64,000 nt of DNA, taken from the NCBI GenBank assembly GCA_947088865.1, contig CAMUHY010000006.1:62001-126000 (forward strand), read 5' to 3'. This DNA is from an uncultured Eubacterium sp. (GTDB lineage: Bacteria > Bacillota > Clostridia > Lachnospirales > Lachnospiraceae). Within the stretch, counting starts at the first letter, position 1, and each line of letters starts with the position of its first letter. The position numbers were made by a program, and so were the translations under genes. The notes beneath the pieces are model-generated. The model did no database searches, was not told where the DNA came from, and saw nothing but the letters and a program-made list of their open reading frames with translations. Positions 1 to 64,000 of this stretch are shown here, in pieces.

Positions 1-923
1 CAGGCATCGACCCCTATATATTCTTTATGAATATGCTTTTCATTGATAGCCTTTGTAACCAGACAGCCAAAAGGTCCTAACATATAACGACCAAGCTCTG
101 TATAGATGGCAATATCATTCATTCCCAAAGGTGTTAAGACTTCGTCATATACTCTGTGTACATTTTCACCGATAACAGCAATATCATTTGCTTTTTGTTC
201 TGGTTTATAAGGAATACCAATACCGCCTGAAAGATTGATAAAACGGATATCGGCTCCTGTTTTCTCAAAAAGTTCTACTGCCAATTCAAACAATATCTTA
301 GCAAGCGTTGGATAATATTCATTGGTTACGGTATTGCTGGCTAAAAAGGAATGAATGCCAAAATGTTTTACACCCTTTGATTTTAAAATCTTAAACGCTT
401 CTATAATCTGCTCATGGGTCATGCCATACTTGGCATCGCCCGGATTATCCATAACGGATGTTCCAAGTTTAAAATATCCGCCTGGATTGTATCGGCAGCT
501 TATCGTATCTGGCAACGAACCACCTAATGCCCGCTCTAAAACTTCAATATGTGTAATATCATCAAGATTGATAATCGCGCCTACTTTGTTGGCATACTGG
601 AATTCTTCTATCGGTGTATCATTGGAAGAAAACATCATTTCCTGTGGCTTATAATCCAACGCATGTCCCATCATCAGCTCCGTCATAGAAGCACAGTCCA
701 CACCACATCCATACTCTTTTAATATTTTTAATATAAATGGGTTTGGTGTTGCCTTAATAGCAAAATATTCTCTATATCCTTTATTCCATGAAAATGCTTC
801 CTTCAGACGCAAAACATTGTCAATAATTCCTTGTTCGTCATAGAGGTGATAAGGGGTAGGATAGGTCTTATCAATCTCTTGTAATTGCTCTAACGTCACA
901 AATGTCTTCTTTTTGTCCATCAT
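1..923 (-). CDS. lysA: Diaminopimelate decarboxylase, 3' end cut by window
   Basis: PLP-dependent fold-type III decarboxylase that converts meso-diaminopimelate to lysine, the last step of lysine synthesis. About 307 codons are visible; the C-terminal part lies beyond the left edge. The PLP lysine sits in an FAIKATPNP motif near residue 55, GIHSFLASN follows near residue 190, and the glycine-rich SGGIGIPY phosphate-binding motif is near residue 240. The start at 923 is an ATG-ATG pair behind a GAGGT ribosome site. The sequence agrees with the lysA branch better than with ornithine or arginine decarboxylases, although carboxynorspermidine decarboxylase is a related alternative. Confidence 0.85.
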   Translation of the reverse strand, partial: MMDKKKTFVTLEQLQEIDKTYPTPYHLYDEQGIIDNVLRLKEAFSWNKGYREYFAIKATPNPFILKILKEYGCGVDCASMTELMMGHALDYKPQEMMFSSNDTPIEEFQYANKVGAIINLDDITHIEVLERALGGSLPDTISCRYNPGGYFKLGTSVMDNPGDAKYGMTHEQIIEAFKILKSKGVKHFGIHSFLASNTVTNEYYPTLAKILFELAVELFEKTGADIRFINLSGGIGIPYKPEQKANDIAVIGENVHRVYDEVLTPLGMNDIAIYTELGRYMLGPFGCLVTKAINEKHIHKEYIGVDA

Positions 924-994
924 TCAACCTCATTTCTGTTCTTTTACATATCTTAACAAATCGTAGCCCACATGCCTTATTTTGTCAAGAAATA

Positions 995-1384
995 TTATTG
1001 CAGCATATCTTCCAAAAATTTAGCGGCATCACGGACACAATCTTCACAGCTTCTAAGCATAACGCCTGTATCAATACCTTTTAACGTCTTGCAAGTCACG
1101 GTCTGATTGCTCTGTTTAAAATTGTTTACAATGTATTTTGCTGCCTGCATGGCTTTGCCGCGTCCTGCTTCTTTGTTGGCAAGCCCAACTACTGTACAGG
1201 CTCCTGTAATTGCCCCGCAAGTTCCCTCTAGCGTTCCGCCTATGCCTGTTCCTAAAGATTGTGTGATTGCAGCCATTGTAGCCTCGTCTAAACCTGCATA
1301 ATCACAATACGTACAGGCTACTGCCTGCGCACAATTCATTCCTTTTTTCTTTTTATCAACTGCCAGTTCTACTCTTGAATCCAT
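995..1384 (-). CDS. C_GCAxxG_C_C family cysteine protein
   Basis: Small cysteine-rich protein (about 129 aa) of the family named for its C-GCAxxG-C-C pattern, thought to be redox or metal related but of unknown reaction. Visible cysteine motifs are NCAQAVACTYC near residues 17-27, TCGAITGAC near 55-63, a TCK cysteine near 97, and SCEDC near 112-116. The family usually carries this N-terminal pair plus a C-terminal cysteine pair, as here. I chose the internal ATG at 1384 because a GAGG ribosome site lies 6 nt upstream; an earlier in-frame ATG lies inside that site. It is 71 nt downstream of lysA on the same strand, in the order of transcription before lysA's neighbour changes. Confidence 0.75.
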   Translation of the reverse strand: MDSRVELAVDKKKKGMNCAQAVACTYCDYAGLDEATMAAITQSLGTGIGGTLEGTCGAITGACTVVGLANKEAGRGKAMQAAKYIVNNFKQSNQTVTCKTLKGIDTGVMLRSCEDCVRDAAKFLEDMLQ

Positions 1385-1521
1385 CTCAATCCTCATTTCT
1401 TTTTATATCTTTTACTTATTCACCTTTTTGCACGGTTCTAAATCCATTCCATTATACTAAAACCTCCCTGCATTTTCAATGAAATACCAATAAAGTCCTA
1501 AATGGAATTTATAACTTCTTA

Positions 1522-1582
1522 CAAAAAAACAGATATATTCCAGTTGAAATTCACCTTTCACGCTGAAATATATCTGTTTTTT
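1522..1582 (-). terminator. Intrinsic terminator after the LRR gene
   Basis: Inverted repeat with AACAGATATATTCCAG on the left and CTGAAATATATCTGTTTT on the right, flanked by a T tract on the minus strand. It closes the transcript that runs from the Nudix gene through the leucine-rich-repeat gene. A T tract is also present on the plus strand, so it could act in both directions. Confidence 0.7.
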
Positions 1583-1596
1583 ATGCACAACCATAC

Positions 1597-1914
1597 TTAT
1601 TGCATATTAGGACAGCCCACAAATGCCGTAGCCTCCACTTCCACATTGTCTGAATAGTCTACTTTTCTTAAATTGGTGCAGTCCGCAAATGCTTTTGTAC
1701 CTATTTTTTTAAGTGAATTTGGACAAACAACTTCCTGAAGATTGGTACAGTTTTCAAATGCGTGATTTCCTATCTCCTCCACACCTTCCGGCAATTCTAC
1801 TTTAATGATATCGTTTCTTTCTGCAAATAAATCCTCTGTTATTTTTGTAAAGTCACTCATATCAATCTCTTTAAATGTCTTGTTGTATAAATATACTTTT
1901 ATTCGGTCTTTCAT
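1597..1914 (-). CDS. Small BspA-type leucine-rich-repeat protein
   Basis: Protein of 105 aa made almost wholly of BspA-like (LRR_5) repeats: successive units of the type EIGNHAFENCTNLQEV, KIGTKAFADCTNLRKV and ATAFVGCPNMQ from about residue 47 to the end. The N-terminal 40 residues (YLYNKTFKEIDMSDF) look like a short beta-rich cap. There is no signal peptide or membrane segment, so it is probably cytosolic and may be a protein-binding module. GGAGGGGTGAT precedes the ATG, and the gene starts 13 nt after the lytic transglycosylase, so the two are likely co-transcribed. Much shorter than typical BspA surface proteins. Confidence 0.7.
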   Translation of the reverse strand: MKDRIKVYLYNKTFKEIDMSDFTKITEDLFAERNDIIKVELPEGVEEIGNHAFENCTNLQEVVCPNSLKKIGTKAFADCTNLRKVDYSDNVEVEATAFVGCPNMQ

Positions 1915-1927
1915 ATCACCCCTCCAT

Positions 1928-2797
1928 TCATAATTCTTTAATTTTTGAAATCAGTGAATTGACAAGTGAAGCCTGTGCCTCATATAAATCATATGGACTG
2001 TTGCTTCGCACAGTATTCTCTGATTGTTGTACAGCATGAAGCCATGCCGCATTTATTAAATTAATGTTGGGGTTCTTCAATATATCTTCACCATCAACAT
2101 TTAATTCCTCAAGTACAGACTTGCTGTGATTATCGAACGTTCTCTTAATAAGATATTTATTGCCGTCCGGCAAATCTGCCGACTTGCTTTGTATTTTTGT
2201 AACACTTGCCGCTGGGAAAGCGCTGTATGAGACAACGCCCATATCTGCATTGGATAAATTGGTCTTTGTACTTCCATCAATAGTCCATGAATCCCCCTCC
2301 AATGCACCGCCTAATAAATCATTAATTTTATGTATGTAATTGATGGTTTCATCATATGGCGGAACACCCCCATATTTCTGCACGGAACCACAACCTGCAT
2401 TATAGCCTGCCAACGCTAAAGATACATTGCCATTATAGTCCTCTAACAGCCATGACAATAGCTTTGCGCCTCCAGTAATACTCTGCCTTGCATCGTAAGG
2501 ATTGGTCACACCATAGCTTTGTGCCGTTGCAGGCATAAGCTGCATAATGCCCATCGCACCGCACCATGACGTCGCATTGGGGTCCATTCCAGACTCCGCC
2601 TGCGCAACCGCCTTTAAAAGATTGACGTCAACACCATATTCATTTGACACGTCTTGAAAGATACTCTCTAAATCATCATCAATCATACGGTTAAACATTT
2701 CATCAAACTTTAAATTCTTTGTACCGACAGCATTGTTATAATTATCTACGCGGTAAATATTGCCGTCAAGTATACCATAAATACTATATAAATCCAT
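1928..2797 (-). CDS. Lytic transglycosylase, SLT domain
   Basis: Soluble lytic transglycosylase-like enzyme (289 aa) that would cleave the MurNAc-GlcNAc bond of peptidoglycan. The catalytic glutamate lies in AQAESGMDPNATS near residue 66, followed by the family motifs GAMGIMQLMPATA and LAGYNAG, all within about residues 45-160. The remaining C-terminal 130 residues match nothing I recognise. No clear signal peptide is seen, so it may be exported by another route or act in the flagellar/cell-wall context. The start is the ATG that overlaps the Nudix stop codon in TAATG, with AAGG about 9 nt upstream. Confidence 0.85.
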   Translation of the reverse strand: MDLYSIYGILDGNIYRVDNYNNAVGTKNLKFDEMFNRMIDDDLESIFQDVSNEYGVDVNLLKAVAQAESGMDPNATSWCGAMGIMQLMPATAQSYGVTNPYDARQSITGGAKLLSWLLEDYNGNVSLALAGYNAGCGSVQKYGGVPPYDETINYIHKINDLLGGALEGDSWTIDGSTKTNLSNADMGVVSYSAFPAASVTKIQSKSADLPDGNKYLIKRTFDNHSKSVLEELNVDGEDILKNPNINLINAAWLHAVQQSENTVRSNSPYDLYEAQASLVNSLISKIKEL

Positions 2798-3231
2798 TAC
2801 CAAACACCTTGTCTTTTCATATTAATGTATACCTCATATGCCTTCTCAAGAATTTGTTTTTCATTTGGAAAGCGCAAGAGATGATAAGCCTCATGGTATT
2901 TATAAAACCCTGAGTCTTCAAAAAATTCTTCCCTTTGGGGCTTATTATAATAGCTATTCGCCTGCATTAAAAACCAATTAACTTTTTTATAAACTGTATC
3001 CTTTGCTGTGCTGAATGTATACTGAGTAGTATCAATAAACTGTTTAATAACTGCGTTTGAACCGCCTTCCTCTCGGACCTCTCTTATAGCAGTATCCTCA
3101 AAGGATTCGTTTGCCTCAACCGTCCCCTTAGGTAGAACCCAGCCTTCATACTTATTCCTGTACTTTTTATATAACACAAGTACCTTCCCTCTATATATTA
3201 CCACACCGCCACAGCTTGTTGCCTCTATCAT
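2797..3231 (-). CDS. Nudix hydrolase
   Basis: Protein of 144 aa with a complete Nudix box: Gly, five residues, Glu, seven residues, then REVREEGG (about residues 36-58), the pattern that binds the catalytic metal. Nudix enzymes hydrolyse nucleoside diphosphates linked to another group; the substrate cannot be read from the sequence. A GGAGG site precedes the ATG. Translationally coupled to the downstream lytic transglycosylase through a TAATG overlap. Confidence 0.85.
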   Translation of the reverse strand: MIEATSCGGVVIYRGKVLVLYKKYRNKYEGWVLPKGTVEANESFEDTAIREVREEGGSNAVIKQFIDTTQYTFSTAKDTVYKKVNWFLMQANSYYNKPQREEFFEDSGFYKYHEAYHLLRFPNEKQILEKAYEVYINMKRQGVW

Positions 3232-3298
3232 TGTAATTCCTCCGGTTCATGTAGCGTGTTCTTTCTTAAAAACATTATACAACCCTGTATGAAGTTAA

Positions 3299-4771
3299 TC
3301 AACCAAAAAATGAATCCAATACATTTTTTGCTACCTGCTGCGCATTAGCAACTTTCGTATATCCGCCTTCCAATATCACACATATAGATATTTGAGGATT
3401 GTCATATGGTGCAAATCCAACAAACCAAGAATGGGCATTATCACTGCTGTCATACTGGGCAGTCCCTGTTTTTCCGGCAGCCTCATACGATGCATTCCTA
3501 AAGAGATTGCCTGTTCCCTGCATAACAACGCTTCTGCATAAATCTGATATGGTTGATGCCTCATCCGCTGTACATATCTGCGCTCTAACTTCCGGTTGTA
3601 TCTTTTTTAATACCGTTTTTTCACTTGTCTGTATGGTGTCTACAAGATAAGGTTTCATCATAACACCCTCATTTGCAATAGCTGATATAATCATCAAATT
3701 GTGTATTGGCGATATCATGGTTTTTCCTTGTCCAATAGAAGTCTCCTGAACTAAACTTATCCCTGAATTTGCATCCAAATCAAAGCTGCTGTCGCTTGTA
3801 TCCATCCCAATTTTAAGGCTTTGATTAAACAGGCTGTTCTCACAAGTCTCCCTAAATTTTTGTAAATCCAATTGACATCCAATTGTAGAAAAGGCTGAAT
3901 TACAAGAATTTGAAAAAGCATCGATAAGATTCTCAAAACCATGCGCCGTTTGGTCAAAACATGGAATTGTTGTACCTCCCTGCACATATGCACTCCCATC
4001 ACATTCATAAGAAAAACTGCCATACGCACTATTTTCTCTTATATATTCCAAAGCAGTCATCACTTTAAATGTTGAACCTGGCGCATATAAACCTTTTGTT
4101 GCCCGATTTAGCAATACGGAATCTGAACTGTCATACGACAGCCACTCTTCATATTTCTGGGCTGCATCGTTTGGGTTGTAATCCGGTTTTGACACCATTG
4201 CAAGAATTTTCCCACTGGAAGGCTCCATCGCAATCACTGCGCCTTTATTTTCTCCCAATGCCTGATATGCCGCTTCTTGCAAACTTGGAATCAATGTTGT
4301 TACACAATCATTGCCTCTGGATTTCTTTCCTTGCAAATCAGCACCCAACTCTTTTATTATATTCCCGTCCGTTGATAATAATTCAAAATTTGCAATTCCT
4401 TCAATTCCTGTCTTTTCACTTTTTAACCCAACAACATGACAGTACATATTGGAAAATGGATAATGCCGATATTCTTCACCATCTTCGTTTATCTGTGTGC
4501 TTGCAAGCACAGTACCATCGCTGGCTAGGATATCGCCTCTCACCACTTTATCCTGCTGTGTATCAATCATCTTATTATAAGGATTATTAATAATTTTAGG
4601 AGCTACAACCACATTAAAATATACCAAATATACAGCCATAGTCAAGAATAATCCAATAAAAACAAAAGAAATTACATTGGTTTCATGATTTCTTAAACTT
4701 TTTCTTCGCTTTTCATAGATATCACGGCTTTTTTTATTTTTTGTTTTTTTTGCTCTTCCCTGCTGATTCAT
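3299..4771 (-). CDS. Class B penicillin-binding protein (SEDS partner)
   Basis: Transpeptidase of 490 aa that cross-links peptidoglycan. One membrane helix lies at about residues 33-52. A short dimerisation region follows, then the transpeptidase domain with all three active-site motifs: STFK (catalytic Ser, near 238), SNS (SxN, near 290) and KTGTA (near 433). Size and neighbour fit the PbpA class paired with RodA/FtsW proteins. The gene starts inside the end of the upstream SEDS gene (38-bp overlap), and AAGGTG is a suitable ribosome site. The pair probably forms one glycosyltransferase-transpeptidase complex for elongation, division or sporulation; which one cannot be decided here. Confidence 0.9.
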   Translation of the reverse strand: MNQQGRAKKTKNKKSRDIYEKRRKSLRNHETNVISFVFIGLFLTMAVYLVYFNVVVAPKIINNPYNKMIDTQQDKVVRGDILASDGTVLASTQINEDGEEYRHYPFSNMYCHVVGLKSEKTGIEGIANFELLSTDGNIIKELGADLQGKKSRGNDCVTTLIPSLQEAAYQALGENKGAVIAMEPSSGKILAMVSKPDYNPNDAAQKYEEWLSYDSSDSVLLNRATKGLYAPGSTFKVMTALEYIRENSAYGSFSYECDGSAYVQGGTTIPCFDQTAHGFENLIDAFSNSCNSAFSTIGCQLDLQKFRETCENSLFNQSLKIGMDTSDSSFDLDANSGISLVQETSIGQGKTMISPIHNLMIISAIANEGVMMKPYLVDTIQTSEKTVLKKIQPEVRAQICTADEASTISDLCRSVVMQGTGNLFRNASYEAAGKTGTAQYDSSDNAHSWFVGFAPYDNPQISICVILEGGYTKVANAQQVAKNVLDSFFG

Positions 4772-6080
4772 TCAATTCACCTTCATCTTGCCTCATATTG
4801 TACATGCCATTAATCAATGCAAACATGATAAGAGAACTTACCATCGAACTGCCTCCATAACTGACAAACGGCATTGTCACACCAGTCATCGGTATCATCT
4901 TCATGGCACCGCCAACCGTCAAAAACACCTGAAATCCATATGTCACACCTAATCCTACCGCCACAAGTCTATAAAATAACGTTTTACATCTTGAAGCAAT
5001 ATTCATCATCAGAATAAGATTATTTAAACAAATCAAAATTAATGCCACAGCAAAGATAATGCCAAACTCTTCCGTTATAGCAGAAAACATAAAATCTTTT
5101 TCCACGACTGGAATTTTTCCAGGCAGACCTTGTGCCAGCCCATATCCAAACCATGACCCCATACCGATTGCAAACAGCGACTGACAAATCTGATATCCTG
5201 TCGTATCTATCGTTGTCCATGGGTCCCTCCAAATCGTCACTCTCTGTTTGACATGACCAAACACAAAATAAGCCAAAACAGCAGCGGCGATTCCTGCTAT
5301 AAGACCTGTAACACACAATCCTATCTTCTTTGTAGCGACATACAACATCATAATATATACAACAAAGAATATTAACGCTGCCCCTAAATCTTTGGATACA
5401 ACCAATACAACAACATGCACAACGGCTACAACAGTAACAATAATAATCTGTTTGATACTCGTTGTTTTATTAAACATAGCAGCCACAAACATGACAAACA
5501 AAATTTTAGCAAACTCACTAGGCTGAATGGATACAGGCCCCAACGAAAGCACCAGATTAGCTCCATAGACAGCGCTGCCAAATAGTACTGCCACCAACAC
5601 ACCTAAACTGACAACACCATATACCCACCCAATATTTTTAAGACACCGCACTTTTTTTAAAATCCATGGAACAAAAAATGTTACAATGGTTCCTGCTATG
5701 GCAATAACAAACTGTTTGATGGCTTTATCATAATTAAGACGCGCCAGCATAACAAATCCAACAGACAACAGCATACACATATTGTTTACTAACAGTCTGG
5801 AAGCTTTGGGATACAGCACATCATAAACAACAATAATCACAAACAAGTAAATAAATTGGGCAAAGTAAAAAATTAAATATTTAATATCTTCATCATTTAG
5901 TTGATAAAGCAGCAAAAATCCTAACAAATGCGACAGAAACATCAATATGTTTTGGAATATATATATTTTTTTCCTTATATTTTCATTTTGAGACGATGCT
6001 CCATAATAACTGGCAGCAACATAAAAAGCAATAAAAAAGGCAAATATATACTTTGCAAGCTCAATAAATACTACTCTCAT
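4734..6080 (-). CDS. FtsW/RodA/SpoVE family SEDS glycosyltransferase
   Basis: Polytopic membrane protein of 448 aa with about ten hydrophobic helices. It should polymerise lipid II into glycan strands. Typical SEDS signatures are SIQPSEFAKILFVMF (around residue 187), GLPGKIPVVEKDFMFSAI (around 320), and a C-terminal TGVTMPFVSYGGSSM. The C-terminus is Lys-rich and overlaps the PBP gene. GAGGAAGATA precedes the ATG. Located downstream of the U32 gene, likely on the transcript that begins at the zapA promoter. Confidence 0.9.
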   Translation of the reverse strand: MRVVFIELAKYIFAFFIAFYVAASYYGASSQNENIRKKIYIFQNILMFLSHLLGFLLLYQLNDEDIKYLIFYFAQFIYLFVIIVVYDVLYPKASRLLVNNMCMLLSVGFVMLARLNYDKAIKQFVIAIAGTIVTFFVPWILKKVRCLKNIGWVYGVVSLGVLVAVLFGSAVYGANLVLSLGPVSIQPSEFAKILFVMFVAAMFNKTTSIKQIIIVTVVAVVHVVVLVVSKDLGAALIFFVVYIMMLYVATKKIGLCVTGLIAGIAAAVLAYFVFGHVKQRVTIWRDPWTTIDTTGYQICQSLFAIGMGSWFGYGLAQGLPGKIPVVEKDFMFSAITEEFGIIFAVALILICLNNLILMMNIASRCKTLFYRLVAVGLGVTYGFQVFLTVGGAMKMIPMTGVTMPFVSYGGSSMVSSLIMFALINGMYNMRQDEGELNESAGKSKKNKK

Positions 6081-6111
6081 TATCTTCCTCTAATAAAATG
6101 CTTTGATTTTT

Positions 6112-8550
6112 CTAATCAACTTTATTTATAAAATGTCCTGTCCATTTTATATCATCACAATTTATTTCATTTTTATTCAATATCCATTTTAAGAATCTAT
6201 TATAAGAATCTCTGTCCATACATACCTCTGGCATATCATAGCGTATAAAATCAGGCTTTATCTTCTCTATTTTATCAAAATGACTGGTTAAATCAAGAAT
6301 CTTAGGACTCCATATAATATTATAACATTCCTTACATCTGCATGATACAGGCATATTTTTATTGAGATAAACCGTTTTGCTGCCGCCGTCACATGTATCA
6401 TATGTCTTTTTCACACACTGCTTAGAAACCATAACTGGAATCCTTCCATAAACGATACATTCGACAGGAACACGCCAATCAACGGCTGCTATCTCATTTA
6501 CATTTAATTCATAGGGAAATGCTATTCGTTCAAGCTGTAATCCGCTCTCTGAAACGATTTTTATAAACTGTAACACAGCCTCACTGTTCCAACAATACAA
6601 ATTTGCATCCAATCTTACTTTTATAGGCAAATCCATCTTTTTTGCTATTTCAGACAATAATCCTATCTGTTCAACATTTCGGACAACAAAGGTATCTATA
6701 TGATGTTTACATGCTGTTTCTATCAATACTTTATACGAACAAAGCTGCTCTTGTGTTATCATATAAGAAAGCGCTATTGCTACCGTCCTGCCCTCTACCT
6801 TAAATTGGTCTATCACTTCCCAGCCTTTATCCGTATCGCAAATGCTGTAATCCATATAAACCTCTTGAAAATAGACCGCTTTATCTACGTTTAAAATAGA
6901 ATCACAAGCTATTATATTAGGCGCGCTGATTACATGGCAAAAATGGTCTTTATCCTCACAAGCTAAAAACAATGCGTTCGACTTGCCACTGGATTTTATC
7001 TTTGGCTCTTTAAAAAAACGCTGCTTTTCTCCAATAATAACATTACATAACGCTTTAATACCACGACGCCTTATATCATTAAGCTGACTTGATGGTATAA
7101 ACACATCACCCTTTATTACAATTTTTATATCGCCTGCAATAAAGGGGGAATCTCCCAATTTCATCAATTTTTCTGTACATGTTTTTTCATCGGATATATT
7201 TTTTAACGCTTTTTCTATTATATCGCCAGTTACATAGACGGTCTGTCCTAACGCGGAAAGTTCAAGCGTCAATGTAGCGCCACACTCTGCAAACAATGTC
7301 ATATCAACCTTTGCTTTTGCACCAGAGGCCTTTTTTACATACTGCTGCTCTACATCACTGGCAATCACTGCATTTTTTGTTCTGTAAAGCACACGCCCCT
7401 TAAACAGAGGATACTTTTTAGGCAAGTTGACAACAAAGGTATCGTTTTTATGGACATCTTCTCCGCTTGAAAAGGAAAAATCCGAATCAATCTCAAATAC
7501 ATCTTGTTTATGAATGGCTCTTAAAGCCTGAAACGTCACTCGCCCATTGATATTTTCTTTTACCTTTAACGCTTTCGTCCCCATATGATTTGGTCTTGTA
7601 ACCGACATCATATCCTTACCTTTTATCGTATTATAATATCCTGTTGTAAATGCGCCCCGATTATAAATATCCATAAGATAATTGATATCTTCCTGCGATA
7701 CTTTATACCCAGACCTGCCATTACTTAAATACATATCTGCATATTTTCTATACATAGCAGTAACACCCGCAGCATATGTAACATTTTTCATACGACCTTC
7801 AATCTTAAGGGCATACACTCCTGCTTCTATAATATCCGGCAGTATCGTTAATGTACATATATCTTTTGGACTGAGCGCATACGCATGTTCTTTATCATTT
7901 ATGATTTTATGCCTATCATTGGCAATACGCTCTGATACCTCATAATCCAGCCGGCATGGCTGCGCGCATCTTCCTCTGTTTCCGCTTCTTGTGCCATTCA
8001 TACTGCTCAGTAGACACTGCCCTGAATAACAGTAACACAATGCGCCATGCACAAAACTTTCTATCTCAATATCACACGATTGATGAATGGAGGCAATCTC
8101 AGACAACGTAAGCTCTCTTGCTAGGACAACACGAGATGCTCCCATATTCTTTAACAGTTTTGCGCCATAGCTTCCTGTAATAGTCATCTGTGTGCTAGCA
8201 TGTATAGGCATATCTGGAAAATAATCGTGTATTTTCTTAAATACACCCATATCTTGAACAATCACGGCATCCAGTCCCGCTTTATAGTAAGGCATCATAT
8301 AATCCAGCAACTGTCCCTCAAGCTCGTGATTTTTTAAGAGTGTATTTACTGTTAAATAAATGGATTTTCCTCTTAAATGAGCATATTCAATTGCTTCAAT
8401 CACCTGCTGTTCATTTAGATTTCCTGCAAATGCTCTGGCTCCAAATAAATTCCCACCAAGATATACGGCGTCGGCGCCTGCATTGATAACCGCTTTGCAT
8501 ATATCCAACGAACCCGCAGGCGCAAGTATTTCTACCTTATTATCTCTCAT
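6112..8550 (-). CDS. U32 family peptidase-like protein with DUF3656 (RlhA/TrhP type)
   Basis: Protein of 812 aa. The N-terminal U32 domain begins VEILAPAGSLDICKAVI and contains ADAVYLGG, HASTQMT and the cysteine-rich SFVHGALCYCYSGQCLLSS region (about residues 165-185) ending in GRCAQPCR; these Cys probably bind an Fe-S cluster. The rest, through CKECYNIIW near residue 765, matches the long DUF3656-containing form. Family members called RlhA and TrhP make hydroxycytidine in 23S rRNA or hydroxyuridine in tRNA, so an RNA hydroxylation role is more likely than proteolysis; the exact target is inference. It starts 2 nt after zapA. Confidence 0.8.
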   Translation of the reverse strand: MRDNKVEILAPAGSLDICKAVINAGADAVYLGGNLFGARAFAGNLNEQQVIEAIEYAHLRGKSIYLTVNTLLKNHELEGQLLDYMMPYYKAGLDAVIVQDMGVFKKIHDYFPDMPIHASTQMTITGSYGAKLLKNMGASRVVLARELTLSEIASIHQSCDIEIESFVHGALCYCYSGQCLLSSMNGTRSGNRGRCAQPCRLDYEVSERIANDRHKIINDKEHAYALSPKDICTLTILPDIIEAGVYALKIEGRMKNVTYAAGVTAMYRKYADMYLSNGRSGYKVSQEDINYLMDIYNRGAFTTGYYNTIKGKDMMSVTRPNHMGTKALKVKENINGRVTFQALRAIHKQDVFEIDSDFSFSSGEDVHKNDTFVVNLPKKYPLFKGRVLYRTKNAVIASDVEQQYVKKASGAKAKVDMTLFAECGATLTLELSALGQTVYVTGDIIEKALKNISDEKTCTEKLMKLGDSPFIAGDIKIVIKGDVFIPSSQLNDIRRRGIKALCNVIIGEKQRFFKEPKIKSSGKSNALFLACEDKDHFCHVISAPNIIACDSILNVDKAVYFQEVYMDYSICDTDKGWEVIDQFKVEGRTVAIALSYMITQEQLCSYKVLIETACKHHIDTFVVRNVEQIGLLSEIAKKMDLPIKVRLDANLYCWNSEAVLQFIKIVSESGLQLERIAFPYELNVNEIAAVDWRVPVECIVYGRIPVMVSKQCVKKTYDTCDGGSKTVYLNKNMPVSCRCKECYNIIWSPKILDLTSHFDKIEKIKPDFIRYDMPEVCMDRDSYNRFLKWILNKNEINCDDIKWTGHFINKVD

Positions 8551-8552
8551 TT

Positions 8553-8987
8553 TTAGCCCTCATTATAATTCTTTGTTCGTTTTCTTATATCTTCCACGTT
8601 CCGATTAAATCGTTCATCCACCGTCTTATTGACTTTTGAAAGCTCTTTTTTTAACGCCTCTATCTCTTTAGCCTGTGAATCTAATTTAATATTGGCTGAT
8701 ATCAACTCGTGCTTTAAATTGTAGATTTCTTGGTCTTTTTTCTCTATTTCTTCCGATATGTCATCACACATAGCCTTCGCCTTAAAATAATCATCGGCAA
8801 GATTTAAGTACATAAGATTTGTGACAACATCAAAACCAAGCCTTGTCATTCCTCTTCCTTCGACAATTTCCTGCATTTTATCGTTAATGTACTCCGCAAG
8901 TTTTGTAAGATATTCTTTGCTCTCGTATCCGCTTATCTTAAATACTTTACCACCAATCGTTACTTCCGATGTATTTACTGATGCCAT
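8553..8987 (-). CDS. zapA: Cell division protein ZapA-like
   Basis: Protein of 144 aa. Residues 1-75 fit the ZapA fold, which bundles FtsZ filaments (VTIGGKVFKISGYES, YLTKLAEYINDKM, LMYLNLADDYFKA). Residues 80-135 form a long Lys/Glu-rich coiled coil. I took the ATG at 8987 (MASVNTSE) because ZapA proteins begin with this strand; the longer in-frame reading upstream adds a hydrophobic stretch that is probably untranslated leader. The gene is the first of a likely operon with the U32, SEDS and PBP genes. Confidence 0.8.
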   Translation of the reverse strand: MASVNTSEVTIGGKVFKISGYESKEYLTKLAEYINDKMQEIVEGRGMTRLGFDVVTNLMYLNLADDYFKAKAMCDDISEEIEKKDQEIYNLKHELISANIKLDSQAKEIEALKKELSKVNKTVDERFNRNVEDIRKRTKNYNEG

Positions 8988-9092
8988 ATGTACCACCACT
9001 CTACCCTTCCCAAACAAGAACCTTGTTATAAAAAGTAACAATGTCTTTGCCAATAACAATTATCTTGTTTTACAAGTCATCTGCTTATTGCT

Positions 9093-9121
9093 ATTATACA
9101 ACAGCATTGTATATGTGTCAA
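9093..9121 (-). promoter_or_regulatory. Sigma-A type promoter for zapA operon
   Basis: On the minus strand TTGACA and TATAAT are separated by exactly 17 nt, a full consensus pair, about 105 nt upstream of the zapA ATG. It should drive zapA-U32-SEDS-PBP. Confidence 0.8.
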
Positions 9122-9137
9122 AAAATAGATAATTCCC

Positions 9138-10133
9138 TCAATTTATCTGTATACCAAGATTTTTATATGCCAATTCGGTCGCAACCCTTCCTCTGGCGGT
9201 TCTGTTAATAAATCCATTCTGTATTAAATAGGGTTCATACACTTCTTCCAATGTGCCGGAATCCTCGCCAATAGAAGCAGACAACGTATCAATACCAACG
9301 GGTCCGCCCTTAAATTTTTCTATAATGGTTGTAAGAATCAATCGGTCATTTCGGTCTAGTCCGTTTTTATCAACTTCCAATAAATTAAGTGCATAATCGG
9401 CTACTTCCGCTGTAATCCTGCCATCATATTTAACTTGTGCAAAATCTCGTACTCTTTTCAATAACCGATTGGCAAGTCTTGGTGTGCCTCTGGAACGCCT
9501 TGCCATCTCATATGCGCCTTTATCATCTATCTCAACGCCCAATGTTTTTGCAGAGCGCAGCAAAATCGTTTTTAACTCTTCAACACTGTAATATTCCAGA
9601 TGGTTTACAACGCCAAACCTATCCCTTAACGGCGCTGACAACAGACCTGCTCTAGTGGTTGCTCCAACCAATGTAAACTGTGGCAATTCCAGTCTTATAG
9701 ACCTTGCTGCTGCACCTTTACCTATCATAATATCAATTTGATAATCCTCCATCGCTGGATACAGCACTTCTTCCACCTGCCTGTTGAGACGATGAATTTC
9801 ATCCACAAAAAGAACGTCTCCCTCTGCCAGATTATTCAGTATAGCTGCCATCTCTCCTGGCTTTTCAATAGCAGGACCTGACGTTACTTTTAAATGTGTT
9901 CCCATCTCATTTGCTATAATTCCTGCAAGCGTCGTTTTTCCCAGTCCTGGCGGTCCGTAAAACAACACATGGTCTAGTGCATCTTTTCGCTCTTTTGCCG
10001 CTTCAATATACACTTTTAAGTTTTTCTTTACTTTATCCTGTCCGATATAATCGCGTAAACTCTCAGGACGAAGACCACTTTCTATCTTCATATCCTCATC
10101 TGTAAACTCTGTTGAAATAACCCTTCTCTCCAT
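9138..10133 (-). CDS. ruvB: Holliday junction branch migration helicase RuvB
   Basis: AAA+ ATPase of 331 aa that drives branch migration with RuvA. It has Walker [10 protein letters not shown] (around residue 60), Walker [10 protein letters not shown], sensor [17 protein letters not shown], and the C-terminal winged helix ending in [13 protein letters not shown]. Length and order agree fully with the family. An AGAGG site precedes the ATG. It lies 79 nt downstream of ruvA on the same strand. Confidence 0.97.
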
Positions 10134-10212
10134 AATTTTCCTCTCATTTCGGCACTGCTTTTGCGCAAATCATTGAACCCTTACAACATATGGATGTTTT
10201 TAGCCTAAATTT

Positions 10213-10818
10213 TTACATCGTTGCCAGTTTTTTAAGTGCTTCCTTCAATATTACTTCCGAATCCTTTGATTCGATATCTTCTACTTGGCGGACTGCCCGA
10301 ACAGCCTGCGCACTGCCATACCCCAACGCACACAATGCTTCTATCGCCTCATTTTGAGCCTCGCTGTCCGTCCCATCCGCTCCACTCTCATACAGTGCAT
10401 TTTCTAATGCATCCTCTAAGGATACCTTATCTTTTAATTCAATAATTAATTTTTGAGCCGTTTTGCTGCCTATGCCCGGCGCGCTTGATATCAGCTTGAC
10501 ATCGCCTGAAATCACAGCAAATCTTAAATCATTTGGCGATATAGTCGATAAAATTGCCAATGCGCCTTTTGGTCCAATACCATTTACATTGATAAGCATC
10601 TTAAAAATATTCAAATCATCTCTTGTCAAAAATCCAAATAAACTGTGCGACTCTTCTCGTATCTGCAAATAGGTATACACCTTTACCGACTCGCCAATCT
10701 TGGAAAAACGAGAGATAACGGTCGCTGGCACCTTAATATTAAAACCAATGCCATTATTTTCAACGACAATGGTATCATTAAACACCTCAACCAACTGTCC
10801 TTTAACATATGAAATCAT
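10213..10818 (-). CDS. ruvA: Holliday junction DNA-binding protein RuvA
   Basis: Protein of 201 aa, the tetrameric junction-binding partner of RuvB. It starts MISYVKGQLVEV as the family does, has the helix-hairpin-helix motifs NGIGPKGALAIL (around 80) and APGIGSKTAQKLIIELKDK (around 115), and the C-terminal RuvB-binding helices. The ATG at 10818 is preferred: GAGGAT lies just upstream, and the earlier in-frame ATG is within this ribosome site. Its start overlaps the end region of the DUF815 gene, suggesting coupling. Confidence 0.96.
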   Translation of the reverse strand: MISYVKGQLVEVFNDTIVVENNGIGFNIKVPATVISRFSKIGESVKVYTYLQIREESHSLFGFLTRDDLNIFKMLINVNGIGPKGALAILSTISPNDLRFAVISGDVKLISSAPGIGSKTAQKLIIELKDKVSLEDALENALYESGADGTDSEAQNEAIEALCALGYGSAQAVRAVRQVEDIESKDSEVILKEALKKLATM

Positions 10819-10826
10819 CTTTATCC

Positions 10827-12131
10827 TCATTTCTTTTTAGCACAGTCATTAATAAATTGCTGTGCTGTTCTTCCCGATATACCGCCATGACTTAGTTCCC
10901 ATTTATTTGCCTCACTGCAAAGTTCTTCCTCGCTCATCTTAATACCATTTCTCTTTGCAAGCTGAAGGACAATATCAAAATATTCTTTTTGTGTTGGCTT
11001 TGAATAACTAATTTGACAACCAAAGCGATTAACTAATGACAACTTTTCTTCCATTGTATCCGACCTATGTAAACCATTCTTTGATTCGATATCGTTGCGG
11101 TCGTTCCAAGTTTCTTTTATCAAATGACGTCTGTTTGATGTTGCATAGATTAATATATTGTCAGGGCGTGTCTCCACACCGCCCTCAATTACAGCTTTTA
11201 AAAATTTATATTCAACCTCAAATTCTTCAAAAGATAAATCGTCCATATATATTATAAATTTATAATTTCTATTTTTAATACTTGCAATAACACTCGATAA
11301 ATCCTTAAACTGATGTTTGTAAATCTCTATCATTCTCAGTCCTTTATCGTAGTACTCATTGACGATTGCCTTGATACTCGTTGATTTTCCAGTGCCGCTG
11401 TCGCCAAACAACAGCGCATTATTCGCCCGATTTCCCTGTATAAAACTTTCTGTATTCTCAATCAATTTTTTCTTTTGTATTTCATATCCAATCAAATCAT
11501 CTAATTTTACCTTGTCCATATTATTAATTGGTTTAAAGAAAATGCTTCCATCTGCACGATTTCCAATACGAAAGGCGGCGTTAAGACCAAACATACCCAC
11601 GCCGTAATCTTTATAAAAACAGGTAACACCGTCAAAAAATTGTTCATCTGTCTGGGCAGCAGCAAGCTTTTTGCTTAAAGCCTGAACTTTACAGCTTACA
11701 TTGTGATTATACATCAATTCACTTTTACATATTGCCTTATAATTTGTAATAATCGAAAAACAATTGATTTCAAGCTGTTCTTCGATAACCGAAAAATCAT
11801 AGTGAAACAACGTTCTAAAAATATGAATATCATTCATGGCAAAAAGGTTCACACTGCCTTCGTTTGCTCCTACCTTCTCACAAGTAATGCTAAATGGATT
11901 TTCTGTCGTCACCAGCAAAAAGGTTAAATAATTTTGCCAAAGGTTGCCGTCAAATCCATAATCCGTAGCTATTGTCAGCAAACGCTTTATCTGTGTATAT
12001 ATTTCTTTTATCAAATCATCTTTGGCTGTTTCTTTATCAGTAAACTGTTTAAAAATATTAGATATTTTTACTAATATTGAATCATCTGGCATCGCACCAA
12101 AAATAATTAATTTTGAAATTTCCTTGTACAT
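10827..12131 (-). CDS. DUF815 family AAA+ ATPase
   Basis: Protein of 434 aa. The C-terminal half (about residues 190-434) is a DUF815-type P-loop ATPase with Walker A LFGDSGTGKST, a Walker B-like IIYMDDLSFEEFE, and a sensor region LIYATSNRRHLIKE. The N-terminal half is helical and has no motif I know. The function of the family is unknown; a chaperone or loader-like role is often supposed. It sits immediately upstream of ruvA and may share its transcript. Confidence 0.8.
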   Translation of the reverse strand: MYKEISKLIIFGAMPDDSILVKISNIFKQFTDKETAKDDLIKEIYTQIKRLLTIATDYGFDGNLWQNYLTFLLVTTENPFSITCEKVGANEGSVNLFAMNDIHIFRTLFHYDFSVIEEQLEINCFSIITNYKAICKSELMYNHNVSCKVQALSKKLAAAQTDEQFFDGVTCFYKDYGVGMFGLNAAFRIGNRADGSIFFKPINNMDKVKLDDLIGYEIQKKKLIENTESFIQGNRANNALLFGDSGTGKSTSIKAIVNEYYDKGLRMIEIYKHQFKDLSSVIASIKNRNYKFIIYMDDLSFEEFEVEYKFLKAVIEGGVETRPDNILIYATSNRRHLIKETWNDRNDIESKNGLHRSDTMEEKLSLVNRFGCQISYSKPTQKEYFDIVLQLAKRNGIKMSEEELCSEANKWELSHGGISGRTAQQFINDCAKKK

Positions 12132-12356
12132 ATTGCTGCTTCCTTTCGTATATTTTATAGGCAGATAAGGAACTGTTTGAATTTTATTTTTAATATATAA
12201 AATAAATTTTTAATTAATTACATAAAAACCAATAAAAAGTTTCCTAATTACATAAAAAATATCATTTACAAATTTTTACTTTGCATTTCCGCCCGTTATA
12301 TTATATAATAAATGAATGAAATTTTTTGTCAAATATTTTTATTTTTTATTATTATA

Positions 12357-12384
12357 TTGACCTTTTGAAAAGTGATGCTATAAT
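12357..12384 (+). promoter_or_regulatory. Promoter of the glycosyltransferase gene
   Basis: TTGACC and TATAAT with 16 nt between, and an extended -10 (TGC before TATAAT), about 70 nt upstream of the ATG. The rest of the 322-nt gap 12132-12453 is very AT-rich and should also hold the minus-strand promoter of the DUF815-ruvAB genes; I could not single one out. Confidence 0.65.
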
Positions 12385-12453
12385 CAACAAGTAACTTTAT
12401 ATATTTTTGTAAAAAAGTGACAATAATTCATTTTTAAAAATGGAGAGATAACC

Positions 12454-13752
12454 ATGAAAACAATTACAGCAATTAACACATTGGTATTTGTGTTGTTGAC
12501 AGTGTTATATTTTTATCAGTTTATATATATATTCATTGCACTAATCCATGAAAAGAGACGTAAAAAATCGGAGTACACGCCAAAAAAGCAGCATCGGTTT
12601 GCATTTATTATTGCGGCTCGAAACGAAAGTGCGGTTATTGCCAATCTGATTAAAAGTATCAAAGCACAGGATTATCCATCAGAATTAATTGATATTATTG
12701 TAATCGCGGACAACTGTACCGACAATACGGCTGAGATTTCAAGAATGAGCGGAGCAATCGTATATGAACGCTTTGACAATCAGCTTGTAGGCAAGGGATA
12801 TGCGCTGGATTTTGCATTTCAAAAAATAAAAACGGATTATGGCGATTATACAGCTTATGATGGTTACTTTATTTTCGATGCAGACAATATTATTTCTAAA
12901 AATTATGTTTCAGAGATGAATAAAACATTTGACCAAGGATATCGTGTTATTACAAGCTACCGCAACTCTAAGAATTTTGACACCAACTGGATTACATCTG
13001 GATATTCCATTTGGTTTTGCAGAGAAGCCAAATACCTTAACAATCCAAGAATGCTGTTAAAAACAAGTTGTGCGGTCTCTGGTACAGGTTATCTTGTAAA
13101 CAGTGAAATTATCAAAAAATACAAAGGTTGGAAATGCAACCTTCTCACAGAGGATATTCAATTTTCTGTTGTCAATATTCTTGATGGCGAAAAGATTGGA
13201 TATTGTTCTAATGCAATGTTTTATGATGAACAGCCTGAAACCTTTAAACAGTCATGGAATCAACGTATGCGTTGGTCAAAAGGCTTTTATCAGGTCATGT
13301 TTAAATATGGACGAGATTTAATTATGATGGCTTTTAAAAAGCGTCAAATGTTTATCTCCTGCTATGATATGTTTATGACAATAGCGCCGGCTACACTGCT
13401 TTCCTTTGGATTATTGGTGTTAAATATTATCTTTTTGATATTAGCGGCAGCAAATCCTCTTTTATTTAAACAACTTGTTCCAATCACATTAGAATCAGGC
13501 GTATTTGCCATTGCTAGTTTTTGTTTGCTTATGTTTTCAGTGGCGGCTATCACCTTGATAACAGAATGGAAAAATATTATAGCTTCTCCCAAAAAGAAAA
13601 TTTGGTCGCTGTTTACTTTCCCATTGTTTATGCTTACATATATTCCAATTTCTTTAGTAGCTCTCTTTAAAAAAGTAGAATGGAAACCAATTACACACTG
13701 TGTATCTAAGACTATGGAAGAAATTGAATTACAGCAGCAATATAAACAGTAA
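12454..13752 (+). CDS. Family 2 glycosyltransferase, membrane-bound
   Basis: Processive-type GT-A glycosyltransferase of 432 aa. One N-terminal membrane helix (about 7-30) precedes the catalytic domain with FIIAARNESAVI, ADNCTDNT, the metal-binding FDADN (near 148), the acceptor motif LTEDIQF (near 232) and the QRMRW motif (near 270). Three or four C-terminal membrane helices follow (about 300-420). The layout resembles BcsA/NodC/IcaA-like synthases, so it may make or export a cell-surface polysaccharide; no partner genes are adjacent. GGAGAG lies upstream of the ATG. Confidence 0.85.
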   Translation: MKTITAINTLVFVLLTVLYFYQFIYIFIALIHEKRRKKSEYTPKKQHRFAFIIAARNESAVIANLIKSIKAQDYPSELIDIIVIADNCTDNTAEISRMSGAIVYERFDNQLVGKGYALDFAFQKIKTDYGDYTAYDGYFIFDADNIISKNYVSEMNKTFDQGYRVITSYRNSKNFDTNWITSGYSIWFCREAKYLNNPRMLLKTSCAVSGTGYLVNSEIIKKYKGWKCNLLTEDIQFSVVNILDGEKIGYCSNAMFYDEQPETFKQSWNQRMRWSKGFYQVMFKYGRDLIMMAFKKRQMFISCYDMFMTIAPATLLSFGLLVLNIIFLILAAANPLLFKQLVPITLESGVFAIASFCLLMFSVAAITLITEWKNIIASPKKKIWSLFTFPLFMLTYIPISLVALFKKVEWKPITHCVSKTMEEIELQQQYKQ

Positions 13753-13777
13753 ATTTTAATTATTATAAAAAAGAATA

Positions 13778-13806
13778 TTGCAAATCAAAATTGCATATGC
13801 TATAAT
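13778..13806 (+). promoter_or_regulatory. Promoter of a short RNA
   Basis: TTGCAA and TATAAT with 17-nt spacing plus a TGC extended -10. It points at the terminator at 13852-13886 with only about 75 nt between start and end, and no open reading frame in that span. Confidence 0.65.
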
Positions 13807-13812
13807 GCCAGT

Positions 13813-13887
13813 AGGCAAAAATGTAATAAATAGTCCATGCAGGGCGACAACAAAAACCTCCAGAGCGCACATCTGGAGGTTTTTTAT
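13813..13887 (+). ncRNA. Small RNA, possible type I antitoxin
   Basis: Predicted transcript of about 75 nt between a near-consensus extended promoter and a strong hairpin followed by a T run. It is convergent with a minus-strand open frame (13936-14022) whose peptide looks like a small membrane toxin. Fst-type systems use this shape: toxin mRNA and antisense RNA meet at a shared bidirectional terminator. The pairing role is inference; promoter and terminator are seen directly. Confidence 0.5.
13852..13886. terminator. Bidirectional intrinsic terminator
   Basis: Perfect stem AAACCTCCAGA / TCTGGAGGTTT with a short loop. T runs follow on both strands, so it can end both the plus-strand small RNA (or glycosyltransferase read-through) and minus-strand transcripts coming from the Gx-transporter gene. 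Confidence 0.9.
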
Positions 13888-13935
13888 TCCTAATTTTGGC
13901 AATGGGAAGGCTTAAACCCATAGGCTAGTTACCGA

Positions 13936-14022
13936 CTATTTTCTGTCACTGTCTAACCATTTGATAATATAGTGGCAAGCTACACCAACCGCAACAGCGA
14001 CTATAAATGAATCTTTAACCGC
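13936..14022 (-). other. Possible small toxin-like open frame without ATG
   Basis: Open frame that ends at a TAG at 13936-13938 and reads (A)VKDSF-IVAVAVGVACHYIIKWL-DSDRK: a single hydrophobic helix and then a short charged tail. This is the build of small type I toxins such as Fst. It overlaps the 3' end of the Gx-transporter gene in another frame. An in-frame TAA precedes it by three codons and there is no ATG, GTG or TTG, so it is either degenerate or uses a rare start. The convergent small RNA next to it is the main support. Confidence 0.35.
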
Positions 14023-14537
14023 TTAAGAACCATTGCTGTCACTATACCAACAACAATCCCTGCAACTGTTCCTGTAATAAGCAGGACAGGAAGATAATAC
14101 AAAATAGCATCCGTTTCCATAATAATCACAGCAGCTATTATCTGCCCAATATTATGTGATACTCCGCCGGCAACACTGACACCAACCGTAGAAAACAATT
14201 CTATTTTTTTTAAAAGAATCATAACAACAATGCTTAACATTCCTCCTGTTATGCTAAACCAAAAACTTGTAGCATTGCCAAACAAAATAGAAGTCAGTGC
14301 AATCCTAAGTATATTGACAAATATTGCTTCCTTGACACCCACTACATATAAAACGGTTATAATGGCTATATTGGATATTCCTAATCGAACACCTGGCACT
14401 GGTATAGGTATTAAAATTAAACTGTCAATATAGCTAAATATCATTGCCAATGTCGTTAAAACACCACACATTGCTATATTTTTTACTTTTTTAGAATTTT
14501 TTTCACTATTTGACAACAGAATCCAGTTCACTCCCAT
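14001..14537 (-). CDS. Gx transporter family membrane protein
   Basis: Hydrophobic protein of about 178 aa with five or six helices, of the family annotated as Gx transporter or heptaprenyl diphosphate synthase component I. Visible signatures are YIDSLILIPIPVPGVRLGIS and GGMLSIVVM. The substrate is unknown. Start uncertain: ATG at 14537 (MGVNWILL) and TTG at 14516 are both possible, as GGAG/GGGAG lies here; the gene overlaps the end of the NusG-II gene. In many anaerobes this pair is found by rnf genes, as here. Confidence 0.75.
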   Translation of the reverse strand: MGVNWILLSNSEKNSKKVKNIAMCGVLTTLAMIFSYIDSLILIPIPVPGVRLGISNIAIITVLYVVGVKEAIFVNILRIALTSILFGNATSFWFSITGGMLSIVVMILLKKIELFSTVGVSVAGGVSHNIGQIIAAVIIMETDAILYYLPVLLITGTVAGIVVGIVTAMVLKRLKIHL

Positions 14538-14874
14538 CTCCAATAATTTCAACAACAACCCGATGTGGCATACATACAATATTTTCCCCAGTTTTGCTGA
14601 TTTTCCCCATATGCTTGCACAGCTTGTCTGGACAATCTGCATCCGCCATATAAACATATCCATCTTGTATTACAATTCGGTTGCTGCCTCCTTGATATCC
14701 ACTCACCACCCATTCTTTTGCTTGATGGAGAGAGCCTTGATATTGAATATCACCATTTATTTTAACCACAACCATACTTCCCTCTTTTTTTACAAAAAAA
14801 TGAATAATACCAAAAAACAGCAATGCAACGGTGACTATAATCATTATTAATAAAATATCTCTTTTTATTTTCAT
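14506..14874 (-). CDS. NusG domain II-containing exported protein
   Basis: Protein of about 122 aa with one N-terminal membrane helix (ILLIMIIVTVALLFFGIIHF) and an extracytoplasmic beta domain of the NusG_II type (residues 30-118). The conserved ADCPDKLCKHMGKI and IVCMPHRVVVEI segments keep both cysteines. These proteins are commonly co-located with Rnf and Gx-transporter genes, and a role in electron-transfer or flavin-linked envelope processes is guessed. The 14874 ATG has a purine-rich stretch upstream; the in-frame ATG at 14889 is possible too. Confidence 0.75.
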   Translation of the reverse strand: MKIKRDILLIMIIVTVALLFFGIIHFFVKKEGSMVVVKINGDIQYQGSLHQAKEWVVSGYQGGSNRIVIQDGYVYMADADCPDKLCKHMGKISKTGENIVCMPHRVVVEIIGDGSELDSVVK

Positions 14875-14960
14875 ATTCTTTCTTTTCATATTATTTTTTT
14901 ATACTTAGTGCTGTGACTGCTCTTAGAGACAGCTAATAACTTGGATTTTGACAAAGAAAC

Positions 14961-15017
14961 GCTGCAAAACTAAAATTTCATACCATATATATGGGCATAA
15001 AAATTTCATTTTGCAGC
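14961..15017 (-). terminator. Terminator of the rnf operon
   Basis: Inverted repeat GCTGCAAAA ... TTTTGCAGC with further inner pairing (AAATTT) and a TTTCTTT tail on the minus strand, 23 nt after the rnfB stop. Confidence 0.7.
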
Positions 15018-15039
15018 AGCTCTTTTATGAACAATATTT

Positions 15040-15864
15040 CTATTTATGAGAATAACTTTTTACTGATTTGTGATTTTGTTTTATAATAATCTTTTTCGGA
15101 CACTTTTCTGCACACTTGCCGCAGCCCGTACACTTCGTCTGGTCGATATGCGCAATATTATTTTCTACTTTAATCGCATCAAACTCGCACTGCTTTGTAC
15201 ATAACATACAGCCAATACAACCCACGCTACATGCCTGCATCACGTCTTTGCCCTTATCTTTAGAAGAACAAGATACCGCATATTTCGACTCATATGGAAT
15301 AAGCTCTATCAAATGTCTAGGACATGCAGCAACACATTTACCACACGCTTTGCATTTTTCTTTATCCACTATGGCTACTCCATTGACAACATGAATAGCG
15401 TCAAATGGACATGCCTTTACACAAGAACCATAACCCAAACAGCCATATGTACATGTCTTTGCACCGCCATTTGGAACAAACGGCATAACACTGCACTCTT
15501 CCACGCCAGAATACACATAATTTTCTTTTGCTTTCTCACAGTCGCCGCCACATTTTACAAATGCAGTCATACGCACAGTCTCACCGGCTTCTGCCCCCAT
15601 AATAGAAGCAATCTTTGCAGCGGCAGGCGCACCGCCGACTGGACATGCCCCGCAGTCTGCCTGACCGGCAGCAATTGCCTTAGCCAACGCATCACAGCCA
15701 GCATAACCACAGCCGCCGCAATTATTTCCGGGAAGCTCCGCCCTAATATCAATCTCTTTTTGGTCAACCTCCACTGCAAACTTTTTACCCATAACGCCGA
15801 GAAAAAGTCCTAGTATCAAACCAACGCCGCCGACAATAGCCGCAGCTAACACAATACCCATCAT
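15040..15864 (-). CDS. rnfB: Rnf complex ferredoxin subunit RnfB
   Basis: Iron-sulfur subunit (274 aa) of the ferredoxin:NAD+ oxidoreductase that couples electron flow to Na+ or H+ export. After one membrane helix (2-25) comes the NCGGCGYAGC cluster motif (about 48-57), the CGGDC motif, and then two ferredoxin-like domains with repeated CxxCxxC motifs (for example CKACGKCVAACP and CTGCGKCAEKCP), giving several 4Fe-4S sites. It is the last gene of the operon, which is usual. GAGGAAAAGTAT precedes an ATG-ATG start. Confidence 0.95.
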   Translation of the reverse strand: MMGIVLAAAIVGGVGLILGLFLGVMGKKFAVEVDQKEIDIRAELPGNNCGGCGYAGCDALAKAIAAGQADCGACPVGGAPAAAKIASIMGAEAGETVRMTAFVKCGGDCEKAKENYVYSGVEECSVMPFVPNGGAKTCTYGCLGYGSCVKACPFDAIHVVNGVAIVDKEKCKACGKCVAACPRHLIELIPYESKYAVSCSSKDKGKDVMQACSVGCIGCMLCTKQCEFDAIKVENNIAHIDQTKCTGCGKCAEKCPKKIIIKQNHKSVKSYSHK

Positions 15865-15879
15865 ATACTTTTCCTCCTC

Positions 15880-16452
15880 TTACAGTATACCAGAAAATCC
15901 AAAGAACGCAATCGACATAAGCCCTGCTGTAAGCAATACAATTGGCATTCCCTTAAAACTTTCTGGGACATCGTTATCTTCAATTCGCTCACGAATACCA
16001 GCTAATATTACAATAGCAATCATAAAACCTACTGCTGTTCCAAGACCACAAACAACCGATTCAATAAAATTATAACCATTTTGAACATTGGTCAATGCAA
16101 CGCCAAGCACTGCACAGTTTGTTGTAATCAATGGAAGATAAACGCCAAGCGCTTCATAGAGCGGCGGCATACATTTCTTTAAAAACATCTCAACAAACTG
16201 AACCAATGAAGCAATAACAACAATAAATACAATGGTGTTAAGGTACGTCAACTCAAATGGCGTCAATATAAAATCATATATCAGGCTGCATATGGCAGAA
16301 GCTACCGTAATAACACCAATAACAGCACCGCCCATACCTGCTGCTGTGTTAATTTTCTTAGACACACCCAAGAAAGGACACAGACCTAAAAACTGGCTTA
16401 ATACAACATTATTTACAAGAGCGGCTGCAATACCAATAATTAATAAATTCAT
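15880..16452 (-). CDS. rnfA: Rnf complex membrane subunit RnfA
   Basis: Integral membrane subunit of 190 aa with six helices. It shows the RnfA/NqrE signatures NNVVLSQFLGLCPFLG near the N-terminus and LPLITTNCAVLG near 108, where the paired half-motif cysteines of RnfA and RnfE hold a shared 2Fe-2S cluster in solved complexes. GGGAGGACAG is the ribosome site. It is 13 nt downstream of rnfE. Confidence 0.95.
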   Translation of the reverse strand: MNLLIIGIAAALVNNVVLSQFLGLCPFLGVSKKINTAAGMGGAVIGVITVASAICSLIYDFILTPFELTYLNTIVFIVVIASLVQFVEMFLKKCMPPLYEALGVYLPLITTNCAVLGVALTNVQNGYNFIESVVCGLGTAVGFMIAIVILAGIRERIEDNDVPESFKGMPIVLLTAGLMSIAFFGFSGIL

Positions 16453-16465
16453 CTATCTGTCCTCC

Positions 16466-17134
16466 CTACTTTTCTTTTTCTTCTTCATCACCAATATAAT
16501 CTGGCACTTCTGCCGGTTTCATACCATGCGCCTTCTTTACTTTATTCATAACAGCAATTAAAATGCCAAGAACAAAAAACGCACCTGGTGCAAGAATAAA
16601 AATACTTGCAGGCGTATAGCCAAACTCAGTCAAATCTACCAAAGAAGAAGCACCCGTAGAAAGAATGGTTCCGCCGCCAATCAGCTCTCTTAAAAAGCCA
16701 AGCACTGTAAGCGCCGCTGTAAAGCCAAGCCCCATGCCAAGTCCATCAAAAATTGATAAAATTGGTGTATTCTTAGAAGCATAGGACTCTGCACGACCAA
16801 GAATAATACAGTTTACAACGATAAGCGGAATATAGATACCTAATGATTCATACAAATCCGGCAAATATCCCTGCATAAGAAACTGCACCATCGTTACAAA
16901 TGAAGCTACAATAACGATAAATGCTGGCATTCTAACGCCATCTGGTATCACCTTTCGCAAAAGTGATATCAATAAATTGGACATAACCAATACTACTGTT
17001 GAAGAAAGTCCCATACCTATACCATTGATTGCTGATGTCGTAACCGCAAGTGTAGGACACATACCCAGTGTGAGAATCAATGTAGGATTTTCTTTGATAA
17101 TACCATTATAAAGTCTTTCAACACATTTATTCAA
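16466..17134 (-). CDS. rnfE: Rnf complex membrane subunit RnfE
   Basis: Integral membrane subunit (about 222 aa) homologous to RnfA, with KENPTLILTLGMCPTLAVT and the second half-motif IPLIVVNCIILGRAE. The charged C-tail ends in EEEKEK. Family members begin M-N-x-x-x-R-L; this points to the TTG codon at 17134 (TTG-AAT-AAA-TGT), with AGGGGG 8 nt upstream. A GTG three codons earlier is the alternative. The start codon region overlaps the rnfG stop. Confidence 0.93.
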   Translation of the reverse strand: MNKCVERLYNGIIKENPTLILTLGMCPTLAVTTSAINGIGMGLSSTVVLVMSNLLISLLRKVIPDGVRMPAFIVIVASFVTMVQFLMQGYLPDLYESLGIYIPLIVVNCIILGRAESYASKNTPILSIFDGLGMGLGFTAALTVLGFLRELIGGGTILSTGASSLVDLTEFGYTPASIFILAPGAFFVLGILIAVMNKVKKAHGMKPAEVPDYIGDEEEKEK

Positions 17135-17756
17135 TACCAGCACCCCCTACCGTTTTAACGTTGTCTTCTATCAAACGGTTAAACAGCTTTAACGCTGCAT
17201 TAATACCATTTGTAATGGATTTTGATGTGATTGTCGAACCGCCGATAGAGTCAATCTTATCATCGGAAGATGAGCCTGTGCCATCTTTGACAACACTAAA
17301 TTGTTCTACTTTTACATCATTATATTGTGCTAAAAATGATGGGTCTGTCTTTGCCCTCATACCAAGTCCCGCTGTCTCACTGATGGAAAGAATGGACGTC
17401 CCCTTATAAGTTCCATCCGCAGCAATACCTACGGAATACTTAATATCGCCGCCATATCCGTCTCCTGCCACAACGGTAATAACAAAACCAAGAACTTTGC
17501 CGCCTTTTACACCCGCCACAACTTCTGTAATCTCATCGGCTGGAAAATCGGCTGCAACACCACAATACTTATTGCTGTCTGCAATCTCTTCAAAACTTTC
17601 AGCTTCGGATAACACATTTTTATATGCCGCCTGTTTTGCCTTCTCATTTTGCTCTGCAATCGGCGCTTTCGTTATCTCATAGACGCCCCCAAGAAGTATC
17701 CCTGCAACCAATGTAATGGCAAATAATATACAGGCATCTTTAACAATCTTTCCCAT
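17127..17756 (-). CDS. rnfG: Rnf complex FMN subunit RnfG
   Basis: Protein of 209 aa with one N-terminal membrane helix (8-28) and an extracytoplasmic FMN-binding domain. FMN is attached to a threonine by ApbE through the SGAT-like motif, here in the GGSTITSKSI region (near residue 180) where the Thr is kept. ETAGLGMRAK is the second family motif. I chose the ATG at 17756 because AAAGGAGG lies upstream within the end of rnfD; the longer reading would start inside rnfD. No apbE is visible in this window. Confidence 0.93.
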   Translation of the reverse strand: MGKIVKDACILFAITLVAGILLGGVYEITKAPIAEQNEKAKQAAYKNVLSEAESFEEIADSNKYCGVAADFPADEITEVVAGVKGGKVLGFVITVVAGDGYGGDIKYSVGIAADGTYKGTSILSISETAGLGMRAKTDPSFLAQYNDVKVEQFSVVKDGTGSSSDDKIDSIGGSTITSKSITNGINAALKLFNRLIEDNVKTVGGAGIE

Positions 17757-17757
17757 A

Positions 17758-18714
17758 TTACTTCGCCTCCTTTTCAGGTTTCTTCTTGCCAAATGATTTT
17801 GGAACAGTAACTCTTTCTATCAATGGAACTAAAAGGTTCGAGAAGATAATCGCATAAGAAACGCCCTCTGCTGAACCGCCATACATTCTAAAGATAAAGG
17901 TAAGAATACCTAAAATGACACCAAATACCATTTTTCCCATCGGCGTAATTGGTGATGTAACATAGTCCGTCGCCATAAAAAATGCACCTAAAACAAGACC
18001 GCCTGCACACAACTCTTTTAATAGATACTCTGCCTCAAACTGATGACCCGGCGCAAGCAAAAAGATAAGTACGGCAAAGGTTGCTATGTAACATACTGGA
18101 ATCCTCCATGAAATAATCTTTTTAACAAGAAGATAGGCAGCGCCAATTAAAAGACAAATAATGGATGTCTCGCCGATAACACCTGCGTGATTACCGATAA
18201 ACAAATCCAACAAACTAGTAGCCTGTGCTGGTTCTGCTCCAGGCTTCAACACCGCTAACGGTGTAGCTCCTGAATAGGCATCGGTTACAAAGTTTGTCAT
18301 TGGTCCTGTAAATGCAATTAAAAGAAAACATCTTGCTGCCAGCGCAGGGTTCATAAAATTTTGTCCCAAACCGCCAAACAACTGCTTTACTATAAGAATT
18401 GCAAAAATACATCCTATAATTTCATATCCAACATTTAATGTTGATGGAATATTCATTGCTATCAAAAGACCTGTAACGGCTGCACTAAAATCCATTATGG
18501 TAATCTTTTGATGCATAAAATACTGATAGATAGCCTCCGTAGCGACACATGTAACCACACCAATAAGAAGCCTTATACATGCATCCATACCAAAATTATA
18601 AATACCAAATATACAAGCAGGCGCCAATGCAATCAGCACATCTCTCATAATTGCTTGGGTTGTAACCTTGCTTCGTACATGAGGATTGCTTGATACGTTA
18701 AATAATTCGCTCAC
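17758..18714 (-). CDS. rnfD: Rnf complex membrane subunit RnfD
   Basis: Membrane subunit of 318 aa with about nine helices. A covalent FMN site occurs in the SGATPLA motif (near residue 162), in which the Thr is the usual attachment residue. NPHVRSKVTTQAIM near the start and ATDYVTSPITPMGK near 245 are further RnfD signatures. The start is a GTG behind AGGGGGATTAAAA. Between rnfC (14 nt) and rnfG (2 nt) in a tightly spaced operon. Confidence 0.95.
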   Translation of the reverse strand: MSELFNVSSNPHVRSKVTTQAIMRDVLIALAPACIFGIYNFGMDACIRLLIGVVTCVATEAIYQYFMHQKITIMDFSAAVTGLLIAMNIPSTLNVGYEIIGCIFAILIVKQLFGGLGQNFMNPALAARCFLLIAFTGPMTNFVTDAYSGATPLAVLKPGAEPAQATSLLDLFIGNHAGVIGETSIICLLIGAAYLLVKKIISWRIPVCYIATFAVLIFLLAPGHQFEAEYLLKELCAGGLVLGAFFMATDYVTSPITPMGKMVFGVILGILTFIFRMYGGSAEGVSYAIIFSNLLVPLIERVTVPKSFGKKKPEKEAK

Positions 18715-18728
18715 TTTTAATCCCCCTT

Positions 18729-20048
18729 TTACTTCTTTCTTCTGTTTGCTAAAACAATACTTCTCATTGCCTTAATCTGCTGTGTCAATGGTCTTTTTGC
18801 CGGACATACAAAAGAACAGCTTCCGCACATTACACACTCCATGCCATCAAACTTTACAAAGCCCGCCTCATCATTTTTTGCCGCAAAACTTGCAAGCTTT
18901 GCCGGAAGGAGATTACTTGGGCATCCTTCTCCGCAACGCCCACAGCGAATACATGCGCTGGACTCAATCTTTGACACAACATCGTCCTGAAAGACCAAAA
19001 GCGATGAACTTCCCTTGACAACTGGAACGTCCAGACTGTACATAGAAAACCCCATCATAGGACCGCCGGAAATATATTTTTGCGGCTCCCCAACGGCGCC
19101 TCCTGCTGCCTCAAGCAACTGTCTGTAATTCGTTCCAAGCCAGACATAGAAATTGCAAGGATTTTTCACACCATCGCCTGTCACCGTAATAATTCGTTTT
19201 GTCAGTGACTTTCCCTCAATAACAGCCATATAAATACTAAAAATCGTATCTACATTATGTACAATACATCCTGCATCGGCTGGAAGCATAGAAGAGTTAA
19301 TGCTTCTGCCTGTCGTGGCATATATCAGACAACGCTCACCGCCCTGCGGATACTTTGTCTTTAACTCTTTCACCTCAATATTAGGTTCATCTGCCACTTT
19401 TCTTCTCATCTCTTCAATGGCTTCTGGCTTATTATCCTCAATGCCAATAATTCCCTTAGCATGGTCAAATAATGCAAGCGCTACTTTAAGCCCCATCACA
19501 AGCTTATCAGACTCCTCTAACATACGTCTGTAATCCGAAGTAAGATAAGGCTCGCACTCCGCACCATTGACAATAATATAATCAATCTGTTCTGGATTTT
19601 TGGGCGTAAGCTTCACATTGGTTGGAAATCCTGCACCGCCCATACCCACAACGCCTGCTGCCTTAATGCGCTCTCGTATCTCATCTCTTGAAAGCTCTTC
19701 TAATTTCTTTGGTACATATTCAACTTCCTTGTACTCACCATCATTTTCAATAATAATGGAATTGCACTTTCCGCCTGTTGCCAGTGTTCTTGGCTCAATA
19801 GCCTTAACTGTACCAGAAACAGATGAATGAATATTAGCAGAAATAAATCCCCCCGCCTCAGCAATGAGCTGTCCAGCAAGTACATAATCTCCCTTTGCCA
19901 CAACCGGAACGGCTGGTGCGCCTATATGTTGAGACAATGGAAAGACCATCTCACCCTCATCAGGGAACAACTCTTTGATTGGCTTATCTTTAGAATACTC
20001 TTTACCATCAAAGGGATGTACTCCACCTTTAAATGTACATTTACCCAT
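18729..20048 (-). CDS. rnfC: Rnf complex NADH-binding subunit RnfC
   Basis: Peripheral subunit of 439 aa and first gene of the rnf operon. It starts with the RnfC barrel-sandwich domain (GGVHPFDGKEYSKDKPIKE), has the nucleotide/FMN-binding GVVGMGGAGFPTNVKL (near residue 134) and NGAECEPYLTSDYR, and two C-terminal 4Fe-4S motifs (CIRCGRCGEGCP, CVMCGSCSFVCP; near 365-415). It passes electrons between NADH and the membrane subunits. AAGGAGAATTTTGTC precedes the ATG. The operon promoter should lie in 20049-20160 but I could not fix it. Confidence 0.96.
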   Translation of the reverse strand: MGKCTFKGGVHPFDGKEYSKDKPIKELFPDEGEMVFPLSQHIGAPAVPVVAKGDYVLAGQLIAEAGGFISANIHSSVSGTVKAIEPRTLATGGKCNSIIIENDGEYKEVEYVPKKLEELSRDEIRERIKAAGVVGMGGAGFPTNVKLTPKNPEQIDYIIVNGAECEPYLTSDYRRMLEESDKLVMGLKVALALFDHAKGIIGIEDNKPEAIEEMRRKVADEPNIEVKELKTKYPQGGERCLIYATTGRSINSSMLPADAGCIVHNVDTIFSIYMAVIEGKSLTKRIITVTGDGVKNPCNFYVWLGTNYRQLLEAAGGAVGEPQKYISGGPMMGFSMYSLDVPVVKGSSSLLVFQDDVVSKIESSACIRCGRCGEGCPSNLLPAKLASFAAKNDEAGFVKFDGMECVMCGSCSFVCPAKRPLTQQIKAMRSIVLANRRKK

Positions 20049-20164
20049 GACAAAATTCTCCTTATATGATTTTTCTATGTACTATTTTACATTAAAAAGT
20101 ACTAAAAATCTACTGAAATTATACATTTTTTGTGACAAAATAACGACTTCCTTTATTTTCCATA

Positions 20165-20213
20165 TAAAAAAGACAAGGACAGAAAACATCTTCTCTATTC
20201 CTCGTCTTTTTCT
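20165..20213 (-). terminator. Terminator of the chemoreceptor gene
   Basis: Inverted repeat with arms AAAAAGACaAGGA and TCCTcGTCTTTTT around an 18-nt loop. It ends the minus-strand chemoreceptor transcript just before the rnf promoter region. Confidence 0.8.
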
Positions 20214-20256
20214 TTATTTTTACTTTTCTTTTATATAACTATATAACGACTTTTTT

Positions 20257-21555
20257 CTACTCATTTAACAATGAACTTTTATCAAACTTTCTGACATACC
20301 CTACCAACTCTTGTGATACGCTTGTTACCTTCTCTGTCATTATGGTACAATTTTCAACCATATTATGGATTCCAGATACATTTGCCGATGTGGATTCTGC
20401 CTGTTTTGCGTTTTCTTCTGCAAAAGAAGTGATATTATCTGCACTATTTTCAATAACGACCTTATTTCTATCAAGTTGTGTCATCTCAGAATCAATATCT
20501 TTAATCGCTTCCCCAACTTGGATAATTTCAGCATTTAATGACCTAAAAATACTACCTGTCTCTTCTACCTTTTTATTTTGTTCTGTAAAAGATTGTGAAA
20601 CTTGCTCTGTAATTTGAACGCTGATATCCGAATTAGCAAGCAGTTCATTGACAATATTATTAATATGTTCTGTCGATTTTTTGGACTCATCTGCTAAAAT
20701 TCTAACTTCTTCCGCAACAACCGCAAAACCTGCGCCATGTTCCCCAGCTCTCGCCGCTTCAATGCTTGCATTGAGCGCAAGTAAATTCGTCTGATTGGAA
20801 ATATCGGAAATAATTTCTGCTGCTGTATGTATTTGCTGTGCTGATTGATTGGTTCGTTCTGTCTGATTCTTTACTTCTGCAATAGCAGCATTGCACTCCT
20901 TACTCATATCCATCAGCTCTTCCATAATATTCTCTGCATTCTGCTGATAGCTCTCAACAACTTCTGCACTCTTTGACAATGCCTTTACATTTGCATTAAT
21001 ATTTTCAATCGCCATGCTGATGGCGGCAATTTTATCTTTCATATCATATGTACTGTCTACTTGCGATACGGTATTTGTTGTAATGGAGTTTACATTATCT
21101 GATGTATTCTGCATAAAAGATTCCATCTCATGGAAAGTACTTTGAAATTCGGCTGATACACTTTCAAGTTTTTCTATGGAATATTTGATGCCTGTAATAA
21201 CATCTGCAAAATCCGTAACGGCAGTATTGGCGGTACGCACCATCTCTCCTACGCCATCACTGCGCTGTGACAGTTTATTGATTTTATTTATCATTTTGCT
21301 ATCATTGTTTTTCTGCGTATTGTTGCCCAAAAATATTGATACCAGCGGATAAAAAAATGTCCATAGCGACCTGATTACTAACGTCATCATTGCAATTATA
21401 AGAACTGCCGTCAAAATAGCAGCTACAAGAACTCCAATAATATCATTTGATAACAGCCACAATATAACCAGTTGAATAGCAAGCAACGGTGCAAAAAGTA
21501 CAAAACCAACAAAAATAATTTTATTCCGCATATTCTTCTTTCTTATAATGTCCAT
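20257..21555 (-). CDS. Methyl-accepting chemotaxis protein without large sensor domain
   Basis: Chemoreceptor of about 432 aa. Two close membrane helices (about 10-30 and 36-60) leave almost no extracellular loop, so there is no outside ligand domain. The rest is a long coiled-coil signalling domain whose hairpin tip [20 protein letters not shown] (about 270-290) contacts CheA/CheW. It may sense membrane, cytoplasmic or energy state. I took the ATG at 21555 (MDIIRKKN), where GGAGG lies about 12 nt upstream; a longer reading has no ribosome site. Confidence 0.85.
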
Positions 21556-21724
21556 ATTAACTTCTATTCCTCCATTCCTTTTTAGCAGTCGTTGACAATC
21601 ACGCATCACTTTGATAAACTGCTTATAATAATTATTTTGCCACTACTAAAATCACTCTGTCAATTATATCGAATTTTTAATAAAAAATCAAGAACACGAA
21701 CAACTATAACATGAAAGGATTTCT

Positions 21725-22864
21725 ATGAAAGTAATCCACAAGGTATTTGAACCTGCAATATTACCTGAAGATATCCATTTTTTACTTCAACTGGCATTTC
21801 CAGATACCAATTATACGATTTCGGATTTATTGTTTTGGGATATTGAGACAACAGGATTTTCCGCCAAAAACAACATATGTTATCTTATTGGCTTTGTATA
21901 CTACAAACAGAACAAGTGGAATTACTGTCAATTTTTTGCAGAGCTTCCAGAAGAAGAACCAGACATTATCAATCATTTTTCTTCCCTTTTAAAACAATAT
22001 AAAATTATTGTACATTTTAATGGAGATGGTTTTGATATTCCTTTTTTAAATACAAGAAGTCAGCTTTTAAAATTAGATATTGATTTTTCTTCAATATTAC
22101 ATATGGATTTATATCAATATGCTAAAAAAGCACACAAGCTTTTAAAACTTGAACAATATAAGCAAAAAAATATAGAACGTTTTATAGGTATCAACCGAAC
22201 AGACCGCTTTGAAGGCGGTGATTTAATTGATGTATATCATATTTTTGTCCAAAAAAAGAGATTAAATAAAGAAACTCAACAGGAACTATCCGCACTGCTG
22301 TTTCACAATCAAGAAGATATTTGCGCTCTCCCTCCATTAAGTACTATTGTGCGGTATTCTTTGTTACCTGAAATCATTGCATTTTCAACATTGGGGTATT
22401 CTTTAAATGACACAAAAGACTTTGCAGGACATATCGTTAAAGAATTAACATTTACAGCCTCTTTGCCTAGTTGTATGCCTGCCGCAACCTCTTATGGCAA
22501 AGGACCTTTTTACATAAAATTATATGACCATATATTAAAATTACGAGTAAAGCTCCATCAAGGAGAATTGCGGCATTTTTATAAAAACTATAAAGATTAC
22601 TACTATCTTCCCTCTGAAGATATGGCTATCCATAAAAGTGTATCTTTTTATGTTGATAAAAACTATCGCATACAGGCTAAAGCTTCCACCTGCTACCTTC
22701 GCAAAAAAGGACTCTTTGTCCCTCAAACAAGAGATGTTATATTGCCTGAATTTATAGAAAATATAAGCGATAAAACAAGCTTCTTTGAATTTACAACAAG
22801 TTTTTGTGAGAATGAAGAACAAGCTAAAAATTACATAAAAACCATTATCAAGGATATTTTATAA
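21725..22864 (+). CDS. YprB-type ribonuclease H-like exonuclease domain protein
   Basis: Protein of 379 aa with a DnaQ/RNase H-like fold of the YprB type (about residues 35-200). The metal-binding acidic residues are seen in LFWDIETTGF, VHFNGDGFDIPFL and the later NQEDICALPPL. Such proteins are predicted 3'-5' exonucleases on RNA or DNA. The C-terminal 170 residues are of unknown role. AAAGGATTTCT precedes the ATG. It is transcribed alone, in the opposite direction to the genes on each side. Confidence 0.8.
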   Translation: MKVIHKVFEPAILPEDIHFLLQLAFPDTNYTISDLLFWDIETTGFSAKNNICYLIGFVYYKQNKWNYCQFFAELPEEEPDIINHFSSLLKQYKIIVHFNGDGFDIPFLNTRSQLLKLDIDFSSILHMDLYQYAKKAHKLLKLEQYKQKNIERFIGINRTDRFEGGDLIDVYHIFVQKKRLNKETQQELSALLFHNQEDICALPPLSTIVRYSLLPEIIAFSTLGYSLNDTKDFAGHIVKELTFTASLPSCMPAATSYGKGPFYIKLYDHILKLRVKLHQGELRHFYKNYKDYYYLPSEDMAIHKSVSFYVDKNYRIQAKASTCYLRKKGLFVPQTRDVILPEFIENISDKTSFFEFTTSFCENEEQAKNYIKTIIKDIL

Positions 22865-22921
22865 AAATTATTTTTCGCGTCAAAATATAATCCATAACAA
22901 TATATCTTGTATAAAAACAAT

Positions 22922-23019
22922 AGGGCTGTCGCATTAAAGATTAAATGTACAAGATAGCACTTTCCCTTATCAGGAAAAATTCGACTTGCTTGCATCAAAC
23001 TTTCTTAATGTGACACCCT
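22922..23019. repeat. 98-bp inverted-repeat element (MITE-like)
   Basis: Ends are AGGGCTGTCGCATTAA and the imperfect complement TTAATGTGACACCCT, enclosing 67 nt with no gene. Such ends resemble those of IS-related miniature elements in Clostridia. It could also work as a terminator for the YprB-type gene. A similar but not identical hairpin is at 29951-30050. Confidence 0.5.
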
Positions 23020-23087
23020 ATGATTAAAAAAAATATCTGTTGTATATACCTGCAAATTTACAAAATAAATCTAGGACAATGCTTCCA

Positions 23088-23876
23088 TTAACATTCCCGT
23101 ACTTTTCTGTAAAAAAACAATTTATCAAACTCATATCCCAAATCTCTATGATTAATAATCTGTTCTGTATTTCCTACAAATAAACACCCATTGACAGGCA
23201 TAGAGCGATTAAACTTTTTATAAATTTCACGCTTGGCATCTTCTGTAAAATAAATGACAACATTTCGGCATACAATCAAATGACAACCTTGTGGATAGCT
23301 ATCTGTAAGGAGATTGCTCTTTTTAAATTCAACACACTTCTTTACATCATCGCTAATCTTAAAAAATTTATCCCCCATCTTTGTAAAATATTTTTTCTTG
23401 TACTCATCTGGAAGACCTTTAAGACTTGCCGCTCCATAAACGCCATCTTTTGCCTTCTCAAGCACTTGGTCGTCAATATCCGTTGCAAGAATATGTATCT
23501 TACTCATAGGAACTTTCTTGGCAAGCACCATCACAAGGGAATATGGTTCATCACCTGTTGAACAAGCTGCACTCCATATTTTAAGCTTATCGCCAAACTT
23601 GCTCATTAAATCTGGAAGAATAACATTCTCAAGCGTCTGCCATAAAGCAGGATTGCGGTAAAACTCCGATACATTAATTGTCAAATAATTGACAAATTGG
23701 TCTAACTTTTCTTTATCCGTTGTCAAAGCTTTGCTATAACTGTCATATCCATTAAACTTATTGCGCTCGATAAGCGACTCAATCCTTCTTTTCATCTGAC
23801 GTTCTTTATAGGCATTAAGGTCAATTCCTGTATTTTTCAACACAAATACTTTAAAATCTTCGTAATCTTTAATCAT
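23088..23876 (-). CDS. cheR: Chemotaxis protein methyltransferase CheR
   Basis: SAM-dependent methyltransferase of 262 aa that methylates glutamates of chemoreceptors. It has the N-terminal helical domain (MKRRIESLIERN), the SAM site WSAACSTGDEPYSLVMVL (around residue 100), ILATDIDDQVLEKA, and the CRNVVIYF motif (around 204). Length agrees with the family. It lies alone between two receptor genes, away from a che operon. Confidence 0.93.
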   Translation of the reverse strand: MIKDYEDFKVFVLKNTGIDLNAYKERQMKRRIESLIERNKFNGYDSYSKALTTDKEKLDQFVNYLTINVSEFYRNPALWQTLENVILPDLMSKFGDKLKIWSAACSTGDEPYSLVMVLAKKVPMSKIHILATDIDDQVLEKAKDGVYGAASLKGLPDEYKKKYFTKMGDKFFKISDDVKKCVEFKKSNLLTDSYPQGCHLIVCRNVVIYFTEDAKREIYKKFNRSMPVNGCLFVGNTEQIINHRDLGYEFDKLFFYRKVREC

Positions 23877-24134
23877 ATACCCTCTTTCTGTTAATATACA
23901 TTATTTTTATTTTTTTACAAACAATATATTAACTGTATTTTTATACAAATCTTTTTGTCTGGAATATTACCAAGACATCAATGTGACTATTGTACCATAA
24001 ATTTATATGAATTGACATATTAAATATTCAAAAATTTTTGAAAATTCAAAAAGTTGTTTATGTGTTTACTTAAAAATCCAACCATCGGATGTTTGTTCAA
24101 AGGACATTCCCAATCCGTTTGCTGCTTAATAAGG

Positions 24135-26228
24135 TTAAATTTTGAAAGCATTGACAGCTTCTGTGAGTTCTTCTGCCCTGCCCTTAAGCTCCAATGTCGA
24201 ATCGTGAAGATTATTTACCATTGTAATCTGTTCTTTGAGCGATTCATTAACGGTTGAAACCGATGCGGCTGTTTGCTCCGAAACTGCTGATATACTCTGT
24301 ATTGCTGACAATGTATCATTTCGGTGTCCTTCCATACTCTCAATAATATTTTCCAACTCTGTAATTTCATCAACAAGATTTTGCAGATATTCGTTCATAT
24401 CTCCAAATACGTGAATGGTATTACCCACCGTTTCAGACTGTTTCGACACAATCACCTCAGCCTCAGATGCCACTCTCACCGTATCATTTGCATATTCTTT
24501 AATCTGCTCCATCACGCCTTGAATTTGATTTGCCGCCTCAATCGTTCCATCAGACAAAGAACTAACCGACTGCGCAACTACTGCAAATCCTTTTCCTGCT
24601 TCTCCGGCTCTTGCCGCCTCAATAGAAGCATTGAGCGCAAGCAGACTTGTCTCATTGGCAATGTCATTAATCATTTCCACAAATTTCTCAACCTGTGAAA
24701 GACTGCCTTCCAAATTCTTAATATTTTCCGTTACATTTTTTGTAATATTCGTCGTATCCGCCGATTTATCAGATAAATCATCCATTGTAGATATACCGCT
24801 TGCAATAACCTTCTTTGTATTGCCTGTTATATAATCCATTCGTTTCACGCTCTCTACTGCGCTGCTTATGCGCTCTGATAATTCATCCATCTGAATAAGG
24901 CAGTTTTGTGCATCCTGAACCTGACGTCCCACGCCTGAATCCATCTCATCCACCGCAACAGAAATCTGTCTATTAGAATTATTAAGCACTTCGGAAGCAT
25001 TAGAAAGACTTTGCGTAGAAGATGAAACATTTTCTGTTGTTTTTAGTACCTGAACTATAAGATTTCTGGAATTTTTTATCATATTTGACACACTCTTTAC
25101 CAGTATCTTAAATTCATCATTTCGTTCTCTTATGCTTACGGTTAAATCACCATCTGATACAGCTTCCAGTCTATTGCTAATCTGTCTGATAATTGATGCA
25201 ATTCCTACAATAATAAATATTCCTACTGCCAATGCGATTAAACATGCCACACAAACCATAAAAATGGTAATTCCTCTGATGGAACTTGCACCTGCCTTCA
25301 CCAAATTCATTGGCACCATCGCACAGATTGCAGAACCGTTTTGATAACTTTTACTGAGCATAAATAAATACTGCTGTCCATTATAAGTAACATAATCAAT
25401 TATTGTTGCCGCCGTTTCATTCATAGCCTCTGTATAATAAGATTGCTGTACAAACGAAAAATCACTATCCTTTACAATTGTATCATCTTGAAGCAAAAGT
25501 TCTCTTTTATCCGCTGTAATAAATGCTGAAATACTGCCTTCTCCCAAACCTAAATTGCGGAGTATATTGGCAATCGCATTGCTGCTGTAATCCACCACAA
25601 TGCAGGCACGTTTTGTTGTCATAGGACGTATGTATGAACAGGCATAGTCGTCTTTAGAATAATCCCTATAACTTGCAGACAACACTTCATCCACATAATC
25701 ATGGGAACCGACCCAGCTTCCGCGAAGCGACTGCAAACATGCCGCTTCATTTTTTCCTTCCAAATCCTTATAAAATCCAGAAATCTTTATATCACTGCTA
25801 TGTGTTGATATAACCTCCAGACTATTGCCTGGAATAATATACATATCCGCAACAAAACCGTTGCCTTTTTGTTTTACATTTAAATTAACCGATACCTTTT
25901 CTGCAATCTCGTGTCTTGTCCACTCATTATATACAGAACCCGTAGCCCATCTTACAAGGTCTGTGTCATAATAAAGCTGCTCTGATTCTGACACGGCTGA
26001 TTGAAATCCAAAATCCAAATATTCCACAGCCATCGACATAGCCTTTGACATAGAATCCTCATAATTGCGTGTCATTCCGGATGCCGCCAATGAATAAGCG
26101 ACCATTCCGATAATTATGGTACATACCAATGGAATGGCAAAACCAATAATCAACTTTACTTTAATTCCCACATTAAATGGATTCTTTTCATTTTTATTTC
26201 TTTTTATTATTTTATCACCATTATTCAA
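24135..26228 (-). CDS. Methyl-accepting chemotaxis protein with extracellular sensor
   Basis: Chemoreceptor of 697 aa. Membrane helix 1 (about 23-47), an extracellular Cache-like sensor (about 50-310), membrane helix 2 (about 315-345), HAMP, then the signalling coiled coil with tip EAARAGEAGKGFAVVAQSV (about 545-565). Start is a TTG at 26228, with AAGGAGG 8 nt upstream. It follows the TRAP-type binding protein gene by about 20 nt and so is probably co-transcribed with it, suggesting the lipoprotein presents a ligand to this receptor (inference). Confidence 0.9.
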   Translation of the reverse strand: MNNGDKIIKRNKNEKNPFNVGIKVKLIIGFAIPLVCTIIIGMVAYSLAASGMTRNYEDSMSKAMSMAVEYLDFGFQSAVSESEQLYYDTDLVRWATGSVYNEWTRHEIAEKVSVNLNVKQKGNGFVADMYIIPGNSLEVISTHSSDIKISGFYKDLEGKNEAACLQSLRGSWVGSHDYVDEVLSASYRDYSKDDYACSYIRPMTTKRACIVVDYSSNAIANILRNLGLGEGSISAFITADKRELLLQDDTIVKDSDFSFVQQSYYTEAMNETAATIIDYVTYNGQQYLFMLSKSYQNGSAICAMVPMNLVKAGASSIRGITIFMVCVACLIALAVGIFIIVGIASIIRQISNRLEAVSDGDLTVSIRERNDEFKILVKSVSNMIKNSRNLIVQVLKTTENVSSSTQSLSNASEVLNNSNRQISVAVDEMDSGVGRQVQDAQNCLIQMDELSERISSAVESVKRMDYITGNTKKVIASGISTMDDLSDKSADTTNITKNVTENIKNLEGSLSQVEKFVEMINDIANETSLLALNASIEAARAGEAGKGFAVVAQSVSSLSDGTIEAANQIQGVMEQIKEYANDTVRVASEAEVIVSKQSETVGNTIHVFGDMNEYLQNLVDEITELENIIESMEGHRNDTLSAIQSISAVSEQTAASVSTVNESLKEQITMVNNLHDSTLELKGRAEELTEAVNAFKI

Positions 26229-26247
26229 ACCAGCTTCCTCCTTGAAC

Positions 26248-27327
26248 TTATTGCGCTCTTCTTATCATTTCCAAATAAGACCTAAGACCATTGGCGTCTG
26301 CATAACTGTCTTGAATCGATATTGCAGGTTCTTTAAAAGCTGCAATATCCATTTTAGAGTAATCCGTCACGGTTGCTCCCTCAGCAATGCACTGCGCCTT
26401 CGAGCTATCCATCATATCGTATGTCACAGAGCGTTCTTTCAGCGTTGCAGCAAGTGCCGCCGTATCAATCCAGTTTTTTTGTTCACTTGTAAGTTTATCG
26501 TAAAAATCACCATTCATAATAAATAAACGCGTTGTATAGTCATGATGCGTCTCACAGATATACTTACCATTTGCCGTAGTGTGATGCTGTTTCAGCATAA
26601 GGTTGGTATAGTCATTTTCTGCACAGTCAACCTCTTTGTTTTTAAGCGCATCATACAGCACGCCCCAGCCGATATTTACTGGCTGCGCACCAAGTCCTGT
26701 CCAATATTCAGATACCACGCCTGAAGTCTGTGTACGAATGGTCATTCCCTGTACGTCTGATGGTGTTGTAATTGGTTTCATACCATAATAATCCCTGACG
26801 CCTGCCGACCAATAACCCATAATACGATATTTATTATTTGTCTTTTGCAAAATGACATCTTTCATGGCAGACCCAAACTCTCCGTCCATAGCCGCCTCCC
26901 AATGGCTAAATCCATTAAACAGATAAATAAGCGAAAGCATATTTACTTCTGATACGCCAGCCGATGACATATTGCCCGGAGAACATACCGCCATTTGAAT
27001 TTTTCCGCTGTCTAACATATTCACAAGTTCTGCTTCATCTTCTGACAAATCACCGTCACTGCATGTTACCTTAATCGTTCCCCCTGAAAGTTCTTCTGCA
27101 ACCTCCTTAAATGTTTCTAATCCAAAATGATATGGATTATCCTTCGATGTCTGATTTGATGCAATCGTCAATTCCAGTACCTGTTTGCCTGAATTATCAC
27201 TGTTTGCCTCATTTGCATCCGTAATCGAGCCAATTGTTCTTCTTTTTGAATCAACCCCGCATCCCCACACGGAAACTGCAATTAACCCTACGGATAACAC
27301 TAGTGCCAAGAGTTTATAACCTCTCAT
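26248..27327 (-). CDS. TRAP-type (DctP) substrate-binding lipoprotein
   Basis: Protein of 359 aa with a lipoprotein signal peptide (hydrophobic core to about residue 20, then a WGC lipobox) and a DctP-type ligand-binding domain: IKVTCSDGDLSEDEAELVNM, GMTIRTQTSGVVSEYWTGLG (with the Arg that usually binds a carboxylate) and EVDCAENDYTNLML. TRAP binding proteins carry organic acids such as sugar acids or dicarboxylates. No dctQ/dctM permease gene is adjacent; a chemoreceptor gene follows instead. ATG at 27327 is preceded by GGAGG with 9-nt spacing. Confidence 0.85.
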   Translation of the reverse strand: MRGYKLLALVLSVGLIAVSVWGCGVDSKRRTIGSITDANEANSDNSGKQVLELTIASNQTSKDNPYHFGLETFKEVAEELSGGTIKVTCSDGDLSEDEAELVNMLDSGKIQMAVCSPGNMSSAGVSEVNMLSLIYLFNGFSHWEAAMDGEFGSAMKDVILQKTNNKYRIMGYWSAGVRDYYGMKPITTPSDVQGMTIRTQTSGVVSEYWTGLGAQPVNIGWGVLYDALKNKEVDCAENDYTNLMLKQHHTTANGKYICETHHDYTTRLFIMNGDFYDKLTSEQKNWIDTAALAATLKERSVTYDMMDSSKAQCIAEGATVTDYSKMDIAAFKEPAISIQDSYADANGLRSYLEMIRRAQ

Positions 27328-27456
27328 AAATTTTTTCCTCCACACCAAAAATTTATATACAAAATATTGTATATATTTACGCTTATAATATCATTTTTCA
27401 TAAATAATAACAATATATTTCATCTTTAATTAAAAATAATGCCTATATTTTTTAGA

Positions 27457-27485
27457 TTGACAAATAATCATAGGATGTTTATATT
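27457..27485 (+). promoter_or_regulatory. Promoter of the RpiB-like gene
   Basis: TTGACA and TATATT separated by 17 nt, about 36 nt upstream of the ATG at 27521. Confidence 0.7.
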
Positions 27486-27520
27486 TATTATTAATTATAA
27501 TGAAAGAAGAGGTTTTTATA

Positions 27521-28162
27521 ATGAGAATTGCACTAATTAACGAAAATAGTCAAGCTGCAAAAAATGAATTAATTTACAATACATTAAAAAATGTAGCCGA
27601 TTCCAAAGGATTTACTGTTGACAACTATGGTATGTACTCTGCTGAAGACAATGCACAGCTTACATATGTACAAAATGGCATACTTGCCGCTCTTTTACTA
27701 AACAGCGGCGCTGCTGATTTTGTAGTGACAGGCTGTGGCACAGGAGAAGGCGCTATGTTAGCACTCAATTCATTTCCGGGTGTTATCTGCGGACATGTTG
27801 TAGACCCTTCTGATGCTTATATGTTTATGCAAATTAACGACGGCAATGCAATTGCCCTTCCATTTGCAAAAGGATTTGGCTGGGGAGCTGAATTAAATCT
27901 TACTTATATTTTTGAAAAATTATTTGAAGGTGAACCAGGCGGCGGCTATCCTAAAGAACGTGTTGTTCCAGAACAGCGAAACAAAAAAATTCTTGACGAG
28001 GTAAGAAAAGTTGCATTTAAAGACAGTTTAGTGGACATTCTTAAAAACCTTGACCAAGACCTTGTTAAAGGCGCTGTTGCTGGCGATAAATTTCAAGAAC
28101 TTTTCTTTGCCAACTGCAAATGCGATACCATAGCAGAATATGTTAAAAGCCTTTTAGCATAA
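27521..28162 (+). CDS. RpiB/LacA/LacB family sugar-phosphate isomerase
   Basis: Protein of 213 aa. The RpiB-like domain (1-150) has MRIALINENSQAAKNELI, VTGCGTGEGAMLALNSFPGV (phosphate/enediolate region; the Cys of the usual CGTG motif is kept) and VVDPSDAYMFMQINDGNAI. It should interconvert an aldose and a ketose phosphate. It is longer than classical RpiB (about 150 aa), with a C-terminal extension that includes the motif FANCKCDTIAEYV. The pectinesterase nearby makes a role in uronate or pectin sugar catabolism plausible, but the genes are separated by an opposite-strand gene. AGAGG precedes this ATG. Confidence 0.75.
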   Translation: MRIALINENSQAAKNELIYNTLKNVADSKGFTVDNYGMYSAEDNAQLTYVQNGILAALLLNSGAADFVVTGCGTGEGAMLALNSFPGVICGHVVDPSDAYMFMQINDGNAIALPFAKGFGWGAELNLTYIFEKLFEGEPGGGYPKERVVPEQRNKKILDEVRKVAFKDSLVDILKNLDQDLVKGAVAGDKFQELFFANCKCDTIAEYVKSLLA

Positions 28163-28255
28163 TACTATCATTGTTTATTAAGCTAAGCGGATATTCGCAA
28201 TCCGCTACGCTACTTTCTTGATAAGGTTAAAATATTTTTCAAAAAACAAAAAATA

Positions 28256-28316
28256 AGCTCTTCTTTAAGCAGACAAGATAACAATTGATACTTGCCACTT
28301 AAAGAAGAGTTTTATT
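28256..28316. terminator. Bidirectional terminator
   Basis: Stem CTCTTCTTTAAG / CTTAAAGAAGAG with further inner pairing ACAAG/CTTG, followed by TTTTATTCT on the plus strand. It lies between convergent genes (isomerase and acetyltransferase). A smaller hairpin AGCGGAT..ATCCGCT is at about 28187-28207. Confidence 0.75.
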
Positions 28317-28357
28317 CTATATAAACACCATTATTTCATTTATAAAACATTTACATG

Positions 28358-28777
28358 TCATTTTTTAATATATTGTATCATTCCAGGTCCCAGTGAATCA
28401 GTTGGTCTGGCAATAAATCCATGCTTTTTATAAAATGCCTCTCTGCCCTTTGCACACATCAGACAGAGCATCATATTTGTATTTTGTGCTGTTATACCAT
28501 AGACAAACGACTTTAACTGTTCAATAATATGACTTCCAATGTGCATTTTCTGGTATTCAGGAATCACGATTAAATCCTGAATATAACTAATCACTGCACC
28601 ATCGCCGACCACTCTGCCCATTCCAATTGGTTTTTCATCATCAAATACCGTCACAATTTTAAGACTGTTATTTAATGCAGTTTGCGCTTGTTTTTTGTCT
28701 AGCTCTACCCAACCTACACATTTTCTTAAAAATAGATAAATGTCTACATCTGTACAATCTTCTTTATAGTTTATCAC
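28358..28777 (-). CDS. GNAT family N-acetyltransferase
   Basis: Acetyl-CoA-dependent transferase of 139 aa. Seen are the strand-4 region YIQDLIVIPEYQKMHIGSHI (acetyl-CoA pyrophosphate loop Q-x-x-x-I-G), and AKGREAFYKKHGF near the C-terminus. Substrate unknown. Single gene on the minus strand. Confidence 0.85.
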   Translation of the reverse strand: MINYKEDCTDVDIYLFLRKCVGWVELDKKQAQTALNNSLKIVTVFDDEKPIGMGRVVGDGAVISYIQDLIVIPEYQKMHIGSHIIEQLKSFVYGITAQNTNMMLCLMCAKGREAFYKKHGFIARPTDSLGPGMIQYIKK

Positions 28778-28935
28778 ATCTGTACCTTTCCCAAATATAA
28801 TATTTGTATAAAACTGTTGCCAGTATACTCTTATTTTATTAAAATGTCTATAAGGTCATTTTACACTTTCTGTTAAAGGAAAAGTGAATCATTGCCAAAG
28901 AATACGCACAAATAACATAGAAAGAAGGACATATT

Positions 28936-29874
28936 ATGATTACGGTTGCAAAAAACAATTCGGGCGATTTCCAATCCATACAATCCGCCGTCAACAGCCT
29001 TAAAGAACAGGGAGGAATCATATACATAAAAAATGGTATTTACAAAGAACGTGTTGAAATTACAACAGACCATATTACACTGATAGGTGAATCGGCAAGC
29101 GACACCATTATAACATACGATTACCACGCTTCTATGTTAATGGAAGACGGCACAAAACGCGGCACATTTCGCTCCTATACTTTTTTAGTACATGCTAACC
29201 ATTTTAACGCATTTAATATCACCTTTGAAAATTCATCTGGATTTGGAAAGCAAGTCGGACAAGCGATTGCTGTATATGCGGAAGGTGATTATATCACCTT
29301 TAAAAATTGTCGTATACTAGGTCATCAAGATACATTATTTACGGGTCCTCTGCCAAAAAAAGAAAATATGCCAGGCGGTTTTGTCGGTCCGACCGAGTTT
29401 AGTAAACGATGTGTTGGAAGGCAGCTTTATGAAGATTGCTATATTTGTGGGGAAGTTGATTTTATTTTCGGAAGCGCAACTGCCTACTTTAAAAATTGCG
29501 AACTCTATGCACTCAATCGAAATGAACCTATTAACAGTTACTATACTGCTCCTTCGACCTATGAAGAACAAAAATATGGTTATGTGTTTGAACATTGCAA
29601 ACTGACTGGAAACTGTCCTGACAAAACCGTTATGCTTAGCAGACCATGGCGAATCTATGCAAAAGCCGTTTTTATTCAATGTGAAATGTCTGGGCAAATT
29701 ACGGATGAAGGATTCCATGATTGGAACAAAAAAGAATCCCACAACACTTGTTATTATGCTGAATATCAATGTTTTGGCGAAGGCTACAAACCTGATTTAA
29801 GACCCCATTATATTCGGCAGCTTACAGACAGTGAAGCTTTAGAATACACAAAAGAAAATGTATTAAAATGGTAA
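28936..29874 (+). CDS. Pectinesterase
   Basis: Carbohydrate esterase family 8 protein of 312 aa that removes methyl groups from pectin. Motifs of the right-handed beta helix are GQAIAVYAEGDYITFKNC, the catalytic Asp in GHQDTLF (near 133) and in CGEVDFIFGSA (near 178), and the binding Arg/Trp in LSRPWRIYAKAVF. There is no signal peptide, so it probably acts in the cytoplasm on short imported pectin pieces, while the pectate lyase at 41.6 kb is secreted. GAAGGACATATT precedes the ATG. Confidence 0.93.
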   Translation: MITVAKNNSGDFQSIQSAVNSLKEQGGIIYIKNGIYKERVEITTDHITLIGESASDTIITYDYHASMLMEDGTKRGTFRSYTFLVHANHFNAFNITFENSSGFGKQVGQAIAVYAEGDYITFKNCRILGHQDTLFTGPLPKKENMPGGFVGPTEFSKRCVGRQLYEDCYICGEVDFIFGSATAYFKNCELYALNRNEPINSYYTAPSTYEEQKYGYVFEHCKLTGNCPDKTVMLSRPWRIYAKAVFIQCEMSGQITDEGFHDWNKKESHNTCYYAEYQCFGEGYKPDLRPHYIRQLTDSEALEYTKENVLKW

Positions 29875-29950
29875 AATACAAATAATTGCAATACATTTTG
29901 CCATTTGCTTATAATCTTATTGTGTTTTTAGACATTTTTTTTACAGGAAA

Positions 29951-30050
29951 GAGGCTGTTGTAAAATAGATATTTTATGCTATATAGTAATTATAAGGATA
30001 AAATAAAACTATATATAGTACTTAAAATTCTTTTTACAACAGCCCTTTTT
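29951..30050. repeat. Inverted repeat, terminator or MITE-like
   Basis: Arms GGCTGTTGTAAAA (29953-29965) and TTTTACAACAGCC (30032-30044) are perfect complements around 66 nt of AT-rich sequence, with CTTTTT after it. It can end the pectinesterase transcript. The ends resemble those of IS-related miniature elements, and of the repeat at 22922-23019 (GGCTGTCGCA). Confidence 0.55.
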
Positions 30051-30096
30051 AATTTTAATAAATTTTTATAACAAACCTATTTTTACACAAATCAAA

Positions 30097-30174
30097 TAAT
30101 AGACATCTGCATTTTATATAAACATGACATTGTTTCCTTTGCCTTGTTTTAACATAAAATTCAGATGTCTATTA
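30097..30174. repeat. Imperfect 78-bp inverted repeat
   Basis: Left arm TAATAGACATCTG, right arm CAGATGTCTATTA, with extended weaker pairing (ATTTTAT/ATAAAAT). It lies just beyond the 3' side of the predicted retron RNA, so it may end or process that RNA, but it has no good T tract. Purpose unknown. Confidence 0.45.
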
Positions 30175-30184
30175 CCTTAAGTCC

Positions 30185-30387
30185 TATATTCGATTTTCTG
30201 CAAACAAACATATATTCTGTTCGGACACTTTAGCACGGTGCGGTACTAGTGCGTTTGCGCCGAAGGCTACTGTCTAAACGCACTAGTACCGACTACCGTG
30301 CGAGTGACGCCGAACATTGTGGTGTAATGATTACAATATAACAACCTTGGAGCTTCCCCAAAGCATTTAGACCAGAAAATCGAACTT
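30185..30387 (-). ncRNA. Candidate retron msr-msd RNA
   Basis: On the minus strand this reads in the usual order of retron RNAs. Arm a1 TTCGATTTTCTG (30384-30373) comes first. Then come two small hairpins: CTTTGGGGAAGCTCCAAGG, and one with TGTAAT/ATTACA. Next is a 99-nt long hairpin (30316-30218) whose stem holds CGGTACTAGTGCGTTT / AAACGCACTAGTACCG, ACCGTGC/GCACGGT and TGTTCGG/CCGAACA. Arm a2 CAGAAAATCGAA (30200-30189) is last and complementary to a1 over 12 bp. The GG at 30373-30372 is a candidate branching guanosine. It is GC-richer than its surroundings and next to a retron-type RT operon, but on the opposite strand with its own promoter. Confidence 0.75.
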
Positions 30388-30393
30388 GCCTAA

Positions 30394-30421
30394 ATTGTAT
30401 CATATATTTTACAAATGTCAA
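30394..30421 (-). promoter_or_regulatory. Promoter of the retron RNA
   Basis: Minus-strand TTGACA (30421-30416), 16 nt, TACAAT (30399-30394), with TGA giving an extended -10. The predicted start near 30387 falls just before arm a1, which is what a retron RNA needs. Confidence 0.75.
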
Positions 30422-30451
30422 CTGTATTTTTAGCAAATTTTAGTAAACTGC

Positions 30452-30480
30452 TTGAAAATATGTTAAAATTATACTATAAT
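30452..30480 (+). promoter_or_regulatory. Promoter of the retron protein operon
   Basis: TTGAAA, 17 nt, TATAAT on the plus strand, with start near 30487 and a leader of about 40 nt. It is back-to-back with the minus-strand promoter at 30394-30421; the two -35 boxes are about 30 nt apart, so the two transcripts may be co-regulated. Confidence 0.75.
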
Positions 30481-30527
30481 TTAGGTTATAAAAGTATTTA
30501 TTTTTTACACGAATATCCTTACACCTG

Positions 30528-33353
30528 ATGAACGAATCAATAGAAAGGAAATCATTTGCAGCTATGAAGAATTTAACATCAGAGGAACAACAACGGCTCT
30601 GGAAACTAGACGAACCCCCTATCCGAAAAATATTGCTTTGGGGGCTAGACAGCCAAAAAAATCCATGTTTGCTTATTTTGTATGGAAAACAAGAAGTTGA
30701 GCGGGAACTAAGGTCTTCACCTCGTTCCTATTACGCAGAAGCATATCTGTTAAAACCTACGGTGACCTATACAAATTATGCAGTTTTTCATGGAACAAAC
30801 GGACATTTACCTTCTATCCCAAATACATATTACTGGGAAAGCCAAAATCTGCTCTGTTATACCAGAGGCTATAAAACAGCAGATATATCTTGGGATTATG
30901 ACAGAAGGACAGGCTGGCAGCAAAATATAACGGTCAATCCCCAATATCTTATTAAAGAATTTTATAAAATGGAGCAGACAATTTCTTTTACCTATTATGA
31001 AAAAAGAAATTACACCGATTATATTGCCTCTTTAAAAGAACATAACATTCAATTCAAGGACATTGAACTGATAGAACAGCCTAGCGATTTATTAGGGTTT
31101 GAGGCAAACCATCCTTATATGGGAACAATTATGCCTATGTTTTTCAAAGAACGGTTATATACCAGAAGAAAAGTCCTTAGCCAATGGATTAAGATGCAGC
31201 CTTCGGTTAAAGACTACGAAAATATCCTAAAGATAGCAAGCGTAGAACTGGCATGTGGTATTTTTCAAGAACTTACTATACAAAAAAATCCTATATTGTT
31301 AGAAACAGCTCAACAGATTGACAAAAGCAACATATTATGGGCAAATGAAGCATATCACAGTGGACTTAAGCGTTGTATCAATCAATATATAAGTTTGTTT
31401 GACGAGAAGTTACTGAAAAAGCAAAAAGAATTTATTTATAGAACACTGCCTGAAATGGATTTTCATATTAAGCAATTATCACTAAACGATGCAAAAGATA
31501 CAAAACTAAAGGGAAAAGAACTTGAAGAATATTTAGACAAGCCAAATGCTTACTACAATATTTCATATATTTTTGGCAGTCAGAATCTCTATGAAAAAAA
31601 CACATACACAGACGGAAAAAATGTAAAGAATATTGCATTTAAAAACACCATACAGACAGCAAAGGCATACGGAATGGCGGATGCTATTGGAAAAATAGCG
31701 TACTATCTGGATGCTCCAAGAACAACCTACTATTTTAAAGGAAGCGGCAAAACAGGCGCATACAATTATTATGTACGTTATCTTAGAAGAACACTTGATG
31801 AATACCAAGCAACCGATGAGACAAAATTTATAACGGCTGCTCGCGAGATGCTGACAAGCTACACAGACCATGATAATTTAGATGCTTACTATAATGTTTC
31901 CTACAATTTCTTTTTTGATAGATATTTCAGAGAGGTCATTGCAAATAATGATGTAGCAGAGCGTTCGATATGGAACCGATATCTTGCAGATGTTCTTTTT
32001 ATAGCGCAAAATGCAAAGGCTGAACAGGTACATAAATTTTGTTATACACTGTTAAAAAAAGCAGATGACCATCACCAATTTGACTCTTATGATATCAAAG
32101 AATTGATTGAACTCTCAAAAATACCATATGAAAAAACGGCTCAATTATTTGAAAAAATATTGCTGCCACAATTAAATTCTTTACAAGTATTTGATGCCGA
32201 CATTATGATTGCCTTAATGAACGTGCCATCCGAAAAACTATGGAGTGCGGCAACAGCATATTTTAAACAGACAAATGGAAAATTCCAGCCAGAACATATT
32301 GCTGATTTTCTCTTTTTAGATACGATAGAACGATGGTACAGCATATTAGAAGACAATATTCATCATTTTACGATTGAAGAATATATTGCTTTTGTAAAAT
32401 CAATTGCCCAAAAAAGAGAGCTTTTTTTGAGACAGCAAATTGAACTTTCTGAACAAATTACAGACTTGCTATTAAAATCTGTTGACAAATTGGAAACCGC
32501 AACCATAGAGGAACAACAAGAATTACTGTGCTATTTTACTCCTCTTGTGCTAAGCCTTAAGAAAATTCCAGACTTCCTTTTTGATATAACAGAAAATATC
32601 ATATTCTTTATGCCATATGATATATTAAAAGATACGCTTCAACGTATTGATTTACAGCATAATCGAATTTCAGAAAGAGAATACAACACCGTAGCCCTAT
32701 TAAAGTCATGCAAAGAAGATGTGCTTCCTAAAGACAGCTTAATCCTATCTATTTTAGAAACGGGTTCTAAAAGGCTTGTAAAGACACTGACAGAAATTGT
32801 AGACCGACATCCGACTGCACTTGCCCAAAGAACAACAACTATGCTGCTGCTTTTTGAATGTAATGTATATCATTTAAACAAAACAGCTCAGTCCGTGTTT
32901 GAAGGTTTAGAAATTGAAAAAAGAGAAAAGCTGCATATTATTTTGCTGGATTCTCCGATAGAAAGGGCTTACCAATACGCTTTAAAAAAGCTTGACGACT
33001 GGTATGGAAATAAGCTTCCAACACCATTTATCTCACGTATGATGGAACATCCATGTGTTGAAGTAAAAGCTTACCTTTCCCAGAAAATGAAACATGCCTT
33101 TTCGGATTTAAAGGAGACAAACCCTGATTTATATATTTATTATACAAAAACACTGCTCTATCTTCCAAACAAAGTTTCAAAAAGCAAAGAACGTATATAT
33201 CATACCATTCCTTTGTTTTTGCAATATTATCCTGAAAAACGACAGGAAATCGAACATATACTTCTCGATATTGGAAGCGCAAACAGCAAAATAGATTCTG
33301 AAAGGGCGCTTGTGACATTTGCTCAAATTCAGAAGGAGGTAAGCACTTTATGA
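30528..33353 (+). CDS. Large helical-repeat protein of the retron operon
   Basis: Protein of up to 941 aa, with no catalytic motif that I recognise. An AYYN(I/V)SY motif occurs twice (near residues 340 and 452), suggesting an internal duplication. The second half (from about 490) reads as successive amphipathic helix pairs, like HEAT/ARM-type repeats (for example SILETGSKRLVKTLTEIVDR). No signal peptide or membrane helix. The first ATG has no good ribosome site; ATG at 30564 has AAAGGA at long distance. The stop overlaps the next ATG by 4 nt, so coupled translation. As part of the RT operon it may be an effector or scaffold (inference). Confidence 0.6.
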   Translation: MNESIERKSFAAMKNLTSEEQQRLWKLDEPPIRKILLWGLDSQKNPCLLILYGKQEVERELRSSPRSYYAEAYLLKPTVTYTNYAVFHGTNGHLPSIPNTYYWESQNLLCYTRGYKTADISWDYDRRTGWQQNITVNPQYLIKEFYKMEQTISFTYYEKRNYTDYIASLKEHNIQFKDIELIEQPSDLLGFEANHPYMGTIMPMFFKERLYTRRKVLSQWIKMQPSVKDYENILKIASVELACGIFQELTIQKNPILLETAQQIDKSNILWANEAYHSGLKRCINQYISLFDEKLLKKQKEFIYRTLPEMDFHIKQLSLNDAKDTKLKGKELEEYLDKPNAYYNISYIFGSQNLYEKNTYTDGKNVKNIAFKNTIQTAKAYGMADAIGKIAYYLDAPRTTYYFKGSGKTGAYNYYVRYLRRTLDEYQATDETKFITAAREMLTSYTDHDNLDAYYNVSYNFFFDRYFREVIANNDVAERSIWNRYLADVLFIAQNAKAEQVHKFCYTLLKKADDHHQFDSYDIKELIELSKIPYEKTAQLFEKILLPQLNSLQVFDADIMIALMNVPSEKLWSAATAYFKQTNGKFQPEHIADFLFLDTIERWYSILEDNIHHFTIEEYIAFVKSIAQKRELFLRQQIELSEQITDLLLKSVDKLETATIEEQQELLCYFTPLVLSLKKIPDFLFDITENIIFFMPYDILKDTLQRIDLQHNRISEREYNTVALLKSCKEDVLPKDSLILSILETGSKRLVKTLTEIVDRHPTALAQRTTTMLLLFECNVYHLNKTAQSVFEGLEIEKREKLHIILLDSPIERAYQYALKKLDDWYGNKLPTPFISRMMEHPCVEVKAYLSQKMKHAFSDLKETNPDLYIYYTKTLLYLPNKVSKSKERIYHTIPLFLQYYPEKRQEIEHILLDIGSANSKIDSERALVTFAQIQKEVSTL

Positions 33354-35110
33354 AAGTAGGTTATAAATACGCAAGCCCTTCTCGGTGTATGCAGGTTGAC
33401 AATCAAACAACATTAGGATTCAGTCCCGACTTATCTCGTGATGAAAAGGTTTCTTTCTGCGGAAAATTAAAGCATCCACTATTGTTTCGTGATGCCATGC
33501 TTATGCTTAGAGAAATTGTTATTTCGGACACGAGAAAAAAATCAAAAGAAAGAACCGATTATTTTAAATGGCTTGATGAAGAAATTGAACGTCGTGTAAA
33601 AGCACACAAAGAGTACATGCCAACGGTAAGAGAAGCTTTAAAGAAAGAAATGGATTCTTATGATTTAGAGCTTTCTGATAAACAACATGAAATAAACCAG
33701 TTATTAAATATAAAAAGGAATTTGCAAAAGCAAATTGACCAATACGATGCATGGAAAGATTATTATAAGATTGAACGAGACTTTTGGAAGTTTATAAGGG
33801 ACAGAGATTACAGTTTATGGTTTGTATTAGACCCTGTTATTACCGTACATAATGACCAAGTTTCATTTGAGGCATTCTCCATTGACGAATCCATTTATGG
33901 GTGTCTATCGGTATCTATGAATGAATTTGATTTATTGCAGACACCAAAATTAGGAACAACCAACATTGACTTTTCTGCTAAATTGGAAAAGGAAATGCAG
34001 CGATTTAGAAGCTATACGGACGTCACACTATCGGTCAATCCAGAAGGCTTTACGATAGACAATGATATTGTTCCAGAATATGTGGAAAAGAAAATTGATT
34101 TGCCTGAGACTTGGATTAAAGGCTTTAATCAGGTATCTTCGGCAGCAGCATTGTCTGGTATTGAACTAGAACTTTCTCCTTCTGATATGTATGACATCTG
34201 TGCATTTTTAAGAAAGCACAAAGAAAAGAAAAGTCCTCGTTATATGAAATGGATTTTAGAGCCTCAAAAGCAAGTACAGATTGTATTTGAACCATTTGGA
34301 ACGGTTCTTACACTAAATACCGTTTATCAAGGCAACCAAAAAAGAGAAGAAAAAATTTGGGGCAGAAGACGCTGGCTTGTCGTTGAAAAATTAATTCCTT
34401 TATCAAAAGCATTTTATGTGCGCTTTTTGGGATTTGGAATGCCTCAGTTTATTCGTGCCGATATGGGTACCATGCAAATGACGGTTGGCTTCTCTGCATG
34501 GTCTTCTAACGACTGGGTAAAAGGAACGGCATTTAACATTATGGCTGGATTTTCAGGCAATGCACGTGCTTATACAAATATCTATAAATTGCTGAAAGAC
34601 AAGCGTTGTTTATCTATGCAGGAGATTTCGGACTATTTTCCAAGCGAAAAAAGCGATCATATAAAAGCTAGCGTTGGTATGCTGTTTCGACGAGGTGAGG
34701 GCTATTTTGATATCGTAAATGATAAAGTACGCTTTCGTCATTTATGCAATGCTCCAATTCCAGAAGAGCTTTACGAAATCTCGGATATTGAGATGGATGT
34801 ACAAAAATACAGCAAACTTACATTTGATAATATGAAAGTAAGATACACAAAGCAGCAAGAATTTGTATTTACGACAATGTACAAGGAACGCAACCAATTG
34901 TCCTTTACGGAAATTGTCATTGACCAAGACGGACAAATTACAAAGGTTGACTGCAACTGCCAAAAATTTAAAAGAGGCGAGAGAAACCTCTCACAACCTT
35001 GCGCACATATTCTTGCGCTCTATGTTGCTTCTTATAAATTATTAAAGTTAAAAAATTTGGAATATGAAAAAGAATATAAAATCAATGATATTATGGAGAT
35101 GTTACTATAA
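33350..35110 (+). CDS. SWIM zinc-finger protein of the retron operon
   Basis: Protein of 586 aa. Near the C-terminus is a SWIM zinc finger with pattern C-x-C-x13-C-x-H (Cys535, Cys537, Cys551, His553), a nucleic-acid or protein binding module. Before it, LSMQEISDYFPSE ... VGMLFRRGEGYFDIVNDKVRFRHL (about 425-465) fits a winged helix. The N-terminal 130 residues contain a charged coiled coil (about 95-135). The combination recalls the WHSWIM proteins described next to some retron RTs (from memory). Start overlaps the upstream stop (ATGA) with AGAAGGAGG upstream; the end overlaps the RT start by one base. Confidence 0.75.
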   Translation: MKVGYKYASPSRCMQVDNQTTLGFSPDLSRDEKVSFCGKLKHPLLFRDAMLMLREIVISDTRKKSKERTDYFKWLDEEIERRVKAHKEYMPTVREALKKEMDSYDLELSDKQHEINQLLNIKRNLQKQIDQYDAWKDYYKIERDFWKFIRDRDYSLWFVLDPVITVHNDQVSFEAFSIDESIYGCLSVSMNEFDLLQTPKLGTTNIDFSAKLEKEMQRFRSYTDVTLSVNPEGFTIDNDIVPEYVEKKIDLPETWIKGFNQVSSAAALSGIELELSPSDMYDICAFLRKHKEKKSPRYMKWILEPQKQVQIVFEPFGTVLTLNTVYQGNQKREEKIWGRRRWLVVEKLIPLSKAFYVRFLGFGMPQFIRADMGTMQMTVGFSAWSSNDWVKGTAFNIMAGFSGNARAYTNIYKLLKDKRCLSMQEISDYFPSEKSDHIKASVGMLFRRGEGYFDIVNDKVRFRHLCNAPIPEELYEISDIEMDVQKYSKLTFDNMKVRYTKQQEFVFTTMYKERNQLSFTEIVIDQDGQITKVDCNCQKFKRGERNLSQPCAHILALYVASYKLLKLKNLEYEKEYKINDIMEMLL

Positions 35111-36579
35111 TGGATACAAAAACCGAATATAGAAATCTAGTAAATAATATGGGTAAAAAAGAATTTACCTTCCTTAAGATGCAGGAATATGGTTTTTGGC
35201 CTAGTAACTTGCCAACGCCATATGAACGCCAGCAAAATGAAACCGAGCAGGATTTTGAAAACCGAAAACAACTGCTCGACGAATTTCAAAAACTTTCCGA
35301 AAAAATATCAAAAGCCTATCAGGAAAGAGATGAAATTGAAAAAGCGCTTTCTCGCTTAAAAAAGCAATACCAAAATACATGGGATTATGAAAAAATCCGT
35401 GCTGTTGTAGCACAGGAAATTATGAAAGAATCCATTGCCAGACGAGCTGAACGAAAAGCGGAGAGAGAACGACAAAAACAGCTAAAATCAGAAGCTTGGA
35501 ACAAACGAAAAGCGGAAAATATTATATTTATCGGCAAGGGATATTCCAGCCTATTATCAAAAAAAGAAACGGATATACAAAAACTGAAAGAAAATCAGAT
35601 GCCTGTAATCGAAACTGATAAAGAGCTTGCCGCATTTTTACAGATTGACTACAAAACACTGCGTTATCTAGTATACCACAGGGATGTTGTTACATTTGAC
35701 AACTATTATCGTTTTGATATTCCGAAAAAAAGCGGTGGAACGCGTCATATAGCTGCGCCTAAAACACAACTTAAAACAGCTCAGAGACAAATTTTAGAGC
35801 AAATTTTACAAAAGGTCGAAGTTTCCGATTTATCACATGGCTTTATCAAATCAAGGTCTGTTCTTACCAGTGCAAAAACACATAACACAAGCCCTGATTT
35901 GCTGATAAATATTGATTTGGAAAACTTTTTCCCTACCATTACTTTTGAGCGCGTAAGAGGCGTATATCAATCGTTTGGCTACTCTGGTTATATCGCATCA
36001 CTGCTTGCTATGATTTGTACCTACTGTGAGAGAATGCCGCTTGAAATAAAAGGAAAGATAAAATATATCAAGACATCCGACCGAATATTGCCTCAAGGCT
36101 CTCCAGCAAGTCCTATGATTACAAATATTATATGTAAAACATTAGACAAGCGTATTAATGGCTTATGCCAAAAGCTTGGAATTACTTATACAAGATATGC
36201 CGATGATATGAGTTTTAGCTATACAGGAAATACGGATGATTTTGATATAGGAGACTTTTTAAACAGCGTTAACAAAATTATAGAAGCAGAAGGCTTCCAT
36301 ATGAAAAAAGAAAAAACGCATATCTTAAGAAAAAATAACAGACAGTATATTACTGGTATTGTTATTAACAATGAAGAGATTGGCGTTCCTAAAAAATGGG
36401 TTAAAATATTAAAAGCTTCTATACATAATGCACAGAAATTAAAAGCAGCGGGCGGTTCGGTATCAAATAAAACGATACAAGAAATCTCAGGAAAAATTGC
36501 ATGGCTAAAAAGTGTCAATGCAAAGAGATACCAAAAAGTTATAAATGAGGGTACTAACTTTTTAAAAAGCTTAGCTTGA
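35110..36579 (+). CDS. Retron-type reverse transcriptase
   Basis: Reverse transcriptase of 489 aa. Residues 40-150 are a charged coiled-coil extension. The RT core follows: IPKKSGGTRHIAAPK (about 204-218), HGFIKSRSVLTSAKTH (in the place of the retron NAxxH motif), LINIDLENFFPTI, LPQGSPASPMITNI, and the active site YADDM (Asp365, Asp366). The YITGIVINNEEIGVPKKW stretch matches the retron VTG motif. There is no maturase, HNH, Cas1 or integrase domain, which argues against group II introns and CRISPR RTs. It is the last gene of a tightly overlapping three-gene operon. It should copy the nearby msr-msd RNA into msDNA. Confidence 0.88.
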   Translation: MDTKTEYRNLVNNMGKKEFTFLKMQEYGFWPSNLPTPYERQQNETEQDFENRKQLLDEFQKLSEKISKAYQERDEIEKALSRLKKQYQNTWDYEKIRAVVAQEIMKESIARRAERKAERERQKQLKSEAWNKRKAENIIFIGKGYSSLLSKKETDIQKLKENQMPVIETDKELAAFLQIDYKTLRYLVYHRDVVTFDNYYRFDIPKKSGGTRHIAAPKTQLKTAQRQILEQILQKVEVSDLSHGFIKSRSVLTSAKTHNTSPDLLINIDLENFFPTITFERVRGVYQSFGYSGYIASLLAMICTYCERMPLEIKGKIKYIKTSDRILPQGSPASPMITNIICKTLDKRINGLCQKLGITYTRYADDMSFSYTGNTDDFDIGDFLNSVNKIIEAEGFHMKKEKTHILRKNNRQYITGIVINNEEIGVPKKWVKILKASIHNAQKLKAAGGSVSNKTIQEISGKIAWLKSVNAKRYQKVINEGTNFLKSLA

Positions 36580-36671
36580 TTTATATTAATACATCATTGT
36601 ATGTCTTTAAATTTTAAAAAATAGTTATACATCGAAAGTTTCGTAACGAATACTACTCAAGATATTATAAA

Positions 36672-36717
36672 ACAGGGAGATGGCAACTCATTCTGGGTTA
36701 CCGCCTCCCTGTTTTTA
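36672..36717. terminator. Bidirectional terminator of the retron operon
   Basis: Stem ACAGGGAG / CTCCCTGT with inner AAC/GTT pairing, and T tracts on both strands. It separates the convergent RT gene and the gene at 36733-37503. Confidence 0.85.
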
Positions 36718-36732
36718 TATTATTTTTTTAAC

Positions 36733-37503
36733 TTAATTTCCAATCAATACTACTTGGTCTTTTTCTGGAAATTCAATATCCAACCCCATTTTCCACAGTT
36801 CAAAATAACCTTGAAAAGGATTCTGTATAGGCTGAGGAACAATTAATGACCATTGGAGATAATGTGATAGAAAATAATCATTACTAATATGATACAATGC
36901 CTCATCAAAAAATTGTAAATCTTCACATTCTTCCTGAAATTCTATATCCCTAAACCAATCTGCTATATCCTCATAAATATCATCGCTTGGATGAAACTTA
37001 TTATGGACAAAATCTTGATGCATCTGTTTTTGAAAATCTGCTCCTTCTTTTCCGCTTAATATTGTAATTTTAGGATTGACATCAATAGGAGCAACATCCT
37101 CAAATATTTGGGTATAAATTTGATGAATCGCCTGAATATATCGATTGGCGGCATCTATGGCAGCAGTCTTAGCGGTCTCTTGTTTTACATCCGATTTAGC
37201 AAAAAAATAACCTGCATAACTAATCTGCCCATCAGGTAATTCTATTTGCGCTGTATCTTTGCTGGCTTCATCAATTTCTAACAATCCCTCTAACATTTTT
37301 AAACCAGGCTGACCGTAAAGGCTTAAGATAGGACGCAAGCGTTCCAACTCACCGCCTCGCAGGTCTTGAATTAAGAACGGAGGTACTGCTTCTTGTTCTA
37401 AATCATACTCATGTTCAGAAAAAATATCCCACAATACAGGGTCATTCTGAATTGGCTCTATCCAGCTTTCTGGCAAATACTCTCGACACTCTTCTATGGT
37501 CAT
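36733..37503 (-). CDS. Acidic cytoplasmic protein of unknown function
   Basis: Protein of 256 aa which I do not recognise. It is rich in Glu and Asp and aromatic residues (for example DIEFQEECEDLQFFDEALYHI) and appears mostly helical, without signal peptide, membrane helix or a known catalytic motif. GGAGG precedes the ATG. It lies 51 nt downstream of a lipoprotein gene on the same strand and may share its transcript. Next to a retron it could in principle be an accessory protein, but strand and terminator argue that it is separate. Confidence 0.6.
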   Translation of the reverse strand: MTIEECREYLPESWIEPIQNDPVLWDIFSEHEYDLEQEAVPPFLIQDLRGGELERLRPILSLYGQPGLKMLEGLLEIDEASKDTAQIELPDGQISYAGYFFAKSDVKQETAKTAAIDAANRYIQAIHQIYTQIFEDVAPIDVNPKITILSGKEGADFQKQMHQDFVHNKFHPSDDIYEDIADWFRDIEFQEECEDLQFFDEALYHISNDYFLSHYLQWSLIVPQPIQNPFQGYFELWKMGLDIEFPEKDQVVLIGN

Positions 37504-37554
37504 AATGAAACCCTCCTTAAATTATACTTTCTTACTTTATAAAGATACTATTTT

Positions 37555-38283
37555 TTATAAGGATAATACTTTCCCCATAGAAGTACTATTATGATATACA
37601 GATAACGTACTGCCTGCAACACTATCCGCTAAAGAATCCGGAATTTGAAATAACACAACAGCTTTGTATGTACTGCCTGCATCCACCGATATATTTTTCA
37701 AAAATACTAAATCATTTTTTAACATCGATGCATACTGTGTAAATGCTCTCTCTCCTAAATCTAAACGGAACACAACGCCTTTATTGTATGTATTCAACTC
37801 CATAGCTGAATTGGAATGATTGGTTAATTCAAACTCTAAAGCCAACACTTTAAAACCTTCACCAGCAGGAACCGATATTGCATATTCTTCTGTTGGATAT
37901 CGCTCACCCACGCTATATGTCTTATATTGAATATCCAATTCACCAATTTCCAATGCCGAAGAAAGTGCTTTTATAACATCTTTTGTTGATGTTGCAACAG
38001 TGGTTGGTGTGCTTGCTGAAGTAGGCGATTGTGTAGGTGTAGTATTATTTATTGTCGCTCCTCCTCCAAGAGTTGAAGCTGGATTTTTAGGCTTATACGA
38101 ATCAACACGACTTACTGCCTTCTCATAATTCCACTTATCACTAAAAGAATATTTTAACATTACCCCAGCAATATACTCTGCTATTAAATCATTTTCTTCT
38201 GTGTTCAGCTTAACTTGTTTGTCACACCCCACTAGAAGAAATATCATCATACATGATAAAATACAAACGACTACCTTTTTCAT
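37555..38283 (-). CDS. Lipoprotein with DUF4352-like domain
   Basis: Protein of 242 aa with a lipoprotein signal (MKKVVVCILSCMMIFLLVGC, Cys20 as lipid site). A Thr/Ser/Pro-rich linker (about 75-105) follows and then a beta-rich domain (about 115-242) with VLALEFELTNHSNSAMELN, typical of immunoglobulin-like DUF4352-type modules. It is probably anchored on the outer face of the membrane. No binding function can be read. It is downstream of the two-component genes. Confidence 0.75.
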   Translation of the reverse strand: MKKVVVCILSCMMIFLLVGCDKQVKLNTEENDLIAEYIAGVMLKYSFSDKWNYEKAVSRVDSYKPKNPASTLGGGATINNTTPTQSPTSASTPTTVATSTKDVIKALSSALEIGELDIQYKTYSVGERYPTEEYAISVPAGEGFKVLALEFELTNHSNSAMELNTYNKGVVFRLDLGERAFTQYASMLKNDLVFLKNISVDAGSTYKAVVLFQIPDSLADSVAGSTLSVYHNSTSMGKVLSL

Positions 38284-38367
38284 ACGCTGCTACTAATATA
38301 TATACCATCTGTATATCTAAAAGTAGACTCTCCTTTCTTTAAAATATCAACCATTGTGATTATTATA

Positions 38368-39945
38368 TCACGCCTTTCCATCAAGGTCAAACCAGAATTC
38401 AACTCCTCCCTCAACATTTGAAACACCAAAAGAATTGCCATAGGAATCCATAATTGCCTTTACGATAGACAATCCTATACCATTGCCCCCATACTCTCTT
38501 GTGCGCGCCTTATCAACCTTATAAAATTTGTCCCAAATACGCTCAATATCTTCTTCTGGTATATGCTTTCCTGTATTGTATACATAAACTCGGACACAAT
38601 CATCTATTTTTTCAATCCGAATAACAATCCTTTTTTCAAACGCACAATGATTAATGGCATTGGACAGATAATTTGTTACAACTTCCTCAATTTTATATTC
38701 ATCCGACCACACGTCAATATGCTCTTCATCTGGATTAAACTCTATTGTAATACCCTGTTGAGTTGCTCTCAATTCATTGGCAGCCACAATTGCCTCAACC
38801 AGTTCAACAATATCAAATCGATTCATCTCTAAACGCTCATTGCCAAACTCTAATTGATTTAATGTCAGTAACTTTTTTACCATCATATTCATTTTACTTG
38901 CTTCGTCCATAATAACATCACAATAAAAATCCATACTTTCAGGAGAATCAAAAATTCCTTCCTTTAATCCTTCTGCATATCCTTGTATCAATGCGATAGG
39001 CGTTTTTAACTCATGTGACACATTCGATAAAAATTCTGTTCGCATCTGCTCTAATTTATCTTTTTTGTCAATATCTTTTTGAAGCTGCTTATTTACTGTT
39101 TTAAGCTGTGATATGGTACTTTCAAGTTCCATTGACATATTGTTCATACTAAACCCAAGCACACCAATCTCTCCCTTATCAACGCCTTCATACCTTGCAT
39201 TAAAATCAAGATGTGCCATTCGTTCAGCAATCTTTGACAACTGTTTGATAGGTTTTGAAATATATTGTGAAAACACTAAAGCTGCTGCCATTCCAAGAAA
39301 AAGTATACTCAACCCAATATAGGTGATAAATTTATTAGAAATTGCAACATTATCCTTAATCCCTTGAATGGATGCTCTCATCATAATGGAACAGCCATTT
39401 TCTAACGTTCCCCACAATTCATAATAATAATCCGCCAACCGTTTATCATAAACTTTTTGAAGCGTATAATTATCTTGTCTTACTAGTATTTCTCTCGTTT
39501 CTGATATCCCTGAAAATTCCATATCAAACGTAATATTATTTTTATAAGGTTCTTTTTTCTTTTCCCGATAAACATCAACCTCTTCAAAGTGAAACATATC
39601 TTTGTTAAAAATACTCATTCTCAGCCGGTCTAACATTTCCATCTCAGCGCTGGTATTGGTATAAACGGTTGTCCAATCGCTGCTGACAATAATAATCGAC
39701 ATTGCTGTGTTGGATGTGTATTGTTCCATTTTATCATATAAGTTCTCTTTTGATAAATTGCTACCATCATATGTTTTCATAATCTCATTTATCTTATCAT
39801 AACCTGTAAGCATCTGCTGACGCTTATCATACTGATAGTATCTCTCTGCAAAAAAACTATTTGCCAGCAATAAAATAATAATCAATAATCCAATTACAAT
39901 ACTTAACAGCAACGTCATCTTAAATTTAATGGAATGTCTATTCAT
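38368..39945 (-). CDS. Sensor histidine kinase
   Basis: Membrane kinase of 525 aa. Helices at about 8-30 and 208-230 flank an extracellular sensor of about 175 residues. A HAMP linker (YISKPIKQLSKIAERM) follows, then the phosphorylated His in FLSNVSHELKTPIALIQGY (about 315), the N box NYLSNAINHC, and the ATP-binding GGNGIGLSIV. Its ATG overlaps the stop of the response regulator by 4 nt, so both are made together. Signal unknown; with pectin enzymes nearby, envelope or nutrient sensing is possible. Confidence 0.93.
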   Translation of the reverse strand: MNRHSIKFKMTLLLSIVIGLLIIILLLANSFFAERYYQYDKRQQMLTGYDKINEIMKTYDGSNLSKENLYDKMEQYTSNTAMSIIIVSSDWTTVYTNTSAEMEMLDRLRMSIFNKDMFHFEEVDVYREKKKEPYKNNITFDMEFSGISETREILVRQDNYTLQKVYDKRLADYYYELWGTLENGCSIMMRASIQGIKDNVAISNKFITYIGLSILFLGMAAALVFSQYISKPIKQLSKIAERMAHLDFNARYEGVDKGEIGVLGFSMNNMSMELESTISQLKTVNKQLQKDIDKKDKLEQMRTEFLSNVSHELKTPIALIQGYAEGLKEGIFDSPESMDFYCDVIMDEASKMNMMVKKLLTLNQLEFGNERLEMNRFDIVELVEAIVAANELRATQQGITIEFNPDEEHIDVWSDEYKIEEVVTNYLSNAINHCAFEKRIVIRIEKIDDCVRVYVYNTGKHIPEEDIERIWDKFYKVDKARTREYGGNGIGLSIVKAIMDSYGNSFGVSNVEGGVEFWFDLDGKA

Positions 39946-40616
39946 ATTTCAAACTTATATCCCATACCCCATATTGTTCGGATATAATCGCCTTTCTCGC
40001 CCATCTTTTTGCGCAATTTTTTAACGTGTGTATCAATTGTTCTCGCATCGCCAAAATAATCATAATTCCATACATTATTAAGGATTTTTTCTCTGGATAA
40101 AGCAATTCCTTTATTTTCAACAAAATACGTAAGAAGCTCAAATTCTTTATAACTCAAATCAATTTCTTGCCCATCTATTTTTACAATATGTGCCGCTTTG
40201 TCAATAATAATGCCTCCTATATCAACTATTTCACTGCTGTCAATCTGATATGTCCGCCGAACCAGCGCATCCACTCTTGCTGTAAGTATTTTAGGACTAA
40301 AAGGCTTAGAGATATACTCATCAGCGCCACAGTCAAATCCTGTAAGCTCATCTCTTTCATCTCCTTTTGCAGTAAGCATAATAATCGGCACATTTGAATC
40401 TTTGCGAATCTGTTTGCATACTTCCCAGCCGTCCATCTTTGGCATCATCACATCTAATATAACAAGAGAAATTGTCTTATCTGCATAAAACTTGTCAATG
40501 GCTTCCTCTCCATCTTTTGCCTCCACCACATCATAATTATGCCTTGATAAAAAATCATGGACTAATTTCCTCATTCTGCTCTCATCATCGACAATTAAAA
40601 CTTTAATCTTATCCAT
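39942..40616 (-). CDS. OmpR/PhoB family response regulator
   Basis: Regulator of 224 aa. The receiver domain has the acidic pair in VLIVDDESRM, the phosphorylated Asp in LVILDVMMPKMDGW (near 53) and Lys in FSPK. The C-terminal winged helix ends with the recognition part RTIDTHVKKLRKKMG. The ATG at 40616 has GGAGG 6 nt upstream; earlier in-frame codons are not needed. Upstream gene of the pair with the histidine kinase. Confidence 0.95.
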   Translation of the reverse strand: MDKIKVLIVDDESRMRKLVHDFLSRHNYDVVEAKDGEEAIDKFYADKTISLVILDVMMPKMDGWEVCKQIRKDSNVPIIMLTAKGDERDELTGFDCGADEYISKPFSPKILTARVDALVRRTYQIDSSEIVDIGGIIIDKAAHIVKIDGQEIDLSYKEFELLTYFVENKGIALSREKILNNVWNYDYFGDARTIDTHVKKLRKKMGEKGDYIRTIWGMGYKFEI

Positions 40617-40713
40617 TATCAGCCTCCAAATTGACTTTTTTATACTATAATCCAATCCCTGCAACATTTTTAAAACGCTTTATCTACATTATTAACATAA
40701 AATTAATCCTTTT

Positions 40714-41316
40714 CTATTTTTTATTAAGCTGCTGTTCCCTTGCTTTCAGTGATTTTTCTTGCATTTCCAACTGTTCCTGCCATGCTGCATATTTATTTTG
40801 AAGCTTATTTTCATAATCTAAAACCGTTGGATTTGAGTTTGTTTTTAATATGATAAACAGAGCTATAATAATGATTATCAACGCTAAATTAGCTATAATA
40901 AGCTTAACAACATAATCCTTATACTGTTTACTTTTTTTCTTTAAAGAATAAACTTCTCCTTTTGATTTAAAAATTTCATGTCTGTTATCTATTGTACTTT
41001 GCGTGTTAAAATCAACGGGAATGGGTCTAATTTTATCATTGGGAATTTCTTTGCTGTTATATAAAAAATTCTGCAACTTTTTAAGATATTCTAACCCAAC
41101 AGGAGTATGAAACATCTCTTTGTCTAAGATTGTATTATATAACATATAAACCTGTTTAGCATCTTTAGAATCCGTTTTTGATGATACATACTTTATAGCA
41201 TTAAGCTCATCTTTCGCGGCTTGTGCTGCCTGTTTTGATAAAAATGAATATCCTGCAACTGTTAAATTATTATCTGAATCATTATGAACGGTATGATTTC
41301 CACTTATGACAACCAC
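40714..41316 (-). CDS. Single-pass membrane protein with coiled coil
   Basis: Protein of 200 aa which I do not recognise by name. The cytoplasmic N-terminal 135 residues contain helical pieces (SFLSKQAAQAAKDELNAI). One strong membrane helix is at about 138-160 (LIIANLALIIIIIALFIIL), followed by a short coiled coil to the end (KYAAWQEQLEMQEKSLKARE). No signal peptide. It lies alone before the two-component genes. Confidence 0.65.
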   Translation of the reverse strand: MVVISGNHTVHNDSDNNLTVAGYSFLSKQAAQAAKDELNAIKYVSSKTDSKDAKQVYMLYNTILDKEMFHTPVGLEYLKKLQNFLYNSKEIPNDKIRPIPVDFNTQSTIDNRHEIFKSKGEVYSLKKKSKQYKDYVVKLIIANLALIIIIIALFIILKTNSNPTVLDYENKLQNKYAAWQEQLEMQEKSLKAREQQLNKK

Positions 41317-41526
41317 CTCTTTCTAAAGATATTACAAATTTAAGAATCATCTATTCTTTGCTTTATACTAACATATTTTATAATATTTTGTCTATATTCT
41401 ATAAAAATATTTTTATTTTATTAAATATTTAAAAAAATCATAACCATCCATCAAACACAACATTATAAACTTAAGTGAAATCCTTTATATATAGAAAATG
41501 CCCTCAACAGACTAAACTCCATAAAT

Positions 41527-41576
41527 TAAAAACGCTTCAGTTCCATAATTAAATGTTACTGAAGCGTTTCTTTTTT
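41527..41576 (-). terminator. Terminator of the pectate lyase gene
   Basis: Stem AAACGCTTCAGT / ACTGAAGCGTTT with T tracts on both sides, 40 nt after the lyase stop. The rest of the gap 41317-41614 is AT-rich and shows nothing else. Confidence 0.85.
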
Positions 41577-41614
41577 ATGTTTTATAAATGAATTAATCTT
41601 TTATATTTTATACA

Positions 41615-43753
41615 TTAATTAACCTTTTCAAGAATCCATTTCTGGTGATTTCCACCGCTATAACCCCACTGCTGCACATTTGCACCGTTTGATGACGAAC
41701 CTGCTGCAACATCAAGACCTAATTTGCAGTCTGTTACCTTTGTCAAAATAGCATAAGTGCCATCATCATTTTTCTGAAGCTTAAATGTCTGCGCATCACA
41801 ATATGTATTCTGCCAAATTCTGATATTTGTTCCGCTTCCTGTCAAGCCGTTTTCCAAATCCAACAAATACGTATTTCCGTCTCCGACCTGTGAATAGATT
41901 TTATAATATCCGTCTCCGACACTGACAAGCTTCCATGTATTGTAGTAGGCTCCTGGATTGCTTCCTGCCCACTGCTGTACATTTGTACCGTTTGCCGCAA
42001 CTCCTCCTGCAACATCAAGATACTTTCCGCTGTTTACATTTTTAATCATATAGATTCCACCATCTGTTATGCCGTTTGACGAACCTCCGCCTGATGATGT
42101 ATCGTCTCCGTTGTCAGACTTATCTGTATAATTAAATGTAAACGGTGATGAAACACTCTTGCTTACATATCTGTTGCATTCTGAATAATTAATATATTTA
42201 AGATTATCAAAGTTTGCAACTGCTCCGCTGTAATTATTACAAAATTCCTTTATATCATTTGAGCCGTAAGCATTTATAATTTTGTAATCATAATTTGATG
42301 ATGGATTCCATGTTGTAACAGTACATGAAGGCGCTTGATAAGCATATGGTGTGCTTACAGGAGTTTCCCCCTTGTCTGTGTATGAACCCACATCTTTAAA
42401 TGATGCATTTGAATCAACTGTAACTTCATTGTCCCAGTAACCGCTTGATTCCTTACGATATTTCTCAAAACGCTGTGCATCTGAATATACAACTGCGCCT
42501 GAACCACATTTTATACTTGCAACACCATCATTATAAATGGATGTTTCATTTCTCACATAATAATTGTTATATATATGAAGTGTACCATTTCCAAGCTGCG
42601 GCGCTCTGTTTACAATAGATATGAACTTATTATACATAACAGAAGCTCTGTTCTCTCCTGTTGTATCTGCACCAAATGCTACTCCCCAAAATTTACGGTT
42701 AAATATATTATAAGAAATACTTACAAAATCAGGATTTTCTTTTGCATAGGATGATGTATTTACCCATATATATTTACCAACCTCATCATAATATATAGGA
42801 AGTGAGCTTTCAAATGTACAATGGTCAATCCATACATTTTTAGAACCATATACAGCAATTGCCATCATATCTTCCACTTCGCCTACGGATACATGAAGAT
42901 TTTTAAATATTATATTATCGCTAGGTTGTTCATTTTTAAAATAATCGTCTGTTCTAAATTTAGGGTCATATAATGTATTAGCCGCATATGAACCGATAAT
43001 TGTCTTATTGTCCTCTACTCTTAAATCGTATCCTTCTTTAACAAATCCACTGATATCCTTTGTAAGAACGATTGTCAGAGGCTCTGTTTTAAGAAGCTGT
43101 GCCTTAAGGTCTGCAAATGTACTTACATACACTGTCTTTCCGAGTAATCCTCCGATTGTACCTGCCTTTTCTCCCTCGTCAACAACACAGTTTCCGGCAA
43201 ATCCTGCAAGTCCGTCACAGTTTAACTTCCATTTCTGATTATTCGCCCCTGTATAACTCTTAACGGTAATTTCATGTGTTTCTGTATTCCAGCTAATTGC
43301 CAGATTTGGATTAGCATAATTAGTAATTTTATAATATAAGTAATTACCTAAGAAATCTTTTTCAACACCTTCAATTTTCCATTTCTGACTATCATTTCCG
43401 TTATCGCTCTTTAACACACAATAGGCATTTGCTACGGCTGAATTGTTTTCTAACGAAATAAGCTTATCAGCAGCAACATTTACTATTTTGTAAACCCCAT
43501 CCGATACATAATCAATTCTCCAGTTTTCATTTTGCGAACCATTCATATGATATGTATTCAATTTAGAATCATTTGCATATCCTGTAATATTAAGCGCTCT
43601 GGTTCCACCATATGCCATAATCTTAACTGTCTGCGCTGGATAAATTAAATTTGTCTGTGATGTTGCAAAAACATTTTGAGGAACAAATGTTATAAATATC
43701 ATGACTGCCGCAAGAACTACTGATAAAAACCTCATTACTTTCTTTATTTTCAT
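41615..43753 (-). CDS. Secreted pectate lyase with two ricin-type lectin regions
   Basis: Exported protein of 712 aa. A signal peptide (about 1-31, cleavage after VFA) is followed by a ricin-type beta-trefoil region (about 35-190), a polysaccharide lyase family 1 domain (about 205-520) with NVWIDHCTF and NRAPQLGNGTLHIYNNYY, a Gly/Ser linker, and a second ricin-type region (about 575-712) with repeated NGTNVQQW-like motifs. It should cleave polygalacturonate by beta elimination, while the lectin parts bind the plant polysaccharide. ATG at 43753 has AGAAGG upstream. Confidence 0.92.
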   Translation of the reverse strand: MKIKKVMRFLSVVLAAVMIFITFVPQNVFATSQTNLIYPAQTVKIMAYGGTRALNITGYANDSKLNTYHMNGSQNENWRIDYVSDGVYKIVNVAADKLISLENNSAVANAYCVLKSDNGNDSQKWKIEGVEKDFLGNYLYYKITNYANPNLAISWNTETHEITVKSYTGANNQKWKLNCDGLAGFAGNCVVDEGEKAGTIGGLLGKTVYVSTFADLKAQLLKTEPLTIVLTKDISGFVKEGYDLRVEDNKTIIGSYAANTLYDPKFRTDDYFKNEQPSDNIIFKNLHVSVGEVEDMMAIAVYGSKNVWIDHCTFESSLPIYYDEVGKYIWVNTSSYAKENPDFVSISYNIFNRKFWGVAFGADTTGENRASVMYNKFISIVNRAPQLGNGTLHIYNNYYVRNETSIYNDGVASIKCGSGAVVYSDAQRFEKYRKESSGYWDNEVTVDSNASFKDVGSYTDKGETPVSTPYAYQAPSCTVTTWNPSSNYDYKIINAYGSNDIKEFCNNYSGAVANFDNLKYINYSECNRYVSKSVSSPFTFNYTDKSDNGDDTSSGGGSSNGITDGGIYMIKNVNSGKYLDVAGGVAANGTNVQQWAGSNPGAYYNTWKLVSVGDGYYKIYSQVGDGNTYLLDLENGLTGSGTNIRIWQNTYCDAQTFKLQKNDDGTYAILTKVTDCKLGLDVAAGSSSNGANVQQWGYSGGNHQKWILEKVN

Positions 43754-43926
43754 TATACCTTCTACCTTTCCGCCCTGTATCATTTACTGACTACATAGGC
43801 TATAAATTTTTTTACAAAAAGCTTCTTACTCCTTGAATTACCCCTTACGTGTTTTAATCCCTCCTTTTATAAAATATAATTGCATAAGTTACAAAAATTA
43901 AATATCTTTTGTGCAACTTTACTATA

Positions 43927-43955
43927 AATTAACATATTTATATTGAATTTGTCAA
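43927..43955 (-). promoter_or_regulatory. Probable promoter of the pectate lyase gene
   Basis: Minus-strand TTGACA, 17 nt, TTAATT preceded by TG, about 175 nt before the lyase ATG. The long leader is AT-rich. The 480-nt gap 43754-44233 also has a palindrome ATACAATAAAAA/TTTTTATTGTAT at 44049-44077; I see no gene in it. Confidence 0.5.
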
Positions 43956-44233
43956 CATTACTTACAACAAACTTTTAGTTTCATTTTTTTAAAAGTACCT
44001 TAATTTTGTATGTTATGAGAAATAAAAAGCAAAATTAAAGAAAAGCCAATACAATAAAAATCATATTTTTTATTGTATATACTCAAAAATTATACATTAT
44101 TAAAAATATATAACCTATTTTAATAAATACTGTTTAAATAACACTTTACAAATATAATAAAATATAGTAGTTTAATGATAAGAATTGTTTAGACCATTGA
44201 TGAACTATACAAATTTTAAAAAATAAAAGGAAT

Positions 44234-44770
44234 ATGATGATATACTTTACAGCCGATTTACATTTTTACCATGCAAATATTATAAACCATACAAACCGCC
44301 CCTTTTCCAATGTAGAAAAAATAAATCGTACCTTAATTGAAAACTGGAATCGTACAGTTTGTGCAAACGATGATATATATATTTTAGGCGATGTTACCAT
44401 GAAAGGAGTCGAATATGCCACCAAAGCACTCTCGCAATTAAAGGGTCGCAAATATTTAATAAAGGGCAACCATGACCGATTTGCACAGAGTGAGCAATTT
44501 GATAAAAATATATTTGAATGGATAAAAGATTATTATGAATTATCTTACAAGAACACTCGCTTTATCTTATTTCATTATCCCATAGAAGAATGGAATGGAT
44601 ATTTTCGAGGTACTATTCATCTGCATGGACATCAACATAACCATGAAGATTATAATTTCAACAATCTACAAAATGGTATACGAAAATTTGATGTAGGTGT
44701 CGATGCAAATTATATGCGTCCTGTCTGTATAGACGATATTATTACATTTTTTTCTGCCATAACACAATAA
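44234..44770 (+). CDS. Metallophosphoesterase
   Basis: Phosphoesterase of 178 aa with the whole calcineurin-type metal site: DLHFYHANI (around residue 8), ILGDVTMKG (around 53), IKGNHDRF (around 78), FHYPIEEW, and HLHGHQHNH (around 133). It belongs to the small YfcE-like/phage-type group that acts on phosphodiesters; the substrate is unknown. AAAAGGAAT precedes an ATG-ATG pair. Confidence 0.9.
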   Translation: MMIYFTADLHFYHANIINHTNRPFSNVEKINRTLIENWNRTVCANDDIYILGDVTMKGVEYATKALSQLKGRKYLIKGNHDRFAQSEQFDKNIFEWIKDYYELSYKNTRFILFHYPIEEWNGYFRGTIHLHGHQHNHEDYNFNNLQNGIRKFDVGVDANYMRPVCIDDIITFFSAITQ

Positions 44771-44773
44771 AAT

Positions 44774-44805
44774 AAGTGCTCGCAACTCTTTGTTTGCAAG
44801 CACTC
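44774..44805 (-). terminator. Terminator of the tmRNA gene
   Basis: Minus-strand stem AGTGCTTGCAA / TTGCGAGCACT followed by TATTTTATT, starting 8 nt after the end of the tmRNA. It could also stop the convergent phosphoesterase transcript. Confidence 0.8.
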
Positions 44806-44812
44806 TAATAAA

Positions 44813-45150
44813 TGGAGTAGACGGGAGTCGAACCCGTGTCCAAAAGCCCATTCACTGTTCTTCTACTATTATAGTTGATTGTTATACATTCCCTCCAGCA
44901 TGGGAAAATCAACGTTCCAATGCTTTTAGTAGCTTCATAATACGCCCATCAGCCGCAAAGCTTTGGCTGAGTCGTTTCCTACATAGTCGAAGCCTGAATC
45001 CTAAAGTGTAGGTGCACTAGGTCAGACTGCTGCAACTAGGCAGCGTAAGCTAAATTATCGTTAGCGTTTATATTTAAGTTTACGATTTGACGCATCGTCT
45101 GCGAATAGCTTCACCAGCTTCAAAACCCCTGTCGAAACCTTTACTACCCC
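44813..45150 (-). ncRNA. ssrA: Transfer-messenger RNA (tmRNA)
   Basis: One-piece tmRNA of about 338 nt before CCA addition. The 5' end GGGGTAGTAAAGGTTTCGAC and the 3' end with GGGTTCGACTCCCGTCTACTCC pair as the tRNA-like acceptor and T arm (GGGGTAG with CTACTCC). The message part contains GCT AAC GAT AAT TTA GCT TAC GCT GCC TAG, giving a tag ending ANDNLAYAA. If the resume codon is the AAC after CGTA, the whole encoded tag is NLNINANDNLAYAA. CCA is not encoded. It rescues stalled ribosomes and marks the products for proteolysis. Confidence 0.96.
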
Positions 45151-45243
45151 TGAGTAGTAAATGTTGTAAATTAAAAATGTTTCTATAAAACATTTGTGTA
45201 ATTATGATAACAGAGAGTCTTTTATCTGTCAATGGATTTATTA

Positions 45244-45684
45244 TTATTTAATTAATGATATATACGTATCTAACTGCTCCTCCTCTAATATTGCAATCCA
45301 TTCTGAAAATTGTTCTAAATTTCCATTTACTGCATATTCTTCCAACACATTATAATATTCTAAACGATTCTCTTTTGCTATTGATATAGGGAGAAATCCA
45401 TTTATCATAAGTTGATAATTCATCATTAATCTTGATGTTCTTCCATTTCCATCAATAAAAGGATGTATGCGTACAAATTCTACATGAGTCCATGCCGCTA
45501 ATACAATAGGATTTAACACTTTCCCTTTTTCTTCCAAATCCAAATAAAAATTTTTTATTTGGATATACATATCATTTCCTGTTGGTGGTATGTGACCAGC
45601 TCCGCTAATTTTCACTTCTTGATTTCTGTATATGCCACCCACCATAATATTTTCCGTCAAGATTGCATGAATATCTTTCACCAT
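45244..45684 (-). CDS. Fic domain protein, N-terminally short
   Basis: Protein of 146 aa with a complete Fic catalytic motif HPFIDGNGRTSR (His74 to Arg85 region), which transfers AMP or another phosphate compound to protein side chains. The flap region GGIYRNQEVKISGAGHIPP is present. It begins in the middle of the usual Fic fold and lacks the upstream inhibitory helix. Just upstream in the same frame is a TAG, before which the frame reads on (SLLQKAA), so it may be a 5'-truncated or interrupted gene. It follows another Fic-like gene by 34 nt. Confidence 0.7.
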   Translation of the reverse strand: MVKDIHAILTENIMVGGIYRNQEVKISGAGHIPPTGNDMYIQIKNFYLDLEEKGKVLNPIVLAAWTHVEFVRIHPFIDGNGRTSRLMMNYQLMINGFLPISIAKENRLEYYNVLEEYAVNGNLEQFSEWIAILEEEQLDTYISLIK

Positions 45685-45718
45685 ATCAATCCATTTCTAT
45701 GCTGCCTTTTGCAAAAGA

Positions 45719-46378
45719 CTAACGAAACACCATCCCATCGACACAATTATCATACAAAAATTGTTTTAATTGTAATTTATCATTGCTCTCATAATATGAA
45801 ATTAATAATTTATAAAATTCTTTTATATCTTTTTGTTTAACCGATATAATTCCTTGTCCATTCTCAATCATTATTTTATTGCCAATAAGCATAGCAATTC
45901 TTTTATTTCCATCATAAAATAATTGCTGCCTCATAAGATACAACGTTATATCGAATGCTTTTTCTAATGAGGAAATTTTGCTATCTAGTATCTTAATCAT
46001 TTCACCATAAACTTTTTCTTCATCTGGCAGCTTGGGAATCCACTCTGTGCCGCCTATTCTTACTTCTTCACACCGAATCATTCCTGCATTAATTATTGTA
46101 AATTTTCCTAATAACATATGAACTTTTTTAATAAATTTCACGTCCAATTCATCATTAATATGTCCCAACAAAAAGTGCCAAGCATTTTTTAAATCATTTA
46201 CAGCATTAATATCTTCTATTGTATAACCAGATACCGCCATACCATTATAAATCGCCTGCGTATCGGGATATGTGACTCCAATTCCCTCAAGATTGGCACT
46301 TTTCCAGATATAATCTACAATATTTCTCTTGGCAAGAAAAATATTTTCTTTCTGTGTCATATTATATTTTGATTCCAT
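45719..46378 (-). CDS. Fic-like protein with Gln for the catalytic His
   Basis: Protein of 219 aa with a Fic fold. SANLEG at residues 27-32 matches the inhibitory helix motif (S/T)xxxE(G/N). The core reads QLFYDGNKR at 152-160: the family motif HxFxDGNxxR in which the catalytic His is replaced by Gln152, while the phosphate-binding DGNKR is intact. It may be inactive as AMP-transferase, or act as a regulator for the adjacent short Fic protein. AAGGAA precedes the ATG. Confidence 0.75.
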   Translation of the reverse strand: MESKYNMTQKENIFLAKRNIVDYIWKSANLEGIGVTYPDTQAIYNGMAVSGYTIEDINAVNDLKNAWHFLLGHINDELDVKFIKKVHMLLGKFTIINAGMIRCEEVRIGGTEWIPKLPDEEKVYGEMIKILDSKISSLEKAFDITLYLMRQQLFYDGNKRIAMLIGNKIMIENGQGIISVKQKDIKEFYKLLISYYESNDKLQLKQFLYDNCVDGMVFR

Positions 46379-46506
46379 TGATAAATTCCTTTTAAATCGC
46401 CATCATTCTAAATAAAACCCAATTAATTTTTCTTTAATCATATACATTTATATCTTTTTCACATCAATCATTATCCAATTTATTATATGTTACGATTCTA
46501 TGCTTG

Positions 46507-47559
46507 TCAATAAATCCTATCCACCTCCAAAAATTCAGACATTAAAGTTTCAAGAAACTGCAATTTAGAAAGAATCACATTTTTATCTTTTGTTCCTTTA
46601 TTTTTATCAATCTCATCAAATAAGATATCATTTATTTTTCTATTATTTCTAAGATTATTCTTAAATTCTTTAAGAAATTCTGCAAATCGTATGTCTTCTA
46701 TTTTATAAGAAGTAAATCTATCAAACAATGTTAAAAAAAGAAAGGAATCCTTACTATTAAAAATATCTTTTATATCTTTTGTAATAATTGATTCTAAACG
46801 ATACAAATTTTTTAATAAATTTTCAAATTCACCTTTTGTCGCATTGGAATTAAGATAGGAACAAATTTTTTTTGTTGATTTTTTCCACTGTTCTAAATGA
46901 TTGGTACACATTACTGTTTCAATAATAACTCTCTCAATCGTTCCTTTTACTTTTTCGGACTCCGTATAATTGCTGCAATTAAGAAAAAATTTGTGATTTA
47001 TCATGGTGCGAATATATTTAGCAAATTTATCAATATAGGTAAAAGCTTTTTGATTTGTATTCATCGGAGAATGATTGTTATATCGCTTTATATATCTTGA
47101 AATTTTGTGCATATCACAATGTTCATGGATTACGGTTTCTATCTGATATTCATTAAATTTTTTCTTTAATTCCATTGGAAGATTCTCATATGTTTTATTT
47201 TTCACATCACACATACAATCTTTCCAGACAATATTTTCGTTTTCATCTTTTACTTTCTTCTTATAATAAATAATGGGATTTTCAACAGAAGCTGTAATTC
47301 TATAATTTCCATTTCTAAACCAATTTAATGCCGAACTTCGCTGTCCGCCGTCAACAATATATAATTGGGAACTGTTTTCTTCTCCAAGAATAATCGGCGG
47401 CATATAATCATCTGTAAGTATGGTCACTATAAATTCATTGATTTGCTCTTTTGTCCAAATAAAATGTCTTTGCACATCCGCTTCATTGCATATATCCCCA
47501 TCTTTTATTTTATCTAAATACATACTCATTGTATATGTTTGTTTGCGTGGTCTTGCCAT
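46507..47559 (-). CDS. DUF262 domain protein
   Basis: Protein of 350 aa whose first 110 residues fit DUF262, a ParB/sulfiredoxin-like nucleotide-binding domain: DVQRHFIWTKEQINEFIVTI and the key motif IVDGGQRSSALNWF (family form DGQQR). The rest is helical and Lys-rich. The nuclease domain DUF1524 that makes GmrSD-type restriction enzymes is not seen. It lies 33 nt after a sigma factor gene with GGAGG upstream, so they form an operon. Function in this setting unknown. Confidence 0.8.
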   Translation of the reverse strand: MARPRKQTYTMSMYLDKIKDGDICNEADVQRHFIWTKEQINEFIVTILTDDYMPPIILGEENSSQLYIVDGGQRSSALNWFRNGNYRITASVENPIIYYKKKVKDENENIVWKDCMCDVKNKTYENLPMELKKKFNEYQIETVIHEHCDMHKISRYIKRYNNHSPMNTNQKAFTYIDKFAKYIRTMINHKFFLNCSNYTESEKVKGTIERVIIETVMCTNHLEQWKKSTKKICSYLNSNATKGEFENLLKNLYRLESIITKDIKDIFNSKDSFLFLTLFDRFTSYKIEDIRFAEFLKEFKNNLRNNRKINDILFDEIDKNKGTKDKNVILSKLQFLETLMSEFLEVDRIY

Positions 47560-47592
47560 TTGTACAGCCCTCCTACTATCTTCTTTATTTTG

Positions 47593-48150
47593 TTAAAACA
47601 ATATGGATATATTTCTATAAGAATGAATTGCCTGATTACAATCCAAATATTGTTTTTCACTGATATGTAATTTTTTCTTAATTTCATATGATGAATATCC
47701 AGCAGCAGTAAGTTTTAATACTTCGTTTTGAAGCTTTGAAAGTTTGCTAAGATATAATACTGTTTTATTACTATACCCTTCTTCGCATTCTTCAAATAAT
47801 TCCTTTTCTATATCAAAACTATCTGCAATAACCTCTTTTAATGTAATATGTTCATCTTCTGGAAGAGGAGTATCAATTGAAATACATAATTTTTCTATTT
47901 TACGCTTTTCTCGATTTCTCTTTGTTATTTCTGTTTTAATCTTATTTAACAGACAGGAATACAAAAAGCCATCAAAAGACTGCAATGGATTATAGCGTCT
48001 CATAACATCTACAAACACTTCATTGGCAAGCGAATAAAAATCATCCATATCTTTATTGGATAATCCGCCGAATTTTAATAATATTTTATCAACGAGCCGA
48101 TGAAGATTTTTTGCATTGTCGGCATAGTACATCATTAATATTTGTTCCAT
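47593..48150 (-). CDS. Sigma-70 family RNA polymerase sigma factor
   Basis: Small sigma factor of 185 aa. The region 2 part includes NEVFVDVMRRYNPLQSFDGF followed by LYSCLLNKIKTEITKRNREKR (about 45-85). Region 4 has LSKLQNEVLKLTAAGYSSYEIKKKL (about 135-160). The acidic middle links both. GGAGGATAACT precedes the ATG. Transcribed with the DUF262 gene, and divergent from the XRE regulator. The 254-nt gap 48151-48404 should hold both promoters. Confidence 0.8.
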   Translation of the reverse strand: MEQILMMYYADNAKNLHRLVDKILLKFGGLSNKDMDDFYSLANEVFVDVMRRYNPLQSFDGFLYSCLLNKIKTEITKRNREKRKIEKLCISIDTPLPEDEHITLKEVIADSFDIEKELFEECEEGYSNKTVLYLSKLSKLQNEVLKLTAAGYSSYEIKKKLHISEKQYLDCNQAIHSYRNISILF

Positions 48151-48404
48151 AGTTATCCTCCATGTTGTAATTTATTTTTTCCTTTCATATCTAATTTTTA
48201 TATAAAATGAAGTGAATATTTATAATTCATTTGCTGCTTATTTATAACCTCTTATATACTGCTCTATCTTTATCCATTGACATACGAATTAAATTCTTTT
48301 ATACTGATAATAATTCATATTATGATGTTATTGTATATTCTAAAAGTCAAAATGTCAATACGTATTATGAATTAAAATCTTATTTTGAATCGAGGTTCGT
48401 ATAT

Positions 48405-49247
48405 ATGAATAATGAACAAATTGTAAACTCTATTAAATCCATATGCAAAGAACACAACATTACTATTACAAAATTAGAAGAAACACTTGGTATGAGTCAA
48501 GGATTAATAAGCCGTTGGAACAAATCAGACCCTTCACTTAGTAAAATAATTGATATTGCCCAATACTTTAATTTATCTTTAGATGACATTGTTGGATATA
48601 AAAATTGTACCAATGATAAATTTATTGAAAAACTGATTATACAAACTGCAAGTGGCAGTTTAAAATGGTTTAATTACAATCATCCACAAGAAAATCCAAA
48701 ACAATATTGTAAATTATCTTCTGATGATTTTCGTGCGCAAGAAGAACAAAACAAACCTTATGCCATTGATAATGAAATATCTTATTTTTCTCATATTGGC
48801 AACGGTTATATTTCCTTATATGGAACATATCACGATAACAATATTAAAAATCCTTCAACGATTCTTTTATTTATTCAACCCGATTGCAAAGCCAGTTTGA
48901 TAAAACAAAATTATTCAAAACAACAATTAATATCATTGTGGCTAAAAGTACTATATAGCCTTAATGAAGAGGCTCCCGATGAAATCAAAGCAGAGGAACT
49001 AAAAAATTCATTTATATTAGAAAATAATGAAAAAGAACATTTAAATTTCGTACCATATGAAACAATAAAAACATTTTTAAATGATTCAGAATTTACAAAA
49101 GTACTAGAAACCATTAACTCAAAAGAATTTGAAAACGTACAGCAAACACTTTCTAATCCGGAATTTCAAACAGCACTGCAAACAATTAAAAGTATACAAA
49201 AAAATCTCAACATCAATCATCTATTTTTCCATCAAGAAGAGGACTAA
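48405..49247 (+). CDS. XRE family transcriptional regulator
   Basis: Protein of 280 aa. The N-terminal 65 residues form a phage-type helix-turn-helix (ITKLEETLGMSQGLISRWNKS ends in the recognition helix; SLSKIIDIAQYFNLSLDDIVG). The middle contains a beta-rich part (GNGYISLYGTYHDN) of a kind that often follows this HTH. The C-terminus has a near repeat around SEFTKVLETINSKEFENVQQ. ATG at 48405 is chosen because CGAGGT lies 9 nt upstream and the HTH begins here; the longer open frame has no start signal. Likely the repressor or switch of the phage-like module. Confidence 0.8.
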   Translation: MNNEQIVNSIKSICKEHNITITKLEETLGMSQGLISRWNKSDPSLSKIIDIAQYFNLSLDDIVGYKNCTNDKFIEKLIIQTASGSLKWFNYNHPQENPKQYCKLSSDDFRAQEEQNKPYAIDNEISYFSHIGNGYISLYGTYHDNNIKNPSTILLFIQPDCKASLIKQNYSKQQLISLWLKVLYSLNEEAPDEIKAEELKNSFILENNEKEHLNFVPYETIKTFLNDSEFTKVLETINSKEFENVQQTLSNPEFQTALQTIKSIQKNLNINHLFFHQEED

Positions 49248-49270
49248 ATTCATTAGTCCTCTTCTTTCTT
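49236..49270 (+). terminator. Terminator after the XRE gene
   Basis: Stem GAAGAGGACTAA / TTAGTCCTCTTC with short loop, then TTTCTTTATT. It overlaps the stop codon of the gene. Confidence 0.85.
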
Positions 49271-49388
49271 TATTGGTTAATCAGTAAATTTATTTTTTAA
49301 AAAGAGAAGTAATGATTGTACACCTTATTTATTATTATAAAAAATTCCTCAAAAGTAAAAAAAGAAAAAGGGAGGCTATCATCGAAAA

Positions 49389-49718
49389 ATGAATAACAAA
49401 CTAACGAAAAATGAATTTATAGAAATTATAAATGAACTTCAAAAAGCTTCAACCTATCAAAAAGAAGTGGAATTATTTTTTAAAAAAAGCGGAATTGTTG
49501 GATTTATTTATACACCGGATTGTTCCGACTCTGTTCTAAGATTATTGCATATTCTTTATGCACAACAGGATAAGGATAATGTTATTTCCTTTTTTTGCAA
49601 TGATTTAGATTATGGGAAGAAATACAAAGAAGGCATTGTCAATGAAAATTTTGGTATCGAAATACCATTAAAAAATTCAGAAGATTTATACCATTATCTT
49701 TGTCGGGAGTCAAATTAA
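49389..49718 (+). CDS. Small protein before the polymerase-like gene
   Basis: Protein of 109 aa not recognised. N-terminal helix (KNEFIEIINELQKASTYQKE) and a C-terminal part with SFFCNDLDYGKKYKEG. The ribosome site GGGAGG lies about 13 nt before the ATG. It ends 1 nt before the 875-residue protein, so the two should be produced together; it may be a partner of that protein. Confidence 0.65.
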   Translation: MNNKLTKNEFIEIINELQKASTYQKEVELFFKKSGIVGFIYTPDCSDSVLRLLHILYAQQDKDNVISFFCNDLDYGKKYKEGIVNENFGIEIPLKNSEDLYHYLCRESN

Positions 49719-49719
49719 A

Positions 49720-52347
49720 ATGAGCGAATTTGGATTTAAAATAAGAAATATTGAAGCAAGCACTCTATTTGAATATAATGCAGGTCTAAAAGAATACTAT
49801 GAATATAAAGATGCCATGTTTGTCAATAGTCTGTTTAAAGAATTTTTAGAACAACATGGTCTTAAAGTATATAAGGATGATTTTACAAGGGATATTATAT
49901 GTTTGGAATTTAATTATAGTACAAAATCTTTTCAACAAGAAATGGAACATCTTGTAAAACTTGCTAAACATACACAAGCCGAATTACGAAAATCAAAAAT
50001 TAAACAAGAAAGAAATTCTATGGATGCCTTGCAAAACAAAATTGATAAAATTATTTATTTACTTTGTATGGCCAAAAAAAATCGCTGGAAATATGTATCT
50101 TTATCCAAAGAAGAACTGCGAAAAAAATTTTATAAAGATGGTGTCGATGTGGAATATATCTCCAAAAATCAAAAGGGAGAAATTAAAAAAAGCGAAAAAA
50201 TCCATTATAAAATGCTTTATCGAAGTACTGGAAAGGCAAAAAAAGGTTCTTGTATGTTTATTCGAGACAACTTATATGATAAATCGCTGCACTTTTTAAG
50301 AATGGGTATTCAACTGCCCAAAAAAAATGCCATGATTGTTGAAATAAGTGCATACTCTTCTCTTATATCCAGTGGAATTATTGATAAATTAAAGATACAG
50401 CCAAAAAATATTTTGATATTAAACGATATAGACCGATACTTTAAAACAAATGTAATAAGCGTGGAAATGAATGATAAAAGACAATGTATTGCAAACAAAA
50501 TGGAACATTATCCGCTAAAAAATACTTTATTTGACGGACAAGCTCTTATTGACAGCAGCATTTTTCCTAAAAATGCAAACGGTTATATTCTTTTAAGACA
50601 ACACTTTTGCAAAATGGCGGCATTTAAAACCAATATTCAGCAATTTTATAAAGACTATTTCGGCGCAAAGTATGAAACAGCAACCGTCACGGATATGTTT
50701 AGCAATAAACATTTTGTCAAAGATATTCAATTAGTCACCACAGACAATGCAATGAAATGGCTAAAATTTAATGTTTCCTACGATTATTGGTGCAATTGGG
50801 TTGAAAAAAACGGCTGTTTATTTGGCATTGTAAAAACAGCCCATAAAAGCAAATTAGGTATGCAGCAAAAAATGAGCTATCAAATGGTTAATTCACTAGA
50901 CAATACCATTATGGAAAATGTTATTGCAACCAGTGTAGAATATATTGAAAATCTAAAAAAAGAAGACTTGTTTTTTTTAGACTATCTTAAAAAAAATATC
51001 AATTTTTCAAACGATTATGAAGTATTACTATCTTTATGTGAATATAATCCTGATTTTATAAACAGTACCTATTTTCGGCTAAGAAAGAAAAAAATTATAG
51101 AATCCATCATTTATAAATTTAGAACGGGTGAAATTATGCAGAATGCAGAAAACTTAACGGTGGTTGGCTCACCCTATGCCATGCTTTTATATTCTGCCTG
51201 CGGAAATCAAAATATCGTAGACAGCGACGATACATTTTGCTATGAACAAGGAGCGATTCAATGTTTTACGAATCGATTTTTTAATAATGAATATCTCGCT
51301 TTTTTTAGAAGTCCATTTAACAGCAAAAACAATTTAATGTATTTGCATAATGTTTATAATGAAAAATTTGATAAATATTTTGACTTTGGAAAACAAATTA
51401 TTGCTATTAATATGATAGGAACGGATGCACAAGACCGAAGCAACGGAATGGATATGGATTCCGACTTTGGATATACCACCAATCAATCGGATATTGTTTC
51501 TTATGCAAAAGAATGCTACAAAAAATATCCTACCATTATCAATAATATTCCAAAAGATAAAAATATTTATAATAATACGATGGACGATTTTGCTGAGATA
51601 GACCATATATTAGCAACGTCTCAGGCGGATATTGGCGAATCAAGCAACCTTGCTCAACTGGCACAAAGCTATACCTATGCCTATAACGATACAAAATTTC
51701 AAGATTATGTTTGTATTTTAAGTGTTCTTGCCCAGATTGCTATTGATAATTCCAAACGAAAATTTGATATTGATTTGACAAGAGAAATCGACCGAATAAA
51801 ACAAGATATGAATATAAAAGAAAATGGTTATCCTATATTCTGGAAAATCATTAAAAATGACTTAAACAGTAAAAAAATAAACAACGCTATAAAATGTCCT
51901 ATGAATTACTTGACAGAATTTGAATTTAAAAAAGTGCGAAACATTAAAAAAGCCATTCCATTATCGGAATTTTTTATTAAACACCCACTAAAAACAAATC
52001 GAAAAACATGCAGGCGAATTGAGGAATTAATTGAAAAATATTCCTTAAAACTACTATATGAATTACAAATAAGTGAAGAATCCGACTATCAAAATTCATT
52101 ATTGCTGAGAAACGATTTTGAATATTTGATATCGGAACTGCAACATGTAAGAATTTCTACAAATTATGTAGATATTATGTCGTACTTAATTGACAGAACG
52201 TTTATATTAACAGACGGCGTCCGCTTTAATAATAAGATAATTGGAACAAAACTAAACAAAAACAAACCGCTTTTAATGAAGGTTTTATATTCTGTCAATC
52301 AAAAAAGCTTTTTAGAATGTTTCAAAAAAAGTATACACCCTCAATAA
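49720..52347 (+). CDS. Possible YonO/RdRP-like two-barrel RNA polymerase
   Basis: Protein of 875 aa. Two stretches recall the double-psi barrels of YonO phage RNA polymerases and eukaryotic RNA-dependent RNA polymerases. The first is LFDGQALIDSSIF ... GYILLRQHFCKMAAFKTN (about 269-308), like the DGxxxI ... QxRxxxxKG part. The second, about 300 residues on, is FFRSPFNSKNNLMYL ... RSNGMDMDSDFGYTTNQ (about 525-590), where Asp578-x-Asp580-x-Asp582 would be the metal-binding DxDGD motif, with Ser instead of Gly. Size is near YonO's (about 900 aa). YonO transcribes late genes of SPbeta; tail genes lie directly downstream here. Fold assignment is by eye and not proven. Confidence 0.55.
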   Translation: MSEFGFKIRNIEASTLFEYNAGLKEYYEYKDAMFVNSLFKEFLEQHGLKVYKDDFTRDIICLEFNYSTKSFQQEMEHLVKLAKHTQAELRKSKIKQERNSMDALQNKIDKIIYLLCMAKKNRWKYVSLSKEELRKKFYKDGVDVEYISKNQKGEIKKSEKIHYKMLYRSTGKAKKGSCMFIRDNLYDKSLHFLRMGIQLPKKNAMIVEISAYSSLISSGIIDKLKIQPKNILILNDIDRYFKTNVISVEMNDKRQCIANKMEHYPLKNTLFDGQALIDSSIFPKNANGYILLRQHFCKMAAFKTNIQQFYKDYFGAKYETATVTDMFSNKHFVKDIQLVTTDNAMKWLKFNVSYDYWCNWVEKNGCLFGIVKTAHKSKLGMQQKMSYQMVNSLDNTIMENVIATSVEYIENLKKEDLFFLDYLKKNINFSNDYEVLLSLCEYNPDFINSTYFRLRKKKIIESIIYKFRTGEIMQNAENLTVVGSPYAMLLYSACGNQNIVDSDDTFCYEQGAIQCFTNRFFNNEYLAFFRSPFNSKNNLMYLHNVYNEKFDKYFDFGKQIIAINMIGTDAQDRSNGMDMDSDFGYTTNQSDIVSYAKECYKKYPTIINNIPKDKNIYNNTMDDFAEIDHILATSQADIGESSNLAQLAQSYTYAYNDTKFQDYVCILSVLAQIAIDNSKRKFDIDLTREIDRIKQDMNIKENGYPIFWKIIKNDLNSKKINNAIKCPMNYLTEFEFKKVRNIKKAIPLSEFFIKHPLKTNRKTCRRIEELIEKYSLKLLYELQISEESDYQNSLLLRNDFEYLISELQHVRISTNYVDIMSYLIDRTFILTDGVRFNNKIIGTKLNKNKPLLMKVLYSVNQKSFLECFKKSIHPQ

Positions 52348-52349
52348 TC

Positions 52350-52418
52350 TTATCCCTTTCAATCCTTATAAAATAAGGGGTTTCAGATATTTTAATAAGT
52401 CCATATATGAAGGGATAA
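52350..52418 (+). promoter_or_regulatory. Branched RNA hairpin in the leader of the tail genes
   Basis: TTATCCCTT (52350-52358) pairs with AAGGGATAA (52410-52418), enclosing a second hairpin CCTTAT/ATAAGG (52364-52378). It lies directly after the polymerase-like gene and before a strong ribosome site. It may be a processing site or a transcript stabiliser. Confidence 0.5.
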
Positions 52419-52444
52419 CAAAAACAATGAAAGGAGGTAAATCG

Positions 52445-52471
52445 ATGCAACCCTTCAGATTTTTCATATAA
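52445..52471 (+). other. Eight-codon open frame with strong ribosome site
   Basis: AAAGGAGG ends 7 nt before an ATG that opens the frame MQPFRFFI and then TAA. The strength of the ribosome site for so short a frame is unusual. It may be a leader peptide, or the remains of a lost gene. A possible promoter (TTTTCA, 16 nt, TATAAT at 52483-52488) follows it. Confidence 0.4.
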
Positions 52472-52502
52472 TTTTGTAATACTATAATAAACTATTAAAT
52501 AA

Positions 52503-53372
52503 ATGAGTGGAATAAGTATGGTAAATGAAAAAAATTTATTACAAACCGATAAAATTATAATTACACCAGATATTTGCATAAAAATCCCTACTGTCAGGGA
52601 AATTTTAGAAAATGAGATTTTATACTACAATATAACCTATGCCTTTACTGCTACCCCATTTCAATGTATGGTACAACTTGATGATATAGGAATTGATTAT
52701 ACAACTATTGATGAATGGCAGCTTTTTATAGAAAATTTTTTATCCTACTCTCGTTCTATAACAGAATTAAACCAAATCATTCCTACAATAAAACAACAAA
52801 TAGAAAAAACAACTGACAAAAAGATTTTATTCAAAAAGGAACAAGAATTAAATCGATACCAACAACTATTAGACAATTTTAATATATCTCTTGGCTATAT
52901 ATTTGACAATTTGCAGATAGAAGGGTTCCAGCTATGGCATGATAATGCCGCCAATGAAGAAGTACTATTCAACAGCAATACAGGTGTAAAAATAGATAGA
53001 CAAACTTATTTACTAATTGCAGAATTTATAAGAAAAATAAATTTATACAAATACGTAAAATACAAGCCTGGTAATGAAAACGCCAAAAAATATCTTATAG
53101 AAAAAGAACGACGACGACTAAAAAGAAATAAAAATCATAATGAACCTTATTTAGAAAAATTCATTGTTTCTTTAGTAAATACTTCTGAGTTTCCTTATAA
53201 CTATAAAGATTGTATGGATTTATCTATCTATCAATTTAATCAAAGTTTAAAACAAATACAACACAAAATAGATTTTGATAATACAATGATTGGCGTATAT
53301 GCAGGTACAATTAGCGTAAAAGATATGGAAAATAAAGATTCCCTATCTTGGATTAACATGGAGCAAAATTAA
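52503..53372 (+). CDS. Phage tail assembly-type protein
   Basis: Protein of 289 aa. It opens IPTVREILENEILYYNITYAF ending near residue 47, followed by TIDEWQLFIENFL, and near residues 185-215 has KYKPGNENAKKYLIEKERRR. This agrees with a protein family found before tail tube genes in Firmicutes phages, where tail assembly chaperones are usual; I rely on memory of those proteins. A coiled coil is at about 95-130. ATG at 52503 or 52518; neither has a strong ribosome site. Confidence 0.55.
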   Translation: MSGISMVNEKNLLQTDKIIITPDICIKIPTVREILENEILYYNITYAFTATPFQCMVQLDDIGIDYTTIDEWQLFIENFLSYSRSITELNQIIPTIKQQIEKTTDKKILFKKEQELNRYQQLLDNFNISLGYIFDNLQIEGFQLWHDNAANEEVLFNSNTGVKIDRQTYLLIAEFIRKINLYKYVKYKPGNENAKKYLIEKERRRLKRNKNHNEPYLEKFIVSLVNTSEFPYNYKDCMDLSIYQFNQSLKQIQHKIDFDNTMIGVYAGTISVKDMENKDSLSWINMEQN

Positions 53373-53384
53373 AGCTCAAAAATC

Positions 53385-53407
53385 GTTGCTTATACATAAA
53401 AAGCAAC
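53385..53407 (+). promoter_or_regulatory. Hairpin just upstream of the tail tube gene
   Basis: GTTGCTT/AAGCAAC stem with a 9-nt loop, ending 8 nt before the GGAGG of the tail tube gene. It may protect the 5' end of a processed, highly translated message. Confidence 0.5.
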
Positions 53408-53427
53408 ACAGAAATGGAGGATACTAT

Positions 53428-54213
53428 ATGAATATCGATAATTTTATTATTAAATCTTTTGACCAATTTACTGGATTTAACCGTTCTACCGGCGAACTTG
53501 AAGTTGTTATGGACGAACTTAATGACTTTACATTTTCTCAAGAAGAAGAAAAACAGGATGTCACTGGTCGCGGCGGCAGAATTATTGGCTCAATCAAAAA
53601 GAACAAAAAAGTTACAGGAAAAGGCTCAAACGGTTATTTAACAGGTGGTGCTTTGGCCGCATTGATAGGCTGCGAGACAGAAGAAGGAAAACATTTCGTT
53701 AAATATACAGATACCATTCTTATCAAAAATAATTCTGGTTCTCTAAATAAAAAGGCTGTTGGAACTACTGGAAATGAAATTGAAACGATTTATGTAAGAG
53801 ATGTCAACAACTCTTATATTTCTGGCGGCAAAAGACTGACACAAGCTGCTGTTGAACCAAAAACTGGAGAATTTACATATAATCCTGAAACAAATGAAAT
53901 CACATTATTTGCTGGTGATGTTCCTGATAATACAGAAGTTATCGCATTTTACTATACAGAAGTGGATGGAAAGAATTTCTCTAACGATGCTAATTCTTAC
54001 AGCAAAGTTTTAAATGCCTTTATCGATGTAACTTGCAGCGATGCATGTGACAATCTCTTTCATGGTCAGTTTATTATTTCAAGAGCTGATTTCAGCGGTA
54101 CATTTGATATTGCTGGCGGTTCCGATGCGCCAAAATTAAGCTTTGAATTTACCAGCCTTCCTGATTCATGCTCTGGCAAAACAAAACTTTGGGATTTTAT
54201 TGTATTTGATTAA
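53428..54213 (+). CDS. Phage major tail tube-like protein
   Basis: Structural protein of 261 aa. The pattern DVTGRGGRIIGSIKKNKKV followed by TGKGSNGYLTGGALAAL (about 45-85) matches tail proteins of Firmicutes phages, and the end reads as an immunoglobulin-like or tube beta domain (ISRADFSGTFDIAGGSDAPK). GGAGG with 7-nt spacing makes the ATG at 53428 the sure start. The strong ribosome site fits a protein needed in many copies. Confidence 0.75.
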   Translation: MNIDNFIIKSFDQFTGFNRSTGELEVVMDELNDFTFSQEEEKQDVTGRGGRIIGSIKKNKKVTGKGSNGYLTGGALAALIGCETEEGKHFVKYTDTILIKNNSGSLNKKAVGTTGNEIETIYVRDVNNSYISGGKRLTQAAVEPKTGEFTYNPETNEITLFAGDVPDNTEVIAFYYTEVDGKNFSNDANSYSKVLNAFIDVTCSDACDNLFHGQFIISRADFSGTFDIAGGSDAPKLSFEFTSLPDSCSGKTKLWDFIVFD

Positions 54214-54293
54214 TTCAATTTCTTACAATATATCCTATTTTTTAACAAGATAATAAGCTATTTGTATCAATTTTTCAAATAGTTTTAATTGCA

Positions 54294-54324
54294 GATGAGA
54301 AGCTGTAAATACAGCTTTCTCATC
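54294..54324 (+). other. Hairpin after the tail tube gene
   Basis: GATGAGAAGCTGT / ACAGCTTTCTCATC stem with a 4-nt loop, 80 nt after the stop. No T tract follows, so it is more likely a stabiliser of the message's 3' end than a full terminator. Confidence 0.5.
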
Positions 54325-54383
54325 GCAATATCTTACAATCAAGCGGATTTAAAAGTCAAATACTACGGAGCATGAAACTTGTA

Positions 54384-54470
54384 CTGCGCAGCAAGCTGCG
54401 GGGTATTTGACCCTTGCGGCAGTCGCCAAATAGACATGCAAGCATGTCTGCTTGGCTCGTTGCTCGCAGG
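54384..54470. repeat. GC-rich palindromic REP-like repeat
   Basis: Contains CGCAGCAAGCTGCG (54387-54400), then GGGTATTTGACCC (54400-54412), and AGACATGCAAGCATGTCT (54432-54449): three palindromic parts in a row, much richer in GC than its surroundings. I recall similar units dispersed in Lachnospiraceae chromosomes. It lies within the phage-like module, and no second copy is seen in this window. Confidence 0.6.
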
Positions 54471-54512
54471 AATAAAATTTCTTGTGCAAAAAATAAGAGA
54501 AATGGAAAAATT

Positions 54513-54695
54513 ATGGAAAAAAAGAAAATACCTTGCCGTGTATGCGGTCAACTGTTTGAACCTTGTGCTACCTGCCAATCCAATACAAATACATTTACAT
54601 GGCGTCATTTTACATGTTCAAGAAAATGTGCAGCCAACTATATCAGCCAAGCTGCTCAATACCGTGAATCGCAAAAAACAAACAATATCAACTAA
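54513..54695 (+). CDS. Small zinc-ribbon protein
   Basis: Protein of 60 aa with cysteine pairs Cys8-x2-Cys11, Cys18-x2-Cys21 and Cys35-x3-Cys39, which should bind one or two zinc ions. Otherwise unknown. ATG at 54513 has only a weak ribosome site (GGAAAAATT). It lies 9 nt before the cysteine desulfurase gene. A longer upstream in-frame reading would run into the REP-like repeat and is unlikely. Confidence 0.55.
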   Translation: MEKKKIPCRVCGQLFEPCATCQSNTNTFTWRHFTCSRKCAANYISQAAQYRESQKTNNIN

Positions 54696-54704
54696 AATAA
54701 GAAG

Positions 54705-55844
54705 GTGGAAACAATTACTATTTATTTAGACAATGCTGCAACAACACCATTAACAGAAGAAGTAAAACAATATGTGATTAAACTTTTAGACCAGTTTGCA
54801 AATCCTTCTTCACTATATGAAGCAGGGCAATTGAATAGACAACTTATCAATCAAACACGAAAAACCATAGCTCAATTTATTCATGCCAATGAAAACGATA
54901 TATTTTTCACACCATCAGGCTGTGCAAGCAATACTTTAGCTACACATATTGTCACAAAAAATCATTTCATTGGTAATTATTATTACTCCCCCACTGCTCA
55001 TAAGTCCATATTACATGCTATGGATTTTGTTCAATCGCTTGCATTTGATTTAAAAGTAAACCTGGAAGGTTTTATAGATATTTCTTACCTTGATAATCTG
55101 CTGACCAAACATCAATTTCTTTCATCAACCCCGATTGTTATAACAGAATATGCAAATTCTGAGATTGGAACAATTCAAGATGTAAAATCCATTGTAGATG
55201 TTACTCATAAACATCATGGCATTTGTGTCGTGGATTGTACAGGCTCTATTCCCTCTATACCTGTTGATGTAAGGCAATTGCAAGCAGATATAATCACTTT
55301 TTCAGGGCATAAACTTCATGCTTTAAAAGGATGTGGTGTTTTATATAAAAAAGATTCCATTCAATTATCTCCGCTTATTTATGGTTCACAAGAACATGGC
55401 ATTTGTGCGGGAACCGAAAATATTTTAGGAATCGCCTCTTTAGGAAAAGCATTGGAATATTACGACTATTCTTGTATTCAACCCTTTAACAGAAATTATG
55501 TGTGGAACTATATAAAATCTCATATTCCTGATACTTATTTAGTTGGAGCAACAATTGAATCAAACCATCGGCTGCCTAACAATCTATATATTTGTTTTAA
55601 AAATATTGATGGAGACTCCCTTATGATGCTGCTCGATTTAAAAGGAATCCAAGTTTCTACGGGGTCTGCATGTGTCAGTAACGATTATACTCCATCTTCC
55701 ACACTAACTGCAATTGGAATGGATAAACGAGATATTCACAGCTGCATCCGAATCAGCTTTAGCGGCAAAGAAACCATCCATGAACTAAATTTTATCTGTG
55801 AGACAATACACGAAGCAGTTGAAACATTAAGAACTCTATGTTAG
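54705..55844 (+). CDS. Cysteine desulfurase (IscS/NifS family)
   Basis: PLP enzyme of about 379 aa that takes sulfur from cysteine. It has IYLDNAATTPLTEEV, the PLP lysine in FSGHKLHALKGCGVLY (about 205), the Asp in VVDCTGSIPSIPVDV, and the active Cys in STGSACVSNDYTPSS (about 325). The nominal start is GTG at 54705, but AAGGTGG lies just there, so translation may really begin a few codons later, possibly at an ATT codon before Tyr-Leu-Asp-Asn. It is unusual that such an enzyme is among tail genes; no dnd, isc or suf genes accompany it. Confidence 0.85.
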   Translation: METITIYLDNAATTPLTEEVKQYVIKLLDQFANPSSLYEAGQLNRQLINQTRKTIAQFIHANENDIFFTPSGCASNTLATHIVTKNHFIGNYYYSPTAHKSILHAMDFVQSLAFDLKVNLEGFIDISYLDNLLTKHQFLSSTPIVITEYANSEIGTIQDVKSIVDVTHKHHGICVVDCTGSIPSIPVDVRQLQADIITFSGHKLHALKGCGVLYKKDSIQLSPLIYGSQEHGICAGTENILGIASLGKALEYYDYSCIQPFNRNYVWNYIKSHIPDTYLVGATIESNHRLPNNLYICFKNIDGDSLMMLLDLKGIQVSTGSACVSNDYTPSSTLTAIGMDKRDIHSCIRISFSGKETIHELNFICETIHEAVETLRTLC

Positions 55845-55859
55845 AAAGGAACACCATTT

Positions 55860-56252
55860 ATGAAACTAAAAATATATAATGTAATTAACATCTATACAAC
55901 CATTAAGACATTAATTGAAAACGAAAATTTTAAGGATTCTGTTTTAAAATTTAAGATGTTAGGACTTTTAAAATCTCTTGAAACACCAATGACGAATTAC
56001 CAAACTATACAGTATGACACCATAAAGGAATTAGGAGCACCTGTATTCAATGATAATGGCGAAGAAACCGGCAATTATACCATTCCATCTGAAAACAAAG
56101 AAGCTGTTGAAAAATATATTCAAACAATGAATACACTGGGAGAAACGGAAATTGATATTCCATTAGACAAATTTAAAGCTTCTGTGATATTCAATAAAGG
56201 CATTGCAGCAGAACAATTAATTCACCTATATCCTATTATAGAAGAAGATTAA
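55860..56252 (+). CDS. Phage-type protein, perhaps DUF1617-like
   Basis: Protein of 130 aa, helical N-terminus (IKTLIENENFKDSVLKFKML) and a C-terminal part with TEIDIPLDKF. The build resembles DUF1617 proteins of tail regions, but the match is from memory and weak. AGAAAGGAACACC precedes the ATG. It starts 15 nt after the desulfurase gene and lies before Dit. Confidence 0.45.
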   Translation: MKLKIYNVINIYTTIKTLIENENFKDSVLKFKMLGLLKSLETPMTNYQTIQYDTIKELGAPVFNDNGEETGNYTIPSENKEAVEKYIQTMNTLGETEIDIPLDKFKASVIFNKGIAAEQLIHLYPIIEED

Positions 56253-56289
56253 TTTTCTATTTAAAAAATACCGAAAGGAATTTTGCCAA

Positions 56290-57081
56290 ATGAATGACTT
56301 TTTATATGATAATATATTAGGAAGTGATTTTGAATTAATACCTTGCCGCTTTGATTCTTCTGGTGGTATTGAAACGGTGGATATGGGTTCTCAAATGTCA
56401 AACAGCTTTGTAAAAATAGTTGGCACGGATGAACAAATCATTGTCAATAAAGAGTACTCTTCCACCCTATCCATCAGCTTTCAAGTATGCAAAAGGAATT
56501 GCCGCGAAGGCTTTAAAGAAATAACACCCGATGAATACAGTAAAATAAACCGATGGCTTAACCGAAAAGAAAGTCATCCATTAAAACTGCAAAAAGATGG
56601 CTATGAAAATCTCTATTTTCTTGGAACATTTAATGTCCAAGCATTAAAATTAAATGACAAAATTTATGGATTAAATTTGACCTTTTTTAGTAATTACCCC
56701 TATGGTTTTTTAGACGAAATCACAGCCCATTATACAGGCAATCATTTTACCCTATATGACCATAGCGACGAAGAAGGCGAACTGTTCCCTTTTGTTATCA
56801 TTCAATGTTTAGAAGATGGCGATTTGCAGATTACAAACGATATGGACAATGAATTGTTTATTTTAAAAAACTGCAAACAGCATGAAATACTCCATATTGA
56901 CAATAAAAACCATCTGATTACTTCCTCTGATGAATCCCATAATCAAAACTTATACAATGATTATAACTTTAACTATATTAAGATATGCAATCGTTATAAC
57001 AACAGGACAAACAACTATTCTTCAAGTTTAAACATTGACATATCATTTCAATATTCTCCAATAAGAAAGGTTGGTGTTTAA
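56290..57081 (+). CDS. Distal tail protein (Dit-like)
   Basis: Protein of 263 aa. The N-terminal domain (1-150) fits the Dit/Sipho_tail ring protein: ITPDEYSKINRWLNRKESHPL followed by YENLYFLGTFNVQAL. The second half is beta-rich (FPFVIIQCLEDGDLQI). It should form the hub between tail tube and baseplate. GAAAGGAATTTTGCCAA precedes the ATG; its end overlaps the start of Tal. Confidence 0.75.
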   Translation: MNDFLYDNILGSDFELIPCRFDSSGGIETVDMGSQMSNSFVKIVGTDEQIIVNKEYSSTLSISFQVCKRNCREGFKEITPDEYSKINRWLNRKESHPLKLQKDGYENLYFLGTFNVQALKLNDKIYGLNLTFFSNYPYGFLDEITAHYTGNHFTLYDHSDEEGELFPFVIIQCLEDGDLQITNDMDNELFILKNCKQHEILHIDNKNHLITSSDESHNQNLYNDYNFNYIKICNRYNNRTNNYSSSLNIDISFQYSPIRKVGV

Positions 57082-60000
57082 AATAGATGAGAAAACCATG
57101 TTTATACCTAAAATCAATATTAAAAATCTAATCCGTTTAAAAAATACCAAACAGCCACGAACATTACATATTATTTTAGGCAATAAAGCATTTCAAAAAT
57201 ATGGAGAAATCGACCCTATTTTCCATATTCAATTTCATTCCCAACTAAACGGTGCCGATGATTTATCATTTACTGTATATAAAACAGTTGATGGAAAACC
57301 ATGTAGGTTGTGGAATCAATTAGTTAATTTTCGACTGATATGGGTAAAAGAATACAATGAATGGTTCCAGATTAAAGTAGCCATTGATGACAGTGAACCC
57401 ATTACCAAAAAAGTGATTACAGCGACTTCTTTATGCGAGGCGGAATTAAGTCAACGCTTACTCTCCATTGAAATTAATACACAGGAAGACATTGAACGAG
57501 CAGATTATATCAATCCAACCGTATTTTATAATCCCAATGAAACGGATTGTTCTTTATTACATCGTGTTTTAAAAGATAAATGCAAGGATTATACGATTCA
57601 ATATGTGGATAAAACACTCTATACTGTTCAGCGTTCTTTTAGCGCCGATAATGTGTCCGTCTATGACTTTCTAACAGGAACCGTTGCAGCCGAACTGGGC
57701 TGCTTATTTTTATTTGATACAAATAACCGAAGTATTTATATATATGATATGAAGACAACCTGTTTGGAATGTGGTTATCATAATGAGCAAGATTTTAAAA
57801 TTTGTCCTGAATGTGGATGCAGCGCTGTTCATTTTCCTTATGGCAAGGATACAAACATCCTGATTGATAAATCAACCATTGGCTCTAATATCAACCTTGA
57901 AGCAGACACCGATTCCATTAAAACTTGTTTTTATGTTACAGGCGGTGATGACACCATCAATGCAACCTTAAAAAATATTAGTCCCAATGGAACGAATCAA
58001 ATTTTATATTTTAATGAAGATATTAAATCGGATATGCCTAAAGAATTAGTAGATTGTTTAAATGCTTATCAAAATCTATCCAATCATTATGAACAAGAAG
58101 AAATTTACAATTTATCTTCATTGCCAATAAACAGATATAATCAAATTATAACAGTCCTTAATAAGCTTTATCCATCAAAAAAATGGGCGTATTTAGAAAC
58201 TTCTTATACCGGTTTTGCTAATTTAACCAATGCTTTATATAATGCACTCGACTTAAAAATGTATCTTGAAAACAGCATGATGCCTACATGGGAACTTGAA
58301 AACACAAAAGCCAGCGATCAATTAGCACTTCTTACCGATTTGGCACTCTCTCCTGTCTGTGTACTTGATATTGATACGGTTTCTAAGTATACGGTCAATA
58401 ATGCCGTTTTAGCAATGGCTAAATGTATTATTGACACCAGCATATATAAAATAGAAACATTTGATTATGATTATAACCTTAATGCAAAACAATGGACAGG
58501 TAAATTTAGAATACAATCTTATACCAATGAAAGCGATACAGCAGAAAGCCCTGAGTCCATTCCCATTACAATTAGTGATGACTCCACAGACTATATTCGT
58601 CAAAAAATTAAGCGGGCGATACATCGGCTTGACAACAATCAAATTCAAGATATTTATGACATTGATAATGAGGATAAATTTAAAGAAGAATTAAACCGAT
58701 ATGGCAAAAGCAGTTTAACTATTTTTAGCGAGGCTATTCAAACGGTTCTTGATATTTTACAGGAAGAAAACTGTTCCTCTATCACTTCTCAATTTTATAA
58801 TGACCTTTATAAGCCATATTACGAGAAAAAAATATATATTGATACGGAATTAAAAGAGCGAGAAGAGGAAATTCAAACAGTAGAAACAGTATTTGATTCC
58901 ATACAAACAATCCTTTCTACTGTTCACAACACTTTAAATTTTCATCAATATGTAGGTGATGATTTATGGAAGCTGCTGTTATCTTATATGAGGGAGGATA
59001 ACTACACCAATGAAAATTATATTTCGGACGGACTTTCCAATGCACAAATCATTCAAAAATGTGAGGAATTAAAAGAAGTCGCCAAAAAAGAGTTAAGAAA
59101 ATCGGGCAATCAACAATATAGCATTTCAGAGACGCTTACCAATCTTTTACTGATAAAAAATGAACAAGGCGATTGTATATTTGAGCCTATTCTTGATGAT
59201 TTTTGTCTAGGAAATTTTATTCGCACCAAAATTGACGGGCAAATATATAAAATGAGACTAATTGATATTAATATTGATTATGATAATCTGGATACCTTAT
59301 CCGTTACTTTTTCGGATATAACCAAAGGAACCAATTGTCTATCCGACCGATTATCCCATACGATTGCTCAAGTGTCCTCTATGTCAACCTCTTATTCTAC
59401 TGTTAAAAAGCAGGCAGAGCAAGGGCAACAAGCCAATTACTCCATAGACAAACTACGAACAGACGGTTTAAATTCTGCCCAATTTAATGTATTTAATACA
59501 CATTCAACCATTGAAATGGATGAACATGGCTTATTGTCTCGCGGATATGATGATGTAAACAATTTCTATTCGGACGAACAACTGCGAATCAACAATTCCA
59601 ATATAATTATGACAAAAGACAACTGGCGTACAACCATTCTTGCAATCGGCAAACAAACCTATACGTTAAATAATCAAACATATACTATTTATGGAGTTAA
59701 TGCGGACACCGTTCTTGCTGGACAGATTATATCCGGTGATATTTATTCTTCAAACTTTACAACAAACGAAAAAGGAGATTTAACCGAAGGAATCCATATT
59801 GATTTAACGAAAGGACGGCTTGATTCTGTGGGAATATATATGGATTTTAAGAATGGTTCTTTTTCTTTTGCTGATGGAAAAATTGTATATAAGAATAATC
59901 ATTTAACTTTTTCTAATGTAACGATTAATTGGGAACATACCAATTCACCTTCTATATCCGATATTGATAATTTAGATTCCAACCTTACAATATTAAATAG

Positions 60001-61246
60001 TGTAAAAGAAGCATTACATTTTACAACAACAATTGATGAAAATTCCATTATTTCCCCTTATATTGGCGGCGGTTATATAAATATTGGAGACAGTAAAAAT
60101 TCTGTAATTATTAATCCATTAGGAATTGGTGAAACAGATAAGAATAATTATGATATTTTTGCTGTTTATAATAATACGAATAAAATTGTTGGGATTAACA
60201 CAAATGGCGAAGCTTGTTTTAATGGAGAAATTCATACGCAAAATGGCATTATAGGTGATTGGAAAATCAATCAAAAAGCCTTATATAAAGATATTGATTC
60301 CTATCGTGTTTATATACAAGCACCTTCTGATAGAAATACATGGGTATTTTCAATACAAGAATTGCGTGCTGATAATAACTATTATGGAAAATGGTATGTT
60401 ACTGCTTCTGGTAAAATGTATGCCAGCGATTTAGTATCACCAAATGTAAATATCACAGGCGGAACGATTGATATAAAAAGTGAAGCTTCTGAACCTTCTT
60501 CTATTCAGCTTGAAACATGGGTAGATAATTCACAAGATAAATATCAAATGCAAATAAAAGGACATTTTGTTAAAGTTTCTGATTTAACAAATGAAGTGAA
60601 CACTCGTATTCAAAGTACTGGCTTATATATTCATGACCCACAATCAGACAAACACTTTACAGCAAATGCAAATGGCTTATATTTTACGAGTGAAACAACA
60701 GACAATGATACTAAATCCTATTGGACACCTTATGCCTGTAAATTAGATGTTGATAATAGAGTTGATACGTATACAGGACTTACATATTTTGGCGCTAACC
60801 AATTTCAAGCATACAATCAAGATAATATTTTAAAAGCTTACCTCTCTCAAGAAAAATTAATTATCTTTACAACCTCAAATACAACTGCACATGAATTAAG
60901 AAATGATGGTTATTGCTACTTTGGCAGTACTCCTGTTATTGGTTCGGATAAAAACATTAAAAATAGTATCACATATCTTGATACAAATAAAGCAGCTCAT
61001 TTTATTTATTCATTAAATCCTGTTCAATTCAAATATAATGATGAACAAAATAACCAATATCATCATGGCTTAATTGCACAAGAGGTCAAAACATTATTAG
61101 AAACAGATTCTGCTTTATATGTTGAAAATATAGATACAAATGGCAATAAAACATGTGGTCTTCGATATGAAGAACTCATTGCCGATTTAATAGCAACGAT
61201 TCAATCACAAAACGAACGAATAAAAAAATTGGAAAAACGGTTATAA
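57071..61246 (+). CDS. Tail-associated/tail tip protein with S74 chaperone end
   Basis: Protein of 1391 aa. The N-terminal third is a Tal-like hub (GNKAFQKYGEIDPIFHIQF; RLWNQLVNFRLIWVKEY), with a zinc ribbon C-x2-C-x11-C-x2-C near residue 230 as known from Firmicutes minor structural proteins. A middle coiled coil (about 600-720) and beta-rich shaft repeats follow (about 800-1280). The end (from about 1290) is a Peptidase_S74 intramolecular chaperone: GSDKNIKNSI, SLNPVQFKYN, HHGLIAQEVK; the Ser of GSDKN would cut the chaperone off after trimer folding. Start is GTG at 57071 overlapping dit; ATG at 57098 is possible. Confidence 0.8.
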   Translation: MVFKIDEKTMFIPKINIKNLIRLKNTKQPRTLHIILGNKAFQKYGEIDPIFHIQFHSQLNGADDLSFTVYKTVDGKPCRLWNQLVNFRLIWVKEYNEWFQIKVAIDDSEPITKKVITATSLCEAELSQRLLSIEINTQEDIERADYINPTVFYNPNETDCSLLHRVLKDKCKDYTIQYVDKTLYTVQRSFSADNVSVYDFLTGTVAAELGCLFLFDTNNRSIYIYDMKTTCLECGYHNEQDFKICPECGCSAVHFPYGKDTNILIDKSTIGSNINLEADTDSIKTCFYVTGGDDTINATLKNISPNGTNQILYFNEDIKSDMPKELVDCLNAYQNLSNHYEQEEIYNLSSLPINRYNQIITVLNKLYPSKKWAYLETSYTGFANLTNALYNALDLKMYLENSMMPTWELENTKASDQLALLTDLALSPVCVLDIDTVSKYTVNNAVLAMAKCIIDTSIYKIETFDYDYNLNAKQWTGKFRIQSYTNESDTAESPESIPITISDDSTDYIRQKIKRAIHRLDNNQIQDIYDIDNEDKFKEELNRYGKSSLTIFSEAIQTVLDILQEENCSSITSQFYNDLYKPYYEKKIYIDTELKEREEEIQTVETVFDSIQTILSTVHNTLNFHQYVGDDLWKLLLSYMREDNYTNENYISDGLSNAQIIQKCEELKEVAKKELRKSGNQQYSISETLTNLLLIKNEQGDCIFEPILDDFCLGNFIRTKIDGQIYKMRLIDINIDYDNLDTLSVTFSDITKGTNCLSDRLSHTIAQVSSMSTSYSTVKKQAEQGQQANYSIDKLRTDGLNSAQFNVFNTHSTIEMDEHGLLSRGYDDVNNFYSDEQLRINNSNIIMTKDNWRTTILAIGKQTYTLNNQTYTIYGVNADTVLAGQIISGDIYSSNFTTNEKGDLTEGIHIDLTKGRLDSVGIYMDFKNGSFSFADGKIVYKNNHLTFSNVTINWEHTNSPSISDIDNLDSNLTILNSVKEALHFTTTIDENSIISPYIGGGYINIGDSKNSVIINPLGIGETDKNNYDIFAVYNNTNKIVGINTNGEACFNGEIHTQNGIIGDWKINQKALYKDIDSYRVYIQAPSDRNTWVFSIQELRADNNYYGKWYVTASGKMYASDLVSPNVNITGGTIDIKSEASEPSSIQLETWVDNSQDKYQMQIKGHFVKVSDLTNEVNTRIQSTGLYIHDPQSDKHFTANANGLYFTSETTDNDTKSYWTPYACKLDVDNRVDTYTGLTYFGANQFQAYNQDNILKAYLSQEKLIIFTTSNTTAHELRNDGYCYFGSTPVIGSDKNIKNSITYLDTNKAAHFIYSLNPVQFKYNDEQNNQYHHGLIAQEVKTLLETDSALYVENIDTNGNKTCGLRYEELIADLIATIQSQNERIKKLEKRL

Positions 61247-61272
61247 ACTTTCTTTTTATAACCGTTTATTTA
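61235..61272 (+). terminator. Terminator between tail tip and fibre genes
   Basis: Stem AAACGGTTATA / TATAACCGTTT followed by ATTTATTTT; it overlaps the end of the tail tip gene. Confidence 0.75.
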
Positions 61273-61303
61273 TTTTGTATAAAAGAAAGTGGTGGAAAAA
61301 TAA

Positions 61304-64000
61304 ATGAATACAAATTTACAAACAACAACAAATAAACTGGTGTTAGATTTTCACCAAAGAAACTGCCAAACAGTCTTGGCAAAAGAATATGATAAAGGCA
61401 GCCGCTTTATTCCTATTCAATGCACAGAATATGGTGAACCTTTTACACTGGACTCATCAATTGAAATACAAGTAAAAGTATTAACTCCTGATAACAGAGC
61501 TTTATTAGAACACAGCGCTGTTATACAAGACGATGGTTCTATCTTATTAGAATTGACAGAAAATATGCTTTATTATCCCGGAAAAGCTACTGTTGAATTA
61601 ATCTTCTACGATTTTGAACATAAAAAAAGACTTTCTCCAATGAAATTTGATTTATTAATCGATTCAAGCGCTTATCCTGATGACAGAGTTATCTCTTCAA
61701 ATGAATTTAATGCTTTAACGGACTTACTTGAAAAAGCAACGGCAGACTATACTTATGTTATCACTGCGGCAAGAGAAAGTGCCGATGCTGCTAAGATAAG
61801 CGAAGACAATGCTGCTTCTTCTGCTGATATGGCTAGTACCAAAGCAAACGAAGCAAGTTTAAGCGCTTTAAATGCTCAAGAATCTGCTGATAGTGCTGAA
61901 TATAGTGCAAGTTGTGCTTACCATTCTGAAACAATTTCTGAAGCTAATGCCACTTCCGCCCTAAATTCCGCAAAAGAGGCACAAAGCTGGGCGCATGGAA
62001 ATACTGGAATTAGAGAAGATGAAAATATAAACAATTCTAAGTATTGGAGTGAACAATCAAAAGAATATGCGGATAGCTGGAAAGGTTCACTGCTTCCACA
62101 AGGAACGATTGCCTTTTCACAAATTCCGACCAATGGAAATATTGCAGGACATATGTACAACATCAATGAAGCCTTTGTGACGGATTCCAGATTTAAAGAT
62201 GGTTCAGGTTATTCTTACCCTGCTGGTACTAATATTTATTGGACACATGATGACAAATGGGACTGTTTATCAGGAACGCTTACTATGACATTAACACAGG
62301 CAGAATATGATAATCTTTCCAATGCGGAAAAAATAAATGGAACGATTTATTATATAAATGATGCTGACAATTCAATTGGCAATGCAAATGAAAATGTTGC
62401 TGGATTGATGTCGCCTGAAGATAAAGAAAAATTGGATAATATAGAGGCTGGTGCGCAGGTAAATGCACAGGCTGATTGGAATATAACCGATAATAATTCA
62501 GATGCTTATATTAAAAATAAGCCACAGGCAATGAAAAATCCTACTAGTTTAAATATATCATTAAATGGGATTTCTCAAGGTACTTACGATGGAAGTTCTC
62601 AAAAAAATGTAAATATTACGGCTGAAAATATTGGCGCAGATTTAAGCGGAACAGCACAAACAAAGGTGTCTGAACATAATAGTTCAGAAGAGGCTCATGC
62701 AGATATAAGAAATCTAATTACTACATTGACTAGTACTGTTACAGGAAAAGCAAATAAATCTGGCGATGAGTTTACAGGAGATGTCACATTTGATAATTAT
62801 GTTAAAATAAAAGCATGGCCAGGTTATGGAACTGGAAGTGCCAATATGTGGTTTAATGCCAACACGAAAACAATAGATTTTGAAGGTGATGTTAAAAATA
62901 TAGACTTGAATGCTACATCGGCTACAAATGCAGATACACTGGATGAAAAACACGCTTCCGATTTTATAAGTAAAGAGGGCAAAGATAATATTGTGAAAGA
63001 ACGATTTACTGTGCTTTCAGGTACAACTGTATCCGGTTCTGGAACAGGTGATACGAGCCAAACAGGTTATCTTAGAATTGCTACATTAACAATAAGGTCA
63101 ACATATATTGATACTCCTATTGTATTTGAGATTGCTGCACGAGGATGGAATTATACGACAACGCTCTATATAAAGTTTAAATCCGTTGGAAATAATGACC
63201 CTGATTTAGCTTCATTTTTAGTAGATAGAAAAACACAAGATAAAATTTATTTACATAAAAGGAATCAATCCATTTGGGATTTATATGTTTATAAATCAAC
63301 AGGACATGGATATTCAACGACCTATTCTCTACGTTCATCATTATTAGGAATAACACAAGGAGCCATAGGAATAGAACATCCAAAAGATGTATTACTATCT
63401 ACGTTGCCTGATGGTGTTATTGAACCAGATATTATTATATTAGAAAAAGCAAAAGACACTGATACAATAGACGGAAAACATGCCAGTGATTTTGTGAATA
63501 AACATGGAGATAACATGATAGGCGATCTAATAGTTCCTGTTGACAGAGCAAATGCAAATATGTCTGTACCTTGTGCTGGTCGAATTGATACAACGAATAG
63601 TGTAGCTAACTTTAGTGCTTATAAAACATTCTTAGGAAGTTATTTTGATGGAAATGGATATAATCACATAATAAGCATAAGACATGCAAATGGAAATGGT
63701 GATGGACAAAAATATGGAATGTATTTAAGAACTCCATTTTCAAAAACAGGAGATTTATTGTGGGGGCAGCAAAATACAGATTGGGTTGCAGAAAGAACGA
63801 TATTAGATAGCAAGAATTGTTATAAATATTGTGCAAGTGCTTCATGGGCAAATGACATTCAAGATTGTTTTTGTGATGGTGCAGCTATAACAGCTATGAA
63901 ATTAGGTGATTATGAAAGTGATGACAGCATAAATTTTGTTGGTTTAAATGTAGGCTCAAATTATCGACCTGTATATTTTTCAAATGGACTTCCTGTTGTA
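61304..64000 (+). CDS. Tail fibre/baseplate upper protein (BppU-like), partial
   Basis: The first 899 residues of a receptor-binding fibre, continuing beyond the window. Residues 1-135 fit the BppU N-terminal domain (IQVKVLTPDNRALLEHSAVI). An Ala/Ser-rich triple coiled coil spans about 140-240, ending GIREDENINNSKYWSEQSK. Fibre motifs GLMSPEDKEKLDNIEAGAQ (near 367), ATNADTLDEKHASDF (near 540) and DTIDGKHASDF (near 718) follow. The carbohydrate or protein that it binds on the host cell is unknown. GGTGG lies before the ATG at 61304. Confidence 0.85.
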   Translation, partial: MNTNLQTTTNKLVLDFHQRNCQTVLAKEYDKGSRFIPIQCTEYGEPFTLDSSIEIQVKVLTPDNRALLEHSAVIQDDGSILLELTENMLYYPGKATVELIFYDFEHKKRLSPMKFDLLIDSSAYPDDRVISSNEFNALTDLLEKATADYTYVITAARESADAAKISEDNAASSADMASTKANEASLSALNAQESADSAEYSASCAYHSETISEANATSALNSAKEAQSWAHGNTGIREDENINNSKYWSEQSKEYADSWKGSLLPQGTIAFSQIPTNGNIAGHMYNINEAFVTDSRFKDGSGYSYPAGTNIYWTHDDKWDCLSGTLTMTLTQAEYDNLSNAEKINGTIYYINDADNSIGNANENVAGLMSPEDKEKLDNIEAGAQVNAQADWNITDNNSDAYIKNKPQAMKNPTSLNISLNGISQGTYDGSSQKNVNITAENIGADLSGTAQTKVSEHNSSEEAHADIRNLITTLTSTVTGKANKSGDEFTGDVTFDNYVKIKAWPGYGTGSANMWFNANTKTIDFEGDVKNIDLNATSATNADTLDEKHASDFISKEGKDNIVKERFTVLSGTTVSGSGTGDTSQTGYLRIATLTIRSTYIDTPIVFEIAARGWNYTTTLYIKFKSVGNNDPDLASFLVDRKTQDKIYLHKRNQSIWDLYVYKSTGHGYSTTYSLRSSLLGITQGAIGIEHPKDVLLSTLPDGVIEPDIIILEKAKDTDTIDGKHASDFVNKHGDNMIGDLIVPVDRANANMSVPCAGRIDTTNSVANFSAYKTFLGSYFDGNGYNHIISIRHANGNGDGQKYGMYLRTPFSKTGDLLWGQQNTDWVAERTILDSKNCYKYCASASWANDIQDCFCDGAAITAMKLGDYESDDSINFVGLNVGSNYRPVYFSNGLPVV

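Follow-up and report, generated by a model that had tools for sequence, protein, structure and literature searches.

A Firmicutes type XIII retron locus with a divergent, movable ncRNA gene and a predicted clamp-like partner protein

The locus occupies positions 30185..36717 of the window, the whole 64,000-nucleotide stretch of DNA analysed (uncultured Eubacterium sp., contig CAMUHY010000006.1). Three plus-strand genes were taken from the ORF list: an ARM/HEAT-solenoid gene (30528..33353, 941 aa, WGR_XIII-like, possible start at 30564), a SWIM_XIII gene (33350..35110, 586 aa, PADLOC SWIM_XIII 1.8e-176) and a retron reverse transcriptase (RT) gene of the type XIII clade (35110..36579, 489 aa). 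The ORFs overlap by 4 nt (ARM and SWIM) and 1 nt (SWIM and RT), which confirms the overlapping three-gene operon described in an earlier sequence-only reading; the ORFs, motifs and structured RNA that it had placed at 30185..36717 were all present there. The operon promoter, TTGAAA-17-TATAAT, lies at 30452..30480 (plus strand, consensus match 11/12), and a probable terminator, a 10-bp inverted repeat followed by a T run, was read from the letters 3' of the RT gene (36670..36717, plus strand). The repeat was absent from the terminator scan because its loop exceeds 8 nt. The order ARM-SWIM-RT was kept across homologous loci. An element resembling the operon promoter was readable 5' of the operons of L039, L050, L052 and L057, all without a local ncRNA.

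The RT was screened against PADLOC and Pfam models. PADLOC RT_XIII was matched at 2.5e-156 (519 bits, against 272 bits for the next best model) and Pfam RVT_1 at 8.5e-27, so that a profile check against the retron RT clades placed the protein inside them, with type XIII as the best match. The RTs of retrons carry the motifs NAxxH, YADD and VTG. Their counterparts in the window protein are SAKTH, YADD and ITGI, and all three motifs named in advance (SAKTH, ITG, YADD) were found. YADD was kept in 55 of the 56 RT rows listed and was missing only from the truncated L086. The RT tree was built from 53 rows, leaving out L075, L085 and L086 (stop) and L047 (contig without an RT).

The 941-aa protein was modelled with AF2 (pLDDT 89.6) as a beta-rich N-terminal part at about residues 30-155 followed by a helical solenoid of ARM/HEAT type, in agreement with its first description as a helical-repeat protein. 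Many homologues start at the position of the internal Met (30564). PADLOC WGR_XIII was matched weakly and over residues 414-855 only (6.4e-09, 32.8 bits), and no WGR domain was recognised by Pfam search. Alignment by hhalign to the first protein of the Methylobacterium bullatum locus covered only 82 columns at 19% probability. The ARM protein is fast-evolving. Its alignment was made from 38 of the 55 ARM rows.

The second protein matched PADLOC SWIM_XIII with 586 bits over residues 1-560. Its SWIM zinc finger, CxC...CxH (34952..35008, plus strand, residues 535-553), was found in 25/25 aligned homologues (25 of 57 rows were aligned); the Pfam SWIM match (8e-4, 19.3 bits) fell just below the cut-off of 19.6. 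A segment at 34514..34744 (plus strand, residues 389-465) was labelled winged-helix-like by the analyst from the secondary structure of the model. The SWIM zinc-finger/winged-helix protein of the earlier reading corresponds to these two parts; the predicted clamp, which would form its bulk, had not been foreseen. A two-domain clamp fold at residues 35-387 (33452..34510, plus strand), interrupted at about residues 61-160 by a coiled-coil-like helical hairpin, appeared in one predicted AF2 model of middling confidence (pLDDT 74.1, pTM 0.70; input alignment of 25 related rows, Neff 1.9), and was aligned to PCNA 1-255. Most of the protein is accordingly predicted to be a PCNA-like clamp, with a fold shared by the rings that keep DNA polymerases on DNA. 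No PCNA-family sequence match was obtained by hmmscan or, with a shallow profile, by hmmsearch. In the pore helices, with ends extended by the analyst, 15 positions are Lys or Arg in at least 80% of the 25 homologues, and the mean net charge is +7.2 over 58 residues versus −7.0 over the 217 other residues, a contrast that stands out only weakly in permutations (p 0.028 with extended helix ends, 0.115 with DSSP helices only).

A retron ncRNA (msr-msd) was identified on the minus strand, divergent from the operon, at 30187..30388 (nhmmer 30388-30187; CM 30395-30184). Covariation and the covariance model gave a structured msr-msd RNA with a1/a2 pairing: the a1 arm, at the RNA 5' end, lies at 30373..30386 and the a2 arm at 30187..30200, and over 43 homologues changes were seen on both sides in 13 of the 14 alignment pairs of this helix (13 of 14 also form in the window, one as G-U). 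The msr stem-loop (30344..30364, minus strand) has 9 pairs, with 93 G-U versus 0 A-C cells on this strand. The msd hairpin (30233..30301, minus strand) consists of an outer stem, an asymmetric bulge, a fully paired variable stem of 16 bp and a loop. None of 200 shuffles folded as well as 30180–30400 (z −6.9), and the consensus energy was −37.6 for the minus strand versus −25.8 for its reverse complement. G·U pairs made up 15 of 987 pairs in the msd stem (8 of 68 ncRNA rows, two of them weak antisense matches, failed the pattern and were dropped), 93 of 383 formed pairs in msr and 33 of 588 in a1/a2; the low share in the msd stem may point to selection at the DNA level. The ncRNA promoter, TTGACA-16-TACAAT with an extended -10 TG (30394..30421, minus strand, consensus 11/12), has an equivalent in the same place in 23/23 upstream-type loci (10 to 12 of 12 consensus positions; spacer 16 in 22 loci and 18 in L047). 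Computation thus shows the ncRNA and RT on opposite strands, the former with its own sigma-A-type promoter. The msr-msd-like RNA that had been noticed adjoining the operon was borne out in its a1/a2, msr and msd anatomy and corrected in its strand; being on the minus strand, it stands beside the operon and is not its leader.

Taken with the overwhelming PADLOC matches of RT and SWIM protein, the retron anatomy of this RNA upholds the original proposal of a retron with winged-helix/SWIM and repeat-protein partners, and the locus was assigned as a Firmicutes type XIII retron, type XIII being a known but little-studied defence type of bacterial RT locus. Among relatives, computation on the sequences shows an ncRNA gene that is relocated, tandemly multiplied or unlinked, with the scaffold kept and the msd stem changing. 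In another group of loci the ncRNA lies downstream of the operon, on the co-directional strand; elsewhere it forms arrays or lies on other contigs, and for L057 and L088 none was found anywhere in the searched sequence. The ncRNA and operon co-occur among genomes, which is consistent with a functional link between them.

One alternative is an ordinary cassette, in which the ncRNA would lead the operon on the plus strand in the manner of textbook retrons. The RNA lies just upstream of the first gene, and the hairpin folds in the plus orientation too (z −6.9 against shuffles). In 14/43 homologues the stability of the reverse complement equals or exceeds that of the minus strand, and the two orientations differ little over the 25 pairs that they share (24 G-U, 10 A-C). 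The plus orientation, however, would put the long hairpin before the small one, the reverse of the msr 5' of msd arrangement given for all experimentally validated retrons in an excerpt of PMC6868368, and would fill the msr stem with 93 A-C mismatches in place of G-U pairs. With a strong minus-strand promoter abutting a1 in every upstream-type locus, and the homologous strand co-directional but downstream in the other group, a leader is highly improbable. Counting against a separate ncRNA gene, validated retrons have theirs within the RT's transcript; in that excerpt a single cassette on one strand is a feature of the retrons known in 2019, which does not make it a mechanistic requirement. That errors of assembly or binning produced the trans copies and arrays is improbable to a lesser degree. 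The three genomes with unlinked copies are all metagenome assemblies, the L050 trans pair is 0.3 kb away from the end of its contig, and extra copies in the genomes of L055, L058, L072 and L081 are on other contigs, some at contig starts. Against this, the single-contig complete genome NZ_CP097810, from the isolate Clostridium sp. ASF356, carries an array of four copies, and most array copies have diverged from each other and are thus no repeats of one read. On the trans stretches L105-L107 the ncRNAs have promoters and no ARM, SWIM or RT was found, and the operon contigs continue past the operon on either side without the ncRNA; each half of the finding would therefore stand even with a mixed bin.

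A somewhat unlikely explanation, though the least so of those weighed here, is that the clamp fold arose in modelling, or survives as an ancestral remnant that does not work as a clamp, in a protein acting as a plain DNA-binding regulator through its winged helix and SWIM finger; the shallow alignment, the middling pLDDT, the missing PCNA match at sequence level and the weakly unusual pore charge all speak for it. That the locus regulates genes or maintains the genome, and does not act in anti-phage defence, is judged unlikely. Eleven neighbouring window proteins gave no convincing defence model, their few weak hits being short stretches of chemotaxis-, kinase- or regulator-type protein, no catalytic effector domain was recognised in the locus proteins, and the SWIM protein had no match in 50,697 phage records; set against these are the sporadic presence of the locus (15/392 genomes of the order), empty sites in genus relatives, a fast-evolving partner protein and the part that other retron types play in defence.

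The favoured explanation, a type XIII retron with an autonomous ncRNA gene, in which an RT–msDNA–clamp–solenoid complex would use msDNA as bait and block replication, is held as a whole with moderate confidence. We infer four steps, given in decreasing order of confidence. Recognition by the RT, if necessary in trans, would rest on the conserved scaffold of a1/a2 and msr; reverse transcription of msd would give a mature DNA hairpin whose duplex, about 16 bp long, could vary in sequence with little effect on the RT. RT–msDNA would sit in a silent complex with the solenoid protein and the clamp/SWIM protein, the latter holding the msDNA duplex by its pore helices and its SWIM/winged-helix part. 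The msDNA would be bait, and its disturbance by phage enzymes for cutting, methylating or coating DNA would free or activate the proteins; varied msd stems in arrays would give a wider range of triggers; excerpts of PMC12548924 (a methyltransferase trigger in another retron) and PMC12887533 (SSB as the trigger of retron Eco8) follow the same bait logic. Finally, the clamp-like protein on DNA would interfere with replication, the fast-evolving solenoid being the sensing or docking part; since no catalytic domain was recognised, such interference would be the most likely effector action, and this step is a guess based on the fold. A trans-acting repertoire retron, in which one RT/clamp/solenoid complex would serve a movable, expandable ncRNA set with a constant scaffold, swapped msd stems and hence several msd baits, and phage interference with any one bait would release a clamp to block replication, is a doubtful extension.

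Retrons are usually described as compact cassettes with one ncRNA. As far as the literature searched goes, what is new here is an ncRNA with a gene of its own, which can move and is sometimes present in several copies, together with a predicted clamp partner. The ncRNA behaves like a gene in its own right that multiplies, and its presumed sensing part varies while the scaffold stays fixed, which raises the question of whether one retron RT reads several msDNAs to widen what the cell can sense. Such RTs may naturally use trans-supplied ncRNAs and tolerate many msd sequences, properties of use in making and editing DNA. A PCNA-like clamp in RT-based immunity, if true, would link defence and replication machinery unexpectedly and offer a first mechanistic handle on type XIII; a repertoire retron, if true, would mean several distinct DNA-hairpin baits per cell, held by a PCNA-like ring protein.

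Among known systems, the E. coli yeh cluster (YehI DUF4132, YehQ SWIM) likewise sets a SWIM-finger protein near a large DUF4132-family protein, but its proteins have no meaningful profile similarity to those of the locus. Sliding clamps such as PCNA share the two-domain clamp predicted in the SWIM protein; they differ in sequence (identity about 10-11%), and here a helical hairpin is inserted in domain 1, a winged helix and SWIM finger are appended, and the ring is only putative. PADLOC retron type XIII was matched strongly by RT and SWIM protein and weakly by the ARM protein. In the literature searched, outside which lay the main retron classification and census surveys, 'retron' with 'type XIII' was met only in a Variovorax paper (PMC11953036), an excerpt of which lists such a retron by PADLOC. 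In the type XIII locus of M. bullatum, where the RT was identified by visual inspection of its motifs, the genes stand in the same order, but a 0.3-kb gap with a long hairpin, a candidate ncRNA, separates SWIM and RT, which overlap here; a weak WGR-like segment (E 0.046) is present in the first protein of that locus, whereas here no WGR was recognised and the ncRNA lies elsewhere and is autonomous. Retron-Eco1/Ec86 cassettes resemble the locus in a1/a2, in msr 5' of msd and in an RT with NAxxH-, YADD- and VTG-like motifs; they form a single polycistronic cassette in the excerpt of PMC6868368, whereas the ncRNA of the present family is divergent, downstream, tandem or unlinked.

Three overlapping genes, all reading rightward, make up the operon: those of the solenoid protein ARM (30528–33353, + strand, 941 aa), the predicted clamp-winged-helix-SWIM protein SWIM (33350–35110, +, 586 aa) and the reverse transcriptase RT (35110–36579, +, 489 aa). 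Against the PADLOC models, RT matched RT_XIII (2.5e-156, 519 bits; second-ranked model, 272 bits), SWIM matched SWIM_XIII (1.8e-176), and ARM matched WGR_XIII (6.4e-9) over residues 414–855 only. This profile check placed RT in the retron RT clades, as the sequence-only reading had proposed. In Pfam, RVT_1 alone scored above its cut-off, with the SWIM finger slightly below, and no Rfam family reached its gathering score in the region of the ncRNA and operon. The AF2 model of ARM (pLDDT 89.6, alignment of 38 sequences) predicted a beta-rich N-terminal part followed by a HEAT/ARM-like solenoid, with generic matches only.

The ncRNA, an msr-msd RNA gene at 30187–30388 (−), lies in a region (30180–30400) that folded at z −6.9 against shuffles and, used as a query, retrieved homologues from relatives. 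Over 43 homologues, both-side changes were found in 23 of 36 predicted pairs, and in 13 of the 14 pairs of the a1/a2 helix, which bears out the earlier suggestion of a structured msr-msd-like RNA beside the operon. Several lines of evidence assigned it to the minus strand: a consensus energy of −37.6, versus −25.8 in the plus orientation; the pairing bias read in that strand (93 G·U versus 0 A·C cells in the msr stem, 33 versus 3 in a1/a2); the position of msr 5' of msd, the order given for all experimentally validated retrons (PMC6868368); and promoter conservation. Counting against this placement, folding energy by itself preferred minus in just 29 of 43 homologues, the pairs shared by the two orientations (25) were only slightly asymmetric, with 24 G·U against 10 A·C, and matches to a promoter were in themselves not scarcer than in shuffled sequence (5 against 4.3 expected), so that the weight of the promoter argument lies on conservation.

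The ncRNA promoter (−; TTGACA-16-TACAAT, extended −10) ends at 30394, directly before a1. An element agreeing at 10 to 12 of 12 consensus positions stood at the same place in 23/23 loci with an upstream, divergent ncRNA, although close kinship among some of them leaves fewer than 23 independent cases. A separate promoter (30452–30480, +), pointing the other way, belongs to the operon. Promoters (10–12 of 12) were carried by the four trans copies, which are unlinked from the operon; among the 22 sources with the ncRNA downstream of RT, a promoter-like TTGA-17-TAT element (9 to 11 of 12) preceded the lead copy in 16 and was not seen there in the other 6.

A covariance-model search of 55 sources (the window and relatives' loci L033 and L036–L088; E under 1e-19) found 57 ncRNA copies in 45. 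The ncRNA was upstream and divergent in 23 (2.6 kb away in L051) and downstream of RT, on the operon strand, in 22. Five copy-less sources (L048, L058, L072, L076, L086) are cut by a contig edge on the flank that bears the ncRNA in their kin; the other five, L039, L050, L052, L057 and L088, are not. Whole-genome searches located one copy away from the operon in each of the genomes of L039 and L052, and in that of L050 a tandem pair, 0.3 kb short of a contig end; they found none for L057 or L088. The stretches holding these four copies gave no match to ARM, SWIM or RT. In the RT tree, whose midpoint root is weak, the upstream, trans and three unplaced rows formed one side of a single branch (28 rows, support 100/99), with every downstream row on the opposite side; the three trans rows require three separate changes. 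Extra copies were seen on non-operon contigs, some at contig starts, in the genomes of L055, L058, L072 and L081 (stretch L140 was inspected), and are either assembly-cut arrays or further trans copies.

Among the 392 genomes of the order sample the ncRNA occurred in 15 and the SWIM gene (E ≤ 1e-50) in 15, and because 14 genomes had both, the ncRNA belongs to the type XIII ARM-SWIM-RT system. The sole ncRNA-only genome (G625) has RT next to two ncRNA copies, at the end of a contig (L139). In the sole SWIM-only genome (G668) the match has the coordinates of L048, the operon of which starts 292 nt from a contig end. The family sample (58 genomes, nested in the order sample and contributing sensitivity only) had each in the same 9 genomes.

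Of the tandem arrays, that of L054 held six copies, that of L056 (the complete genome NZ_CP097810 of Clostridium sp. MD294 strain ASF356) four, that of L075 three, and those of L053 and L060 two each; G625 has two beside RT, and the genome of L050 a trans pair. The TTGAC promoter was present solely at the copy nearest the operon in L053, L054, L056 and L060; in the trans pair each copy has a promoter. Across 21 copy pairs within L054 and L056 the scaffold was kept at 80–96%, with msd stem identities of 30–60% (19 pairs) or 84–91% (two pairs); the msd identity within the pair was 48% in L053 and 83% in L060. Corresponding copies of L054 and L056 had msd 75–98% identical. From the kept scaffold, the varied msd and this likeness between loci, turnover of array units seems to proceed cassette by cassette.

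In single folds the msd has an outer and an inner stem separated by an asymmetric bulge, and a loop that is frequently CAGTA-CCT. Of the 35 copies upstream or in trans, 25 had 16 or 17 bp as their longest uninterrupted helix; of the 25 downstream copies, 17 had 11 or 12 bp. G·U made up 15 of 987 pairs over 55 distinct msd stems, which come from related sequences, versus 93 of 383 formed msr pairs; this scarcity suggests, short of proof, selection on a DNA duplex, as reverse transcription predicts.

The window's own genome (3.29 Mb, 48 contigs) holds a single type XIII RT and a single ncRNA copy; the other row, a weak one, is the hairpin matching itself in antisense. With five aligned SWIM proteins as the pattern, a search of 84,980 species genomes turned up 53 loci. 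All 50 with the three genes had the order ARM-SWIM-RT on one strand; L047, L058 and L088 lack one gene at a contig end. Loci at greater distance (L033, L062–L078, L080–L083, L085–L088), many from Clostridium, were 29–37% identical to the window in ARM (42% for a partial copy in L072) versus 55–65% in SWIM and 54–63% in RT, so of the three proteins the solenoid has changed at a much higher rate. Viral contigs and phage records yielded no confirmed relative; plasmid records gave one near-full and six partial matches, all below 60% identity. L075 and L081 come from metagenome bins labelled Lokiarchaeota, by gene transfer or mis-binning. In L085 and L086 the SWIM match is split in two and the RT row has a stop, and these copies are apparently decaying. 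Transposase-like genes, read by eye, split ARM from SWIM in L068 (6266–7654) and RT from the ncRNA in L078 (11598–13563), the ncRNA being retained in both. A 779-aa gene between RT and the ncRNA of L081 (11337–13676, −), SIR2-like by eye from its first residues, may be a further defence gene, lying inside the retron.

In 4/5 fetched genus relatives (L143–L146) a pectinesterase gene is followed directly, with no retron between, by the gene, for a lipoprotein or a histidine kinase, found to the right of the retron in the window; neither was seen in the fifth, L142. Directly after the probable retron terminator lies a 256-aa ORF (36733–37503, −), found in its own genome alone among 21 of the genus, absent from every retron locus fetched from another genome, and with no Pfam, NCBIfam or PADLOC match of weight. 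Since the relatives' sites are without the retron and the ORF is confined to this genome among those 21, the two are probably an insertion in the window's lineage. PADLOC gave no convincing match for nine further neighbours. Left of the ncRNA is a palindromic repeat (29948–30052; GGCTGTTGTAAAA...TTTTTACAACAGCC); the query 29930–30180 had 33 matches in its own genome, including itself and antisense rows, most to the first 140 bases, and the repeat looks like a MITE-like family. A tmRNA gene (tag ANDNLAYAA) lies at 44810–45150 (−).

The identity, anatomy, strand, mobility and co-occurrence of the retron and its ncRNA were shown by computation, and the folds of the operon proteins are predicted. 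As further steps we infer an msDNA, a protein complex, a bait role and an effector. A phage methyltransferase (PMC12548924) and a phage SSB (PMC12887533) are described as triggers in other retrons, by analogy with which the bait reading of the msDNA is reasonable.

The kind is already known, as retron type XIII. The window's ARM is distant from the WGR protein of Methylobacterium bullatum. In the M. bullatum type XIII retron (L141), a long hairpin with almost perfect pairing lies between the SWIM and RT genes (7670–7980) and is a candidate classical ncRNA. In the part of the literature that was searched, neither an ncRNA that is autonomous and can be relocated, tandem or unlinked nor a PCNA-like clamp was found for retrons; the movable ncRNA and the predicted clamp are features new to us.
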